NCBI GenBank assembly: GCA_951230915.1
Contig: OX579640.1
Location: forward strand, 20,294,981-20,358,980
Length of the DNA stretch: 64,000 bases
Reading direction: 5' to 3'
Origin: Antitrichia curtipendula
Taxonomy: Eukaryota > Streptophyta > Bryopsida > Hypnales > Leucodontaceae
Of this stretch, positions 1 through 64,000 are shown piece after piece. How positions within the stretch are numbered: position 1 is the stretch's first letter; each line of letters opens with the position of its first letter. The translations under genes and the position numbers were made by a program. The notes beneath the pieces were generated by a model that made no database searches, had not been told where the DNA came from, and worked only from the letters and a program-made list of their open reading frames with translations.

Positions 1-72
1 TAAAAGCAACAAAGCTCTCTTTGTTTCTAACTAATTTATGCAAATCAAGGGGCGCACCCCCTAAAACAAGTA

Positions 73-100
73 GTAAATGACTATAGATACAGTCATTTAC
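73..100. repeat. Short perfect inverted repeat downstream of the ParB-methyltransferase gene
   Basis: Arms GTAAATGACT (73-82) and AGTCATTTAC (91-100) are perfect 10-bp reverse complements around an 8-nt loop. It lies about 155 bp beyond the stop codon of the minus-strand gene, so it could fold in the 3' untranslated region. No function can be assigned. Confidence 0.5.
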
Positions 101-254
101 CACAATCAAAACCATAACAAGATATTGACAATACAAATTCAGATCTGAGGACCATGAGCTAGTAGCTATATTGGCATCATTTTTCAAATGCATAAAGGAA
201 AGAGTAGAAGATGGAGAAATAGATCAAACAAGAATGATCTATCTCAAAACAAGA

Positions 255-3200
255 TCACGTAGACGAAGAAGACATTGAGTGAGAATGAACACTGCTATCA
301 CTACTAGAGGTCTCCTCATCGGCTTCTTCAGCTTCCACATCTACAAATTCCAACACCCTAGGGTCTAAAGGAGTAGCCTTATTCCGTGTAGGGAGAAGGC
401 GCTGGGATGCAAATTGAACTGCTAACGCCTCGGCATAGGGGGGAAGTAGGTACGGTTGCTCCGGACTAGGAAAAAAACCGGGCGAAGAGTACAATGGCCA
501 GTGTTGCACCTCATTACTAATCATGCTGCATGGAAAAAAAAAGAGTTATAAATGTCTTAAGATAGGCCAAGGTGAAATGAACATGAACAAGTGCAAATTC
601 AAAAAGGACTTACTTACTGAATCGAGATTTCTTGATAATATGTTGAACCACGACCTCCTCTGCATCTGGATCGTCAGAGGCCAATGTCACAGGTGCAGGT
701 GTTACAGAAACAACATGAACTAGACGAATGAGAGGAGCCAACATTGCATCGAAGATGGCCTTGTCTTCTTCTAGGGCTATAATGTGCCTGTCTAGAAGCC
801 TGCAAGCGTGGATTGAGGCCCCTGAAACATGAACATTGAATTGAAATTAAAATTTGACTACATCAAGTGCAACAGCTTTGACATGTAATTTGCATCATTA
901 ACACGTGAAGGGTTGGTGCTACAATGTACCAGTTGAAGCCGTACAATCTAGAACCATGTCACCCGGGATAGATGACGCTTCAATGAACATGGCCATAAAT
1001 CGAGGGTCCTTCTCACGCGCCCCTCTCCACGGAGTACCCTTGTCCATGGCCATCGTTTCCGAGGTAGTGAAGTTTTGCATAATGTCGTCACGCTCAACAT
1101 CCACCCCGAGTGCAAGCAATGTCGGACAGGGCTGGAATGCAAACTTTGAAGGACCAACGTTCGGCAAGTTCCTCACAAACAACTAAATTCCGAAACGCAA
1201 CGTCTGCAAAACAAAACTGATCAATGTCACTTCAGCTCTTACTAGAATGTGAAAAATATTGAAGTGAAGCTAAGAACTTGGCACAAGAGGGGGACATTAC
1301 CGTCAATGAACGATCCAAGGGCGACGTTAAGTGCAAGCGATTTGCCCCCCACCATTCCTTCCGTAATTTGAAAGCATAGGGATCTGCATAGCTGCGGATG
1401 TCAGCTTGGGCTTGGGCCCTGTAAGGATAAATAATAAGTAGTGCCCCATCATCCTGTAAATGTCCATCGGCGAATTCAAAAAGAGATTCAAGCCAGGAAT
1501 CGGAGCGCTGATTCCACTTTGGAATCGCAGAAGGAGGCTTGGACACAGTAGGAACAAGTAGCCCTTCAGGCATGTCGGCGATGATGAGGTCCACCCGTGG
1601 TGACGTACTCCGAACTCCTTTGAAGGATCGATCTTTATCCACTGCGTGCTGCAATTAAGAGGAAATTCAGTATAATACACAAAAAGACAACAAGTGAGTG
1701 AAAATGACATTGTAGATGAGAGGAGAAGGCCGCACCTTTTCCATGAATTTTAGTATGTCATGGTAAAGCGGAGGCAGTGGATCAGCAAGAACTGCCGTTA
1801 GAGACGAGTTGCAAATGAATTCATCAATGGAGATGTCTGTGTCATTGACCAAGTCAATGACAGTGGGTCCACGAACTAAGCCCGCTTCCGTGAGTGCTAA
1901 TCGTTCCGATCCACGCTTCGAGCCTAGAAATGGATGTCTGCAATCGAGACCCCTGATCCACGACAGATGAACCGGCTATCGGTTGCTTTGGAGTCTGCTC
2001 CACATTCTTCTCCTTAGACGTCACCTTCACCTTCTCAGCAGTTTTGAACTTCTTCTTCGTCACTCGTTGAAGCGCCTTGTCGACTGCCTTGGAGTTCTTC
2101 ACGGCAATCTTCTTGTCGGCCTCCTCCCTCCTCTTCATTGCCTTTGCTCTAGCATCCTCGTCCAAGCCATTGAACTCGTCGTACTCAGGCACAAGTTCTT
2201 GGGAGTCAATGGAACGTTTCAATCTCTCCTCCGGTAGAGGTGTGAACTCAGGAGGGCAGTCCAAATACCATGCTCCGGACTTCAAGTGAGCACTTGTCCA
2301 CCACCGCAACTGTGAAGGAGAAAACATGCAGTGTTCGGTGGAAACGTCTAGCCATGTACTTAGAAATGGAGGCAGCTCGCGCTTCGCAATTGCTGCTTTT
2401 GGAAGCAGCTCGTACTTGAAGTACCTGACAAGGTAAATACTTCTCAGAGCTGTGATATAAACGAGATCCCTAGAAAACGAAATTTGATTGCATTTGAAAA
2501 TAATCAGTTCAAATAAAAATTTACCTGAATATTACTCGCTTGACCACGAGGTCAGAACCCTTGTGCTTCGAAAACAAATCAGACTTTTTGAAGACATCGT
2601 GGCCTCTTAAGTGAGAAAGGAATGAATGATCCCACAGTCGGATTCTCCAGCCCTCGATGTATTCAGCTAAAACCTCGGGTTCTTGAGGCGAGTCCATGGC
2701 CAAATCCAGATTATCCTTCTTGACGATATTGTCAAACATTTCTGTTGCTGCATCCTGTATCTGAACATTCAAGAGATGGAAGCGGTTTTAGGTAAGCATC
2801 AACATGCAAGTCAACTCCTGTAGAGAGATTTAAGTTACGAATTCAAATGATGTAGAGAACAATGGGAAGATCAAATACCAGTTGAAGTCACTCACCCCTG
2901 CGTACCAACACGCCTTGACTAAGAAGGCTTTTAAGTCATTTTCACCCACGGGCTTCATAGGAAATCGACGAGCCTCTCTAGTTTGGGTGGACAAGTTCCA
3001 CCAACGTAACCACATGATTTTGTGCTCTGACGATACATTGTAGGTAGCAATCATCTGCAACTTGTCGAGAGTCATCTCTGGGATAGTATTTGTACACCAG
3101 TGGCGCTCAATCTTCACAGAATCATTGGAAAAATTAGAATTACAAATACATTCAACAACATTGAGAAATTGAAAATCTGTCAGAATGAGAACTCACCTCA

Positions 3201-6200
3201 TCAAGCCACTCCTTCCCGAGACTTGGATTAGCCACAGCAATGAGCTTCCCCAACTTTTTGGTCAAGACAGCTGTCTTCTCTTTTGTTCCTAGTTTCATCG
3301 CATCCAGAACTCCATTCTCTGTCTGCTCCTCCACTGGCGTGTCTTCCTTATACAACCTCACTGCAATATCTGCTGCGGCAACTATTTCATACTGAAACGG
3401 AAAATGGATAAGACAAGTGAGATAAGAAAACAATGAGAACTGAAGAATATATGTAACTGAAGTCTACTTCAAGAGGAACAGTGACACTTACACGATAAAT
3501 GAATGCCGTAAACACCTCTAACGACATGCTATACCATGACTTCCTCAAATTCTGAGTGCATTGTAACATCTCAGAGGCACTCAAGTGATCGGCGAACTTA
3601 TCCAAGGGCATGACTCCGTATTTACGGACCCGGTACAAGGTGTGCACCAAGCTTGTCCGGATAAATGAATTCTCAGTGTGTCTGTAATTACAAATCAAAC
3701 AATTCGTCAGAATCCCTTTGCTCATAGGAAAACATGACAAAAGAGTCACAAAATAGGAGGAGAGAGTTGTGCACGTACTTATTTATGTCGTGCATAACAT
3801 GCATGACTTCTCCAATCCGCCCCTTCGTCTCTAATAATATAGAGTCAACGGAAACATGCCAATCTCGGTCATTATCATGGTGAAGAGAAATATATGATGA
3901 CCAAGCCAGAAGCCGATGGTTACCATCGCATACAAAGAACTTAGAGTTCTGGAGATGCTTCAACTCCGGCGTAGAACTCAAAATTCCATTAAAAACATCA
4001 TTCTCTTCATTCCAAAGAGGTCCCCATGCAACCTTCTCACTCTCTTTGACGTGCTCCTCCTCCCCCTGTTCATTTGTAATTGAAACATAGAAGACGGCCG
4101 ACCCATCCCTGTACCCAAAGACAAATTCTTCAGCTAGCCTAGTCAAGTCAGACTTCAATGCTGGTCTAACCATAGGCATCGCAGACAGGCGACACAATGG
4201 AATTCAGAGTCGAGATACGGAATGGGGCTTCATTCGGAGACTTGAGATGGACGACACCGAATTCACTTTCTGGGATCTACGTAGAGCATCCTCCGAAGTG
4301 AAGTCATCCACAAGTTCTAAATCATCGGCCTCGGATCCGTCCTCTTCCATGTCTTCAACCATTGATATATCTGGCTGATCAGGAACAGGCGATTCAGCAT
4401 TCTCAGGTTCCATGTCCACCTCAGGATCAGGAGTAGCCTAGAGCAAAACCTGGAAAACAGTACAGCAATCAAAGTTAATGTGGTCCGCGATATCACAAAA
4501 TATTGGATCTTGTTCGGGGATCAAGGTGGGAGCTCTCGGCGCCGAGAGGGCACAATCACGAGCTAGGACCTGATACACAAGACGAAATGGCGAGCGGGAC
4601 GAATCCGAAAAAATATTCCAACACCCGATCACCCGTCCCAGTGGGATCACGTCGGGGGAGCAGGCTGGCTGCTCTCGGCGCCGAGAGGGACCAGTCACGA
4701 TCTGGGACCTGATACGCAAGACGAAACGAAAGGCGGGACGAATCCAAAAAAATGTTCCAACACCCGATCACCAGTCCCAGTGGGATCACGTCGGGGGAGC
4801 AGGCTGGCTGCTCTCGGCGCCGAGAGGGACCAGTCACGATCTGGGACCTGATACACAAGATGAAATGAAAGGCAGGACGACTCCAAAAAAATGTTCCAAC
4901 ACCCAATCACCCGTCCCAATGGGATCACGTCGGGAGAGCAGGCTGGCTGCTCTCGGCGCCGAGAGGGACCAATCATGATCTGGGACCTGATACACAAGAC
5001 GAAATGAAAGGCGGGACGACTCCAAAAAAATGTTCCAACACCCGATCACCCGTCCTAGTGGGATCACGTCGGGGGAGCAGGCTGGCTGCTCTCGGCGCCG
5101 AGAGGGACTAGTCACGATCTGGGACCTGATACGCAAGACGAAACGAAAGGCGGGACGACTCCAAAAAAATGTTCCAAGACCCGATCACCCATCCCAGTGG
5201 GATCACATCGGGGGAGCAGGCTTGGTGCTCTCGGCGCCGAGAGGGACCAGTCACGATTTGGGACCTGATACGCAAGACGAAACGAAAGGCGGGACGACTC
5301 CAAAAAAATGTTCCAACACCCGATCACCCATCCCAGTGGGATCACATCGGGGGAGCAGGCTTGGTGCTCTCGGCGCCGAGAGGGACCAGTCACGATCTGG
5401 GACCTGATACGCAAGACGAAACGAAAGGCGGGACGACTCCAAAAAAATGTTCCAACACCCGATCACCCATCCCAGTGGGATCACGTCGAGGAAGCAAGCT
5501 GGCTGCTCTCGGCGCCGAGAGGGACTAGTCACGATCTGGGACCTAATACGCAAGACGAAATGAAAGGCGGGACGAATCCAAAAAAATGTTCTTACACCCG
5601 ATCACCCGTCCCAGTGGGATCACGTCAAGAGAGCAGGCTCGATGCTCTCGGCGCCGAAAGGGCACAATCACGAGCTAGGACCTGATACACAAGACGAAAC
5701 GACGAGCGGGATGAAACCGAAAAAATATTCCAACACCCGATCATCCGTCCCAGTGTGATCACATCAGAGGAGCAGGCTCGGTGCTCTCGGCGCCGAGAAG
5801 GACTAGTCACGATCTGGGACCTGATACACAAGATGAAATGAAAGGTGGGACGACTCCAAAAAAATGTTCCAACACCCGATCACCCATCCCAGTGGGATCA
5901 CGTCGGGGGAGCAAGCTAGCTGCTCTCGGCGCCGAGAGGGACCAATCACGATCTGGGACCTGATACACAAGATGAAATGAAAGGCGGGACGACTCCAAAA
6001 AAATGTTCCAACACCCGATCACCCATCCCAGTGGGATCACGTCGGGGAAGCAAGCTGGCTGCTCTCGGCGCCGAGAGGGACTAGTCACGATCTGGGACCT
6101 AATACGCAAGACGAAATGAAAGGCGGGACGAATCCAAAAAAATGTTCTTACACCCGATCACCCGTCCCAGTGGGATCACGTCAAGAGAGCAGGCTCGATG

Positions 6201-8008
6201 CTCTCGGCGCCGAAAGGGCACAATCACGAGCTAGGACCTGATACACAAGACGAAACGACGAGCGGGATGAAACCGAAAAAATATTCCAACACCCGATCAT
6301 CCGTCCCAGTGGGATCACATCAGGGGAGCAGGCTGGCTGCTCTCGGCGCCGAGAGGGACCAGTCACGATCTGGGACCTGATACACAAGATGAAATGAAAG
6401 GCAGGACGACTCCAAAAAAATGTTCCAACACCCGATCACCCGTCCCAATGGGATCACGTCGGGAGAGCAGGCTGGCTGCTCTCGGCGCCGAGAGGGACCA
6501 ATCATGATCTGGGACCTGATACACAAGACGAAATGAAAGGCGGGACGACTCCAAAAAAATGTTCCAACACTCGATCACCCATCCCAGTGGGATCACGTCG
6601 GGGGAGCAAGCTAGCTGCTCTCGGCGCCGAGAGGGACCAATCACGATCTGGGACCTGATACACAAGATGAAATGAAAGGCGGGACGACTCCAGAAAAATG
6701 TTCCAACACTCGATCACCCATCCCAGTGGGATCACGTCGGGGGAGCAGGCTGGCTGCTCTCGGCGCCGAGAGGGCACAATCACGAGCTAGGACCTGATAC
6801 ACAAGACGAAACGACGAGCGGGACGAAACCGAAAAAATATTCCAACACCCGATCATCCGTCCCAGTGGGATCACATCGGGGGAGCAGGCTCGGTGCTCTC
6901 GGCACCGAGAGGGACCAGTCACGATCTGGGACCTGATACGCAAGATGAAATGAAAGGCAGGACGACTCCAAAAAAATGTTCCAACACCCGATCACCCGTC
7001 CCAGTAGGATCACGTCGGGGGAGCAGGCTGGCTGCTCTCGGCGCCGAGAGGGACCAATCATGATCTGGGACTTGATACGCAAGACGAAACGAAAGGCGGG
7101 ACGACTCCAAAAAAATGTTCCAACACCCGATCACCCGTCCTAGTGGGATCACGTCGGGGGAGCAGGCTGGCTGCTCTCGGCGCCGAGAGGGCACAATCAC
7201 GAGCTAGGACCTAATACACAAGACGAAACGACGAGCGGGACGAAACCAAAAAAATGTTCTTACACCCGATCACCCGTCCCAGTGGGATCACGTCGGGGGA
7301 GCAGGCTGGCTGCTCTCGATGCCGAGAGGGACCAGTCACGATCTGGGACCTGATACGCAAGACGAAACGAAAGGCGGGACGACTCCAAAAAAATGTTCCA
7401 ACACCCGATCACCCGTCCTAGTGGGATCACGTCGGGGGAGCAGGCTGGCTGCTCTCGGCGCCGAGAGGGACTAGTCACGATCTAGGACCTGATACGCAAG
7501 ACGAAACGAAAGGCGGGACGACTCCAAAAAAATGTTCCAACACCCGATCACCCGTCCCAGTGGGATCACGTCGGGAAAGCAAGCTGGCTGCTCTCGGCGC
7601 CGAGAGGGACTAGTCACGATCTGGGACCTGATACGCAAGACGAAATGAAAGGCGGGACGAATCCAAAAAAATGTTCCAACACCCGATCACCCATCCCAGT
7701 GGGATCACGTCGGGAGAGCAGGCTCGGTGCTCTCGGTGCCGAGAGGGACTAGTCACGATCTGGGACCTGATACGCAAGACGAAATGAAAGGCGGGACGAA
7801 TCCAAAAAAATGTCACCTTGTTGCCCTGGACTGTCAGGGTTTCTCCGGCGTTGCTCGCAGGCTCGGCCCGATGCGTTTTCTGGGGACTGCTTTTGTCTCC
7901 CACCCCTTCGTCGTTCTCGCGGCCGCCATCCCGCTCGTTGTTGATGCGATCTCCATCACGGCTGCGTCGTCTTGGAGCTGCATTCCTGGTCGCTGGCTTC
8001 CGCACCAT
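255..8008 (-). CDS. ParB/sulfiredoxin-like domain fused to a DNA amino-methyltransferase fold, 13-exon gene
   Basis: Exon model, minus strand: 8008-7817, 4437-4281, 4160-3779, 3681-3492, 3391-3197, 3111-2896, 2760-2525, 2424-1973, 1923-1736, 1648-1301, 1182-930, 821-614, 525-255. All junctions are GT-AG, phases agree, and the total is 1,095 codons plus stop. The product begins with a basic, then an acidic tail. Exon 3 has the ParB/Srx signature FFVCDGNHRLLAW. A Lys-rich stretch lies in exon 8. Exon 10 has VDLIIADMPEG at the position of the methyltransferase catalytic (D/N)PPY motif. Exons 11-12 give MVLDCTASTGG, then RHIIALEEDKAIF, matching the AdoMet-binding motif and its acidic ribose contact. 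Catalytic motif before AdoMet motif is the order of permuted N6-adenine/N4-cytosine enzymes. ParB-methylase fusions are known in phages and mobile bacterial elements. The protein ends in a Ser/Asp-rich tail. Weak points: the introns at 4280-4161 (bypassing a TGA) and 1972-1924 (only 49 nt) are inferred from frame, so one could be a real lesion. Confidence 0.68.
4510..7812. repeat. 24-copy 139-bp tandem array with a 16-bp palindrome per copy, inside intron 1
   Basis: The palindrome CTCTCGGCGCCGAGAG recurs at 4533, 4672, 4811 and on to 7730 at exactly 139-bp steps: 24 copies, 23 intervals and no net indel. Eighteen copies are perfect. Six have single or double changes (5645, 5784, 6201, 6896, 7313, 7730). 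Two sequence types alternate, one with GACTCC before an A-run and one with GAAACCG. A 556-bp block (four units) at 5526 recurs at 6082. Because 139 is not a multiple of three, the roughly 100-codon open frames crossing the array are not real genes. The array fills intron 1 (7816-4438) of the ParB-methyltransferase gene. The 5' splice donor of that intron sits in the edge of the last unit. The units are far richer in CpG than the surrounding DNA. Confidence 0.95.
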
Positions 8009-9494
8009 TGTTTCGATCTATTGAGGAAGTGAGAAAGGATGAGCAAAACTGATGCTGAGGTAGCGGGAACTCGCAAAACACTAAACCCTAAACTCTAAGA
8101 ACTACCTCCATAAAAGTGAACCAGACACGCACCGAGCTCCGTTTCGTTCGTCTTTTCCCACGGACCTCTTAGAATTAGGTTTCCCAGAAAGTTCTTTGTG
8201 CATGAAGACTATCCCGGTTCTAAGAACATCAGCTTATAGAACAAGACAATGGAACGCTGCTTAATCCCGATTCTATGAATTGCGAGACAATGTGTGATTG
8301 TTAGAATTGACCCAAGTTATAAAATTTGGAACAATGCTAGGGGTATCTTTTTCCTAATGTAGGTATCATCGAATCTGTATTCAAGGGTCACTTTCAACAT
8401 TGCATGATAATGATCATGTAGGAAACGCTTGGTTGATTTCTAGTTCTAGAAGTAAATGTAATTCAAAAAGCAAATTATGATCATGCAATCATGCGGGACT
8501 TACAGAATGATCGCTGGAGGTTTTGGGTGCTTTATTGTCTTCGATGCAGGATGTCCCACATAGCAGGGCCACTCTCTTCTTGGTCTCAGTACTTTGCCTT
8601 CTCAATCGTGCACGGGTTAACTCCTTTCGTGATGAGAAATGGGACCTTCCTCTCTTTTTGGATTTCCTCGCTTTACTCAATAAACCACGGTCGGGTATGT
8701 GTTGTGCTAAAGGCATGAGACTAATAGTTCATATTACTTTCAGAAGGTAATGACCCTTCCAAAATCCTCTAACTAAGATGTCCATACATATCCTAATGAC
8801 CCATTTGAAACTCCTACTCTCCTTTTGTAATTTCATTTAGACTCAGCGCCTCTGAACAGTATACCACAACTGTGAACCTGAACTTCGGCAACCACAACTG
8901 AGTTCACATATTATATCTAATACTTGTTTGTCAGTTGGTAGTGACGGCCAGTTCCAAGAGCTGTTGAAATCAGTCACCCTAGATTTAGCCCGTTTTCAAA
9001 ATCTTCCTGTCATCATATATATAGGTCAGCTACATTTTTTATGATTTTATGGGACAACTCTGCAATGACGCCGTGATGTATCATGGGATGGGGGGGAAAG
9101 GTCCTATGCCTGCGTTCTGATAGCAAAGTAGGAGGTGTCTACGTGGACTCCTCTCTACGTGTATCCCAAATCTACAGACATGTCACATGGTCCTTGAATT
9201 TTGAATTACTCTCATTTATGAATTAGGTTAGATATTGTCTCGCTTTAAGAGTACTCACTCCTAGTATACATTTGGGCGGCGATTTTAGACATCCAAATTG
9301 GGGGCTAGTGATAGTACTGCATCATTATACGCAATGAAGACACATTATTCCTATCTTTTGAAGTTCCCGTTGTAAGACAAGTACATGCTCGCATATTTTC
9401 TACGTCTGGATCACTTCATTCAGTAGGAGTTTTTGTTTTCTATGGTTGCTGTAAAAGTGTTCTCATTTCAAGTGTGTTCAAGTTTGCTTCGTCA
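8009..9494. promoter_or_regulatory. Shared 1.5-kb interval between two divergent genes, probable bidirectional promoter
   Basis: This stretch separates the start codons of the minus-strand ParB-methyltransferase gene and the plus-strand transposase gene. A telo-box-like AAACCCTAA lies at 8083-8091, about 75 bp upstream of the minus-strand start. A TATA-like ATATATATAGG lies near 9015, upstream of the plus-strand gene. No convincing coding sequence is present. Promoter function is inferred from gene arrangement only. Confidence 0.45.
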
Positions 9495-12400
9495 ATGGCC
9501 ACCATTAGAGTGGATGGCCATGAAATTCCATTAGTTCTGCCTTTAGGAGAAGGAGGGTATGCTATAGTGTCTTTTCACCTCCTTTATGTTCGTTTCGGAT
9601 TTCTCCAATCTAGTATTTATGTTGAGGAGGAAGTCATGTCTGATTTGGGGCACTTAATAGAGTCCATCCATATGCCAAAGTTAATTCTAGAGGACGGTCA
9701 TTGCTGGCACCTCCGTCGAGGGCGTTATAGGGTATATGGTTTGCCTTCTATCATGCGGGATACTTCCACTGAGAGATTGCCACGGGAGTCAGACCACTCC
9801 ACTGTTAACATGCCGTTTGTAGGCCAAAATATAGGAACTTCTGTGGACAGTGATTGCTTTACAATTGCTACGACTCCGATTCAACTTGTCCGAGTGAAGC
9901 TAGAAGTTAATGTCCCTGTGATAGATTTATCTAGTGAGTCGGAGGGAGAGTTGCCTAGTCAACCAGGTCTTGCAACAACGCTTCCTAGACGTGTCTGTAG
10001 TGACGTACAGGAAACAACATCCGGTAGGTACTCCACGCCTACTACTAGTCCTGCTTTGTCCACTCACTCAAGACCACCAACTCACCCAAATATTTCAGTC
10101 GGGCACAGTATCGTTGGGTGCCTTCACAAACTAGCATCTATTCGCGGATCTAGGAACGAGGTTGCTGCATTAGATTATGATTTGCTCGACCATCAGAAAG
10201 TACAGTACCTTCCTGCAGACTTTGATGGAAACGTAGTATTCGAGTTGCCTTCTCTTCGTGCTCCGTCTTCATCATCCGCTGCTGGGAACTTATAGGGTAT
10301 GGATAAATGATACGATGGGCATACATGGTATCAGACCATTACATCCAATATCCATAATCAGGATAGCTTGAAATTCCGAAAATCATCTTGTACAGGTCAT
10401 TTGATTTGTAACAATTCCGATTGTGACTATTTCAGGCGATCTTCCAAGCGGAATGAGATTGAATGGTGTGGATATACTCCTACTCCTTTCTATGTTGGTG
10501 CACTCTCTCCAAAGGATTCTACTGTTCTATGCAAAATATGCAAAAGTTCACCCCACTGCGTCAGTACTTGTGATGCTAGAGTTTATTACGTTTATAGTGA
10601 TACTCCAGGGATGACGAGAGCGTGCATCCATTTGGGTAATCACATGCATCCTGTTGCTTCTGGAACCTGTAGAGAGTCGTTAGACACCATTTCGGAGCTC
10701 ATTGCAGGTGAAGTCTTAAAAACCCCTAGTGCCACTAACTCAGCCATAGCCCTTGCAGCTAGTAAACAATTTCTGGATAACTACCTCATACACAACGGTG
10801 AAGGTCCAAAGGAGTTGCTGCGGGGGAAGTCGCTGGAAGATGTCATGGATAGGTTCCAGATCCTTAGTTCCCCGAACATCCGTAACACTATTTCTTCATT
10901 TCGTAGCACTGGAAAAGGTGGGGTCATAGATAGCATTATGAATATGAAACGAAATCTAAAGTTTGAATACATTCATGAGAGCATTTTTCCTGGACAGGGA
11001 AAAGAAAAAGTGTACTTGTTTAAGATGTTGGTCGATGGACCTGGTAGTGGGGTAGACTTGGTGAAGCGTATGCAAGTGGGAGGAGATTTGGAGAACGCGT
11101 GGCTCATGTTTGATCACGTAAAACGAGTAAAGGATTGGACCACCATGGCCTGCCATGTCTATGACACAGGATGTAGAAAGGTCATGACAATCGCCGTTTG
11201 TGACATGCAATTTGAAGATACTGAGATCCAGTGCATTATGTGGAGGTTACTAAATGATGTTATGAGACGCAACGGCGTAGTGAATACAAACTTCAAGGGC
11301 TTCATGGCAGATAGCGCGCAAGCAAATTGGAATGTTGTTCGAACTGTATACGGCACGGGGAACCCCAAAATGGAGATGGTCAATCGCGAACGAACATGTC
11401 TTCTGCATTGGAGTACTTCGTTGCACCGGCATACCCAGAAGCTCATCAAACCGGATATGCAACACCAACATATACGTCTATGCAAGCAATATAAAGACTC
11501 AATCACTATAGAGGAAGCTGCGATAAGGTATTTGGCCATTTGATCTTGGTGGTTATCATCCAGGGCAGCCTCAGAAGATGCTCTGCGTGAATCGGAGTTG
11601 TGGCTCGCTTTTTGGCACTTCCGATATCGCCAATGGGGAGGCTTTATGCAAATGGTATGTTTAGATCCCTCCTTCAGTTCTGTTGCTTTTGTTCTTTTGC
11701 ACTATCACTTTGAGATGGCTTTCTCTGCTACGAAATTATTATTACGGAAAACTATGATTGTGATCAAACCGGTAATAGGATGCCATACCTCTCGGAGCCG
11801 AGAGGTGCCTTCACAGCCTGCTGACGAGATCAAAATCATAAATGCTTTGCCATACCTACGCAAGTTGAAGTCTGAGTCTTTTCAGCCTTAACAATTGTAG
11901 GACTAACAAGAATATTTCTTTTGCAGGGACTGAGTGTTGAGGAAATTGCTGACATGCCATCATGCAACTTATCAGAAACAGTCCACAACAAATGGTTGCA
12001 GCAGTCGAGTAATTGCGGTAATGACTTGTTCGCCGCCACCTGTGATGATTGCATTCGAGCCTTCATGCAAATGACAAATTACCGGTCTTTCTTGAACGGC
12101 ACAACGTCAAGGTCGGGTCCATCAAAAGAGGAGCTAAAGTTAAGAGGTGCTAGACGCAGCGGCAACCCTAAGAAGATCGCGGAGGCGTTGAATGTCATTC
12201 CTGGAGCAGCTGAGGTTGCAATGCGTGTTCCGCACTTGGAGGGTGAAGAGGTATTTGGCAGCAGTAAGCGCAAACTAGACCTCCCTATTGGGTCGGATGG
12301 TGATTCCCATTGGCCGGACAAGGTGAACTTCTCTCAGCCAAGAGTCATGACTCGGTCTACACGCACACCCACGGAGTCTATCAAGGATAGGAACGAAGTG

Positions 12401-13333
12401 GCTAACTGTGAGCATGTGCCACATATCACTATTGCGTTGGAAAGTGATTGTGACACTTTTCAATGGCATATTGCGAGGTTATCCCACAAGTCTAGCTGCA
12501 AATGTCATGCCCAGCAACGAGGATCAAACATCCGTTGCGTTGCCAAAATTGCAAGAAGAAGCAAAGGCACTTCAGCTCCTACATACCGCGGACGCAAAAA
12601 ACAGTACGGAGGAAATAAGGAGATCGTGACAGATTTTTGGTTCTGCCCAGATGATGTTCACCGTTGCGTGCGAGGCTCTAAACGTTCTTGGGTAATTGAT
12701 TGGCCTGAAGTACCAGACATCTGGCTTGTATTGACAGGCACTAGTTTATCTCGTCAGGAAACACTTCTGCTGCAGGAAGCTGGATTCCAGCCCCAAGACC
12801 GACCACCTATGTCACCTCGACGATTATTCACGATGTCAAATGTTTTTGAGGCGGTCATGTATGATCAGCCTATCCTTGTGCATGCAGACACCTATCCAAC
12901 AACTCGCCGAAACAAGCCTATTAGACGTATTGCAAATGCTCCTACTACAGAGCATCGCAATAAGTGGGAGAGTGCTGGGAACGTCAAAGGTACAATCTTA
13001 GGAGTCACGATGCTTCCCTTTCTCGGACTTGGAGCCATAATCTCCCTTCAATCTGGAACGGAGCCTGCACACAAAGTCTACCGAATCACACTGGGCATGT
13101 ACTCGGAGTGTACTTGTCCTGATTTTGTGGACATGGCTGTTTCAGCAATTGGTGGACGCCATCAATATGTTAACTGCAAACATCTCTATTACTTATTTCG
13201 TTACTTTTGCAAAATGAACCTAGTAGATGACAAGTTCATACATTCTCCAAGCTTCAGCTTTAATGAGGTCAAGCGCTTCCTCATTCGGGCTGGTATCATC
13301 AACGTTCCAAATGAGGTTCTGTTTGATACTTAG
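9495..13333 (+). pseudogene. Mutator-like (MULE) transposase with SWIM zinc finger, three in-frame nonsense codons
   Basis: Exon 1 is 9495-11654 and exon 2 is 11927-13333; the phase is 0 at the junction and the frame is about 1,188 codons. One frame runs through exon 1 but is cut by TAG (10293), TGA (10308) and TGA (11541). Homology-like sequence continues across each, so these are lesions, not gene ends. An N-terminal segment carries VPVIDLSSESEGE, a canonical SUMO-interacting motif. A Cys/His cluster follows (LICNNSDC, then LCKICK, then CIHLGNHMHP), as in FLYWCH/GCM-type DNA-binding domains. Catalytic candidates are Asp in LMFDH (codon 540), Asp in FMADSAQ (codon 606) and the C-x2-H motif CLLHW (codons 635-638). 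The C-terminal SWIM finger is CTC, 17 residues, then CKH. It is divergent from the ParB-methyltransferase gene. KDZ/Zisupton transposases also carry SWIM domains and remain an alternative family. Confidence 0.8.
11655..11926 (+). other. Transposase intron containing a copy of the array palindrome
   Basis: The intron runs from ATG|GTATGT to TTGCAG|GGA. At 11787-11806 it holds a near-palindrome with 9-bp arms, ACCTCTCGG and CCGAGAGGT, around a 2-bp centre. The inner 16 bases match the array palindrome at 15 of 16 positions. The rest is ordinary AT-rich intron. Confidence 0.8.
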
Positions 13334-13946
13334 GAACTCTAGAGCCTGAGAGTGACTGAGATCTGAATGTAAATTACTTCTAACTGAAGTTACACTTGTG
13401 GACAAAAGTATAAATTTTTCTTTGGGAAAATCTTGTAATTGAAGGTTATATTTTATATACCCTTCCTTCCATCGTCAGGTTCATCTTTCACATCTTTCAC
13501 CTCGTCTTTACAATGTATACTCCCATCATTATATGCTATTATGATAAACAACACCCCTAATACAAATTATTTTTATCCACGGTCATAGGTCCATGGTGAT
13601 AGGTCTGGGGACCTAGACCCTGAAATTTATATTGAACTTCAAATTTAGCCCAAAATGTTTGGATTCTCCTTTTATTTTCCACTATTATTGATATCTATAC
13701 TATTTTTTCTAATTCCAGTGCTCCATGCTCACAGTATTCCCGCTCGCCGCTCACAAGCTCACGCTCACAGGCTCACAGAATAGCACCGCTGTGTGGAAAG
13801 GGAGGAGGGAATTCTCACCCCATGCAAAATCTAATTTTGTTTACCTTTGAATTTTATTAAGTACACCTTCAACAAGCACAACCTACAAACCTTAACCTCT
13901 TAAATCGTGCTTGGGGAATGTGTATAATTTTCAATGTATGGTGCTA
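13334..13946. other. Intergenic, no gene seen
   Basis: AT-rich sequence 3' of the transposase pseudogene. A short run of CTCAC-containing repeats lies near 13725-13785. No terminal inverted repeat matching the left end of the window was found, so the right boundary of the presumed large element is unknown. Confidence 0.5.
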
Positions 13947-13954
13947 CATGGTAC

Positions 13955-14083
13955 CAGGGCTTTTTTTTTGGACTTGTGTCCTCCTTGCTGGCTTCACTGG
14001 AGAGGCCAATTTTGGGAGGGATGAAGCCAGATAGGTCAGATTTCTAATAGTCTGGCGAAATTTCGCCCAAAAAAAAAGCCCTG
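13955..14083. mobile_element. 129-bp hAT-type MITE with 8-bp target duplication
   Basis: The element begins CAGGGCTTTTTTTTTGG and ends with its reverse complement CCAAAAAAAAAGCCCTG. Both sides carry the direct repeat CATGGTAC (13947-13954 and 14084-14091). A CAGGG terminus with an 8-bp target duplication is characteristic of hAT elements. It has no coding capacity. Confidence 0.88.
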
Positions 14084-14544
14084 CATGGTACCAAAGTACT
14101 AGAGTCTTCATTGAATGGTTTAATAATTTGAGTGTTTTGAAGGCACTTCAAATATGCACACCTAAAACACTTTCAAGTTTCTTTTGAAGGTTTGTCTTTG
14201 AAATTTCATAAAATATCCAAAAAATTCCAAAATTTTATTATTTATATATAATTTGCATCTATCTACAAGTAAAACATAATCCCTAGTTATACATTGGACT
14301 TTTAGATGTCACATGTTTTTTTTTACTATTTGACATAGAATATGCATGAATTGAGGTATACAATAGTAATGAAGTTTGTATTCATATTGTGTCAAGATTC
14401 AATGACACATTGCATTCCAAATTTATATCATTTTGGCATTTCCTATATGTCTCATTGTTGCAAAATGTTCACATATTTTAAATGACTGTATAGTGTCACA
14501 TTTGAGTATGATATGACATTTCAATAAAAGATGCTAATAATTAA

Positions 14545-14769
14545 CCCTTAAAGGCTCCAACCTCCATATTCAGAACGATGAACAAAAGGCTTGCAAGCAT
14601 TGTTTAGTCCAACTAACTTCTCATTCATCCAATGTAATACTTGTATGTTTAAAAGACAACCCAACTTCCTTTATGACCAATTTCATTAAATTATTATAAA
14701 TGATATATCTGTACAAAGAGATAAGCAAAAATGTGAAAAATTCAAAAAAAAGATCGAGGCATTTGAGGG
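14545..14769. mobile_element. 225-bp TTAA-flanked MITE (copy 1 of the short family)
   Basis: It is flanked by TTAA at 14541-14544 and 14770-14773. The ends read CCCTTAAAGG on the left and, on the other strand, CCCTCAAATG on the right. Length and termini match the copies at 25177, 29385 and 44655. The TTAA target with CCC-starting ends is the hallmark of piggyBac-type elements; Kolobok elements also use TTAA. Confidence 0.65.
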
Positions 14770-15260
14770 TTAACTTATCAATCCAAGAATGCATATCTTT
14801 GACATATTTTAGTACACAAAATTCATATTCCATGAGTCAAAGAACACTGACTGATACGGCACCAGCCAGGTCGTGAAAGAACCTGGGTATCAACTAAGAA
14901 CCCAGGTAAGGGTATCACGAGCGTACTTAGGGATTCGCTCGCCCAGGTTCAAAAACGAAGCAGAAGATGAAGAGAGGGCTTCAGTTCTTCGCCGAATATA
15001 ATCGCCCGACATCCCCCAAACAAATCCAGTCTTCGCCATCGCTGTGCGAATCCGTGTCTTGAAGCTCCCCATTCTCCATTTTGAGCATTTTGAGCGTGTT
15101 TTTAGGGTTCTATTGCCAATTCCGAGACGAACTTTGCACCTGGGTTAGCGTGTGGCGCGGTTTCCAAGTCGAAACGAATCTGTGAAGTGCGCGAGTGGTG
15201 GCTGTTGTGGTGTGAGTACCAGTTTTTGGACCAATTTTCGAGATAGGTGAATTTTCGAGG

Positions 15261-18200
15261 ATGGAGACGGAGACGGGCGTGGAGAGCGACAGGCCTCGAG
15301 ACGACGAGATCCAAGCGTTTCATAACCAAATCCGGGCTGCCGATGCGGAGAAGCTGGAATTTGTCGGAGAGAAGGTGAGTGGCAGAGTCAGAATTGCTTT
15401 CGAATGTTGGCTTCAAATCTTGGAAGGTTGACCACCAGCTGAAATGTGTCTTTAAGGCATTGGTCGCGATTGCACAGTGGTTACGGTTGTTGCATTTGCA
15501 TTGTAGAGATGGCAGGCTTCTGAAATTGGGGAAAGAGAAGGAAATGTTGCCAATGCAGACAATTGGAATGTGGTATTGCCAATCGATTGTGTTGATTTAG
15601 GACTCGCGTATCGAGCAATGCTTATGGTTTGGTTGCCATTTTAGAGCTGTACTGTAGGTTTGTGACGGGCTCTGTCATGGAGCAGGGTTTGAGGTCTTGA
15701 GTAGACAGAGAGCGTAAGCACGGACTGGCTCTCTGGGAAAAATTCGCTACTGAGCAGAATCTTGATTAGGTTTCTGTGAAAGCATGTCACAAGGATTAGG
15801 TTTTGGAATGTTGGTGTGCCCAGAATAGAAGTTGGATTGTGTGTTTTTCCACGAATCTTAGTGTAGTTGATTGTACAGTGGTTTTGTACTTGCGTTGTAG
15901 AAGCATTGTAGTCTTCTGAAATTGGGAGAAGCATAAGAAGGCTGTCTATGGCGCGAATTGGAATGTGATAATGCCAACCTAGAATGTTAATGTAGGGCTG
16001 GCGTAACATATGATGATTCTTCTATCGTGGTTTTGGGTTGCCATTTTAGAGCTTGACTGTAGATTTGTGACGGGCTCTGTTATGGAGAAGGTTTTGAGGT
16101 TTCTAGAAGACTGGGAACCAAAGATTCTAGAGGACTGGGTTTTAAGAAAATAATCCGCAGTAGATCAGGATCTTGATAGGGTTTTTGTGTAAACAACTTC
16201 TATGCGTGGAATTTTACAATCCTACTAGTGGATCTCTCCTGAGCAACAATCCACCCAAATTGCTAATCAGTGACAGAGGGTGGTTTCGTAAACGAATGCT
16301 GACTTTTCCATGTGCAATTTGTGCATTTAAGAGAGGGTGCAAATAGAGCATGTTGCATCTAAATGGATCACGATGTGAATTTTTAACAAAGGAGCGTAAC
16401 AGCTTACTGTTTCCTAGTATTGAAATTGATTGCTCTTCGTATGTGATTATTGAGATTCCCTCGTGCTCCTTGTCATTGCAGGAGCCACTTGCTGTACTTG
16501 AAGAAGAGTATAAATCTGGGAGTCCTGTTTTCCTTGCCAAACTCCAGGTAAGCATCATTTCTTATTTTTCCCAACGCGTTGCGTTTTAGGGGTTTATCTT
16601 TCGATTTTTCTAGCGAAAACCTACTGCTAGTGGTTATTGCTTCACTTACATTGGTATTTTGGCTGCAGATATTAAAGGAGAGCTATGGTGCAATTAGGCG
16701 AGCGCGTGGTGATGGGAACTGCTTTTTCCGTAGTTTCATGTTTTCTTATCTGGTAAGCTTATGAGGGTTCCTGTTGTGAAATGCATCTGTGAGTGACAAT
16801 TTTGTGCTTGTTAATAGCTTACTTAAATTCTACGCTGAGGTTTAGTCAAGTATTTGCCAATTGAAATGCGTGATTATTGGAGTAGGAGCATATCCTAGAA
16901 ACACAAGATGGAGTTGAGGAAGCACGCATGGAGACTGCTATCGATTCGTGCAAGAAGACCCTTATTGATCTGGGTCATCTTGAATTTACATTTGAAGATT
17001 TCCTGGCGGTGAGTGACATGTAATTTGCTATTTCTTTTGCTTTGATTGATTTAGTGTTGTTTTACTTCTTGGAGATACATTTGAAGTTCCAGATCATTTG
17101 AGTATTTCCTCTCTTTTTGCGTTCCTCCCAGATCTTTGTTGAGCAATTGCAGAGCGTTATTCAAGGCAAAGAAACTTCTATAAGGTACGAGAGGAATTGT
17201 GATATCTTGAAAGCTTGTCTCAGAGCAGCCTTAGCTTTTGGTTGAATTTAGGAAAATAGTGGGATTTTTCTCTTCGTCTAATTTCCTGTGTTTGAAAGTT
17301 CCATTGTACCACGAAGTTTACCCTCTTAGTTCCTAAATGGTTAGAAATGGCCGCTTTCAATTGTTTTGAAATACGAGTACCTCTACTACTCAACATGTAG
17401 TGTATGAATTCTTCTTTCTATAACTTCCGAAGTGAACTTTCTACTTTTAGCTTGGGCTCTTACGGGTTAATGATTTATGTTTTTGTTTCCTGACAAGGAG
17501 TTTTTTATTCCTTTGCTTGTACGTGTGTTTTAAGTCCTAAGTTTTGGGGGTCTCTAAACTATTTGCCTTCCGTGGTTGTTCAGTCTTGAAACACTCTTGG
17601 AACGCTGCAGGGATCAATATGTGTCCAACTATGGTAAGTGACTATGAGCATTCACCCATTAAAATGTTAGGAATTTAAAGCTACTTTTCCCTTCGTACAA
17701 ATATCTGTCAAACATTGCAGCGTCACAGCAGAGTTCAGTTTATTGCTGATATGTTCACAGTCAGGTTTCAAGATCTTGAATGCATTAGAATGCGTTCATT
17801 CCCTTGGCAGTTCTAAGATGTTTAGATGGCAGGCTGCTTATAGTGTCGTTCAAGTAATATCTATACCCTTCCTACAGAGGATGCTTTTCCGGATCTTCAG
17901 TAGATTCCCTTACAGAATGTGGGGTTTAGTGGTGATGTTTTTCAGATTTGTGACGTCTGGTGAAATTCGCCGGCGTACTGAATTTTTTGAACCATTCATT
18001 CAAGGAATGAGCAACATGAACGTAGTCCAGGTGGGTTTCAACTGCCTTCAGAATTTCGTTCTTCACATATCTACGTAAAAGGATTCTTTTTCTTAAATTT
18101 TCAGTGTAGTGCGATTCTCTTTCATTCACGTTATGGCATTGGTTGATCGGACAAGACTTTCATCCTCCTGAGTCTGTCTACTCAACCTCTTGCTGCCCAA

Positions 18201-19394
18201 GCCGTCGCTTCCAGATCTTACAAGAATTGAAACTGAGCACTAGGAAGCTTCAAAGAAGGTAGCAAAATGGTACCAGTAGAAAGAAAAAAGATCCTACCCC
18301 TACAATTTTGAACAACAAATGTAGGTTCTGAAAAGTACTACTAGTGTAATTGATTGTTAGCCTCCAAGGTGGTCTTTCCATTCGTAATTTGGTCACTTAG
18401 GAGTTAAATGTTCACAGCCTTGTGTTCCTCAACTATCATACCATTTCTAACCCCATGCAGACTGGACGAAAATTGTAGCTGGTCTCTATTTGCTCTAGGT
18501 TTAGAGTCTGGCATCTGTAGATTACTGTTTTTAGCCATTTCTGTGGGCAATATTTTGACTTGCTTAATAACATTATGACCCTCCAAGCTGCATATTATGG
18601 TAGAACCACCCATTCCCAACCAGAGATCCATACCAACCTATTTCTAACCCAAGGCTGGAACAGATTTCCAACCAAACCTTGGGATGTAATTTTTCTCCAT
18701 TTCAAGGTTGGGACTAATAAGGTCATTAATAAGGTCATGATCACATGTCCCAATGTAGCAAACAAGAAAGTAGGAAGTACTGAGTGGGAAAGTAGTTCTT
18801 GAATGATTGGAACTGGAAGTCTATACATTGAGGATGGGTCCATACCAGCTTTTGACTTCCAAAATTTGTAGTAATTTCAATTCAAGGCCTAAAATTACCA
18901 AAAAATTTGCAATCCCCATGATTTCTGTCTGCTTACATGGCAGAAAATTTTGCATTGCCTTTTACTACTCCTCCGGAACTTAAGTGGTCGACTATGGGTC
19001 TGCCATTTTGACATGCTCATTCTCTCTTTCATTGCCTGTGCAGTTCTGTCGGTCATCAGTGGAGCCAATGGGCGAGGAAAGTGACCATGTCCACATCACT
19101 GCTCTGTCTGATGCTTTGGGTGTCCCTGTGCGCGTGGTGTACCTTGACCAAAGTGGCGACGTCAATGAAAAGCTGGTCACCGTGAACAACCACGATTTCA
19201 TCCCGGAAGGCATGGACTCCGCTGTCGATCCCTACGTCATCCTTCTCTACCGTCCAGGCCACTACGACATCTTGTACCGAAAAGAAGAGAAGTCCGGCCA
19301 TCCTTTGGAACAAACAGAGAAGTCCGGCCTCGATCCTTTGGAACAAACAAAGAAGTCCGGCCTTGATCCTTTGGAACAAACAACAGAGGAGTAA
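15261..19394 (+). CDS. Otubain-type ubiquitin thioesterase (OTU deubiquitinase)
   Basis: Eight exons: 15261-15374, 16482-16547, 16669-16752, 16886-17008, 17132-17184, 17584-17633, 17930-18030, 19044-19394. All are GT-AG with consistent phases, giving 313 residues, the usual size for a plant otubain. Family enzymes cut isopeptide bonds in ubiquitin chains, OTUB1 types preferring K48 links. The catalytic Asp-Gly-Asn-Cys is RGDGNCFFR (D75, C78). The helper segment is VVMFFRFVTSGEIRRR, then FFEPFI. Ubiquitin-contact sequence VEPMGEESDHVHITAL precedes the catalytic His in LLYRPGHYDILY (H270). The start ATG gives an acidic N-terminus like its relatives. Oddity: the C-terminus carries three near-identical 10-11-residue copies of KSGLDPLEQT. 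Intron 7 (18031-19043) hosts a dispersed repeat. A telo-box-like TTAGGGTT lies upstream near 15105. Confidence 0.92.
18597..19012. mobile_element. About 415-bp dispersed repeat, copy 1, in otubain intron 7
   Basis: It starts near TGGTAGAACCACCCAT and ends with the imperfect reverse complement around CTGCCATTT. It aligns by eye over its length with copies at 46429, 57078 and 61300 (shared blocks TTCCAACCAA, AAGGTTGG, CATGTCCC, AGTAATTTCAATT). It is non-coding and probably a MITE. Confidence 0.65.
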
Positions 19395-20839
19395 GTAATC
19401 TGTGGAACAACGCATGCTCCCAATTTTTACCTGTCAGTATAGAGAGTCATTTTCAATTGATGCACCATCACAAGACTTCCTTCCAATGCTCGTGTGCGAG
19501 CGATCGAGATCTCTGGCTGGAGAGGTTCCTAGCTAGCTGGGAAAGCCTGCTTCGGTTTTAAGGGCTTTCTGCTATGAAGCTCCTCCGCGCAATTGGTTGA
19601 TTGGCACTGGACTATTGAGTCAAGGTGAAAAGGAAAAAGGAGGAATCAAAACTCTGCTCAATGTTTCAGACGATATTCGTCCATTCATCTGAGATTGGAG
19701 CTTTTTGCAATGTCACAGTCAGCTAACAAGTGTTGCGCTTTGTTTTTTTCTGTTAGTCGAGATGTATGAATCAGAGCACTTGCACACCAAGAGTTTCTCA
19801 GTTCACATCTATGTTTGAAGAAGGGACCCTCCAGATTTACCCTGTGACGCTGTGTCCTGGCGGAGGATTGTAAGTGTCCGATGGTAGATTTTCAGTGTTT
19901 CTGTAAGGTGGGTTCACTCAAAATTGCACCCTCTCTAAATCCGCCATCATTGCTCTGTACATGACTACATGTCTTTAATTGTGTCAATCTTGGACTATTT
20001 ATTCTTTGAATGTGGACTATATTGGAAGATAACCTTGCATGATTTAATTGTGAGAAGTTCCCCGTACTCCAGCTAGCACAACTTCATGTGAAATTATTGA
20101 CAACTAGCACATTTCATGTGAAAGAGGCTTCTCAACTCAAATCACACTAAGTCCTCTTTATCATGGCATTTAAACTCTTGACATTGACTTTGGACCTTCC
20201 AATGAGAGGTGCCATGGCAAAAATCCCAAAAAATTTATGAAAGTAGAGTTTGAAGAAGTAGATAAAAAGAACAAGCTTTAAAGGGCCACCTCATTTTAGG
20301 TTCTTTGACCATTTTCACAAAAAAATGTGTAAAATAGTCATTTTTGTCCAAAAAGTGTGCAAAATTATTACTAGTGCAGTGAGCATAACTGAAATATTTT
20401 AAGTGAAATTTTACTAGCTGCTAACTACTATAGGAATTTGTGGAAAAAATTTCAAGCCATTTGACCTTGTAGATTGCGAGATTAAAACTTTTGAAGTTAG
20501 GGTCAACATGATTTGATTCCACTTCGTAGAGATGGATGCACTATCCAACTTTGGAAACTCAAACCATTAGGTAGGTAGTTATATTACATGAAAATTTTCA
20601 AAGATAATAGAAGAGACTAATGTACACAAAAAATCTTGCACTAAAAGGATGTCCAAAAAAACAAAACTATATGATGAAGATTTCAATTTTTAGAAAAACT
20701 TGTAAATTTGAAGTATAAAAACTCCAACAATCAAAACAAAGCATTTTTTAAGCATAGACAATAAATAAATAATAATAAAATCATTCATTTATACTAGAAT
20801 TAGTACTAATGGTCCTAACATTGTTTTAAAACTACTTTT
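19395..20839. other. Otubain 3' flank and gene-free AT-rich DNA
   Basis: The first 500-600 bases are moderately GC and probably the 3' untranslated region of the otubain gene. The rest is AT-rich. No coding sequence or RNA gene is recognised. Confidence 0.5.
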
Positions 20840-21504
20840 TTTTTTGCATAGAGTGAAAGCTTAAAAGAAAAAAACAATAAATCTCAATCACACATTATTT
20901 TGCTATAATATTATCAAAATGTAGAAAAAATAATTCAGCCCATTTTGCTTTATAGATTGCTAGATATAAATGAACTTCACAATTTGCTTCATTGCTTGCC
21001 CTCTCTATTAGCATGATTGTTGCCCAAGCTACTCTTAATCTTCCTAGAACAATCTTACCACTGGGATTAGTGCATTTTAATTCCATCTAAAATATATGAA
21101 TATTTTAGATTTTCCTTCTATCTTGTACCTACTTCTACTTAACAATTTTCTTAAGAATGGTGATTAAGTTTTTTTGAACTTTTCTTTTTTCCTAGACTCT
21201 CAACTCAATTCTCTACTTTAAAGATTTAAAGCTCAAAACGCTGTAGTGCAAAAAATTTAAGTTAAAAATGTTTGAAGTCAAAAAATCTAGTCCCGCAATG
21301 TGCTGAAAAACTTGTTTTTTTTCACTTTAAATGCAGATATCTTGCAATCTGCCCAGTCAAAATTTCTAAAAAAAATTCCACACATTCTTATACTATTTAG
21401 GTGTAAGATCCTACAATTAGATGTGCAAAAAAAGCATTTTTCAATTTTTTTTTACTCTTTGCTGTAGAAATGGCAGTTTTGAGTGTTTTTTGGGTCTTCA
21501 GGGG
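20840..21504. mobile_element. Right part of a long-family TTAA element
   Basis: It ends with AGGGG followed by TTAA (21505-21508). Its interior, including the block around GATTAGTGCATTTTAATTCC, is nearly the same as 32250-32723. The left end is not recognisable, so the copy is truncated or decayed. Confidence 0.55.
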
Positions 21505-21689
21505 TTAAGGGTTCATTTCATTTCTTGTTGTTCCTCGGGGGACATCCTCGGTCACAAAACGATCATCCTCTGGGATTGACAACCAAAACCTGAAATGATC
21601 CCAGACCACCTGTGCCTGCGGCTTTGTACTCCTTTTATTTTGTTGCAGTGGAATTCCGTTTCATTTGTTTAAAAAAAAGAAAAAGAAAA

Positions 21690-22103
21690 ACAAGTTATAA
21701 TAACACCCGAGTGACGTCAGTTTCGATTTTTCAATTTTTTATTTTATAAATTTCTTTGCCGTCAGCTCGTCAGTCCGTCCGCACGGCCTTTGTGTGTGTG
21801 AGTCCCGATGTTGACTCTTCCAATCCCCGAATTGTCCAATGAAATGGGCTGCGGACGTCGCCAACTGCAGAAGTTTCGTGGAGTTTACGGAAGCAAATTC
21901 GGGGGGAGAGGCAGCAGCAGAAGAAGTCGAAGGATTCCGGGAGAAAAGCATCTCAAGGACGGACCTGATGACGAAGCTCACGAATGGGGAATCAGCATCC
22001 GAGGAATCCGTCAACCAATGGCGACTGACTCACAGTCGACAGATCTGGAGAATCTGGACGGATCGATTCTTCGTGGACTCCGGCGATTTTCAATGTAGTT
22101 ACC
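21690..22103 (+). other. GC-rich coding-like island, possible truncated exon of unknown product
   Basis: An abrupt GC-rich patch in AT-rich surroundings contains an open frame from ATG 21839 (about 91 codons; MKWAADVANCRSFVEF, with a Glu/Ala-rich middle). The frame runs directly into the TTAA transposon at 22104, so any gene here is truncated or the stretch is a promoter/leader. The product is not recognised. The antisense frame is also open, so coding status is uncertain. Confidence 0.25.
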
Positions 22104-22107
22104 TTAA

Positions 22108-23252
22108 CCCCTAAATGCCCACGGTCTTTTTTGAACTTTTAGGAATTTGCTTTGAAGTTGAACAAAAAGCCAACATTCTGATAATTTGTATCAATTTTTT
22201 TTTGAATTTTAACCGTACAAATTCAAACTAGACATGGTAGAGATCACATAGGAAAAAAAAACACAACAATATCATTTAACCCCTAAAAGACTGTTGCTTG
22301 TCCCCTCGCGGGACAATTTGGGTCCAGGTAGGTTCCTATTGTCTCAATTTGAAGTGAGTTTTTTTGAGATTTTTTGAGGTTGTGTAGCTTTGCAAAAGCT
22401 TCATGGATATATAATTCTTGTTTCAATCGGATGCCGGGTGAAAAAGTTATGGCACAATGAGTAAGAAATGGAGTTTGGCGGACAACCCTTCAAAAAATTA
22501 CGTGAAGCTTTGATTCATACGATTTGGACTAGGGATGAGAAAGTTATGAACAATCTTAGTTTCGGGGGCAACTTAAACATCTTCTTGAGAAAAAACTTTT
22601 TGTTCAACTTTGAATGCTAATATCTTCCAATCCGTACGGTCAAATTTGATGAAATTTTTACTACATGATCTCAGACAAGTTAAGTACAAGATCTGATTTC
22701 CTTAAGTGAATACAACAAAGGTGATAGTTTAGAGTGGTTTTTGACAAAAAAAACACCCTCGGGGCTTTAAGGTTTAAGGATTGAAAGATTATAATGTTTG
22801 ATCATGAGGGTGTTAAAAAATATTAAAGAAAATCTTTTAGCTCACTTTTTGGATGTCAACTCTAAAAAATTGGCCACCAAAAAAAATATGAGATTGACGG
22901 GCTTAACATGCATAACCCCAATCAATTTTTGGCTTTTCAAAATTTACTCTACAATTTTTTTAAATGAATTAATAATGTGATTTTTTCTCCAAGGTCTAGT
23001 GTATTTGAAGCTCATTTCCAAGAGCCCTCAACACTATAGAAAGTCAAGATTGCAATGGACATCCTTGCACAACATCTTGAATAGAAAAATCATAATCATT
23101 CATTTTGAAAATCAATTTTTTGATGATAGAACTAGATTCCAAAAATAATTTGTCAAAAATATAAACTACTAACAATAGTAATTTGGTAAGGTTTTATTTA
23201 ACTTCAATACCACATTTTGACATTACATTTTGGTGCCTCGGGAATTTAGGGG
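22108..23252. mobile_element. TTAA-flanked transposon, 1.15 kb, with a second one nested inside
   Basis: It is flanked by TTAA at 22104-22107 and 23253-23256. The left end is CCCCTAAATGCCC; the right end reversed is CCCCTAAATTCCC, so 12 of 13 match. There is no transposase frame. It contains the insertion at 22280-22773. Confidence 0.7.
22280..22773. mobile_element. Nested, internally shortened long-family TTAA element
   Basis: It is flanked by TTAA at 22276 and 22774. The left end CCCCTAAAAGACTG continues into a GTCCC/GGGAC hairpin shared with the ends at 26960 and 31780. The right end is degenerate. It is about 494 bp against about 920-970 bp for the fuller copies. Confidence 0.6.
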
Positions 23253-23254
23253 TT

Positions 23255-23379
23255 AAGGTATGTTTGCACTTGGTGTTAAAGGTGTTGTTACTGAGGGTCT
23301 TAGGAATGAATTTAGACCTACTTTTAAACCACATTCACATTCCAAATAACACCTCTAACACCAAGTACAAACATACTTT
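23255..23379. repeat. 125-bp foldback MITE, copy 1
   Basis: The arms AAGGTATGTTTGCACTTGG and the reverse complement at the far end make an almost complete hairpin. The same element recurs at 61874 and 62093 with a shared centre (GAGGGTCTTAGGAA). Confidence 0.8.
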
Positions 23380-25172
23380 CAGTAGTAAGGTAACTACCCC
23401 TAAATCGCACTAATAAGCAATTCAGCATGGTTTCCATTATTATATTGGAATATTTTTTTGTGGGATTGTGTTGGTAGTGAAAAGGGGATTTTAAATTTTC
23501 TTAGAATGCATTTTTTGAAACCTATATTCACAAACTACAAATTTTTAAATTACTGAAAATAGGTGTTTCTAAAAGCAATCAAAGACTCTCATGAATAGTG
23601 GGTGTACATTTTAGGCAAGAATCTGTAGTGTGCAATTTTAGGAAGCGTGCAATTTTAGGTGTAAATTACCTTGCTACTGAAATTTGGGCTCGGGGAGTGC
23701 ACTCTTCAGGGTTTACATGGGTACCCTGCGTGCAAGGGCCTATTAAAGGGGGGCTATGTAGGTAAATTTTTGTCATTTTAATAGGGCTATATTTATCTAA
23801 ATTTCTAAAGGGTAGTAATTTAATGTATCCTATACTTTATTTGAAAAATAATTGTGTGATCATTTAAGGTACCCTATATTCATTATAAATACAAGGTTTA
23901 GTACAAACAAGTTCATACATCTAAATAAATACCAACAAAATTTGGTTTTAGGATTAATACATGCAAAATGTGAGTGTTGATTTGTATGCAAAAACATTGT
24001 TATTTAGTGTTAAAACACGTTGCAGTAAAATGCACTATCACAATGGAGATATTGTACAAAGAACTACACTTTTACACCAAGGTATTAGAGAATTGAAATA
24101 TGAAATCTCAGTAAATATAGAAGACGACCAACAAGCAAGCTCAATTGAACACTAAGCATGTGGAGAAAACAAGAATGAGGTCTGAATTTTTACTTTGAAA
24201 CAATTACTGCTTTTCAATTGATTTAGTATTGAAATTGTGAAAAATATAAATATGCAATGTTAGTACAATAACTATGCGCAAACATAATGTGTGATTATTG
24301 CACTAACTTTATGTGTCTTAAAAAAGCACTAATAATGCACGAAGTTAGTCGCCCATCACTAAACCACTGAAGTCATACATATTTCGTCATGCATAGTTAT
24401 CGTGCAACTTTCGCACTTCAAACTCAAATATGAATGATATATCTAAACTGCATGGTGGTAATGAATGTCAATATCGTATTACAACAATATTTCCAAATTC
24501 ATGAATGTAACATGAAAGCAATGTCCGACGATAATCACACAATTAATAGTGACAATTCGTAACAAGGGAACTTTGTGATGAACGTCATCAAACTGAAATG
24601 CCTTAAACCTTGTTCATCTACACATTGTTGTGGAAAATTTTACTTTAATTTCATCCATCCACTACAACTTGTGTCTTCATTGTGTAGCTCTGTCCAATTA
24701 CCACCCTTCTTCAGCCACTCTCATGACACCTGTTGTGTATTATAAGCAGTTAAGCACCCTTAAAGCTTTGGAGTAACATGTTGTACACACGCATTTGATA
24801 CAACATAGGATACTCCTCAAAGAAATACTAACCCAAGTAATACAATATTATATTCATTAATTTTTTTAGTTTCTTTTTTGCTAGGCTATTGTAGAAATAA
24901 AAAAAATTAAATCTCACTAATAAATCCTACCCTTCATTATTTATAAAGACTCCAAACACATTGCAACAATGCTAACTTATTTCTAAGTCATGTCAAAAAT
25001 TTAGGAGCAAGGCAATTAAAATAATCCTTCATTTGATTGCATGTGTACCAAAAAAAATAGGGAGTGCACTCCCCGAGAAGTTGGGCACGGCACAGTTGCA
25101 ACACAACAAGGAAATTGTAGAAAAGAACAATGTTGCACTTATTCATCTTGAAATTATCTAAATTTTTTTGGT
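23380..25172. other. Gene-free AT-rich DNA
   Basis: Nothing coding is recognised. Three spaced copies of TGCAATTTTAGG-like sequence lie near 23630-23665. No RNA gene or transposon ends were identified. Confidence 0.5.
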
Positions 25173-25176
25173 TTAA

Positions 25177-25401
25177 CCCTTAAAGGATGAAGGGGTGACC
25201 TTGCAAACCATCCCTTTTCATTACCTTGTGAATCATTGGCCTAAGAAGTTATAGCAGAGCATTCTATGAAAGTCAAAGTACTATAGAAGACCTTCCCTAT
25301 TCACAACAAAATTCCATGGATGAATAGTTGCACTTTGGTCCTACTAGGTTGATTCTCTGTCATCCATCAAACGCTAAATGTCCTCCTTGACATTTAAGGG
25401 T
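25177..25401. mobile_element. 225-bp TTAA-flanked MITE, copy 2 of the short family
   Basis: TTAA lies at 25173-25176 and 25402-25405. The ends are CCCTTAAAGGATG and, reversed, ACCCTTAAATG. The interior block ACTATAGAAGACCTTCC is shared with the copy at 44655. Confidence 0.72.
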
Positions 25402-25405
25402 TTAA

Positions 25406-26043
25406 AATCTTGGTGATAGGGCTAAATACTTTCAAAGTTAAATTGTTCTCAAGTAAAAGAGACTGACTAACTAACATCCACTAATTAATTTCAAATTTGC
25501 TCACTAGCACGGAGTAACAACATGTGGAATACAATCTTCGAGAGTTTCTATAAGTGTAGAAAACTCTTCTTTTGTTGGTGTGTGAAATTCTTCTTTATTG
25601 TAGAAAATTCTTCTTTATGTTTTTTAGTGACAACTTGTATTTTTAATTGGAAATTTCTCCCTCAAATTCTTAATGTTTATAACTTTCTTCACTAAGACCT
25701 TGACTAATGTTCCATTGTTCTCTTTTTCACTTCCTTTTTAATGTACATGGTCACTTTTTCAAAGAGAAAGAAAAGGGATTGTTCATATGACAAAGAAGTA
25801 AAGTACAAAAATTTCAATTTGGTTTTGGTTTTGGATCCGGGTCAGATTGTGGCAAAAACTCTAGCCTTAAATTTATATTCCATCGTCTCTAAAGTGTCTG
25901 CAACTAATTAAAACCATCCAAATATTAACCTCTGTGGCACTCTGAGCATGCAATAGAAATTCAAGAATAGTTGGCAAATCTACTTGAAGTAAAACCCAAG
26001 TGGTTGTGCAAGTTTAGCTCGGAGGCAAAATGAATTAATTTAA
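25406..26043. other. Gene-free AT-rich DNA
   Basis: No gene or repeat is recognised between two TTAA elements. Confidence 0.5.
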
Positions 26044-26047
26044 TTAA

Positions 26048-26960
26048 CCCCTAAAGGATTGAGGCCTTTTTTTTCCATAAAAAATACTCAAAACTACCAT
26101 TGCTATTGCAAAGAGCAAAAAACTTTAATTTTTTTTCCATATCTAATTGTCTGATCTTATACTCAACTAGTAAAAAAATGTATGGAAGAAATTTCAAAAA
26201 CTTTGACTACATAGATTGCAAGATATTTGCATCCAAAGTAAAAAAAAACAAGTTTTTTTTCCAACTTGCTTGACTAGATTTTTGGCTTTGAATCTTCATA
26301 ACTCAAAATTTTTGTACTACTAATTTTGATTTTTAAAGTCTTTATGTTGAATAGTTGAGTTGAGAATCTAAAACAAAAATTCAAAAAACACACTCAAATT
26401 TTACTCATTAAGAAATTGTTAAGTAGAAGTAGGTTTAAGATTGAAGGAAAAAATAAATCATTAATAGCTCTAAAATGGAACTGAAATACAATTGTCTCAT
26501 CGATGAGATTGTTCAAGCAAGCAACCTAATCCTATCTAACAAATTTTCTTGGAAAATTGTAAAAATTGCATTCACAAATGAATCCTATAAGTTATTTTTT
26601 CAAAAAGATGCTTAGATTGCCCCCCAAATAAGATTGTCCATAATTTTTTCATCACTACTCCAAATAGATTGAACCAAAGCTTCAAATGTAGACAATTTTT
26701 TTTTTAAATCGAATTTAAAATAAAAAAATTATTTTGACTTTTTGTGATTTTTTTGTTTTGCTCGTTGACCTCCTTTTTTGGCTTAATATGCCATAAATTT
26801 TTCTCCCGGGCACCGATTGAAATAAAAATTATATACCCACAAAGCTCTCGCAAAAGTGCACATCCTCAAAAAGATTCAAAAACATTCATTACAAATTGAG
26901 ACAACAGGAACCTACCTGGACCCAAATTGTCCCCCAAGGGGACAAACAGTCCTTTAGGGG
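26048..26960. mobile_element. Long-family TTAA element, 913 bp, best-preserved ends
   Basis: TTAA lies on both sides (26044-26047, 26961-26964). The ends are CCCCTAAAGGATT and, reversed, CCCCTAAAGGACT, so 12 of 13 are identical. The right end continues into a GTCCCC/GGGGAC hairpin. There is no open frame of transposase size, so it is non-autonomous. Confidence 0.78.
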
Positions 26961-26964
26961 TTAA

Positions 26965-27599
26965 GCTAGCACATTCTCACATCTTCATCCATTTTACATT
27001 CATTGAGGAAGCTTCAAGAAAAATCATGTAGTACATCAATGGAAAGAAAATATCAGAGTGCTTGACACAAATCAATGATATACATATTGCTTGAGGAAAT
27101 TCCAATTCTTTATTCTATATTTTTCAAAAGTAATTTGTACTATCATGACATTGAGCACTTGAGGAAAAAAAACTCACATGTTGGAGCTGTTATTTTGGAG
27201 CAACCGAAAAAAAAAAATAGTACAAAAAATAATAAAAGTGAACCATCTCCAAAGCAACAACCAAGGTTACTTTTTTATTTTACAGGTTATTTTCCTATAA
27301 TTCCCATATTGAACCATTTTTTCAAGTACTGAGTTCATTTTTTTTCCTTTCTATTTTCTGAATTTTTAAAGATTTTTCTCTTCTTTTTGCCCGAAGTTAC
27401 AGGAGTTCGTTCCTTTCTGCTTCTCAAGTCCACGGGAGGGTCTGTCTGTCCTTTGTACCTCAAGTTCAGCCCTTTTGTTTTTAGGGGCTGGAATAAGACA
27501 GAAGTGCAGGCTCCCATGCTGCCATTGGTTGTTAAAAAGTTGGGGATGGTTCTTGTAAAAAAACTAGTGGTGCAGCAAAGTCTTCGTGCCATTAACGGC
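26965..27599. other. Gene-free stretch with a short coding-like patch of unknown product
   Basis: 27387-27600 is higher in GC and open on the plus strand (PLVVKKLGMVLVKKLVVQQ-type sequence). It ends at a GT next to the repeat at 27600. No family is recognised; it may be a gene scrap or chance. Confidence 0.2.
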
Positions 27600-27870
27600 A
27601 AGGTGGGTACGCCACTTTTTTGATTCTGTGCTTTTTTACTATTATTAGACTGGTCAGTTTTTCATATTTTTTTTTGGTTGGCACTTGAAAGGAGGATCCA
27701 ATGCACCAAAGAACATGACAATTGCATATTGTATGCAAAAGTTGTGAAGGAACAAAGTTTGGTTCTAAAACAATTTTCTTACAAAGGTACATATTTGATT
27801 TTGGAGATGTACAGAAAGTGAAGATGGCAGTTTTAGGGCGAGGGGGGGCATTTTTGGAAGGCCTACCTTA
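27600..27870. mobile_element. 270-bp dispersed MITE-like repeat, copy 1
   Basis: It begins AAGGTGGGTACGCC and ends with the imperfect reverse complement (GGCCTACCTT). The interior shares CACCAAAGAAC, TATGCAAAAGTT and GATTTTGGA blocks with 55526-55816, and in reverse with 32725-32940. Confidence 0.6.
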
Positions 27871-29380
27871 GAGCAACAAGCCAATCATTATTGATTTTAG
27901 TCAAGCCCCACAATTTACTAGTCTATTTGCTACCATTTTGCAACTAGATATGAATGATAAGTTTTATATTTATTTTTTAAAGATGAAGTCATATGTCTAC
28001 TATAAGTTGTAAAAAAGTTCAAATTGTTTGGGGAAATTTTGAAACTATCATTAATATGTTTTTTTAAATGAAAAAAAATGGTATGAAATATCAAATATAT
28101 AATTAAAAAAATACGAAATTTTGACCATGTATGTGTATTATAGTGTATAACATTGTGGTATAAACCATAGGTACCGTGTCATTCTAAAATTAAAAAATGA
28201 ACAAACCATGGTTATAGGCTCAAAGCTAATATTGCTATAAAATATTGAAAATTATAAATTCTTCAAAATTTGTGACTAAAGTAGAAACTGCACTTGATAA
28301 ACTTCCTTTCATTAGTTGGACTCAAATTCTAAAAAGTATCATTTTTATGGCTAAAATTCACATCAAGAGTTAATAGCAAGAAATGGCCTAAATACACTAC
28401 AAATTAGGGTGATCCATGGATTAAGCATCTTTTTCTTTAAAAAAATCAATAATATCATGATGAGGTAATTTGCAATACTCTGTCCTAAATCTGTACTCAA
28501 ACAACTTCAAAAAAATTGGATGAAAATGAAGGTGAAGTAATCTAAATAGACACTTAGTATCACAACAACATTAAAGGGTAATCCTAGAAGGATGTTGCAT
28601 TGGTGATAGGTACTTAGTTGATAATAACTTGATTTTTGAATTAATAGGTGCATTCTTCGTTTCTATAGTGCTTTGGAGAGTCATCCATTAAACACTTTTT
28701 GGCCTCAGTGTCCTTTAAAGATTAACCATAAAAGGGAATCATCTCAAAAGTAAGTACTAATTTAAACATGTTTCAAATTATGGACCAATAGATGTATTAT
28801 CTATTTCTATATTAATAGTTATCCATCCCACTTTGTGTGCTTAGCATCATTTCAAAGATAACTTGTGAGAATATATAGTAGCAAGATTACTTTGAAAACT
28901 AATGATAAATAATTGAAACTCCCTCATTGCATCTATATTGGCAATTGATGTAGAGCATTCTTTCTTCTTTCCATTGCTGTTTTTCTGTTCTAGGATTGGC
29001 ATTTTATGCTGAATAATTATTTAAAGTTGGAAAAAATGTTTCAACAATTGCTTCTACAATTAATCAAAACTTAAAGTTTGTACGTATGAGGCCCATTTTC
29101 TAATAGTTTGACATTTGCAAAAAAAATAAAATTGTTTTCAAGTTTTTCTCAAAATAATTTTTATAAAAAATTCATTTTTTGTTTTTTATTCAATTTTTTT
29201 GACCTTGATAGATGGATATGGTGTATGATTTCCTTGAAGCTTCCTCTATGATTATTTATACTTAAAGAAATTTGATGGATTTAGGCCAAAAATAGTCTCA
29301 AATCATTATTTTCTAAAATTATATTTAAATCTTTGCTCACATTTTTATATTTGGGTGGATTCAACCATACAATCTCTTAC
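27871..29380. other. Gene-free AT-rich DNA
   Basis: No gene, RNA or element ends are recognised. Degenerate TTAA-type ends (CATTAAAGGGT near 28570 and TCCTTTAAAGATTAA near 28720) may be a decayed copy of the short family. Confidence 0.45.
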
Positions 29381-29384
29381 TTAA

Positions 29385-29605
29385 TCCTTAAAGGATGAGT
29401 TTATTATTGTAGAAATCATTTGTTTTAGAATTGTATAAATTGTCGACTTAAAAAATGCAAAAATACTCATTAAAAAATCAAACTATTATAGAAGTCCTTT
29501 CCTTTTCATACAAATTTTGGAGGATGAATATTTTCATTTTTGTCTTGCATGGAGAAACTCTTTACAATTCATTAGCCAAAAAATGTCTTCACCGTTGTTC
29601 ATGGG
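29385..29605. mobile_element. 221-bp TTAA-flanked MITE, copy 3 of the short family
   Basis: TTAA lies at 29381-29384 and 29606-29609. The left end TCCTTAAAGGATG and the interior block CTATTATAGAAGTCCTTTCC match the copies at 25177 and 44655. It is more decayed than those. Confidence 0.6.
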
Positions 29606-29609
29606 TTAA

Positions 29610-30516
29610 CATGTTAGAGTATACCCTCTTAAAATTTTACACCATAAAACCTTCCAATTACAAGATCGTGATCCTTGAATAGATGAATTTTCAATTCTTT
29701 CATAGAGGTTTAATTTCATCTTTTAAATTTTTTATTAAAAAATGTGTATGCCCTATACAGCTTGTAACTCTCAATTATATGTTGAAAAATAAAATTGAGA
29801 ATAGATATATAATAATTCAACAAAATATAGTTCATATTCATTATTGGAAAAAATTGTTAGTGAGTTAAATTGATTAAAGTTAATAAATTGTTTCTAACTT
29901 AATAATAGAATAAAAAAATTCAAATCTGAATAGTATTAAAGTTGTACGGAATAATAAACAACCAACGTCTTTTTATTGTTTGTTTTTTCAAACAATAAAA
30001 GTTTGGTGAGAATTGAGGTCCAACCAACAAATCTTTAATGGTACTTTATAGAAGCAACAAAAGAACTACTTGAAGAAGGTGAGAATTAGACTTTGATTTT
30101 TAAGCTCTTTTGATTTTATGCAACCTTTTCATTATCATTCTTAACTCCATCTTGGATAGACTGGGACGATCCTCCATGTGGTGAATGGCTATTCAAGGTT
30201 CAATTTTTGCATAGAATGTGATGAAAACTAGTGTTTTTAGATTTGAAACCAACATTTTTTGGCATTATGGAAACCTAGACAGTGTAAATTTGAATGTGAA
30301 GGAAATTGGTTAGTGAGAAAATGATATTGGAGGAAAAAAACTAGAAGATTTTTAAATTTGAGAGAATGCAATTGGCAACTATAATTGAAAAACAACAATT
30401 CATTCTTATTGGATGAAGAAAATTACCTTGGGACCTTCAAATATTTCCAAATGCTACTTATGGCTTTCAATGGGCTAACAAGCCTCTAAGCCATTGCAAA
30501 TTGCAAATCCGACAAG
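29610..30516. other. Gene-free AT-rich DNA
   Basis: Nothing recognised beyond short chance open frames. Confidence 0.5.
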
Positions 30517-30520
30517 TTAA

Positions 30521-31453
30521 TCCCCTAAGACCTGTAAGAGATCAAGTGTCCCTTAGAAAATGGATGAAAGTTTGAGTAGGTTCTTATGATCTCAATTATT
30601 GGCATGGTTTATCAAAATATTTTTAGAAGACAAAAATAAAGTAGCTTCATAGAAAAATAAAAAAGTTCCAATAGATATCCGGAAGTAAAATTTGTGTTAT
30701 ACTAAGCTCAAAATACTCAACTCCAGGAAAAAAATCACAAAAATGAAAAATGACAATTGTAAATTTTTATGTCTCATAGAAAATATAATTTGTTTCTATG
30801 CATAGATTTGATTCATTCTATTTGGATTAGTGATGTGAAAGTTATGAAGAATCTTATATTGTGGGCAATTACAGCATTTTGCACAAAAACTAATATATTG
30901 AATTTAGTTTTTAACATCGTTGTTTCAATTTTTCAAAAGAAGAAATTTGAAATGGTTTAATTTGTTTGCTAGAACAATCTCACCATTAGAATCAGTAGAC
31001 TAAGTGTGTTTCAATTCCATCTTAGAACTATTAATGATTTAGTTTTTCCTTCTATCATAGATCCTCTTCTACTAAACAATTTCTTAAAGAATGAACACTT
31101 GTTAAGCTTCTCAAAAAAAATCCCTAAACTTTCAACCTAGTTCTTTAACACAAAATTATTAAAAACAAAATCTACATTGCAAAAAATGTAAGTTAAAAAA
31201 AATTAAAAGCCTTATAATCTAGTCTCACAAAGTGCAAGAAAAAAACCCGTTTTCTTCACTTTAAATGCAAATATCTTGCAATCTATGTGGTCAAAATTTC
31301 TGGAATTTCTTCTTCACATATTTATACTAGTTTAGTGAAAGATTCTTCCATTAGATATGTCAAAAAAATAATTTTAATCCATTTTGCACTTTGCAATAGA
31401 AATGATAGTTTTGAATATTCTTTGACAAAAAAAAGGCCTTGATCTTTTAGGAA
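30521..31453. mobile_element. Decayed long-family TTAA element
   Basis: The left TTAA (30517-30520) is followed by TCCCCTAAGACCTG. The right end is a decayed GATCTTTTAGG. The interior, for example GATTAGTGATGTGAAAGTTATG, matches the copies at 26048 and 31780. Length and order agree with the family. Confidence 0.55.
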
Positions 31454-31779
31454 AAGAAGACATCACAATTGGAAAATGGTGGGGAGATGGAAAACCAAGT
31501 TTGGGCTTCCTTTCAAGGACACTCAAGCACCCAGAAAACAATTCCCCAAATTCCAAAGATTGCTCAAAATCCACCCAGCCTAATCTTCTTCACCAATGAG
31601 AGTACAAGATTTGATGCCCTCAGTCTATAGAAATTAAAATAAAAAATCTGATTTCCCTTTCCAGAATTCTACTCCAATTGTAACAGCACAGTACGGTAGG
31701 TTTCAAGACTTTTTAGATTGAAATAAACTTTCAAATGTGTCCCCCTAACAACCCCAAAAGACAAAAAGTCAATCTTTAA

Positions 31780-32723
31780 CCCCTAAAAGATCGTTGTCCC
31801 TTCGAGGGACAAATGGGATTTCGGGCAGGTACCTACGGGCTAAATTTTTGTCGTGATTTTTGAAACTTTTTTTGAAGATAGAAAAATTGAAAAGCTTTGT
31901 GAAAATATAATTTTTTTACAATCGGTGCTTGGGAACAACAGTTATGACCAAATAAGCTCAAAATAGGGAACGGGGGGCAGCTTCGGCAGCCAAATTTTTT
32001 TTGCAAAAGTTTGAATTTTTTTTTAATATTTTTTTCTCAGAGAATATATTTTTTTCTGTGTGGAAAGATTTTATTCATTTCATTCGGATTTGTTATGAGA
32101 AAGTTATGGACATTCTTGTTTTTTGGGCAGTTAGAGTATCTTCCTGAAAAAAATAACTTGTAGAATTCATTTTTGAATGCAATTTTTCAAATTTTTCAAT
32201 TTTTTTTTCCTGCATGGTTTAGTTTACTTGCTAGAACAATCTCACCATTGAGATTAGTGCATTTTAATTCCATCTAAAATATATGAATATTTTAGATTTT
32301 CCTTCTATCTTGTACCTACTTCTACTTAACAATTTTCTTAAGAATGATAATTAAGTTTTTTTTGGATTTTTTTTTTCCTAGACTCTCAACTCAATTCTCT
32401 ACTATAAAGATTTAAACCTCAAAATGTTGTAGTGCAAAAAATTTAAGTTAAAAATGTTTAAAGTCAAGAATTCTAGTCTTGCAATATGCTGAAATTTTTT
32501 ATTTTAAAAACTTATTAAATGCAGATATCTTGAAATCTCTGCAGTCAAAAATTCTTGAAAAAATTCCACACATTTTTATACTAGTTAGGTTTAAGATCCT
32601 ACGGTTAGATGTTAAGAACCCAAGTTAAAAAAAAACATTTTTCAAATTTTTTTACTCTTAGCTATAGAAATGGCATCTTTGAGTGTTTTTTTGCAACAAA
32701 AGGGCCTTGGGGGCTTCTAAGGG
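31780..32723. mobile_element. Long-family TTAA element, 944 bp
   Basis: TTAA lies at 31776-31779 and 32724-32727. The left end CCCCTAAAAGATCG is followed by a GTCCCTTCGAGGGAC hairpin. The element lies in the opposite orientation to the 26048 copy. Non-coding. Confidence 0.75.
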
Positions 32724-32724
32724 T

Positions 32725-32940
32725 TAAGGTGGATACACCAAAAATCGTGCCCTTCCCACAACTGCCATTATCACTCTTGGTAAGTACATTTCCAAAATCA
32801 ACATGTATGTATATTGAAGAAACGATTTTAGAACATCTACCAAAAGAAATGACCCTTCACAATTTTTGCAAACAATATCCAAATGTCGCATTCTTTGGTT
32901 ATTTGGAACCTCTCTTCATTTGCCAACAAGTGGTATGAAT
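32725..32940. mobile_element. Dispersed MITE-like repeat, copy 2, inverted and truncated
   Basis: It begins AAGGTGGATACACC directly against the preceding TTAA element. Its reverse complement shares blocks with 27600-27870. The far end is unclear. Confidence 0.5.
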
Positions 32941-33449
32941 AGGTGAGACAAGGAAACAAGTCAAGGATACTTTTAGATAAATAGTAAGTTGGGTTGATGG
33001 GAAGGAGAACGGCAGGCTTGTAAATCCTAAAATCAAGTAGGGTAGAGAAAGGGAGGGACTTGAGCTCCATGTTGGAAATTGAATTGGCAATTGTTCCATG
33101 CAAACCATCTGGGTATGCAAATATGGCCTTGGGATTGATTGCCATTGGGACCTTGGAACTCTAGAAATTGGAGGGGGATTGGAGGGAGTTACACATCTAG
33201 GTAAGGCTAAGACATTTTCATTGAGGTCAATATGGCTAAAAATACACATGTGGCACAAGATGACACTTTTTTTTAATACAAAAACGACTTAATTTTTGTC
33301 AAATTTGACCTTCGCTTAGGGTACTTCTCTTCCAGAGAAATGCTTTCCCCAAACTCTCCACTCACCAGCCATATTCACAAGTCTCCAAAAGTTCACTCAT
33401 CAAGCATGACTTGGTCAGCCAGGGAAAATTACCCCATGTATTATTTGCC

Positions 33450-33620
33450 CCATCAAAGAATAAATGTAAAAATTGCCCCATATTTTGTGCCGCTTAAATT
33501 TTGTATTTCTTCATAAATCTTACCTAATTTGGGACCTCTGATTGCAAACGTAAATTCAAAAATTTGCAAATTTTGTCGTATGCAACAAATAAAAAATTTC
33601 AGTGTTTTTTCTGCAGGGCT
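33450..33620. repeat. Dispersed repeat with CCTCTGATTGCAAA block, copy 1
   Basis: The block with GGGACCTCTGATTGCAAA, AATTTGCAAA and TTTCAG recurs at 47405-47560 and 47745-47890. Its origin is unknown and it is non-coding. Confidence 0.55.
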
Positions 33621-33960
33621 GAAACACGTGGCAATACACGAGTGGCGCGGACTTGGCCCAGCCAGCACTCATGAGACTCTTTGTCTTGCCCAGCCAGCAT
33701 AATCCAAGAGCCCCCCCAACCCTCGAACCTTCCGCCCAAGACCCCACCTTGGCCAGCCTGTCGGAAGATTCTTCCCTACAAACCCTCACTGGGCGTGCAC
33801 AACAGTGAACCAAACTTCCATTTCTGAACAGAAACTCCAAAACAAACCCCCCGAATATTCTCTCATCTCGTCCAATTCCACCCCAGAAATCTAAAAAAAA
33901 CAAGTGTCACGAGCATCCTCCATTCCTCATCACCGCTTCCCTATTCCAATTTCCAAGGTT

Positions 33961-34112
33961 TTAGTGTCCCCAAGTCAACAAACTAATAACATTTGATTAC
34001 TGTAGATTACACATGTTTGGCTCTGTTGGTTTGGGTTTAGTGTCCCCAAATCAACAAACTAATAACATTTGATTACTGTAGATTACAAATGTTTGGCACT
34101 GTTGGTTTGGGT
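33961..34112. repeat. Two-copy 76-bp direct tandem duplication
   Basis: TTAGTGTCCCCAA starts at 33961 and again at 34037, and the 76-bp units are nearly identical. It lies upstream of the first dioxygenase gene and may be in its promoter or leader. Confidence 0.9.
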
Positions 34113-34919
34113 TTTCCTTACTTTACTCTTTTGTTTGGGTGTTGTCGCCTTGTGCTCGAACGCGACGAAAGTGAGGTTTCTGCGCGGATGGCGGCGCGGT
34201 TGTCGCTACTGCGACAAATGGGGATGGAAACTGGGGATGACTTGCAGGACGTAGCTATAATTAAGTTCGAAGGCGGTGCTTCCACTCACTTGTTGGAATT
34301 GGAATGTGCCTTTGAAAAGCTTCAACTCGGAGATTGCGGTTACAAGTACAACACATCATCATTGCGCGTGATCAATGCTGCTGGAATCTCGTGGACCCTG
34401 AACCGACTCCTAAGGTGAGACGCTCGAGAGCTTGAATAGATTCGAGCATGCTTTCGTTACCGACGTGAAACTTTTTCCAGTTCAGGATGCAAGGAATTGG
34501 TGTGGTTCAATGGATTTTTGGGTTCAGCAGTAAAATTATAGCTTTGGAGATTAGTAGGGTAGACATTCAATCGGTAGGAACGCTTGAGAGCGCCAGTTTA
34601 AGAGACGGACTTCGTTGTGAAGTTTGGAGCTTTGTCAATCGGTGGGTAAGTTTTAATTTTCGCGGTATGAGTGAAGTTTTCTGTAGAGAAAAAACTAGGA
34701 TTCGTATTGCCATCCTACAGAGCTTCCAAGCACATGGAATCTCTGTGCAATTTCGCCATTTCCAAGAAAATGACGATTGTCGGTACAAATTCCACCTAGC
34801 TTAGCTAATCCTTCCAAACGAGACAAGACTGACATTGAATCTTGCAGACTGGAGTGAGTTAAAAATTCCATTGACAGGGCGCCACCAGCTGCAGAAGTCT
34901 ATCAGTGAGCTCAAGAATC
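34113..34919 (+). other. Upstream region of dioxygenase gene 1, coding-like patch of unknown product
   Basis: 34189-34414 is GC-balanced and open in frame (MAARLSLLRQMG, then KFEGGASTHLLELECAFEK), and is followed by a possible GTGAGA donor. It could be a 5' leader exon or a scrap of another gene; no family is recognised. The rest shows no feature. Confidence 0.25.
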
Positions 34920-37900
34920 ATGACCCAAGTGACTTCAAATGGGGGCACTCCCCATCCTGGGAAGCTTCAAGCCAATGCGGATTCACCCAAGGCTCCTTTG
35001 TATACGATGCAAGCGTATTTCGAGGGGAAGATGAGTTTGGAGGAGTTCGCTCGATCGGAAGAGGAGAAACCCACGGTGGCCCACAACGAGTTCGATGAGT
35101 CGCTTCCCGTCATCGACGTCGCCGCTCTCCGAACTGGCGCTCCGGAGGAAAGAAAGGCCAACGTCACGCGCATGCTGGAAGCTGCCAAGTCGTGGGGGTT
35201 CTTCAAAATCATCAACCATGGCGTTCCCTTGCAAGTGGTACTATCACAGACCACTCTGAACCCTTCCAATTTTTTATGCTCTTTGGATCTTATTGGTAAG
35301 TGATCGAAAGAGGATTGGAACGCACTTTAGCATGCGTCAATTGGGCAAAGCATTAGTAAGTTATGCATTTTCAGAGTTGATTGTCTCAAGGTGTACCAAA
35401 AACCAACACTAGACTCTCTCATAGACTCTCATGTTCTGATTATTTACGTCTTGCGGAATCACAATTTATGATCTAGGGTTTCGTGACGGTATTTGGTCCG
35501 AATGTCGTTGTTGCGTTCTGGGCAGTATTTTGATTCATTATTTTTCACAATGTAGTCAGTCGAATTGTCCATGAATCCGTGGTTCATAAGGAGCAGTGGT
35601 GGTGTGCGTGAGTCCAGGTGAAGCAGGTGGAGGCGAATGGGAAGGATTTCTTCGCGTTGCCCATGGAGCGTAAGCTGCCCGTGCGAGCGCCTGATTTTGT
35701 GTTTGGTTACACGGGCGGGTCCCCGATCAAATGGAAATCCAAGTGGTGGCTGGAGGGTCTCATGATCAAGGTAATTTTGGTGTTCATACTTGATACAAGT
35801 GAAATGTTGGTCTTCGTTTTAGTTTATGAAATTCCATACTAGTCAGATAGGCTGCTAATATACTTGAGGTATACCTGTATGATGGTTTATGAACAAAAAT
35901 TTATGACGAATTTGTAAGAAAGTTGTACAATTGCGACCGTAACTTCCTCCCGGCATGTCACGTTTTCCATCTCCAGGCTAATACCATGACTGTACTAATC
36001 TCTGTTTTTACAGGTCACGGGTGAGGCGTTGGACGACTTGGTAGACCAAGTGTTCCCCAAAGAGAAGGAGCACGCTGCACGATTCAAGTGAGCTGCCTAA
36101 TTCCCGCATCAATTACCTAGTTAGTCATTGCTGAATCAAACCTTGTAATTTTAAAACGGAGTTCTCTTCGCTAATCGGACAGATTAGATTTGTCATGTTA
36201 CCCATATGACCATGTCTATGATTGATTGTTCTTGAAACGAAGTTTAAACTATTTTGAACATCTATATTGATTTCCAACATGTTCCAGGCAGACCCTAAAC
36301 CCTGATCGACCACACTTTGGTTTGCAACAGGCAGGATTTGAAGGCGTTCTTTAAGCCCATGCACGAACTCTCCCGGTTCATCGTGGAGGAGCTGACGGAA
36401 GCGTTGGGATTGAAGCGGGACACGTACACGCGACTGGAGTCAGCCAACTCCAATTGCACGGGGCGAATGAACCACTACCCTGTGTGCACGGATCCCGAGA
36501 ACGTGCTGGGCCTTCCTGGGCACGCCGATACGCAGATGCTGGGGATTTTGTATCAGGACGACGTGGGGGGGTTGCAGATCCTCAAGGACGGGCAGTGGGT
36601 GGGGGTTCGACCCGATGAAAACACGTTCGTTGTCAACGTCGGCGACACGTTCCAGGTAAGTATAGAGAGACGAACGTCCCCTTCTTCGATTGTCCACTTC
36701 AATCTAAGCTGCAATGAATTTAACACGTACTAGCGCAATTATGTAGAGTGGCAAGTCAAAATGGATGTCGTAATGACCACGTGGAAAATCGTCGATACCA
36801 TGTGGCGCTTCCACCGTGGCTCCGAGCACGACGATGACAGCCGTATCATGTGATTGTGTCCCGTTCTGCAGTACTGAATTAATTGACCCCCGAATTGGCC
36901 CTCGAATTGGCCCTCTTAACTTCGTGACGCATTCTAAGCATGCGCTTGCTGTGCTGAGAACCTTAAATTCGAGTTGAGTTTTGCACAGGGAGATTGTTTT
37001 CTCTAGCGAGTTTGAAGAGTTTTCCATCATGGAGGAAATGAAACGGAGTTTACCATCTCAAAATGAACCATTACCATCTGCTAAGTGCACAACTCCGTTT
37101 TCATTTCCATGATGGCAAATTCTTAACAATAACGTTGTGCTTGTTTTTCTTTACTGGAATATCAGAACTTTGCAGATGATTTGCACTATGAACGGAGACG
37201 AATTAGAGAATAACAGTGGCACAACTTTTCATGTTGGCAAACTGAAAACAGGGAATGGCACGCAATCCAGGAACCAGAGATAGACAGAAAACTAATATAG
37301 AAGGCTGAGGCTGCAGTAGTTCTTGCGACGGCTTTGCAATGACGACCATAAATTATTAACAATTTTGCAATGACGTTTAGTACAACATTGTGCAACATTG
37401 TGCAATAACGTCAATTTCGATAAATTGACGGTATAATTTGGATACTCAGCATGGCGCGGCCTGAATCATGAATCCTTACTTGTCTTAGAATCTCAATTTG
37501 TGTCCCAATTTTTGACACCAGAATCTCTCCAACTTCAACGGAATTGACGATCCAAAGTAATCGGTACTATTAGAGATTGTACTAGTTTTTGCAACAACTG
37601 AACCTTCGAAATGCCCAAAGACTTTTACAACAACTTTGGGTTCGCAATTAACCCATGAGTTCCCAATAATTTGCAGGCGATTACGAATGGAATTTTGCTC
37701 AGTGCCGCCCACCGAGCCGTGGTGAACTCCAAGAAGGACCGCTACTCCACCATCTACTTCTACGGCATCGACAACCACATCACCCTCACGGTCCCTCCCG
37801 AACTTCTCACGGCAGAGCGGCCGCTCAAGTACCGGCCGTTCACGGTGATCGAGCACCGGAAGTACATCGTCGACAACGAGGCGCCCTTGTTCGCCGTCCG

Positions 37901-37958
37901 ACACTTGCTCCTCAATCCAGACGACGACGACGACGACGACGAGGACGAATCCTCCTGA
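34920..37958 (+). CDS. 2-oxoglutarate/Fe(II)-dependent dioxygenase (DOXC-type), tandem gene 1
   Basis: Five exons: 34920-35237, 35618-35770, 36014-36087, 36331-36655, 37677-37958; 383 residues. The N-terminal DIOX_N domain has LPVIDVAAL and WGFFKIINHGVP. The Fe(II) ligands are H246 and D248 in LPGHADTQ and H302 in AAHRAVV. The 2-oxoglutarate site is R312-Y-S314 in DRYSTIYF, the standard R-x-S. Substrate-side sequence NHYPVC and GLQILKDGQWV is typical of plant hydroxylases, desaturases and flavonoid or hormone oxidases in the cytosol. The substrate cannot be told from sequence. The FGYTGGSP and KWWLEG segment after the N-domain is shared with gene 2 and may be lineage-specific. The C-terminus ends in an Asp run. 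The first ATG in frame after an upstream GTG was chosen; the next Met, MQAYFEGK, is an alternative start. Exon phases equal those of gene 2. Confidence 0.92.
37021..37118. repeat. Imperfect hairpin in dioxygenase intron 4
   Basis: The left arm around TCCATCATGGAGGAAATGAA (about 37023-37050) and the right arm (37091-37118, AACTCCGTTTTCATTTCCAT) are imperfect reverse complements of about 28 nt around a loop of about 40 nt. A short foldback element is likely. Confidence 0.65.
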
Positions 37959-38629
37959 AAAACTAATTAAGCTAGCTAGCTCCGTTTCGAACTTCTGCTT
38001 AAAAAAAAAATTTGAATCTCATCTCGATCGACGTCCCGCCGGTGGAAGGAAATCAAACTTCGGCGGATGGGTCGTCCTCGGGTGGTCCGCCACTCCGCCG
38101 GGGGGGAAGAGTGGACTCATGAGATTAGGTTGTTTTCTGTTCTCGGTACCGACGGTTCCATTTTTATGTAAATTAGTCTAGATGAATTTTTTTTCAGTCA
38201 TTCTTTTCAACCGACATCTTATTTTTAGTTTGTTTTGTTTTTCGGAAGGGGGGCGAGTGTATTGTTTTTGTGTTTTTTTATTTTATTTTGTAGTTGACAA
38301 CTTGTGCATTTATTGATGCCCATTCCATTTTGGGATGTTTGTTGAGAGGGGAACCCACTTGGCTGACTTGCTCTGGAGATTTTTTTTTTTTGGGAGCAAT
38401 TGAAGGGGCCTTCATTAATTGCAGAGAGAATCTCAAAGTACACGGGTACTGTACTGTAATACTATGTCATTGGCCACTCATACGTGAGTCAAGTCACTTG
38501 ACGAACAAAATATTTTCATTTGCACTTGCTCATGAGTCAAGCTACTCTATAGAAATATTTATAGACTCTATTTTCACCTTGTGGTATGGCCATGTGGAGT
38601 GAAAATCTCCTATGCAATAGAAGATTTTC
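37959..38629. other. 3' flank of dioxygenase gene 1
   Basis: Probable 3' untranslated region up to about 38280, then AT-rich DNA. No gene is seen. Confidence 0.45.
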
Positions 38630-38633
38630 TTGA

Positions 38634-39264
38634 CCCCTACAGTTTCATGACTATTTTTTCACCGAAAACACTCAAGAATTGCCATTTTTAGTACAAGTAC
38701 CAAATTTTTGAAAAAGAACTTTTTTTGACACATGTAAGCGTAGGATCTTGTAGTATGCTGACTTGAGAACATGTGGTAAAAATTTCAGAAATTTCTGCTG
38801 CGTGTATTGCAAGATATAAGTATTCAAATTCATTAAAATCATTTTTTTGGCCCTTCAAAAAACTGGGCAGCTGCACTTTACAAGCTCACTTTTCTATGAA
38901 AAAATGTCCAAAATGGTGGTACTTCTTTGGATTCATTTTCCTAGAGAAGCTGTCTACATGCTTGAAAATTTTCACATCATTTGGAGTTGTACAACAGTAA
39001 GTAAAAAGAAGTAGAAAATGATTCAAAATACAAAATTGTTAAGAATTTTGTTATGGAATTGGAAAATGCCGATCCCAATGGTTGAAATGTTGTAATAAAA
39101 AATCTACATCCTATGGTTTTATTTTTTTCAAAAAATATTGAAATTTGAATAAGATAAAGGATTTCAAAGTTTATTTTAGAGTAGAGGATTCCATAACTAC
39201 CCGCAAACTAAAATTCCTCATAACTTTTGACTCATTGGTTAAATTGGAATTATTCAAAGCTTTC

Positions 39265-39341
<77 letters not shown>

Positions 39342-39606
39342 CTCTAGAAAATCAATTTCAATTTCTTTTACTGAAAAAAGTGATTTTAAAATTTTGCCCG
39401 GACTATTTGACCGGGGGAAAAAGTAACTTATTAGGCCATAACTTTTGACCTGTATTTCCAAATGTCATGAAATTTAGTGCATACAAAAGATGTTCCTCGC
39501 GCACGACTTCTATTAAAATTTCAGCCAAAAATATGAAAATCTCCAATCACATGTACTTGCCCAAAATTTCTATACTACCAAAAAACGCATGTTGATCTGT
39601 TAGGGG
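38634..39606. mobile_element. Long-family TTAA element, second subfamily, 973 bp
   Basis: The right end is followed by TTAA (39607-39610). The left target has decayed to TTGA (38630-38633), followed by CCCCTA. The body matches 41432-42390 in inverted orientation (for example CCAAATGGTGGTACTTCTTTGG blocks). It contains the AT microsatellite. Confidence 0.65.
39268..39341. repeat. (AT)n microsatellite, 74 bp
   Basis: Uninterrupted AT dinucleotides inside the TTAA element. The long open frames across it are artefacts (alternating Ile-Tyr). Confidence 0.98.
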
Positions 39607-39610
39607 TTAA

Positions 39611-41427
39611 AGCCATTTTTGCTACACCCCTAAAGGCGGAAGGCGTTTTTCTAGGCTCACTAACCTGATTAGTGTTGTGCCTTCAAAATTCACTGCCACT
39701 ATGGAAATTGTCTCCTTTACATGTAGGCTAAAGTTTTGGCTTATTATATTTAGTATATTCTTGTCCTAACTAATCCACAAGTGAATATATGTATAAGCAA
39801 CATTAAAGTAACCAAATATAATACGAAAGTTTCTGTTGGAAAAAAAAGATTACTTTCTTACAAGCCTATAGTTAGGCTTTGTATAAAACAAGTGCCTAGC
39901 TACAATACAAGAGGCTTTATGTCCTTTGATCATCTAATTTTTTTTTGAGTCTTAAGATTGAATTAATTATGTGTGTCATGAGCTTTTGTCCTTATACAAA
40001 AAATCCAAACCTAAAAACATGTCATTATGGTTATGAACTCTATGATCATATCAAAACTAGAAAAAATAAATAAAAATAAAAATTGAATTGGTTAAGTCAA
40101 TTATATGTGTCATTGTTCTAAAAATTTGAAACGAAAAACAAATTATACGGCTCTAATATATAAATTGAATGCATTCTCCTATTCAACAAATATTTCAAAT
40201 GCAAGGGCATTACAATGTAAGAATGGTTTATGTTGCAACCTATACTCTCTCTATGTACAATGGCTAATGCAATTCCATGCTCTGAATTCCAAAAATATAT
40301 TCAAATATTGTGAGAACCAACAACATTTTCATATTTGTCAAATTGTGAGTATTTTAAATTCTATAAATGTCAATTTACTTCATATTTTTTGTACATCAAT
40401 TTGAAATGATGTATAACAACATGCTAAGGCACAAAAAAAATTGGGAGTTCTAAAAAAAATTTAAAAAAATATAAAGTAATTCCAAATTATGGTCTACATT
40501 ACAAAGTTTTATTATGGCTAGTTTTGAAACTAATTTTCTTTCACTTCACAACTAATTTTCATCAAACTTCCAAGGTAATGTGTTATATGTTGACTATTAC
40601 AACTTTTGTATATCTAATTTTGGACCCGCTTAGTCCATTTGATGCTAATGGTTGTTTGAATTACCAAATTTCAAATCCATACATGGGCAATTTCGTTAAA
40701 ATGGTGAAATTCCTTAACTTCGGCAGTTTTTTCAATTCAGGTGGTCTAAAATTTACAACAACCCTAGATGTTTAAAATTTATATCATTCCTAGATGTATG
40801 AAATCTACATTAGTCATAGATGCTACTTTCACAATCTAGACCACATAATCTGATATCTATACCAATCCTGGATTTCTAAAATCTATAAAAGTTTCAGATT
40901 TTTGAAATCTATATTTGTATTAGATATCACCTTAACAATTTAGATTTGGTAGTTTGAAAATAGCACACAGAATACCACCATTTTAACAATATTTTCCATA
41001 TACTCAATTTTATTCATTCTTTATTTACTATAGCAAGAATGTATTAAAGATGCCCTAAATCTTTACCTCAAAATTCCCAATTGGAATCCGGGATCAGAAT
41101 ATGCAAATTTTGTATTTCTAAAGATGCCTAGTAGTATATAATCTTATTCTTTGGTTTATTTTTGAGAAATTTATTAGATTTTTTCTATTTCAATTGAAAC
41201 CCTTGTTATTTGCTTTACAATAGATTATTGAAAATTTTAAAGAAGTATTGCCATTATCTCTTGTGTAGTTTGAATATTTTCATGACATTGTACAACCAAA
41301 CAATAATCCTTTCCATGATGGAAAGGTACTTTGCTAAATACTTTGGAGGGAATTATCAATTAATTCAAGTATTGAAGTTGATTGAAGATCCATATGAGAC
41401 AATTTGTTACTACAAGGGGTCAATCTT
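39611..41427. other. Gene-free AT-rich DNA
   Basis: No gene is recognised. A run of degenerate TCTAGAT/GAAATCTA-type short repeats lies at about 40750-40960; a similar patch is at 55890-56020. Confidence 0.5.
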
Positions 41428-41431
41428 TTAA

Positions 41432-42390
41432 TCCCTAAAGGACCAACATGAGTTTTTCGGCAACATAGAAATTTTGGGCATGTATGTGTGACTAAACATT
41501 TGCTTATTTTTAGCTAAAATTTTAATAGAAGGTGGAGACAAGGAATATCTTTCATATGCACTTAATTTTCATGGCATTTGGAATCTAAGTCAAAAGTATG
41601 ACCTAATATCTTCTTCTTTTTCGTAAATGAGCAGTCTGAGCAAATTTTTTTTAAATCACTTTTTTCATAAACAAAAATTTGAAATTGATTTTCTAAAATT
41701 ATGTAGACATGGAAAGCTTTGAATCTTTTCATTTTGATGAATGAGTCAAAAATTATAAGGAGTTTTAGTTTGTGGAATTTTAGTTTGTGAAGTTTTAGTT
41801 TGTGGGCTATTATAGATTCTCTATTCTAAAATAAGTTTTGAAGACTTTTAATTTACTCATTTTTCAATACTTAAAAAATAAAATAAAATCGTAGAATGTA
41901 GAATGCTATTACAACATTGCAACCATTGAAATTGGCATTTTTTAATTCCATAACAAATTCTTAACAATTTTGTATTTTGAATCATTCTCTACTTCTTTCT
42001 GTTTACTATTTTTTTCCTATATGTTGTACAATTCCAAATGATCTGAAATTTTTCAAGTACGTATACAACTTGCCTTGAAGAATGAATCCAAAGAAGCACC
42101 ACCATTTGAGACATTTTTTCACACAAATGTGACCTTGTGAAGTGCAGTTGCACAAGTTTTCACAAGGTCCCAAAAGGGATTTTGACACTTCAAATGCAAA
42201 TATATCTTGCAATCTACACGGGCGAAATTTTTGAAATTTTTTTCACATCTTTTCAAATCAGCATACTACAAGATCCTATAGTTACATGTACACCCCCCCC
42301 CCCCCCTAAAATTTTAAAATCTGGTGCTTGTACTAGAAATGGTAGTTTTAGAATGTTTTTGGTAAAAATATAGTCATGGTCCTTTAGGGG
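41432..42390. mobile_element. Long-family TTAA element, second subfamily, 959 bp
   Basis: TTAA lies at 41428-41431 and 42391-42394. The ends are TCCCTAAAGGACC and, reversed, CCCCTAAAGGACC, so 12 of 13 match. It is non-coding and contains a C15 homopolymer near 42292-42306. Confidence 0.75.
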
Positions 42391-42394
42391 TTAA

Positions 42395-43980
42395 TAAGAA
42401 TGCAAAAGGGACTACTACCTTATTGGTAAACAATGTAATGCTACGATTTTGGATAAATGTATTACTACATTTGGATAGTTGTCCACAATATTAGATGAAT
42501 AAAAAATATTTCGTCCAAATTTTACATATTTCATCAATAAACTGTCCATAAATCATCCATACCTCTAGATGTACGGTGTAAATACTTCATCACTCCACTG
42601 AGGATCACAAATTCGCAACTAAGGTAAACCAGCCTATGACAGGCCAACTGTCTAATGCAGACATCTACATAACCCTCCCATTACAGTTCATTTCAGATTT
42701 TTGCTTCTACAATTTAATTAGGTTGGTTAGTGGCCCACATTAGTGCATTAGGTGATTGTGATAGAATTAGTAATGACTGTCATAGGACACTTACACATTG
42801 TGAGTGTAAACTCATCATAAAGAGTTTTTTTTTTATTCCTTTGTGTGATGGCCACATTAAAAATTCTTGTGGTTGTGTTAGGAAATTTGAAGATTGCATT
42901 AGGTGGTAAGATAACCATCATGAAGACATATTTTATTGATTTCAGATAGTCTACAGACTGTTTTGGAAAAATACTTAAAAAATTCATAACAAATTCCTAC
43001 TTTGTCCAAAAACTAAAATTTTAACTGCTTCTTCCATTTCTCAAAATTGTCTCTGCTAGAAAAAAATCTGATTTTATTTTGCTAATAGCAACATACCAAA
43101 TCAGTCATTCTGCCTGCCATAGGCTGGTTTACCTTACTTGCTACTTGCTTTTAGAAAACTAAGTGAAAAAAAATCCACTGGTCTTTTACCGATTTTTGTA
43201 CTCGTCATGCTGGTGTCAGTGGTGTGTATGCCGGGCTCCTGACAGCCAACCGCTAAATTTCAATGACGTCATTATTCCTGACGCATTCATTTGCGTTACC
43301 ATCCACTTCAGTTATGTCGTCACTTCTCCGTCATGCGAGGGCCACGCGCCGTGCACCGACACCATGCCCCTAGTTTCACCAGTAGAATCAGTAGTAAGAG
43401 TATCATGTCACCCGTATGTAAAAACACTGGTACGTAAAAACAACCATACGTAAATAAAATAAAATAAAATAAATGGAAAAGCATCGTGTCACCCATAAAA
43501 ATGCCCGTACATAAAAAAATAAAAAGCCATACAAATGATAGTAAATTTTGGATTAAAAGTGTGCAATTAATGCTCGGACCCACTTGAAGATTCTCTTTGT
43601 AATGGTTAAAATTGCTTATTCGTTGGGGTTGGCTAAGCTTACTCTATAGTCTACACAATACTATTCATTCTTTTATGAATATCGTAGCATGTTAGCTAAG
43701 TATATGATGGAGATTCTTTTTGCATGCCAAAAGACTTGTGATTGGTTGAAAGTATGTATAAGGTGTATACTGTAAAAGCGTCCATCTTCTTCAAATGGAC
43801 CCTATATTTAGGTATAAAATAAACTTCAAGTGGTCCTAAAATGGATATGTGATAGATTTTGAAGATAAAGTGCGAACAACTTAAAGTGTGTTAAAGATCG
43901 CTTTAAAGTTTGAATGTGGATGGTTAAAATATATGGTAAAGTTCATTTATAAATGTAGTGATAGGTGGGCATTTATATAT
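42395..43980. other. Gene-free DNA
   Basis: No gene is recognised. 43180-43400 is somewhat richer in GC, without a supported product. Confidence 0.45.
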
Positions 43981-43984
43981 TTAA

Positions 43985-44390
43985 CCCCTAAAGGACCAAG
44001 CTCTATTTTTTTGGCAACAAAGCAATTTTGGGCAGCTCACCAGTCACCACAGATGGAGAATTTATTATTTTTCTTTGAAATTTTCACAAAACATGTGCTC
44101 AAGGAGTAGCTTTTCAGTCCAACAATTTTCATAACTTTTGACTATACGGTTAAAATGTCATTGCATAAAATATAGTTTTCTTTGAACTCTAGGCAGCATG
44201 GGCAGTACCAAAAACTTCTTTAAAAATCACTTCTTTTTAGAATTGAAATTTGAAATTGGTTCTTTAGATTTATATATACGTGAAGAGCTTTGAATCATTC
44301 CATTATGATTTGTAAGATGGAAGTTATGAGGTTTTTAAGTTTGCGGGTAGGTATGGTTTTCAAAGTTTTAATACCAAATAATGCATACTA
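43985..44390. mobile_element. Truncated long-family TTAA element, left half
   Basis: TTAA (43981-43984) is followed by CCCCTAAAGGACCAAG. The following 380 bases parallel the left half of 41432-42390. There is no right end. Confidence 0.6.
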
Positions 44391-44654
44391 AAGTGTAATA
44401 GAATCCTTTTTCACTTGCCAATAAGATTCAATATTAATAAATTATTTTTTTCAATAGCATTCACAAAGGCTTTGGAGCTACCCTAGTAATATGCCTCTTC
44501 TTTGTAGAAGAAAATGTTTCTTTTTTTCAAGGTAGTGGTTGCATTCTCTCCTTCTCAAAATCTCTTGGTTCATATACTTTTGTATCTAATTCTCATTGGT
44601 TACTTTCCTTCAACTTCAAATTTGCAAAGGCTACATGTAATCCTCCTCTTTTAA

Positions 44655-44877
44655 CCCTTAAAGGACATACTAGTGATAGTGGAAATCATCCCTTTGGTTA
44701 TCGTGTGAATCATTTGCTTGCAAAATTGCAAACTAAAGCACTCATTGGAAGTCAAACTACTATAGAAGACCTTCCTTTTTACAACAAAATTTTGAGGATG
44801 ACTAGTTGCACTTTTGTCCTATTAAAGGATTTTGTGTCTTCTATCGGATGTTAAACGTCTTCATCGACGTTTAAGTG
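44655..44877. mobile_element. 223-bp TTAA-flanked MITE, copy 4 of the short family
   Basis: TTAA lies at 44651-44654 and 44878-44881. The left end is CCCTTAAAGGACAT. The interior ACTATAGAAGACCTTCC matches the copy at 25177. Confidence 0.72.
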
Positions 44878-44881
44878 TTAA

Positions 44882-46428
44882 AGACATGTTGGTTCTGTAT
44901 CTAAATCCAAATTTCATTATATTAGGCAAATGCAGATGATAGAAAAAAGATTGACAGTCATGACCAACCTTAAAGCAATATTGGCCTTTACCGTATCCAA
45001 GCCTTGAAAGCCCTTCAATGACCAACCCTAAAGCAATATCTACCTTGTCCAAGAACATACCCACCTCTAACAATTTGGGTATTAGCCTTTGATTTGAAAC
45101 GGCAAGTAGAAAAAATTTAACAATTTGATTAAAGCAGCGGCTACATATCTACCTTCTTTTTTTCACACTAGTTGCCATTGCTAGTCCTATCAAGTTTTTT
45201 ACCTGATTTTGGATCCTCTATTTTCATACCTCCATCGGTTATTTTTCCAAAGGCACCGGCTAACAATGAACTACCATAAACCAATCATAAAATGACATAT
45301 GGGCGGGTTTTTTTGAAATAACATAATTTATACCAAACTTGACCATCACATAAAGTAACATATATTTCTCCCTCCAACATTGTTTTACAATTTTTAGTAG
45401 AATTAATTGTAAAGTGTGTGCAATGTGGAACTATGGAGACGAGGTTTGAAGGGGAAAAAAGGATGAAACTCTTTGGAGCACCAAAACTAGGGCCTAATGT
45501 GTTTCTTTTGTACTATTCTTAGTTAAACCTTCCTCTGACACCACTATATAACTAGAGACGAACCTTTACGATTAAAAATAGTTGCAAGAAACACTTCACG
45601 ATTCTTGGCCAAAAATGCGTTTTGGGGGCATAGGACTAGCAATACTATTGATACTATAAGTACTATGTCAACGCGCTACAGCGGCAATCTCCACCGTTGA
45701 TTTCGAATTTCAGTCGGTTTGCAATTTCGACAGGTGGCTGGTACAATAGTAAACGCGTTAAAACGAGGTGGTGTACGAGAATGAGGTCCCATTGTGGAGC
45801 ACTTACGAGTACACAATAGTATTATGGATTGTTGCAGGATACTACTGAAGACACTATTGTTTGAAAATGCCAGAAAATAGTAGAAAAAGGGTCTATGTCC
45901 CTTTTCATTTTTAAAAAATGGGAAAAAAAATTCTAAAAATTTCCCTCTCAAAAGCCATTTTTATTGACAATGAAAGCCTCTCATTGCACCAAAAATTTCC
46001 TTAAGAATTTTTTTTTCTTTCTAGGACTTCTGAGCAAAAGATAGTCACATTGAGCCCCTGTGAGCAACTCTAGTATTCTTTTTTTCACAAAATTTCCTCA
46101 TCAATCCTTGTAAGGACCCTAAAACTCCCTCATGTCCAATTTGTGGCTTCCAATTCACATTTTTGGGTCAAAAATAGGACTAAATCCCCCCCCCCCCCCA
46201 ATGCCCAAGGTAGACACCCAATTGGAGGCAGCTTAAAAACAGTAAACTAATTTCAAAAAAATTCAAAAAATTCAAGAATGTTTGAAACCTTTGTAACTAC
46301 CTTCAATCCAAATTTCATGCCAACCAAACAAATTATGCAAAGGTTATGAGTCAAAAAATACCCATCCAAGGGCAAGGAGACAAAGAATAGGACAAGTGTT
46401 TCTTGCAACTACCATTAACTCTAGAACT
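44882..46428. other. Gene-free DNA
   Basis: No gene is recognised. There is a C-homopolymer near 46188-46199. Confidence 0.5.
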
Positions 46429-46852
46429 AAGGTGGAACCACCCATCCCAACTATGGATCCATACCCAACTTGTAGGATGCAACTATTTCCAACCAAGGCT
46501 AGAATGGATTTCCAACCAAGGCTAGAATGGATTTCCAACCAAAGCTTGAAATGTGGTTTTTCTCCTTTTCAAGGTTGGAACTAATGAGGTCAAGACACAT
46601 GTTCCAAAGTAGTGAGTAGAATTGCAGTTCTCAAATGATTGAAATTGGCAGACTCTATGCATTGGGTGTGAGTTCAAACCAACTCAAGGTATAGTAATTT
46701 CAATCTAAAGTATAAAATTACCAAATTTTTTGTTGTCTCCATCATTTCTATCTTTTTAAATGGCTGAAAATTTACATTGCCTTCTACTGCTCTAAAATGT
46801 GTGTGGAATTGCTTAAGTGGCTGACAATGTCTAGTTCTACCATTTGCTCATT
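46429..46852. mobile_element. About 425-bp dispersed repeat, copy 2
   Basis: It starts at GGTGGAACCACCCATCCC and ends near TCTAGTTCTACCATTT. It carries a local duplication of GGCTAGAATGGATTTCC. It represents an empty-site relative of the locus holding the pogo element. Confidence 0.68.
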
Positions 46853-48856
46853 TGAAAATTGTGTTTATTATGGGTGCATGTATCCCTTTCGGCCCTTGTC
46901 TTAGGCACATTTTATTGAAGGTTTACCTTTTTGTTTGGGTTGTTTAATCTACATTGAATAGGGATGTTAAAGGGAACCATACTAAGTAATCAAAATTTCA
47001 CACTACATAAATATTTAACTTTGCTATACAAAAAAATGGCATTTTTTAAACATTAAATACCATTTGTTGTATAATAAAGGTAAATACCTACATAGAGTGA
47101 AATGTCAACAAATATTTCTTACACATATAGTCACTAATAATTAACCATATGAAAAGTCCCTTTACTTTTTAATCCCCTTTATACCCTTATTCAGTGTAGG
47201 CATTGATCCCGTTTTCTCTGGCCTAAGAATGACTAAGAGATCACAAGAAATAGAGACCCCCCCAAAATAAGTAAATATTAAATAATAGTAATAGTAATAA
47301 TAATAATAATATTTTTCAAGATTAGCAACCACTCCCATGCGTCCATAGGGGTCAAAGTCTATAATAGTGCAACGAGCCTTTTGCAGAGGTCCAGCCCAAG
47401 GGTGAATGTAAAAAAAAGCCCCCTATTTTATGTTGTGCTAATTATATTTATTTGTACCCCTCCTTTCTAATTTGGGGCCTTTGATTGCAAATATAAACTC
47501 AAAATTTGCAAAAAAAATTTATGTAGCAAGTAGAAGGTTCCTACATTTTTCCAGGTATAAAACAAGAACCTCTGCAAGAGGCTTGTTGCACTACCATAGA
47601 CTCGACCGTCTATAGGGCCCAAAAAATCATCCTGAATATCCCAAGATGACCATTCCATATTCATGTGCTGTCCGTCACCAATAGGGCCAAGGTAAATTGC
47701 CCCCCTCGCTTGTCCCCATGAAGTCATTCTAGGGGTGCAGGTAAAATAAAAGACCCCCTATTTTATACTTGATAAATTTACCTTGTTTACCTCTCCAAAT
47801 GATGTTGGGTCCTCTGATTGCAAATATGAATTCAGAATTTGCAAAATTTTATCATGCGTGGAAAATAAAAAAACTTCAGGGTTTTCCCAAAAGGGGGTCA
47901 GTTCACTCGGCCACAAATAGTGTGTCAACGTTTCCGAACTGAATGGGTGGTTGAAATTTGGGTGTATTTCCAGGAAAGTCAAAGTCTCGGAGGTCGGTGG
48001 TTTTAAAAATGATCCAAGGTTGTCCCTCCGCTGCCATTTCCAAAGTGAGGTCAAAAAGTAGATTCCCACACTTTTGGCTATTTTCGAAAATCAGCTGTAC
48101 ATTGAGAAAAATTACAAGCTAATCACGAGATAGTGAAATAAATTTGATTGAAAGTGGAGCTTTTCTTTTTAAACTACACTATGTAGCAAAATTAGGTTGC
48201 CTCACACTAATTTCTTGACATTTGACACTACATAAATATTTATTGGTACTATACAAGAATGTTCTACTTTTGAATGAGATTATTGTGATAATTGCAACTC
48301 ACGAACCTTCACGTGTGCTAATAGAAATATCTATAGAAACATGTGTTGACTTTGATGGCTATCTATACATGCCACACCAGCTTAACCTTTAAATGACCTT
48401 TTCAAAGAATCTTTAAGAAAACTCCTCAAGTATTCAACTACATATGAACTTGTTTAGTATCATTCTCTTTGTCTTCACAAGATGCATTTATCAATGATGA
48501 ATCTAAGCCTTGGTCTTAGATTTTGAATCACAATTTGAACTTGTGATTTTTTTGCATTGGAAAGTTTGATAGTACATTTGAATAGTAGCTTTGAAGTTGC
48601 CCATGGCCTTCATAAAGGCAGAAGCTCATCGTTGATTGATCATTTGAACAAGCTGTGTGAAGCCTGTTCACAAGAAAGATTCTGAAATCCAAGTTTAGTC
48701 AGGACCTCAAATGTTCTCGAAGAGTTAAATGACCAATAACAGGCTAACAGCTGTTTTTTCTACAAATCCAAAAATTTAAGTTACTCCTACTCTTCATCAA
48801 AAGAAACGACAAAACTCTCTTTATTCCTGGGAAAAAACGAAAAAAATCCCAAGTTT
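46853..48856. repeat. Gene-free DNA with two copies of the CCTCTGATTGCAAA repeat
   Basis: Repeat copies lie at 47405-47560 and 47745-47890, about 340 bp apart in the same orientation, related to 33450-33620. A short (TAA)n run lies near 47280-47310. No gene is seen. Confidence 0.55.
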
Positions 48857-49181
48857 TTGCTAGCGAGCCTTGTCGCTAGCTCGCCCAGTCCGAAGTCTCC
48901 GGGTCACCTTCAACCCAGGCCCCGCCTCCTCCACGCCGCGCACCTTATCACAGCCATCACGCACCACAATCACTCACTCAAATTAGTTTCCACAACTGCT
49001 TTTTCCAGTTTGAGTGCGTCCCCCAAAAGATTTCACCTCGAAAGCCACAATGCTAACCATACCCAACTGAAGACCGGAAACTGATCCTTGCGTTTCCATA
49101 TCCAAGTTTCCAACATCGCAGAGCTAGCTGAGGATTCCATCAGTAGCACTAGCAAGCAAGCAAGCCCACGACTCACGAGCT

Positions 49182-52100
49182 ATGGGGGGCAGCAGGGATG
49201 GGGAAGATGGAGCCGAGGAGAAGCCGCCGATGTACTCGATGCAAGCGTTGTGGGGCGGCAAACTAACGATGGAGGAGTTTCAGGTGGTGGGCGCGGAGAG
49301 GCCGACGCTGGCGCACGATGTGTTCGAGCAGGAGGAAGCGTTGCCCGTGATTGACGTCGCAGTGTTGTTGGGGGAGGACGGGGAAGCGAAGAGACGGAGC
49401 TTGGAAGAGATGGTGGTGGCTGCCAAGACGTGGGGGTTCTTCAAGATCCGCAACCACGGGGTGCCGTTGGAAGTGGTATAGACACCGACTCGTAAATTCT
49501 TTGTGATGGAAGGACTGTTACAGTAGCTAGTTCTAGCTATCTAGCTTTTGATCGATATATGATTGTATATACGATTCTCACAGTCCTGGAGATTAACCTT
49601 GTTTCCCTGATATCAGAAGTTTCCTAGGTGGGTTGTGCACTGGGAACTGGGATCGAAGAAAATTAATTAAGCTCGGGTCGAACAGGGAATAAAGTCTCCC
49701 AGCCCTGGAGATTCTTCTTGTTTCCTCACGGGATTCATATCGGAAGTTTCGTAGCTGATTGTGCACTGGGAAGTGGGATCGAAGAAAATGAGGCTCGGGG
49801 CGAAGAGTGAAAATCAGACAGTGTCACAAATCATCCCTGTTGGATATGCTGTAAGTTAGTGCACCGGGGACGTGGTATACCGACTCTCCGCATTCTTTTC
49901 AACGATGGATCTCACTATCTAGCTTTTGATCGATATGATATTCACAACCCTGGAGTTTGATTTTCTTTCTTTTCCTTACTTGGATATGTATCATAAGTTT
50001 CTCCGTTGATTTAGCACTGGGAACTGGGATCAAAGAGGAGCGGCAAGCTAGCAGAGTGAATCACTGGCAGAACAAAATTCCCTATTGAGAGTACGTTTGC
50101 CGGGATGGCAATCCGGGAACCAGAGATAATCGATCTCTGTCTGACTCATTTGGGAACCAGAGGCGTCTTATCTGTTCTGCCACCTCTGTCTTTGAAATTG
50201 AGAGTTTCAGCCTATGAGACTGAATCAATCTCTGGGAACTGCTCAAGGCTTCTTGATCGAATTCTTCCAGTGGAATTGAAGTACGTCGAATTGCGATTGC
50301 AGAAATGGGCTTACTGGTGCCTATGCAATATTCGATCTGTTAAGGCTAGCTCTCCTTGAAGTGATTTGGAATTCAAGAGAGGTGATCGTAATTAGATTGA
50401 ATACTTAGGTGGAGATGAGTCTATCCAACTGGATTTTGAGAGTATTGAGTCACTGGCAAGTGGCAACCATGTCAAGAATCAATTTCGGGTCCGTTAACTC
50501 CGTTTTTTTGGAGAATTAAAGATCAAGAATCATGATTTGATTGATCTAGTAATTCTCCTTTGTACACACACGAGAATCGTTTCAGTTACATAACCTTTTC
50601 AGATTTCTTCGGAACTGTGCGCGCGGTTCTGCACTGAGTGGAAGAATTAAACTAAGCTTTAGAACGGGCTAGCCTTACAACGATAACATATATTGCACTA
50701 CTGAAACTGCTTATCAAAGGTCAACACCGCTTCAGTGGCATGCATGGATCCATGAATGTGTTCATGCGACAGTGTGGCTGACGTGAGCAATATTTAAGAC
50801 CTTACTTCGGTTTTGGTGATTCTAGGTGAAGAAAGTGGAGCTCAATGTGAAGAAATTCTTTGACCTGCCCATGGAGAAGAAACTGCTAGTGAAAGCCCAG
50901 AACTTCTCATTCGGGTACATTGCAGGGTCTCCAGTCAGTTGGCGCTACAAGTGGTGGTTGGAAAGACTGCATATGAAAGTGAGTCAATCAACCAACTTTC
51001 ATGAATTGAATTCCTCTCTTGTCGATCTCTTGCTTATCTAGCTCCCGGCCAACCATTGCCAGTTCTGATCCAGTGCCTTTGACCGCGGTAAAAAATGCAT
51101 TGTAGGTGCAAGACGAAGCGATACGGAACATGGTGAACCTTGTTTGGTCTGACGACAAAGAGTTTTCTACAGAGTTCATGTAAATATCCAACCCTTTACT
51201 CATTCCAGGCGATACATTAATTTAGTTAAATTGGCGTGATTCAGACTAGCTAGAATGTGGACTATTCGATCTCAGTTCCAGGTCTAGCTAGTTTCTCGAG
51301 CCTCGCGCAGGAGAATGTCCCAATTCAGACGCTCTGAATATGACCGAGAATCCTACTAATTAGTCCTAGTTTCTGGAGCAGATGAACGGCACCATGTTTG
51401 GCACCTAGATTCACACCAAGTTAACGAAATTGACGATACATACATACCTGCAGTCCCAAATCCAAATGAACTAGAATCCGGCAGGACTATTCGATCACAG
51501 TTCCAGTTCTAGTCAGTTTCTGAACCTCTGTGCACGTGACGGTCCCAATTTCTGCACTCTGAAATCTGAATGTTCGCTACTGAGAATTATTTTGATATGG
51601 ACACGAACGCATAACGGTTGCACAAGTTTGGCACTCTGAATATATATGACTGCGAATTTTTAGGATGGGGAGGACTTAATTAATGGTGTAGATCATATTT
51701 TCGGTACTCTGAATATTGTATATGACTGAGAATTGTCATGGCATGACAGAATCGTAATTTCGGCGCTCTGAATATACGTACACGAATGAGAATTATATAT
51801 TATCACATGGTTGCAGATCCGATTTGACTTGCTACTTCGGGACGATGCGAGAGCTCTCTCGACTGATAGTGGAAGGCTTGACTGAAGGCTTGGGCTTGCC
51901 CCGTGACGCCTTCACGAAACTGGAAACGCCGAAAGCCATTTGCAATGCCCAGGTGAACCATTACCCGGCGTGTCCGGAGCCCAACAGTGTGTTTGGAATC
52001 CCAGCTCATACGGATCCCCAGATGCTGTCGATTTTGTATCAGGACGAGGTGGGCGGCTTGCAGGTGCTCAAGGATGGGACGTGGATGGGCATTCGACCGG

Positions 52101-53656
52101 ATGCTTCCACGTTTGTTGTCAACTTGGGCGACACTCTGCAGGTACGAAAATCCGAGACTTAATTCCCCTCCTTCAGAACCCTGAGTTTTAAGAATATTCA
52201 TGGTTTGGGAATGATCAAGTCCACTGAAACATCGTACTAGGTAAAATAAAATGAGGGACCGACTTGGTCTGAAAAACAAATAAAATCGAAAAAGTCATTG
52301 AAAGATGAGTCTGATATTGTTTTGTGTCTGTGTAGGCCCGGTCCTTGACCCTGGCTGGTCTTCGATCGGGTCTCTTATTCCTTCCTTTTGCAATGAAATT
52401 TTCAGTTGTGCGGAAATAGAAATAGAAGACAAGTCTGATTTTATAATTATTTTTTTGGCCATACTGAATGAAATATATTTCGTTGTGAGAAATAGATTAA
52501 TAAAATAAAAATAAAAACAGACGCGGGATATATATAAGTCTGAATTTGGTGAGTTATGCATCAGAATAAGATATTAGAATGACGAGAGCGTCGCTTTCCA
52601 TGGGGTGGGGCTCGCATGTTGCAGCCCCTACTATCAATATCTTTAGGAGGTTTCAATATTTCAACTTTTTCAAGCGTAATGATAAGTACAAGTTTATTAG
52701 AAGAAAAAATCCTGACAATCATTTGAATGCCCTTTTTAGATAATACCGTCATCACTCTGAAGAACCCACGTGGATACGAAACTCAAGTGGAACACTGATT
52801 TTAATTGAAGAAACCATTTTTAAGTATTCATTTTTAATATCTCTATCCCTGCCCATGCCGGGTTGTTGACTTGCTGCGGTACCCATTTATAGATGTGTAT
52901 CTGAACGCAAACTAAGGTTAGATGGCAAGGGAGAATGTGACCATGTTTTAACAATCTAATATTTAAGTAATTACATCAATACGATGCTAATCAATACGAT
53001 TACTAATTTTCCTTAAACTAGAAGTAGGTAAGCTGGTAAGATATATTCCCACCATTTGAAGCGGATTCTTTTAACCTCCATAATGACAAAATACACCAGT
53101 AAGATCAAGGGTGAAATAATCTCACTATCTACCTCCTTTCAATCTGAGCATTTTCATCACAGTGAGGGTTATTTTATCCTTCTAAAGGATTCGAATTTAA
53201 GATATTTCCTTGACACGAATGAATGTATCCTAAGACTCCTAAGAGGGTTATTTTAAGCACTGATTAGATAGTATTATTAAACATGTAAGATATTTACAGT
53301 TTGTCTTTTTAACAATTTTGCAAGCATGTTTCGGGTATTGCACTTCATCGATCGAGTTTCATACTGATTGCGAATTCATTATCCTGATACATTGATTTGT
53401 TTTTCAGGTGCTTTCGAATGGCATTCTGCACAGTCCTGTCCACCGTGTTGCACTCAACCGAACCAGGTCCCGGTACACCACCATCTACTTTTACGGCATC
53501 GACAACGAGGCCTCCATCAGTGCAGCCCCGGAGCTCATCACTCAAGAACGACCGCTCAAGTACAAGCCCTTCACGGTCAATGAGTATCGAACCGAACTAG
53601 TGTCAAGGCAAGTTCCCATTGACGGCTTGAAGTATCTGGAGGTGCAGCCGAATTGA
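49182..53656 (+). CDS. 2-oxoglutarate/Fe(II)-dependent dioxygenase (DOXC-type), tandem gene 2
   Basis: Five exons: 49182-49475, 50826-50978, 51106-51179, 51817-52141, 53408-53656; 364 residues. Exons 2, 3 and 4 are 153, 74 and 325 nt, exactly as in gene 1, with the same phases, so the two genes are duplicates. The N-domain has LPVIDVAVL and WGFFKIRNHGVP. The iron ligands are H238 and D240 in IPAHTDPQ and H294 in PVHRVAL. The 2-oxoglutarate position is R304-Y-T306, a Thr where gene 1 and most of the family have Ser; this is conservative but unusual. The Asp-rich tail of gene 1 is absent. The start ATG follows an upstream stop in frame. The 5' leader probably lies within 48850-49181. The substrate is unknown. 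Confidence 0.92.
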
Positions 53657-55114
53657 GGAGCCCTGGAGTCAGTCAGATCAAGTACCGCGGAATGGGCCGG
53701 GGCCAATGATCGATTCAAGCAATCCATGTAATTAATTAGTGTAGGTGATCGATCACTGAGGATTTATATATAAGTTACTACTGAAACGGAGCGGAGCCTG
53801 TTGTAATGCGCTCAACAACTCCGGTTAACCTCATCAAGTTGCAGGCTTTTCATGCATTGAGAAGGATGGCCAGATGTTAACCAGTGGGGGTCAGCACGAA
53901 CAGACGTAAGAGAAACTGTGGAAATGGAAACGGGAGTCCACCGACAGTTTGCATTTCGTACAAGAGATTTTAGCAGAGACTGATCGAGGCCTTGAATGCC
54001 AATAGTAGATCGAGTGCGCGCCAATGTATCATAGATATGCTGTGAAACCGGACCAATCAATACACCTGTGTACGTAGCTAGTTGAGTGAATTATAAAACT
54101 GAAGGGTGAATGATCCAAGCCCTTGCTTTTGCATACCATTTTTATGATGTTCTATGAGGTGAGTGCGCCCTTCTTATTACTCATGTAAAAGGTATGGTTT
54201 GGATTCAATCAATTCAAGAGGGTTGATAATTAATGGTTTGCAATTCAAGAGCAGGCTGCATTTTGCTTTCCAATGAATGTAAACCTGGAGTTACGTACTG
54301 CGAGCCAGGAAAGTCTTGAAGTGAATCAAGTGATTGCGGACCCCGTTGCGGACAAGGACTTTGTCTCCAATAATCTTGAATTCACTGAATGCTTTGTTTC
54401 AAAGAAAGGTACGAGAGGATTGGAGCATGGATCTTCCATGATACCTGACTTTAACCGCAATTAAGTTCGTAAATTTGGTGCGATTATGGCTTCAAGGAAC
54501 GTGACGTATATCTTCACAAATGTCTATTATATTGCACAGGGAGAACGGCAGGGTGTTACCCCGTTGGTATTTATATTTCACAATGCATCTTTACTTCCAA
54601 ACTTTCTGTTCTAAGAAAGTGTACGAACTAGGGCTTGTATGGATTTATGTTGCAGGACGCGCGTCCTGAAACGTGCCAAAGTACGTATTGGCTTATAGCC
54701 AATTTAACAAAATTGAAGTTCATTTCCTTGAATTAATTTGCAGAAGGGAAAATTGAAAGGTGTTGAGAGCTCAAGGGAAAGGGACACGTCCTTTGACCAT
54801 ACTATTGAAAAGATTATAATAGTCAAATAAGAAAATTTTAAAATTTTGAAAGATAGGATCATGTCGCTAGGGTGTTCAGGGGTTAAAAGTGCAAGATTTG
54901 GTCAATTGTTCCAAAAAAATTTGTTACACTTCACTAGGCTTCTACACTTTGTTGGATATAGGTCTAGTGTTTTGAAACGAACTACTTGTATTTAATTGTT
55001 TAGAATACGGATGTAGAAGCGCTTAAAGGTTAAATGAGATGAAGGTATTTGCTTTGATGCACATGCGAGAACTTCCAACCCTACTTTAGAATCTGTTTAT
55101 ATTGGGTGATGTTC
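53657..55114. other. 3' flank of dioxygenase gene 2 and gene-free DNA
   Basis: Nothing coding is recognised. A lone GGGGTTAA preceded by GGGTGTTCA near 54885 may be a decayed TTAA-element end. Confidence 0.45.
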
Positions 55115-55360
55115 TTTTTTCTTTTTGGAAACATACAACCTTCGAGGGCCATAGCCAGCCAGCCTAGATAGCCTCAATGACCCAGCCATGGCAATCCATG
55201 GACCTAATCCCTGTTAGGAATAAGTAGAGGGACAAACCCCCTCCTTGTACTCCAACACAAAGAGCCCACACACAATCAATGTTGGCATAGGAATTTGAAC
55301 CTGGAACTCATAGTTTTCATTGGAAGTCCTTACCACCTAGTCATCATCCAAGGTAGTTTA
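55115..55360 (-). mobile_element. Probable tRNA-derived SINE
   Basis: On the minus strand the 5' part reads TGACTAGGTGGTAAGG, an A-box (9 of 11 to the tRNA consensus). About 33 nt on is GGTTCAAATTCC, a good B-box. A tRNA-unrelated body of about 150 nt follows, ending in an A-rich tail (CCAAAAAGAAAAAAG) near 55115. The spacing matches tRNA-type polymerase III promoters. No second copy is in the window, so family status is inferred. Confidence 0.6.
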
Positions 55361-55525
55361 AGGTCATTTTAGATCATTGCATGATGTTTTTTTAAATCAT
55401 TGAGCCGAATTACTGATTTATGAAAGCAAGTACTACTAACGTATTAATTACATAATTGATCACAAAAGGTGCAAATACTTTATCAGGTTATATTATTTAT
55501 TTTTCTTGTTTGTACTCCCAAATAA

Positions 55526-55816
55526 TGCGGGTAGCCAAACCACCATTTTTTACTACTCTGCCTCTTACTATTATTAAACTATTCAAATTTTCATTGATTT
55601 TTTTGTGGGCAAGTGAAAGAAGGTTCCAATACACCAAAGAACGCCATATTTGGACATTGTATGCAAAAGTTACAAAACTAAGGATCAAACTAAGTCTTTT
55701 TTTGATAGATGTTCTAAAACTATTTCTTCCAAATACATACATATTGATTTTGGAAATGTACATAGAGTGATGATGGCAATTTTAGGATGGATGCGATTTT
55801 GGGTTTACCCACTTTA
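55526..55816. mobile_element. About 290-bp dispersed MITE-like repeat, copy 3
   Basis: It shares CACCAAAGAAC, TATGCAAAAGTT and TTGATTTTGGA blocks in order with 27600-27870. The ends are GCGGGTAGCC and, on the right, GGGTTTACCCACTTTA. Confidence 0.6.
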
Positions 55817-57077
55817 GGTATATGGTTGGTGAAAAATTGCAACCGTGTTATATTTACTGGAGAATTTTGTTAGAATGGCACGATTCTACAAACTTTGGCA
55901 CTTTTATGGTTTAGATTGTATAGTCTAAAATCTATTTTTATCCTAAATGGCACTTTTGCAGTTTAGACTGCACAATCTGGAAATGGCATATAGAATATCA
56001 CCATTTTAAAGAAAGTTCTTAAATAAGTAATTTCTTGTATTAATTTAAAGCAATCATTTTCCAGTGTCCATGGCTTCATTACTCCACCCCAAATTTTCCC
56101 CACTTGGTATAATAACAATGGTATGATAAAAATGCATGATATACTTTGAGCTTAGTAAGAGTTCATGTCACTTCAAAGACTAAGGTTTGATTGATTGTTA
56201 ATTTCAATTTCAATTAGGTTCCGCAAGTAACTAATTACCGAAGATTTGTTAGAATTAGTCAAAATTTGGTGTTAAGGTAGTGTGCTCTATAAAAGCACCC
56301 ATCTTCTTCAAACCGCCCTTAGTTTTAGGTGGAAAATTGGAGATGGGGTGATCCTTAAATGGACCACTTTAGCAATTGAATGCTTCAAGGAAAAATTGTT
56401 TTTCTATTGCAAGAGCCAATCATTGTCTTTGATTTCCGCACATCTCTTTATAAGTTGCAAGTGGACAGATTTTGGAAGACCTATGTTCACAAATAGGTGC
56501 CTATGCCTTGAATCTTTGAAAATTTATAAGTAATTCAAAAATGCTTGGAAAAATACAAAACCACTTGTGTTAGGTAACACATCTATTTTTCTTTCTCTAA
56601 AAAACGATCCAAAAATATTTTTGTCCACAGAAGCCTGTGAAAAAGGCAGAACAGCCCTTAAATGGTCGCTTTAAGAGCATATTACCTTACAGTGATTATG
56701 GTTGTGAATTTTTTTTGGTTCTGTAGCATGTCAATTTTGTCCATTGGTTTTCATAGTTAAACTCCATGTGTAACATGGAAACCAAGCCACATTAGCAGTC
56801 TGACATGGCCAAGAGAGTGCCATGTCAAAAAATAATAATATTTTAATATTTTAATTCTTTCTTTATTTTTAAAATTTAATAATCTAATTGCACTAATGTG
56901 GTTTAGAGCTTGGGAAACAACCTCAAAACAATCTCTTAGAAGTCCAAAAAAACATTTAATGCTTGTGATGAGTTTGTGTATATTATAGTCATATTTATCT
57001 TTGTCATGGAATTTGTATTTTCATGAAACTTCCTCTGCATTTTGATGCAAGAACTTAGTTAAAATGCACAGAACTTA
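55817..57077. other. Gene-free AT-rich DNA
   Basis: No gene is recognised. Repeated GTTTAGA(T/C)TG-like patches occur at 55910-55990. Confidence 0.5.
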
Positions 57078-57389
57078 ACTGAAGGTAGGACCACCGATTC
57101 TTGACCAAAGCCCCATTTCCAACCTGTAGGGTGTAGTTATTTCCAACAAAGGTTAGAATAAATTTCCAACCAAAGCTTGGAATGTGTTTTTTTCTCCTTT
57201 TTAAGGTTGGAACTACACTAAAATTGGTAATTAGTGTTGGCAACACTAATTGTCCCACCTAACACTAATTGTGATTTGCAAAGTTAGTGTTAGAACATTT
57301 TTACCCCATTCCAACACTATTTGAGCTCTATAGTAAAATTAGGTCATTTCAAGTTTTTGACCTCTCTACATTTAGTGTTAGATAGTAAA

Positions 57390-57640
57390 TAATCCCTGAA
57401 ATGTTGAAAGAGTCCTTGAAATGCTGGAATAGACCCTGAAATGGTGAAAAAGACCCTAAAATGCTGGAAAAGACCTTAAAATGGTAGAAAAGACCTTGGA
57501 ATGCTGTGAGAAACCATAAAATGCTGGAAAAGAGCTTAAAATGCTGTGAGAAACCATAAAATGCTGGAAAAGAGCTTAAAATGCTGTGAGAAACCATAAA
57601 ATGCTGGAAAGACCATGAAATGCTGAAATTGATCACAATG
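57390..57640. repeat. Short tandem repeats downstream of the pogo transposase
   Basis: Units of 18-37 bp built on AAATGCTGGAAAAGA and AAATGCTGTGAGAAACCAT repeat about a dozen times. They lie between the transposase stop and the left terminal repeat. Confidence 0.85.
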
Positions 57641-57740
57641 TATGTCTAAATTGCTAAATATAGAAAGAACCATAAACACAACATAATAATCCTAGTTGTA
57701 AGCTAGAAATTGGAGGAGACATATAATAAAATATCAGATT

Positions 57741-59168
57741 TCAATTGAAATTGGGCAGCTCTTGCCCTTGAAAATATGGCAAGTTTTTTGCAATAATGTC
57801 TTGGAGATGTGGAAACAATTGCCCTACACTCCAAGATCCATCAAGTCCTAATGCTAAGCCACAACAAATCATTGTTTTCCTAGCATAAGAGATGTTGTCA
57901 ACATCCACTTGTCGGTTGACATCTTCTACACCATCCGCAGCCAATTGTAGGAAAAATTGTTTGCCCGGATTTGTCAATTTTCCTGACCATTGTCCATCTG
58001 CCCGAGGTGTATTTTGCCAAGCATTGAGTTGTATCAACTCAATTTTCTTGGCTTCCCACCATTTTGTCCATGCATCCTTGATTTTAGCAATGAGGAATGT
58101 ATCTGCTGGTTGGCAAAGGTGAGTAGAACATGGAGGTAGAAATTTGAAATTCGTATTTTTGGCTGCTAGGACAGCAGCCAATGTAGGGGTTATAGCATGT
58201 CCGGTACAATTATCAAGCCATATGATCTTCATCCGTTGATGAAGATCGGCTTGATACGCACGAGGTTCCAAGAAATACTCGGGTAAGATGGTTTGGTCCA
58301 TCCAGCCTTTAGGGCCAGATCTATAAGAAACGCCGGGAATATTATCCATCAAACCTCGGATAGGATAGCTTCTATTTTGATTTGCAAAAATGAGCATAGG
58401 GGCTTCTATAGTGGCCCGCCGGCCCCCAGAAATCTGAACCACCATAGTCATGAATTCTCCACCCGAGACAACCTCGGCGTATTTTACAGTGGTATCTCCC
58501 CTAAACCCTAAGGTTTGTCTGTTGTCAAGATTGACAACAAAATGTGTTTCATCCAGGTTTTCCATGAGGTTTTCATCGAATTCCCTGGATGAAAAGCCCC
58601 TTTGCAAGACCCCCAAATGGTAGGCGGTTTGCAATTCGATTTGAAGCTCTTTTTCAGGGCTACAAGTCAAACGACCACGTTGGGATAGCAAGACAATATT
58701 ATGATTGTCCATGAATTGATTGACCCAATTTGCCGTAATTTTTTGGACCAACAAAATACCGTCCTTGGGATCAATAGAGCGGTCGGTGAAAATGGATCTA
58801 GGAGCTACGAGAATAGATAGGGTTAATTCACGAAGGAGGAATGCGGAGAATTTAACACCTGATTTGTAGAGGCGGTTGAATTCTTCAAGCAAAAGTAGGT
58901 ACAAATATTGCACCCACTCGCTCTTTTTAGGGCCTCGACCCGGCTTTGCCTTGGGAGAGTGGCGCCTCCTTTTGCCTAAGCAACTTTGGCTACACGAGAA
59001 CGGAGTCAAGGGGCTTGGAGCATTTTCTTCAAATTGGTCACGTTGTTGCCACCATCGGCTGGCTTTGATGAGTTTGGCCGGGCGTTGGCCACGGAAATGC
59101 TCCGGAAACGCGTAGATGACGCGGGCATTGAGGCCAACCAAGCCATGAACGCCGACATCCTCCACCAT
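57741..59168 (-). CDS. Pogo-like transposase (HTH plus DDE_1 catalytic domain)
   Basis: A single open frame of 475 codons from the first ATG (59168). The frame is open further up to the terminal repeat (33 more codons without an ATG), so a non-AUG or spliced start is possible, since that part (SLATRRSVINW) also looks conserved. A CENP-B/Tc5-type helix-turn-helix ends in ITANWVNQFMDNHNI (about 144-158). The catalytic triad is D206 in NLDETHF, D319 in IWLDNCTGH and D356 in CQPADTFL, that is DD36D. A Lys/Arg-rich stretch (KRRRHSPKAKPGRGPKK) may be a nuclear signal. It cuts and pastes the element at TA sites. No stop or frameshift is seen. Pogo elements of this type are common in fungi and animals and sparse in plants. 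Confidence 0.9.
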   Translation of the reverse strand: MVEDVGVHGLVGLNARVIYAFPEHFRGQRPAKLIKASRWWQQRDQFEENAPSPLTPFSCSQSCLGKRRRHSPKAKPGRGPKKSEWVQYLYLLLLEEFNRLYKSGVKFSAFLLRELTLSILVAPRSIFTDRSIDPKDGILLVQKITANWVNQFMDNHNIVLLSQRGRLTCSPEKELQIELQTAYHLGVLQRGFSSREFDENLMENLDETHFVVNLDNRQTLGFRGDTTVKYAEVVSGGEFMTMVVQISGGRRATIEAPMLIFANQNRSYPIRGLMDNIPGVSYRSGPKGWMDQTILPEYFLEPRAYQADLHQRMKIIWLDNCTGHAITPTLAAVLAAKNTNFKFLPPCSTHLCQPADTFLIAKIKDAWTKWWEAKKIELIQLNAWQNTPRADGQWSGKLTNPGKQFFLQLAADGVEDVNRQVDVDNISYARKTMICCGLALGLDGSWSVGQLFPHLQDIIAKNLPYFQGQELPNFN

Positions 59169-59582
59169 CCAATTGATGACAGATCGGCGAGTGGCCAAAC
59201 TAGAAACTTGCTGAAGTCGCCGGGCAGGGGAGTCGGGAGGAATCTGAGCAAGCGGGAAAATTGTCACCCAACACTATTTACCAATTTTAGTGTAGTAAGG
59301 TCATGACACATGTCCTGAAGTAGTGAGTAAGAAAGTAAGAAGTAGTGAGTTGAAAAATAATTCTTGAATGATTGAAATTGGAAGACTCAAGATATTGGAC
59401 ATAAATCCATACCAACTTTGGGCTTCCAAAATTCATAGTAATTTCAATTTAAGCAATAAAATCACCAAGTTTTTGACAATCCCCCTCATTTCTATTTTTG
59501 TACCTGTGGAAATATTTCTTTCATTTTTTTGTACTCCACATCATGTCCACAATTGCTTATTTAGTCGGTTATGGGTGGTTTG

Positions 59583-61299
59583 CCTTCATTTGATGTGGGA
59601 ACTAAGGCTAAAACACCCAAAATTGTCCATATATCCAATCCTAACAAGTAGACCTTTACTAAAAATGTCCCGCAAAATGCAATTAAAACATTTCCATATT
59701 TAACTATGATTGTTTGACTGTTGATTTTGTAAATTTCTATATTATGGTCAACCAAGTTATACGATGCAATTTTTGGTAAGTTTTTTGAGTTTTACCGACT
59801 ATTTTCTTTCAATTCCTAAATAAAACTAGATTTTATAAGTATAGAGTCTGGTTATTTTCTCTAGTTTTTAGTCAAAATAAAGAATATTATAGATTTTTTC
59901 ATTGTTTTTTAGCTAATGTTTTTCAATTGCAATTGGGGGTTTTTTCCAATTCCATTGGCTAACTTTGAACTAGCCATTTGTTCTTTCCAAATGTATATAT
60001 GATGGTTTCAATGGCCTAGGGAGTTCCACTTTGAAAATTCATTGTAATTATCAGTCATCATCAAAAAAAAATTTAATTCATGATTTTTAATTGCTAATAC
60101 TTTCCAAAAAAATTGTAGGAAAAGGTGCCTCCAATTATGTTAGAATTGCTTACTTTGACGTTTTTTCTGGGTGTTTTCACCTTATTCACCTTAGATTCAT
60201 CAAGTAATTAAGAGTTCTAAGTGCACTTAAATTATTCAATTGGATTGTTGGAATCATTCCTAGAGTTGGGTAAGGTAACAGGTCTATAAATCGCCCACCT
60301 AAGAGCTGAAATTGAATTTTGGGAAGGCGAAACTTCTTGAAAAAAATTTCGGTAAATTTTCCTTGAAAGAAAAGTGGATTTGGCATCTAACCTAAGTTGT
60401 TTCATATTTTTTGGAGCTTTTTGAAATTAGTTATGAATTTTTGAAGTTGAACTGGCATAGGGCTCCAAAATCGTCCACCCTTGAAATGTACACTATTTGT
60501 ACATTAGTGAAGGCTATGAAAAAACAGCATGTACAAATCGTGTAAATTTTATAGGTGGGCGGTTCTTAATGCCTGAACTATTCTCAAGCCTTCTACCTTA
60601 TAAGCCATTTTCTCCCCAAAGTTTTGCTTTTATACTGTTTCACATGTGTACTGCAATTTTTTTTTTTGCTGGTTCTTCTATTTTTATCCTTAGGTGTTAT
60701 TGTTCAAGGATTATATTTTCTATAGAAATCATAGTAATTATGAAATTACTTACAATAGTATGAACCTTCTAGAAAATTGGAGATGCTAGTGATAAACATT
60801 GTTGTGTAATTGGTGTACTCTTTGAGCTCATATTAAGAGAAACTTAATTGAAAAATTCAAAAGTAGAGTATTTTAATTAAGCTTTCAAAATATTGCCTTT
60901 AAAGTGTCACAAAAATTACAATGTCAACAATTTTGGAAAAAAAATTAGAAAGAAATTAAAAAAAAAATGATTGTTGGAACTACATTTCTTAACCCCGCCT
61001 ACCAAATCCTCATGATGTCATATTCTGGATGACGTTGCTGCAAAAACGTTGGATAACGTCCCACTCCGGCCTCCAACTTAAACTTGTAACATTGGTAGAG
61101 CCAAAAAATGGTTGATGAATGACGAACAAGTTTTGTTCTAAATGTAAAGTAGATGGCTTAATAACATTCTTTGCATTCATTCATTCTAGTAGACATTCTT
61201 AAGTTTTCATTCAAACAATTTGTGTATTTCAATGAATGTATATTTCAACTAACATGGAATGTTGTTGCAAACTTATATAATGGTTTTGAACGAGCTTGT
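59583..61299. other. Gene-free AT-rich DNA
   Basis: No gene, RNA or element end is recognised. Confidence 0.5.
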
Positions 61300-61728
61300 A
61301 AGGTGGAGGCACCCATTTCCAACTAGTAACCTATACCCAACCTGTAGGATACAATCATTTCCAACCAAAACTGGAACAAATTTAGAACCAAAGCTTAGAA
61401 TGTATGTTTTTCCACCTTTTCAAGATTTTGGATTAATAAGTTCATGACACATGTCCCAAAGGAGTGAGCATGAAAGTAGGAAGTAATGAACAAGGAAGTA
61501 GTTATTGAATGATCGGAATTGGAAGAACCTAGACATTGGCTATGGGTCTAGAAAACTTTTCACCTCCCAAAATTCATAGTAATTTCCATTCAAGCAATAA
61601 AATTACCAATTTTTTTGCAATCCCCATCATTTCTATCTTTGCACATAGGAAAATATTTGCTTTGTTGTATACTACTCCAGATCATGTCTAGAATTGCTTA
61701 TTTGATCTGTTATTGGTACTTCCACGCA
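61300..61728. mobile_element. About 430-bp dispersed repeat, copy 4
   Basis: It starts AAGGTGGAGGCACCCATTTCC and ends near TTATTGGTACTTCCAC, an imperfect inverted repeat. The interior is collinear with the copies at 18597 and 46429. The site equivalent to the pogo insertion reads GGATTAATAAGTTCATGAC. Confidence 0.66.
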
Positions 61729-61873
61729 TATATTTTGTTTGTAATGTCTATAGGGAATGTGTATGTCTTACTCCTAAATTCCATTGTGCATAAATTTGGG
61801 TTGATACTTTGGTCAATGTACAAATTTTGGTTGAGATAAACACAACTAAATTGCCCATATAATTATATTAATA

Positions 61874-61998
61874 AAGGTATATTCCCACTTGGTGTTAAAG
61901 GTGTTGTTGTTGAGGGTCTTAGGAACAATATTAGACCTAATTTTGTACCAGATTCACATTCCAAACAACACCTCTAATACCAAGTGGAAACATACCTT
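61874..61998. repeat. 125-bp foldback MITE, copy 2
   Basis: AAGGTATATTCCCACTTGG at one end and its near reverse complement at the other. The centre GAGGGTCTTAGGAA is shared with 23255 and 62093. Confidence 0.82.
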
Positions 61999-62092
61999 AA
62001 TCTACAATAAGTTGTAAAATAATTCAAATGATCCTTAGAAATAATGAAAAAGATGCTTGTAAAACATGTTATGTCAGACTATTAGTTAAAAA

Positions 62093-62209
62093 TATGTTCC
62101 CACTTGGTGTTAAGAGTGTTGTTATTGAGGGTCTTAGGAACGAATTTAGACCTACTTCTGTACCAGATTCACATTCCAAACAGCACCTCTAACACCAAGT
62201 GGGAACATA
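62093..62209. repeat. About 117-bp foldback MITE, copy 3
   Basis: TATGTTCCCACTTGGTGTTA pairs with the reverse complement at the right end over nearly the whole arm. It is 95 bp from copy 2, in the same orientation. Confidence 0.82.
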
Positions 62210-63527
62210 CCTAAACACATGCAACTGATACAAGCAGACACATGCCACTGAAGTGAGTTCGTCGAGGAGGTTTTAGGGTTGAGCGTGCTTGAATGAATTT
62301 CACTCCAGAACTTTCTTTGTAATTGATGAGGTTAGAAGGTGGTTTTAATTTGTCGCTGCTATCACTGTCTATAGCTTGGATTTTGTCACATGGAGTTGTG
62401 GTTTTATAAAGCATCAGGGTTCTAAGGAGTTTTAGGTGTGGAGCTACAATCTTCTGCACAAACTTTTGAGGTTTAGGAGCTTCTTACGGTTTACAGGTAC
62501 ATCTCAAGCGCTTACTTCGTTTGACTTTATTGCTGTAGAGCTCTGGATTGCTCCTCTTGAAGCTCTTGGGTCTCTCTATTTCTATTAGTTTTTGTAGTTT
62601 GGGATGCGAAATTGTTTTCTTACGCCGGAAAGCTTACTTTTGACAACTGTTTGAGCTCTGATTGCGGATATTGTACTTGGGTTAGAGGATGATTAGCCAG
62701 GTGGTGTTTTGGACGTCGAATAGTCTTAATTCTCTAAGGATTTTCTGTGAGATAGGGTTTGAAGAGAGACGGAACTCTGCATCTTTGTCATGTTCTTTTC
62801 CTGCATTGTTATGAGATTTGCATTTTGACTTGGAAGCACGCAATGAATAGTGCAAGACTTTGCTGTTGAGGTTGGTTTCAAATAATCAATTGTTTCTGAT
62901 TTGAATTGAAGGAAACTATGTGTGTAGGAGTCTGCGTAGTGGGTGCTTCATGATTTCTATGTGCGTCACTGTCGGTGTTTGTGAGGCTCTGCCCTGTCAT
63001 TGTTGTTGTTGAGGGTTTTTTTAGAAAATTTGAACCCTGAAGGATTGCTCTACAATTTTGGAATCCCGTATTTCTTCACGTCATACATGGCACTTGAGTA
63101 AATTGATGAGTACAAGCTGAATATTAAGCTGATCAAACATGATGCTCTTCTTTCAATCTACATTTTGTCATTCTTTCTTACCTAATCAGTTTAAAGAAAC
63201 AAGGAAATTGATAGTCATCCAGAAAGGACTCCTCAGTTCTTTAGGCTTAAGTTCTGTAAGTATGTTGTGGAAGAAGGTGCTGATCAACGTTATGTGCTTG
63301 CATTGTCCTGGAGCAGTGTGGAGCAGTGTGATGTTTTTGTCTGGATTGATGTAGTGATTGGTGGATGAACCAACAGTCTTTACATTATATAGGTGTTTTC
63401 CTTTGAGACCAACAATAATTCGAATCATTTTTTTTCTATATTTGACATGTCTTGTATGTAATGATTTCAGATCCTATTCTTTGAGGACTCCTTCATCACA
63501 ATCAGGAGTTCATTGCAAGGGTATTTC
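62210..63527 (+). other. Upstream region of the F-box gene, probable promoter and 5' leader
   Basis: The base composition is less AT-rich than the DNA before it. A plausible acceptor ATGATTTCAG occurs near 63470, just before the F-box start, suggesting a 5' untranslated intron. No other coding frame is supported. Confidence 0.4.
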
Positions 63528-64000
63528 ATGGCGTCATCTGATTCGAATCATCTCCTTAATGAAATTATACGCAGTCTTCAAAGCTATGAGCATCTAGCTC
63601 TAGCCACTAGGCCATGCATACTTGCACCTCCCCCCCCTCCTGAGATGATCCTTGGCCCCACGGAAGAGATGGATCCCAAGTTGTGGGGCAATCTACAACA
63701 TCACATTGGTTTGGAGAGTGTTTTCGCCAAGTTGCCATTTCGAGAGTTTTTCCAGTTGCGCCTTGTGTGCAAGGAATTTAATGCAATGGCTTTTGATGAG
63801 AATTTTTTGGAGGCCAATGCAAATCCTCTCAGCAAGAAGCCTTTCTTTTGTTTAGTCCATCCAGACGGCATTTGGCAACTCTTTGTGGAGTATGACCGAG
63901 TCTCTAATGAGTGGCACCAATTGCCGGTTCCTACGCCGAATGGAACCACTGATGACTACCCTCCCCTGTGGAATGCTGGTGGTCATTTAGTCTGTGTTGA
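63528..64000 (+). CDS. F-box protein (probable F-box/kelch type), 3' end beyond the window
   Basis: It is open from ATG 63528 (MASSDSNHLLNEII) to the window edge, 157 codons without a stop. A Pro run (APPPPPE, about residues 33-39) precedes the F-box, about residues 49-92: DPKLWGNLQHHIGLESVF, AKLPFREFFQLRLVCKEFN. This is the L/P-rich signature that binds SKP1 in SCF ubiquitin ligases. After it, KPFFCLVHPDGIWQLFVEYD, then WHQLPVPTP, is typical of the first blade of kelch or galactose-oxidase-like propellers in plant F-box proteins. The substrate is unknown. The start is the first ATG after an apparent 5' leader acceptor. Confidence 0.88.
   Translation, partial: MASSDSNHLLNEIIRSLQSYEHLALATRPCILAPPPPPEMILGPTEEMDPKLWGNLQHHIGLESVFAKLPFREFFQLRLVCKEFNAMAFDENFLEANANPLSKKPFFCLVHPDGIWQLFVEYDRVSNEWHQLPVPTPNGTTDDYPPLWNAGGHLVCV

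What the first reader, a model, noticed from the sequence alone, without database searches (positions are those of the whole stretch)
255..8008. Plant gene fusing a ParB/sulfiredoxin-like domain to a DNA amino-methyltransferase fold
Seen: spliced exons give FFVCDGNHRLLAW (ParB/Srx-type), then downstream VDLIIADMPEG and MVLDCTASTGG with RHIIALEEDKAIF. This is the permuted order of N6-adenine/N4-cytosine DNA methyltransferases. Known: ParB-DNA methylase fusions occur in phages, plasmids and integrative elements. I know of no such protein described in land plants. Inference: an ancient bacterial or phage-derived gene, now intron-rich, possibly serving a mobile element by marking DNA.
Basis: partly seen in the sequence, partly recalled or inferred. 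Interest (0 to 1): 0.87.

Follow-up and report, generated by a model that had tools for sequence, protein, structure and literature searches.

The report
Moss jumping gene carrying DNA methyltransferase
A family of jumping genes in a plant genome, likely that of a moss, carries its own bacterial-style DNA methyltransferase gene, which likely marks or shields the jumping gene's DNA from the host, although no methylating activity has been tested.

Summary
The motifs are real and form one gene on the minus strand (11 hand-drawn exons, 8008 to 255). The window copy runs from 568 bases before the window to 13791 (14,359 bp), with inverted terminal repeats and a perfect 10-bp flanking duplication. 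A divergent transposase gene lies at 9477-13300. The host genome (400 Mb, likely a moss) holds at least 43 gene copies; three 16.4-kb elements on three contigs are about 99% identical. All 7 elements read on both sides carry both genes. The transposase model is closest to ISCth4, which with the 10-bp duplication points to Mutator-like elements. The methyltransferase family is solid (DpnA, CcrM profile hits), but its catalytic motif IV is not canonical, so activity is open. The ParB-like part rests on the DGNHR box. Copies show purifying selection; the window copy is broken. Transposons with DNA-modifying genes are known; my partial paper listings showed none with an amino-methyltransferase in a plant DNA transposon. 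Function (self-marking or anti-silencing) is inferred.

The parts
1..13791 (.). DNA transposon, window part. The element starts 568 bases before the window (G000:C8:20294413-20308771, 14,359 bp). 10-bp target duplication TGTGGAAAGG on both sides
   Evidence: terminal inverted repeats CAGGGTTGCTGTCTGTGAGC... / CAGCGGTGCTATTCTGTGAGC... and identical 10-bp flanks
13702..13791 (.). Right terminal region with inverted repeat and GCTCAC repeats, ending ...AGAATAGCACCGCTG
   Evidence: the right flank begins TGTGGAAAGG at 13792
7817..8008 (-). Exon 1 of the ParB-like/methyltransferase gene (proposed; basic N-terminus)
   Evidence: ATG at 8008, GT donor after 7817, in phase with the next exon; no transcript evidence
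3779..4437 (-). Exon 2: acidic stretch and ParB-like region with FFVCDGNHRLLAW; in-frame TGA at 4204-4206
1736..3681 (-). Exons 3-7 (3681-3492, 3391-3197, 3111-2896, 2760-2525, 2424-1736) and their introns: conserved middle region of unknown fold; frame change in the last exon
1301..1648 (-). Exon 8: methyltransferase motif IV region, VDLIIADMPEG
930..1203 (-). Exon 9: motif X and motif I (WRGAREKDP ... VLDCTASTG); in-frame TAG at 1183-1185
614..821 (-). Exon 10: ASIHACRLLDRHIIALEEDKAIF
255..525 (-). Exon 11: C-terminus and stop
9477..11660 (+). Transposase first frame (predicted DDE/RNase H fold), 57% identical to the family-A 729-aa frame; 3 stop codons in this copy
11927..13300 (+). Transposase second frame with SWIM-like CxC...CxH; no stop codon in this copy
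4532..7813 (.). 139-bp minisatellite, 23.6 copies, in intron 1 between the coding parts of the two divergent genes

Best explanation
The gene is the second gene of a DNA transposon, likely of the Mutator (MULE) superfamily, whose open copies would encode a protein with an N6/N4-type methyltransferase domain behind a ParB-like DGNHR region, a protein that likely binds and methylates the transposon's own DNA so that it escapes host silencing or is recognised by its transposase. Shown: element ends, 10-bp target duplications, divergent two-gene layout, copy number, recent copies, purifying selection, methyltransferase sequence family. Predicted: DDE transposase fold. Inferred: DNA binding by the ParB-like region, catalytic activity, the base modified, self-targeting, and benefit to the element. 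The window copy is a decayed member; a copy with open frames in both genes (A10) exists elsewhere in the genome.
Against: Motif IV is not canonical (D/N/S)PP(Y/F/W): the 7 sequences of this genome read there show DCPE, DMPE, DVPD or DITE, and only the two Ceratodon proteins keep an aromatic residue (DTPF, DQPY), so the enzyme may be inactive or altered. The ParB-like assignment has no significant family or structure match. Differences between A copies are mostly C>T/G>A (127 of 166 singletons), as expected of silenced, methylated elements, so any anti-silencing is incomplete. No expression, binding or methylation data. Young family-C pairs show dN/dS 0.30-0.53. No MULE model matches the transposase, and the Foldseek match to ISCth4 has low TM-scores (0.12/0.21). 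A1 looks broken too: its second transposase frame falls into two pieces and its exon G into two overlapping ones.
Confidence: 0.45

Rival explanations
1. The protein keeps the methyltransferase fold and S-adenosylmethionine site but no longer methylates. It acts as a sequence-specific DNA-binding partner of the transposase or as an anti-silencing binder, as VANC does in Arabidopsis VANDAL elements.
For: The aromatic residue of motif IV is E or D in the 7 sequences of this genome read at that place, across diverged families, which looks like constraint and not decay; dN/dS well below 1.
Against: The AST of motif I and the motif IV aspartate are kept in 9 of 9 sequences read over; Ceratodon proteins keep DxP(F/Y).
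Confidence: 0.3
2. The gene is a captured plant or bacterial gene carried as neutral cargo, as Pack-MULEs carry gene fragments.
For: MULEs tend to acquire host gene fragments (abstract start of PMC6446971, listing); several copies, the window's included, are broken.
Against: Present in 7 of 7 elements over diverged families, intron structure kept, dN/dS 0.06-0.22 in the best-dated pairs.
Confidence: 0.1
3. It is a host plant gene that lies next to a transposon by chance, as the reader's 'plant gene' title implies.
For: Intron-rich; listed as a hypothetical protein of Ceratodon.
Against: It lies between inverted repeats and target duplications together with the transposase, and near-identical whole elements lie on three contigs.
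Confidence: 0.02
4. The element is an integrated large DNA virus or a virus-derived transposon and the methyltransferase is a viral self-marking enzyme.
For: Viral genomes often code for such enzymes (recalled).
Against: Only two genes recognised in the 16.4-kb A10 element; its other long frames (up to 158 aa in the lists, leaving out frames overlapping the two genes) were not searched. A scan of viral contigs with two short patterns confirmed no relative.
Confidence: 0.03

Closest known systems
VANDAL MULEs with VANC (Arabidopsis; PMC5735166, PMC10398659, abstract starts seen in the listing)
   Same: A plant element, MULE-type by the words of PMC12730594 ('Vandal families of MuDR'), with an extra gene that counters its own silencing in a sequence-specific way
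   Different: VANC is described as a DNA-binding anti-silencing protein; here the extra gene has a methyltransferase domain
TET/JBP-carrying fungal DNA transposons (PMC12730594, passages seen)
   Same: DNA transposons of many lineages carry a DNA-base-modifying enzyme with the transposase
   Different: Fungi, 5-methylcytosine dioxygenases; Mutator is not among the 11 lineages listed, and the passages seen name no DNA amino-methyltransferase cargo
DNMT-carrying retrotransposons of Symbiodinium and Klebsormidium, and DIRS elements with Dam-like methylases (PMC5890265, abstract and passages)
   Same: Transposons encode a DNA methyltransferase kept by purifying selection (Ka/Ks < 0.2 there); the DIRS ones are adenine methylases
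   Different: Retrotransposons; here a DNA transposon, a different methyltransferase arrangement and a ParB-like N-terminus
Oomycete MULEs with SET domains (PMC6446971, Table 1 passage)
   Same: MULEs carrying a SET domain (a histone methyltransferase by PMC12730594)
   Different: Histone-type, not a DNA methyltransferase; 'methyltransferase' does not occur in that paper's main text
Bacterial beta-class N6A methylases DpnA and CcrM (PDB 5hfj, 6pbd)
   Same: Permuted motif order; motif X and I region
   Different: Motif IV altered, long middle region and ParB-like N-terminus, intron-rich nuclear transposon gene
Bdelloid rotifer N4CMT (PMC8885841, passages)
   Same: Amino-methyltransferase of bacterial origin working in a eukaryote
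   Different: Host gene with chromodomain linked to transposon repression; canonical SPPY motif

Membership tests
Mutator-like elements (MULE) | Target site duplication of 8-11 bp (PMC6446971) | tested here: met
   10 bp in 5 of 6 elements tested: window, A10, A1, B4 exact, A3 with one changed terminal base; none found for C3
Mutator-like elements (MULE) | Terminal inverted repeats | tested here: met
   Imperfect repeats rich in GTGAGC, compared over 45-90 bp: CAACGACGCTAG... / CAGGGTTGCTAG... and like ends in the window and B4
Mutator-like elements (MULE) | DDE transposase of RNase H fold related to IS256 | tested here: met
Mutator-like elements (MULE) | Match to curated Mutator/MULE models | tested here: inconclusive
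   No match for the A10 first frame; Transposase_mut in 1 of 47 homologs at E 0.034, no MULE model
Mutator-like elements (MULE) | SWIM zinc finger in many plant MULE transposases | tested here: inconclusive
   PF04434 E 0.081, 12.9 bits against cut-off 19.6; CxC...CxH visible in the second frame
N6/N4 DNA amino-methyltransferase (PF01555), beta order | Sequence family above curated cut-off | tested here: met
   27.2 bits (window half, stretch 235-287 only) and 30.4 bits (P0001, 903-1119) against 26.7; 5 of 7 A6 rows match at E <= 1, the A10 row below cut-off at 19.1 bits; separate exons of A10 give no match
N6/N4 DNA amino-methyltransferase (PF01555), beta order | Permuted order motif IV, then X and I | tested here: met
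   One-stretch profile match to CcrM 6pbd, positions 16-228 to 31-249; DpnA matched in two stretches in the same order
N6/N4 DNA amino-methyltransferase (PF01555), beta order | Catalytic motif IV (D/N/S)PP(Y/F/W) (recalled) | tested here: not met
   DCPE, DMPE, DVPD, DITE in this genome; DTPF and DQPY in Ceratodon. So it is placed by fold and sequence family, not as a proven enzyme
ParB/sulfiredoxin superfamily | G-x-H-R box in the fold's core (recalled) | tested here: met
   DGNHR in 13 of 14 copies read (L014, a copy with a stop, reads DGNQR) and in P0001; 9 of 9 rows of A5, which leaves L014 out. Phage phiM9 ParB-like protein shares the box (hhalign probability 94 over 23 columns only; chosen after an E=5 hit)
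ParB/sulfiredoxin superfamily | Match to ParB_N or a solved ParB/Srx structure | tested here: inconclusive
   PF02195 0 matches in the genome; of 9 rows one weak DndB (0.013) and one DUF1015 (0.063), ParB-like by recall, against a better chance match, Dermatopontin (3 rows, 0.0087); 3 PDB matches at E <= 10, none ParB/Srx. F-plasmid SopB and an annotated ParB/Srx plasmid protein also miss PF02195 at E <= 0.001, so a miss is weak evidence
ParB/sulfiredoxin superfamily | Fold | tested here: inconclusive
   Model of the exon 2 region from 2 sequences, pLDDT 35.5, unusable
VANDAL/VANC anti-silencing system | Loss of methylation on the element when the accessory protein is present | not testable with these tools
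   Needs methylomes

The most novel reading that the evidence does not exclude
A plant DNA transposon writes a bacterial-type base mark (N6-methyladenine or N4-methylcytosine) on its own DNA with a ParB-guided methyltransferase, a self/non-self tag that shields it from plant silencing or licenses its transposase.
Probability: 0.3. Interest if true: 0.92.

Novelty: new variant of a known kind. Interest (0 to 1): 0.74.

Why it matters
Whether transposons can use DNA marks as a weapon instead of only suffering them is an open question. Here a plant element keeps a DNA amino-methyltransferase gene under selection across diverged families. It gives a defined, multi-copy target for testing whether 6mA or 4mC does anything in land plants, where such marks are disputed (recalled), and it suggests what the hypothetical Ceratodon proteins P0001 and P0002 may be.

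Tried and rejected
Host gene: rejected, because the gene lies inside the element. Splicing around the lesions: an alternative acceptor ending with the TAG (TTTAG, 1183) would avoid the stop but drops a stretch that the other copies read there keep; I saw no intron of plausible length for the frame change in exon 2424-1736, and A10 has one open exon there.

Phage or plasmid origin of the fusion: tblastn with P0001 gave 264 of 50,697 phage records and 140 of 72,556 plasmid records at E <= 1, none covering 80% of the query; the 20 + 20 rows listed all lie in the methyltransferase part. P0002 gave 521 plasmid records, 40 listed, the same. The ParB-like part alone gave 1 plasmid and 8 phage records, all at E 5-8. 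A5 against an annotated plasmid ParB/Srx protein: probability 0.3. The frames under the matches looked at in three phages and one E. coli plasmid are short, with no ParB gene named. The P1 stretch fetched did not reach parB.

The fold model of the ParB-like region failed. For transposase residues 1-84 and 207-461 the VIA list has only weak ubiquitin-like, TDP-43-like and GCM-like rows. Copy counting by transposase and a genome search with PF01555 did not complete.
Full report
What was checked. I drew 11 exons: 8008-7817, 4437-3779, 3681-3492, 3391-3197, 3111-2896, 2760-2525, 2424-1736, 1648-1301, 1203-930, 821-614, 525-255, with GT-AG borders at all 10 introns (the end of exon 1 and the start of exon 9 are one base off in the list and corrected here). 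A search of 5.8 billion proteins with the spliced product gave one hit, Ceratodon purpureus M758_1G295400 (P0001), 31% identical over 909 columns, E 1.3e-116. A two-sequence profile added a second, KC19_7G101700 (P0002). Both carry the methyltransferase domain; P0001 also has the DGNHR region, so the parts belong to one gene and the host is likely a moss. The search reaches only relatives sharing short exact words, so wider presence is not excluded.

The window copy is broken. Aligned to P0001 without a gap around the place apart from the stop itself, it has an in-frame TGA at 4204-4206. With the canonical acceptor it has an in-frame TAG at 1183-1185. Exon 2424-1736 changes frame part way, where A10 has one open exon. 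The first transposase frame has 3 stops.

The gene is multi-copy and mobile. The window lies in a held genome of 400,189,583 bases in 303 contigs. A search with P0001 scored 40 of 3486 first-look candidates; all 40 match over the DGNHR exon at E 5.3e-33 or better, on C1-C10 and C155. The window copy and two more met in fetched flanks (L014, L020) are not in that list, so the lower bound is 43 gene copies; only some were examined as whole elements. Three copies on C10, C3 and C1 are 98.9-99.4% identical over 16.4 kb (C10:13003777-13020209, 16,433 bp), with different flanks. Their ends are CAACGACGCTAG... and, reversed, CAGGGTTGCTAG..., flanked by CACATTCTTG, TTATGGATTA and TTTAAATTTG. The base just before the left end follows the right flank in each (G, A, G), which puts the duplication at 10 bp; in the copy on contig C3 (A3) the last base of the right end differs. 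The window copy has ends of the same type and a perfect TGTGGAAAGG duplication; it spans G000:C8:20294413-20308771, 14,359 bp. A scripted scan for exact 10-mers next to CA...TG ends refound A10 and A1 and gave B4 (C4:29841334-29856748, CTTTAGAAAC). It did not find A3 (changed base), and for the family C copy it gave only two low-scoring pairs.

The methyltransferase. A profile of seven hand-read sequences finds DpnA (1.8e-9) and CcrM (1.2e-7) among solved structures, the latter over nearly the whole domain in permuted order. Motif I reads D-x-x-A-S-T in 9 of 9 sequences read. Motif IV is unusual: DCPE, DMPE, DVPD or DITE in 7 sequences of this genome, DTPF and DQPY in Ceratodon; the aspartate is kept in 9 of 9. 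In the rotifer enzyme N4CMT, replacing SPPY by APPA abolished activity (PMC8885841, passages). So activity, and which base, is open.

The ParB-like region. Evidence is at motif level. DGNHR is kept in 13 of 14 copies read (L014 reads DGNQR) and in P0001, with a conserved IPLCR start. No ParB_N match exists in the genome, no ParB/Srx structure matches, and the fold model failed. The best outside resemblance is a phage phiM9 ParB-like protein sharing FLVCDGNHRLAA, probability 94 over only 23 columns, picked after a chance-level hit. SopB and another annotated ParB/Srx protein also miss the Pfam model, so the misses do not rule it out.

Selection. Of 105 pairs among 15 loci, 20 had pS below 0.7 over exons b-F. 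One pair (L003/L025) is the same locus, and L025 repeats L003 in four further pairs. The other 19 gave dN/dS 0.06-0.53: 0.06-0.14 in the 10 pairs with dS above 0.2 (8 of them at dS 1.4-1.7, near saturation; L002/L006 0.13 at dS 0.21 and L014/L019 0.10 at dS 0.58 are the sound ones), and 0.30-0.53 in the 9 young family-C pairs (dS 0.04-0.07). Methyltransferase exons: 0.22 for L014/L019 (dS 0.25); 0.12 for L014/L020 and 0.17 for window/L025 near saturation; 0.16-0.37 in further pairs at dS 1.5-3.4; 0.13-0.27 among A copies at dS 0.015; the rest saturated. The transposase gave 0.11 for window/C3 at dS 1.35. So the gene has been kept for coding function over much of the element's history. Differences between the three A copies are mostly transitions (139 of 166 singletons; 127 C>T or G>A), as expected if copies are 5mC-methylated by the host (inference).

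How it likely works. Transposons meet silencing by DNA methylation, and several carry modifiers of it: VANC in VANDAL MULEs (listing), TET/JBP in fungal DNA transposons (PMC12730594), DNMTs and Dam-like enzymes in retrotransposons (PMC5890265). The simplest reading is that this second gene does a like job: a DNA-binding N-terminus brings a methyltransferase to element DNA. Binding, catalysis and benefit are inferred. A rival in which the fold is kept but catalysis lost is not far behind, given motif IV.

Novelty. In nine library searches the listed papers showed no title or abstract start that describes an amino-methyltransferase in a plant DNA transposon or a ParB-like/methyltransferase gene in land plants. 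The library is open-access only, and for broad searches the lists were parts (15 of 75, 15 of 345, 10 of 596, 8 of 12). I read abstracts and passages, no whole paper. The kind (transposon with DNA-modifying gene) is known; this combination I did not find.

Noticed in passing
window 4532-7813: 139-bp minisatellite (23.6 copies, CTCTCGGCGCCGAGAG core) between the two divergent genes. B4 has a different array, 106-bp unit and about 11 copies, in the like place; A10 (L009 5600-10000) and C3 (L024 8015-10000) show no long array in the parts scanned.
   Followed up: partly
window 57741-59273: 510-aa open frame with a DDE_1 (PF03184, E 1e-11) transposase domain: a second, unrelated transposon, pogo/Tc-like by recall.
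   Followed up: no
window 63465-64000: Start of an F-box gene (PF00646 E 1.2e-5), running off the window.
   Followed up: no
L018-L020 and L021-L023: B4 and B10 share over 20 kb at about 99%, beyond the element, which suggests a segmental duplication; L020 2095-5652 holds a further, diverged copy of the gene 4-8 kb beyond the B4 element's end.
   Followed up: partly
L010, L011 (C10:13020800-13029500): Repeats of about 0.7-0.9 kb at 79-85% identity, direct and inverted, just beyond the A10 element.
   Followed up: no
Ceratodon purpureus P0001 (1G295400) and P0002 (7G101700): The locus tags point to different chromosomes in two annotation series; whether these genes too lie in elements could not be read here.
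   Followed up: no
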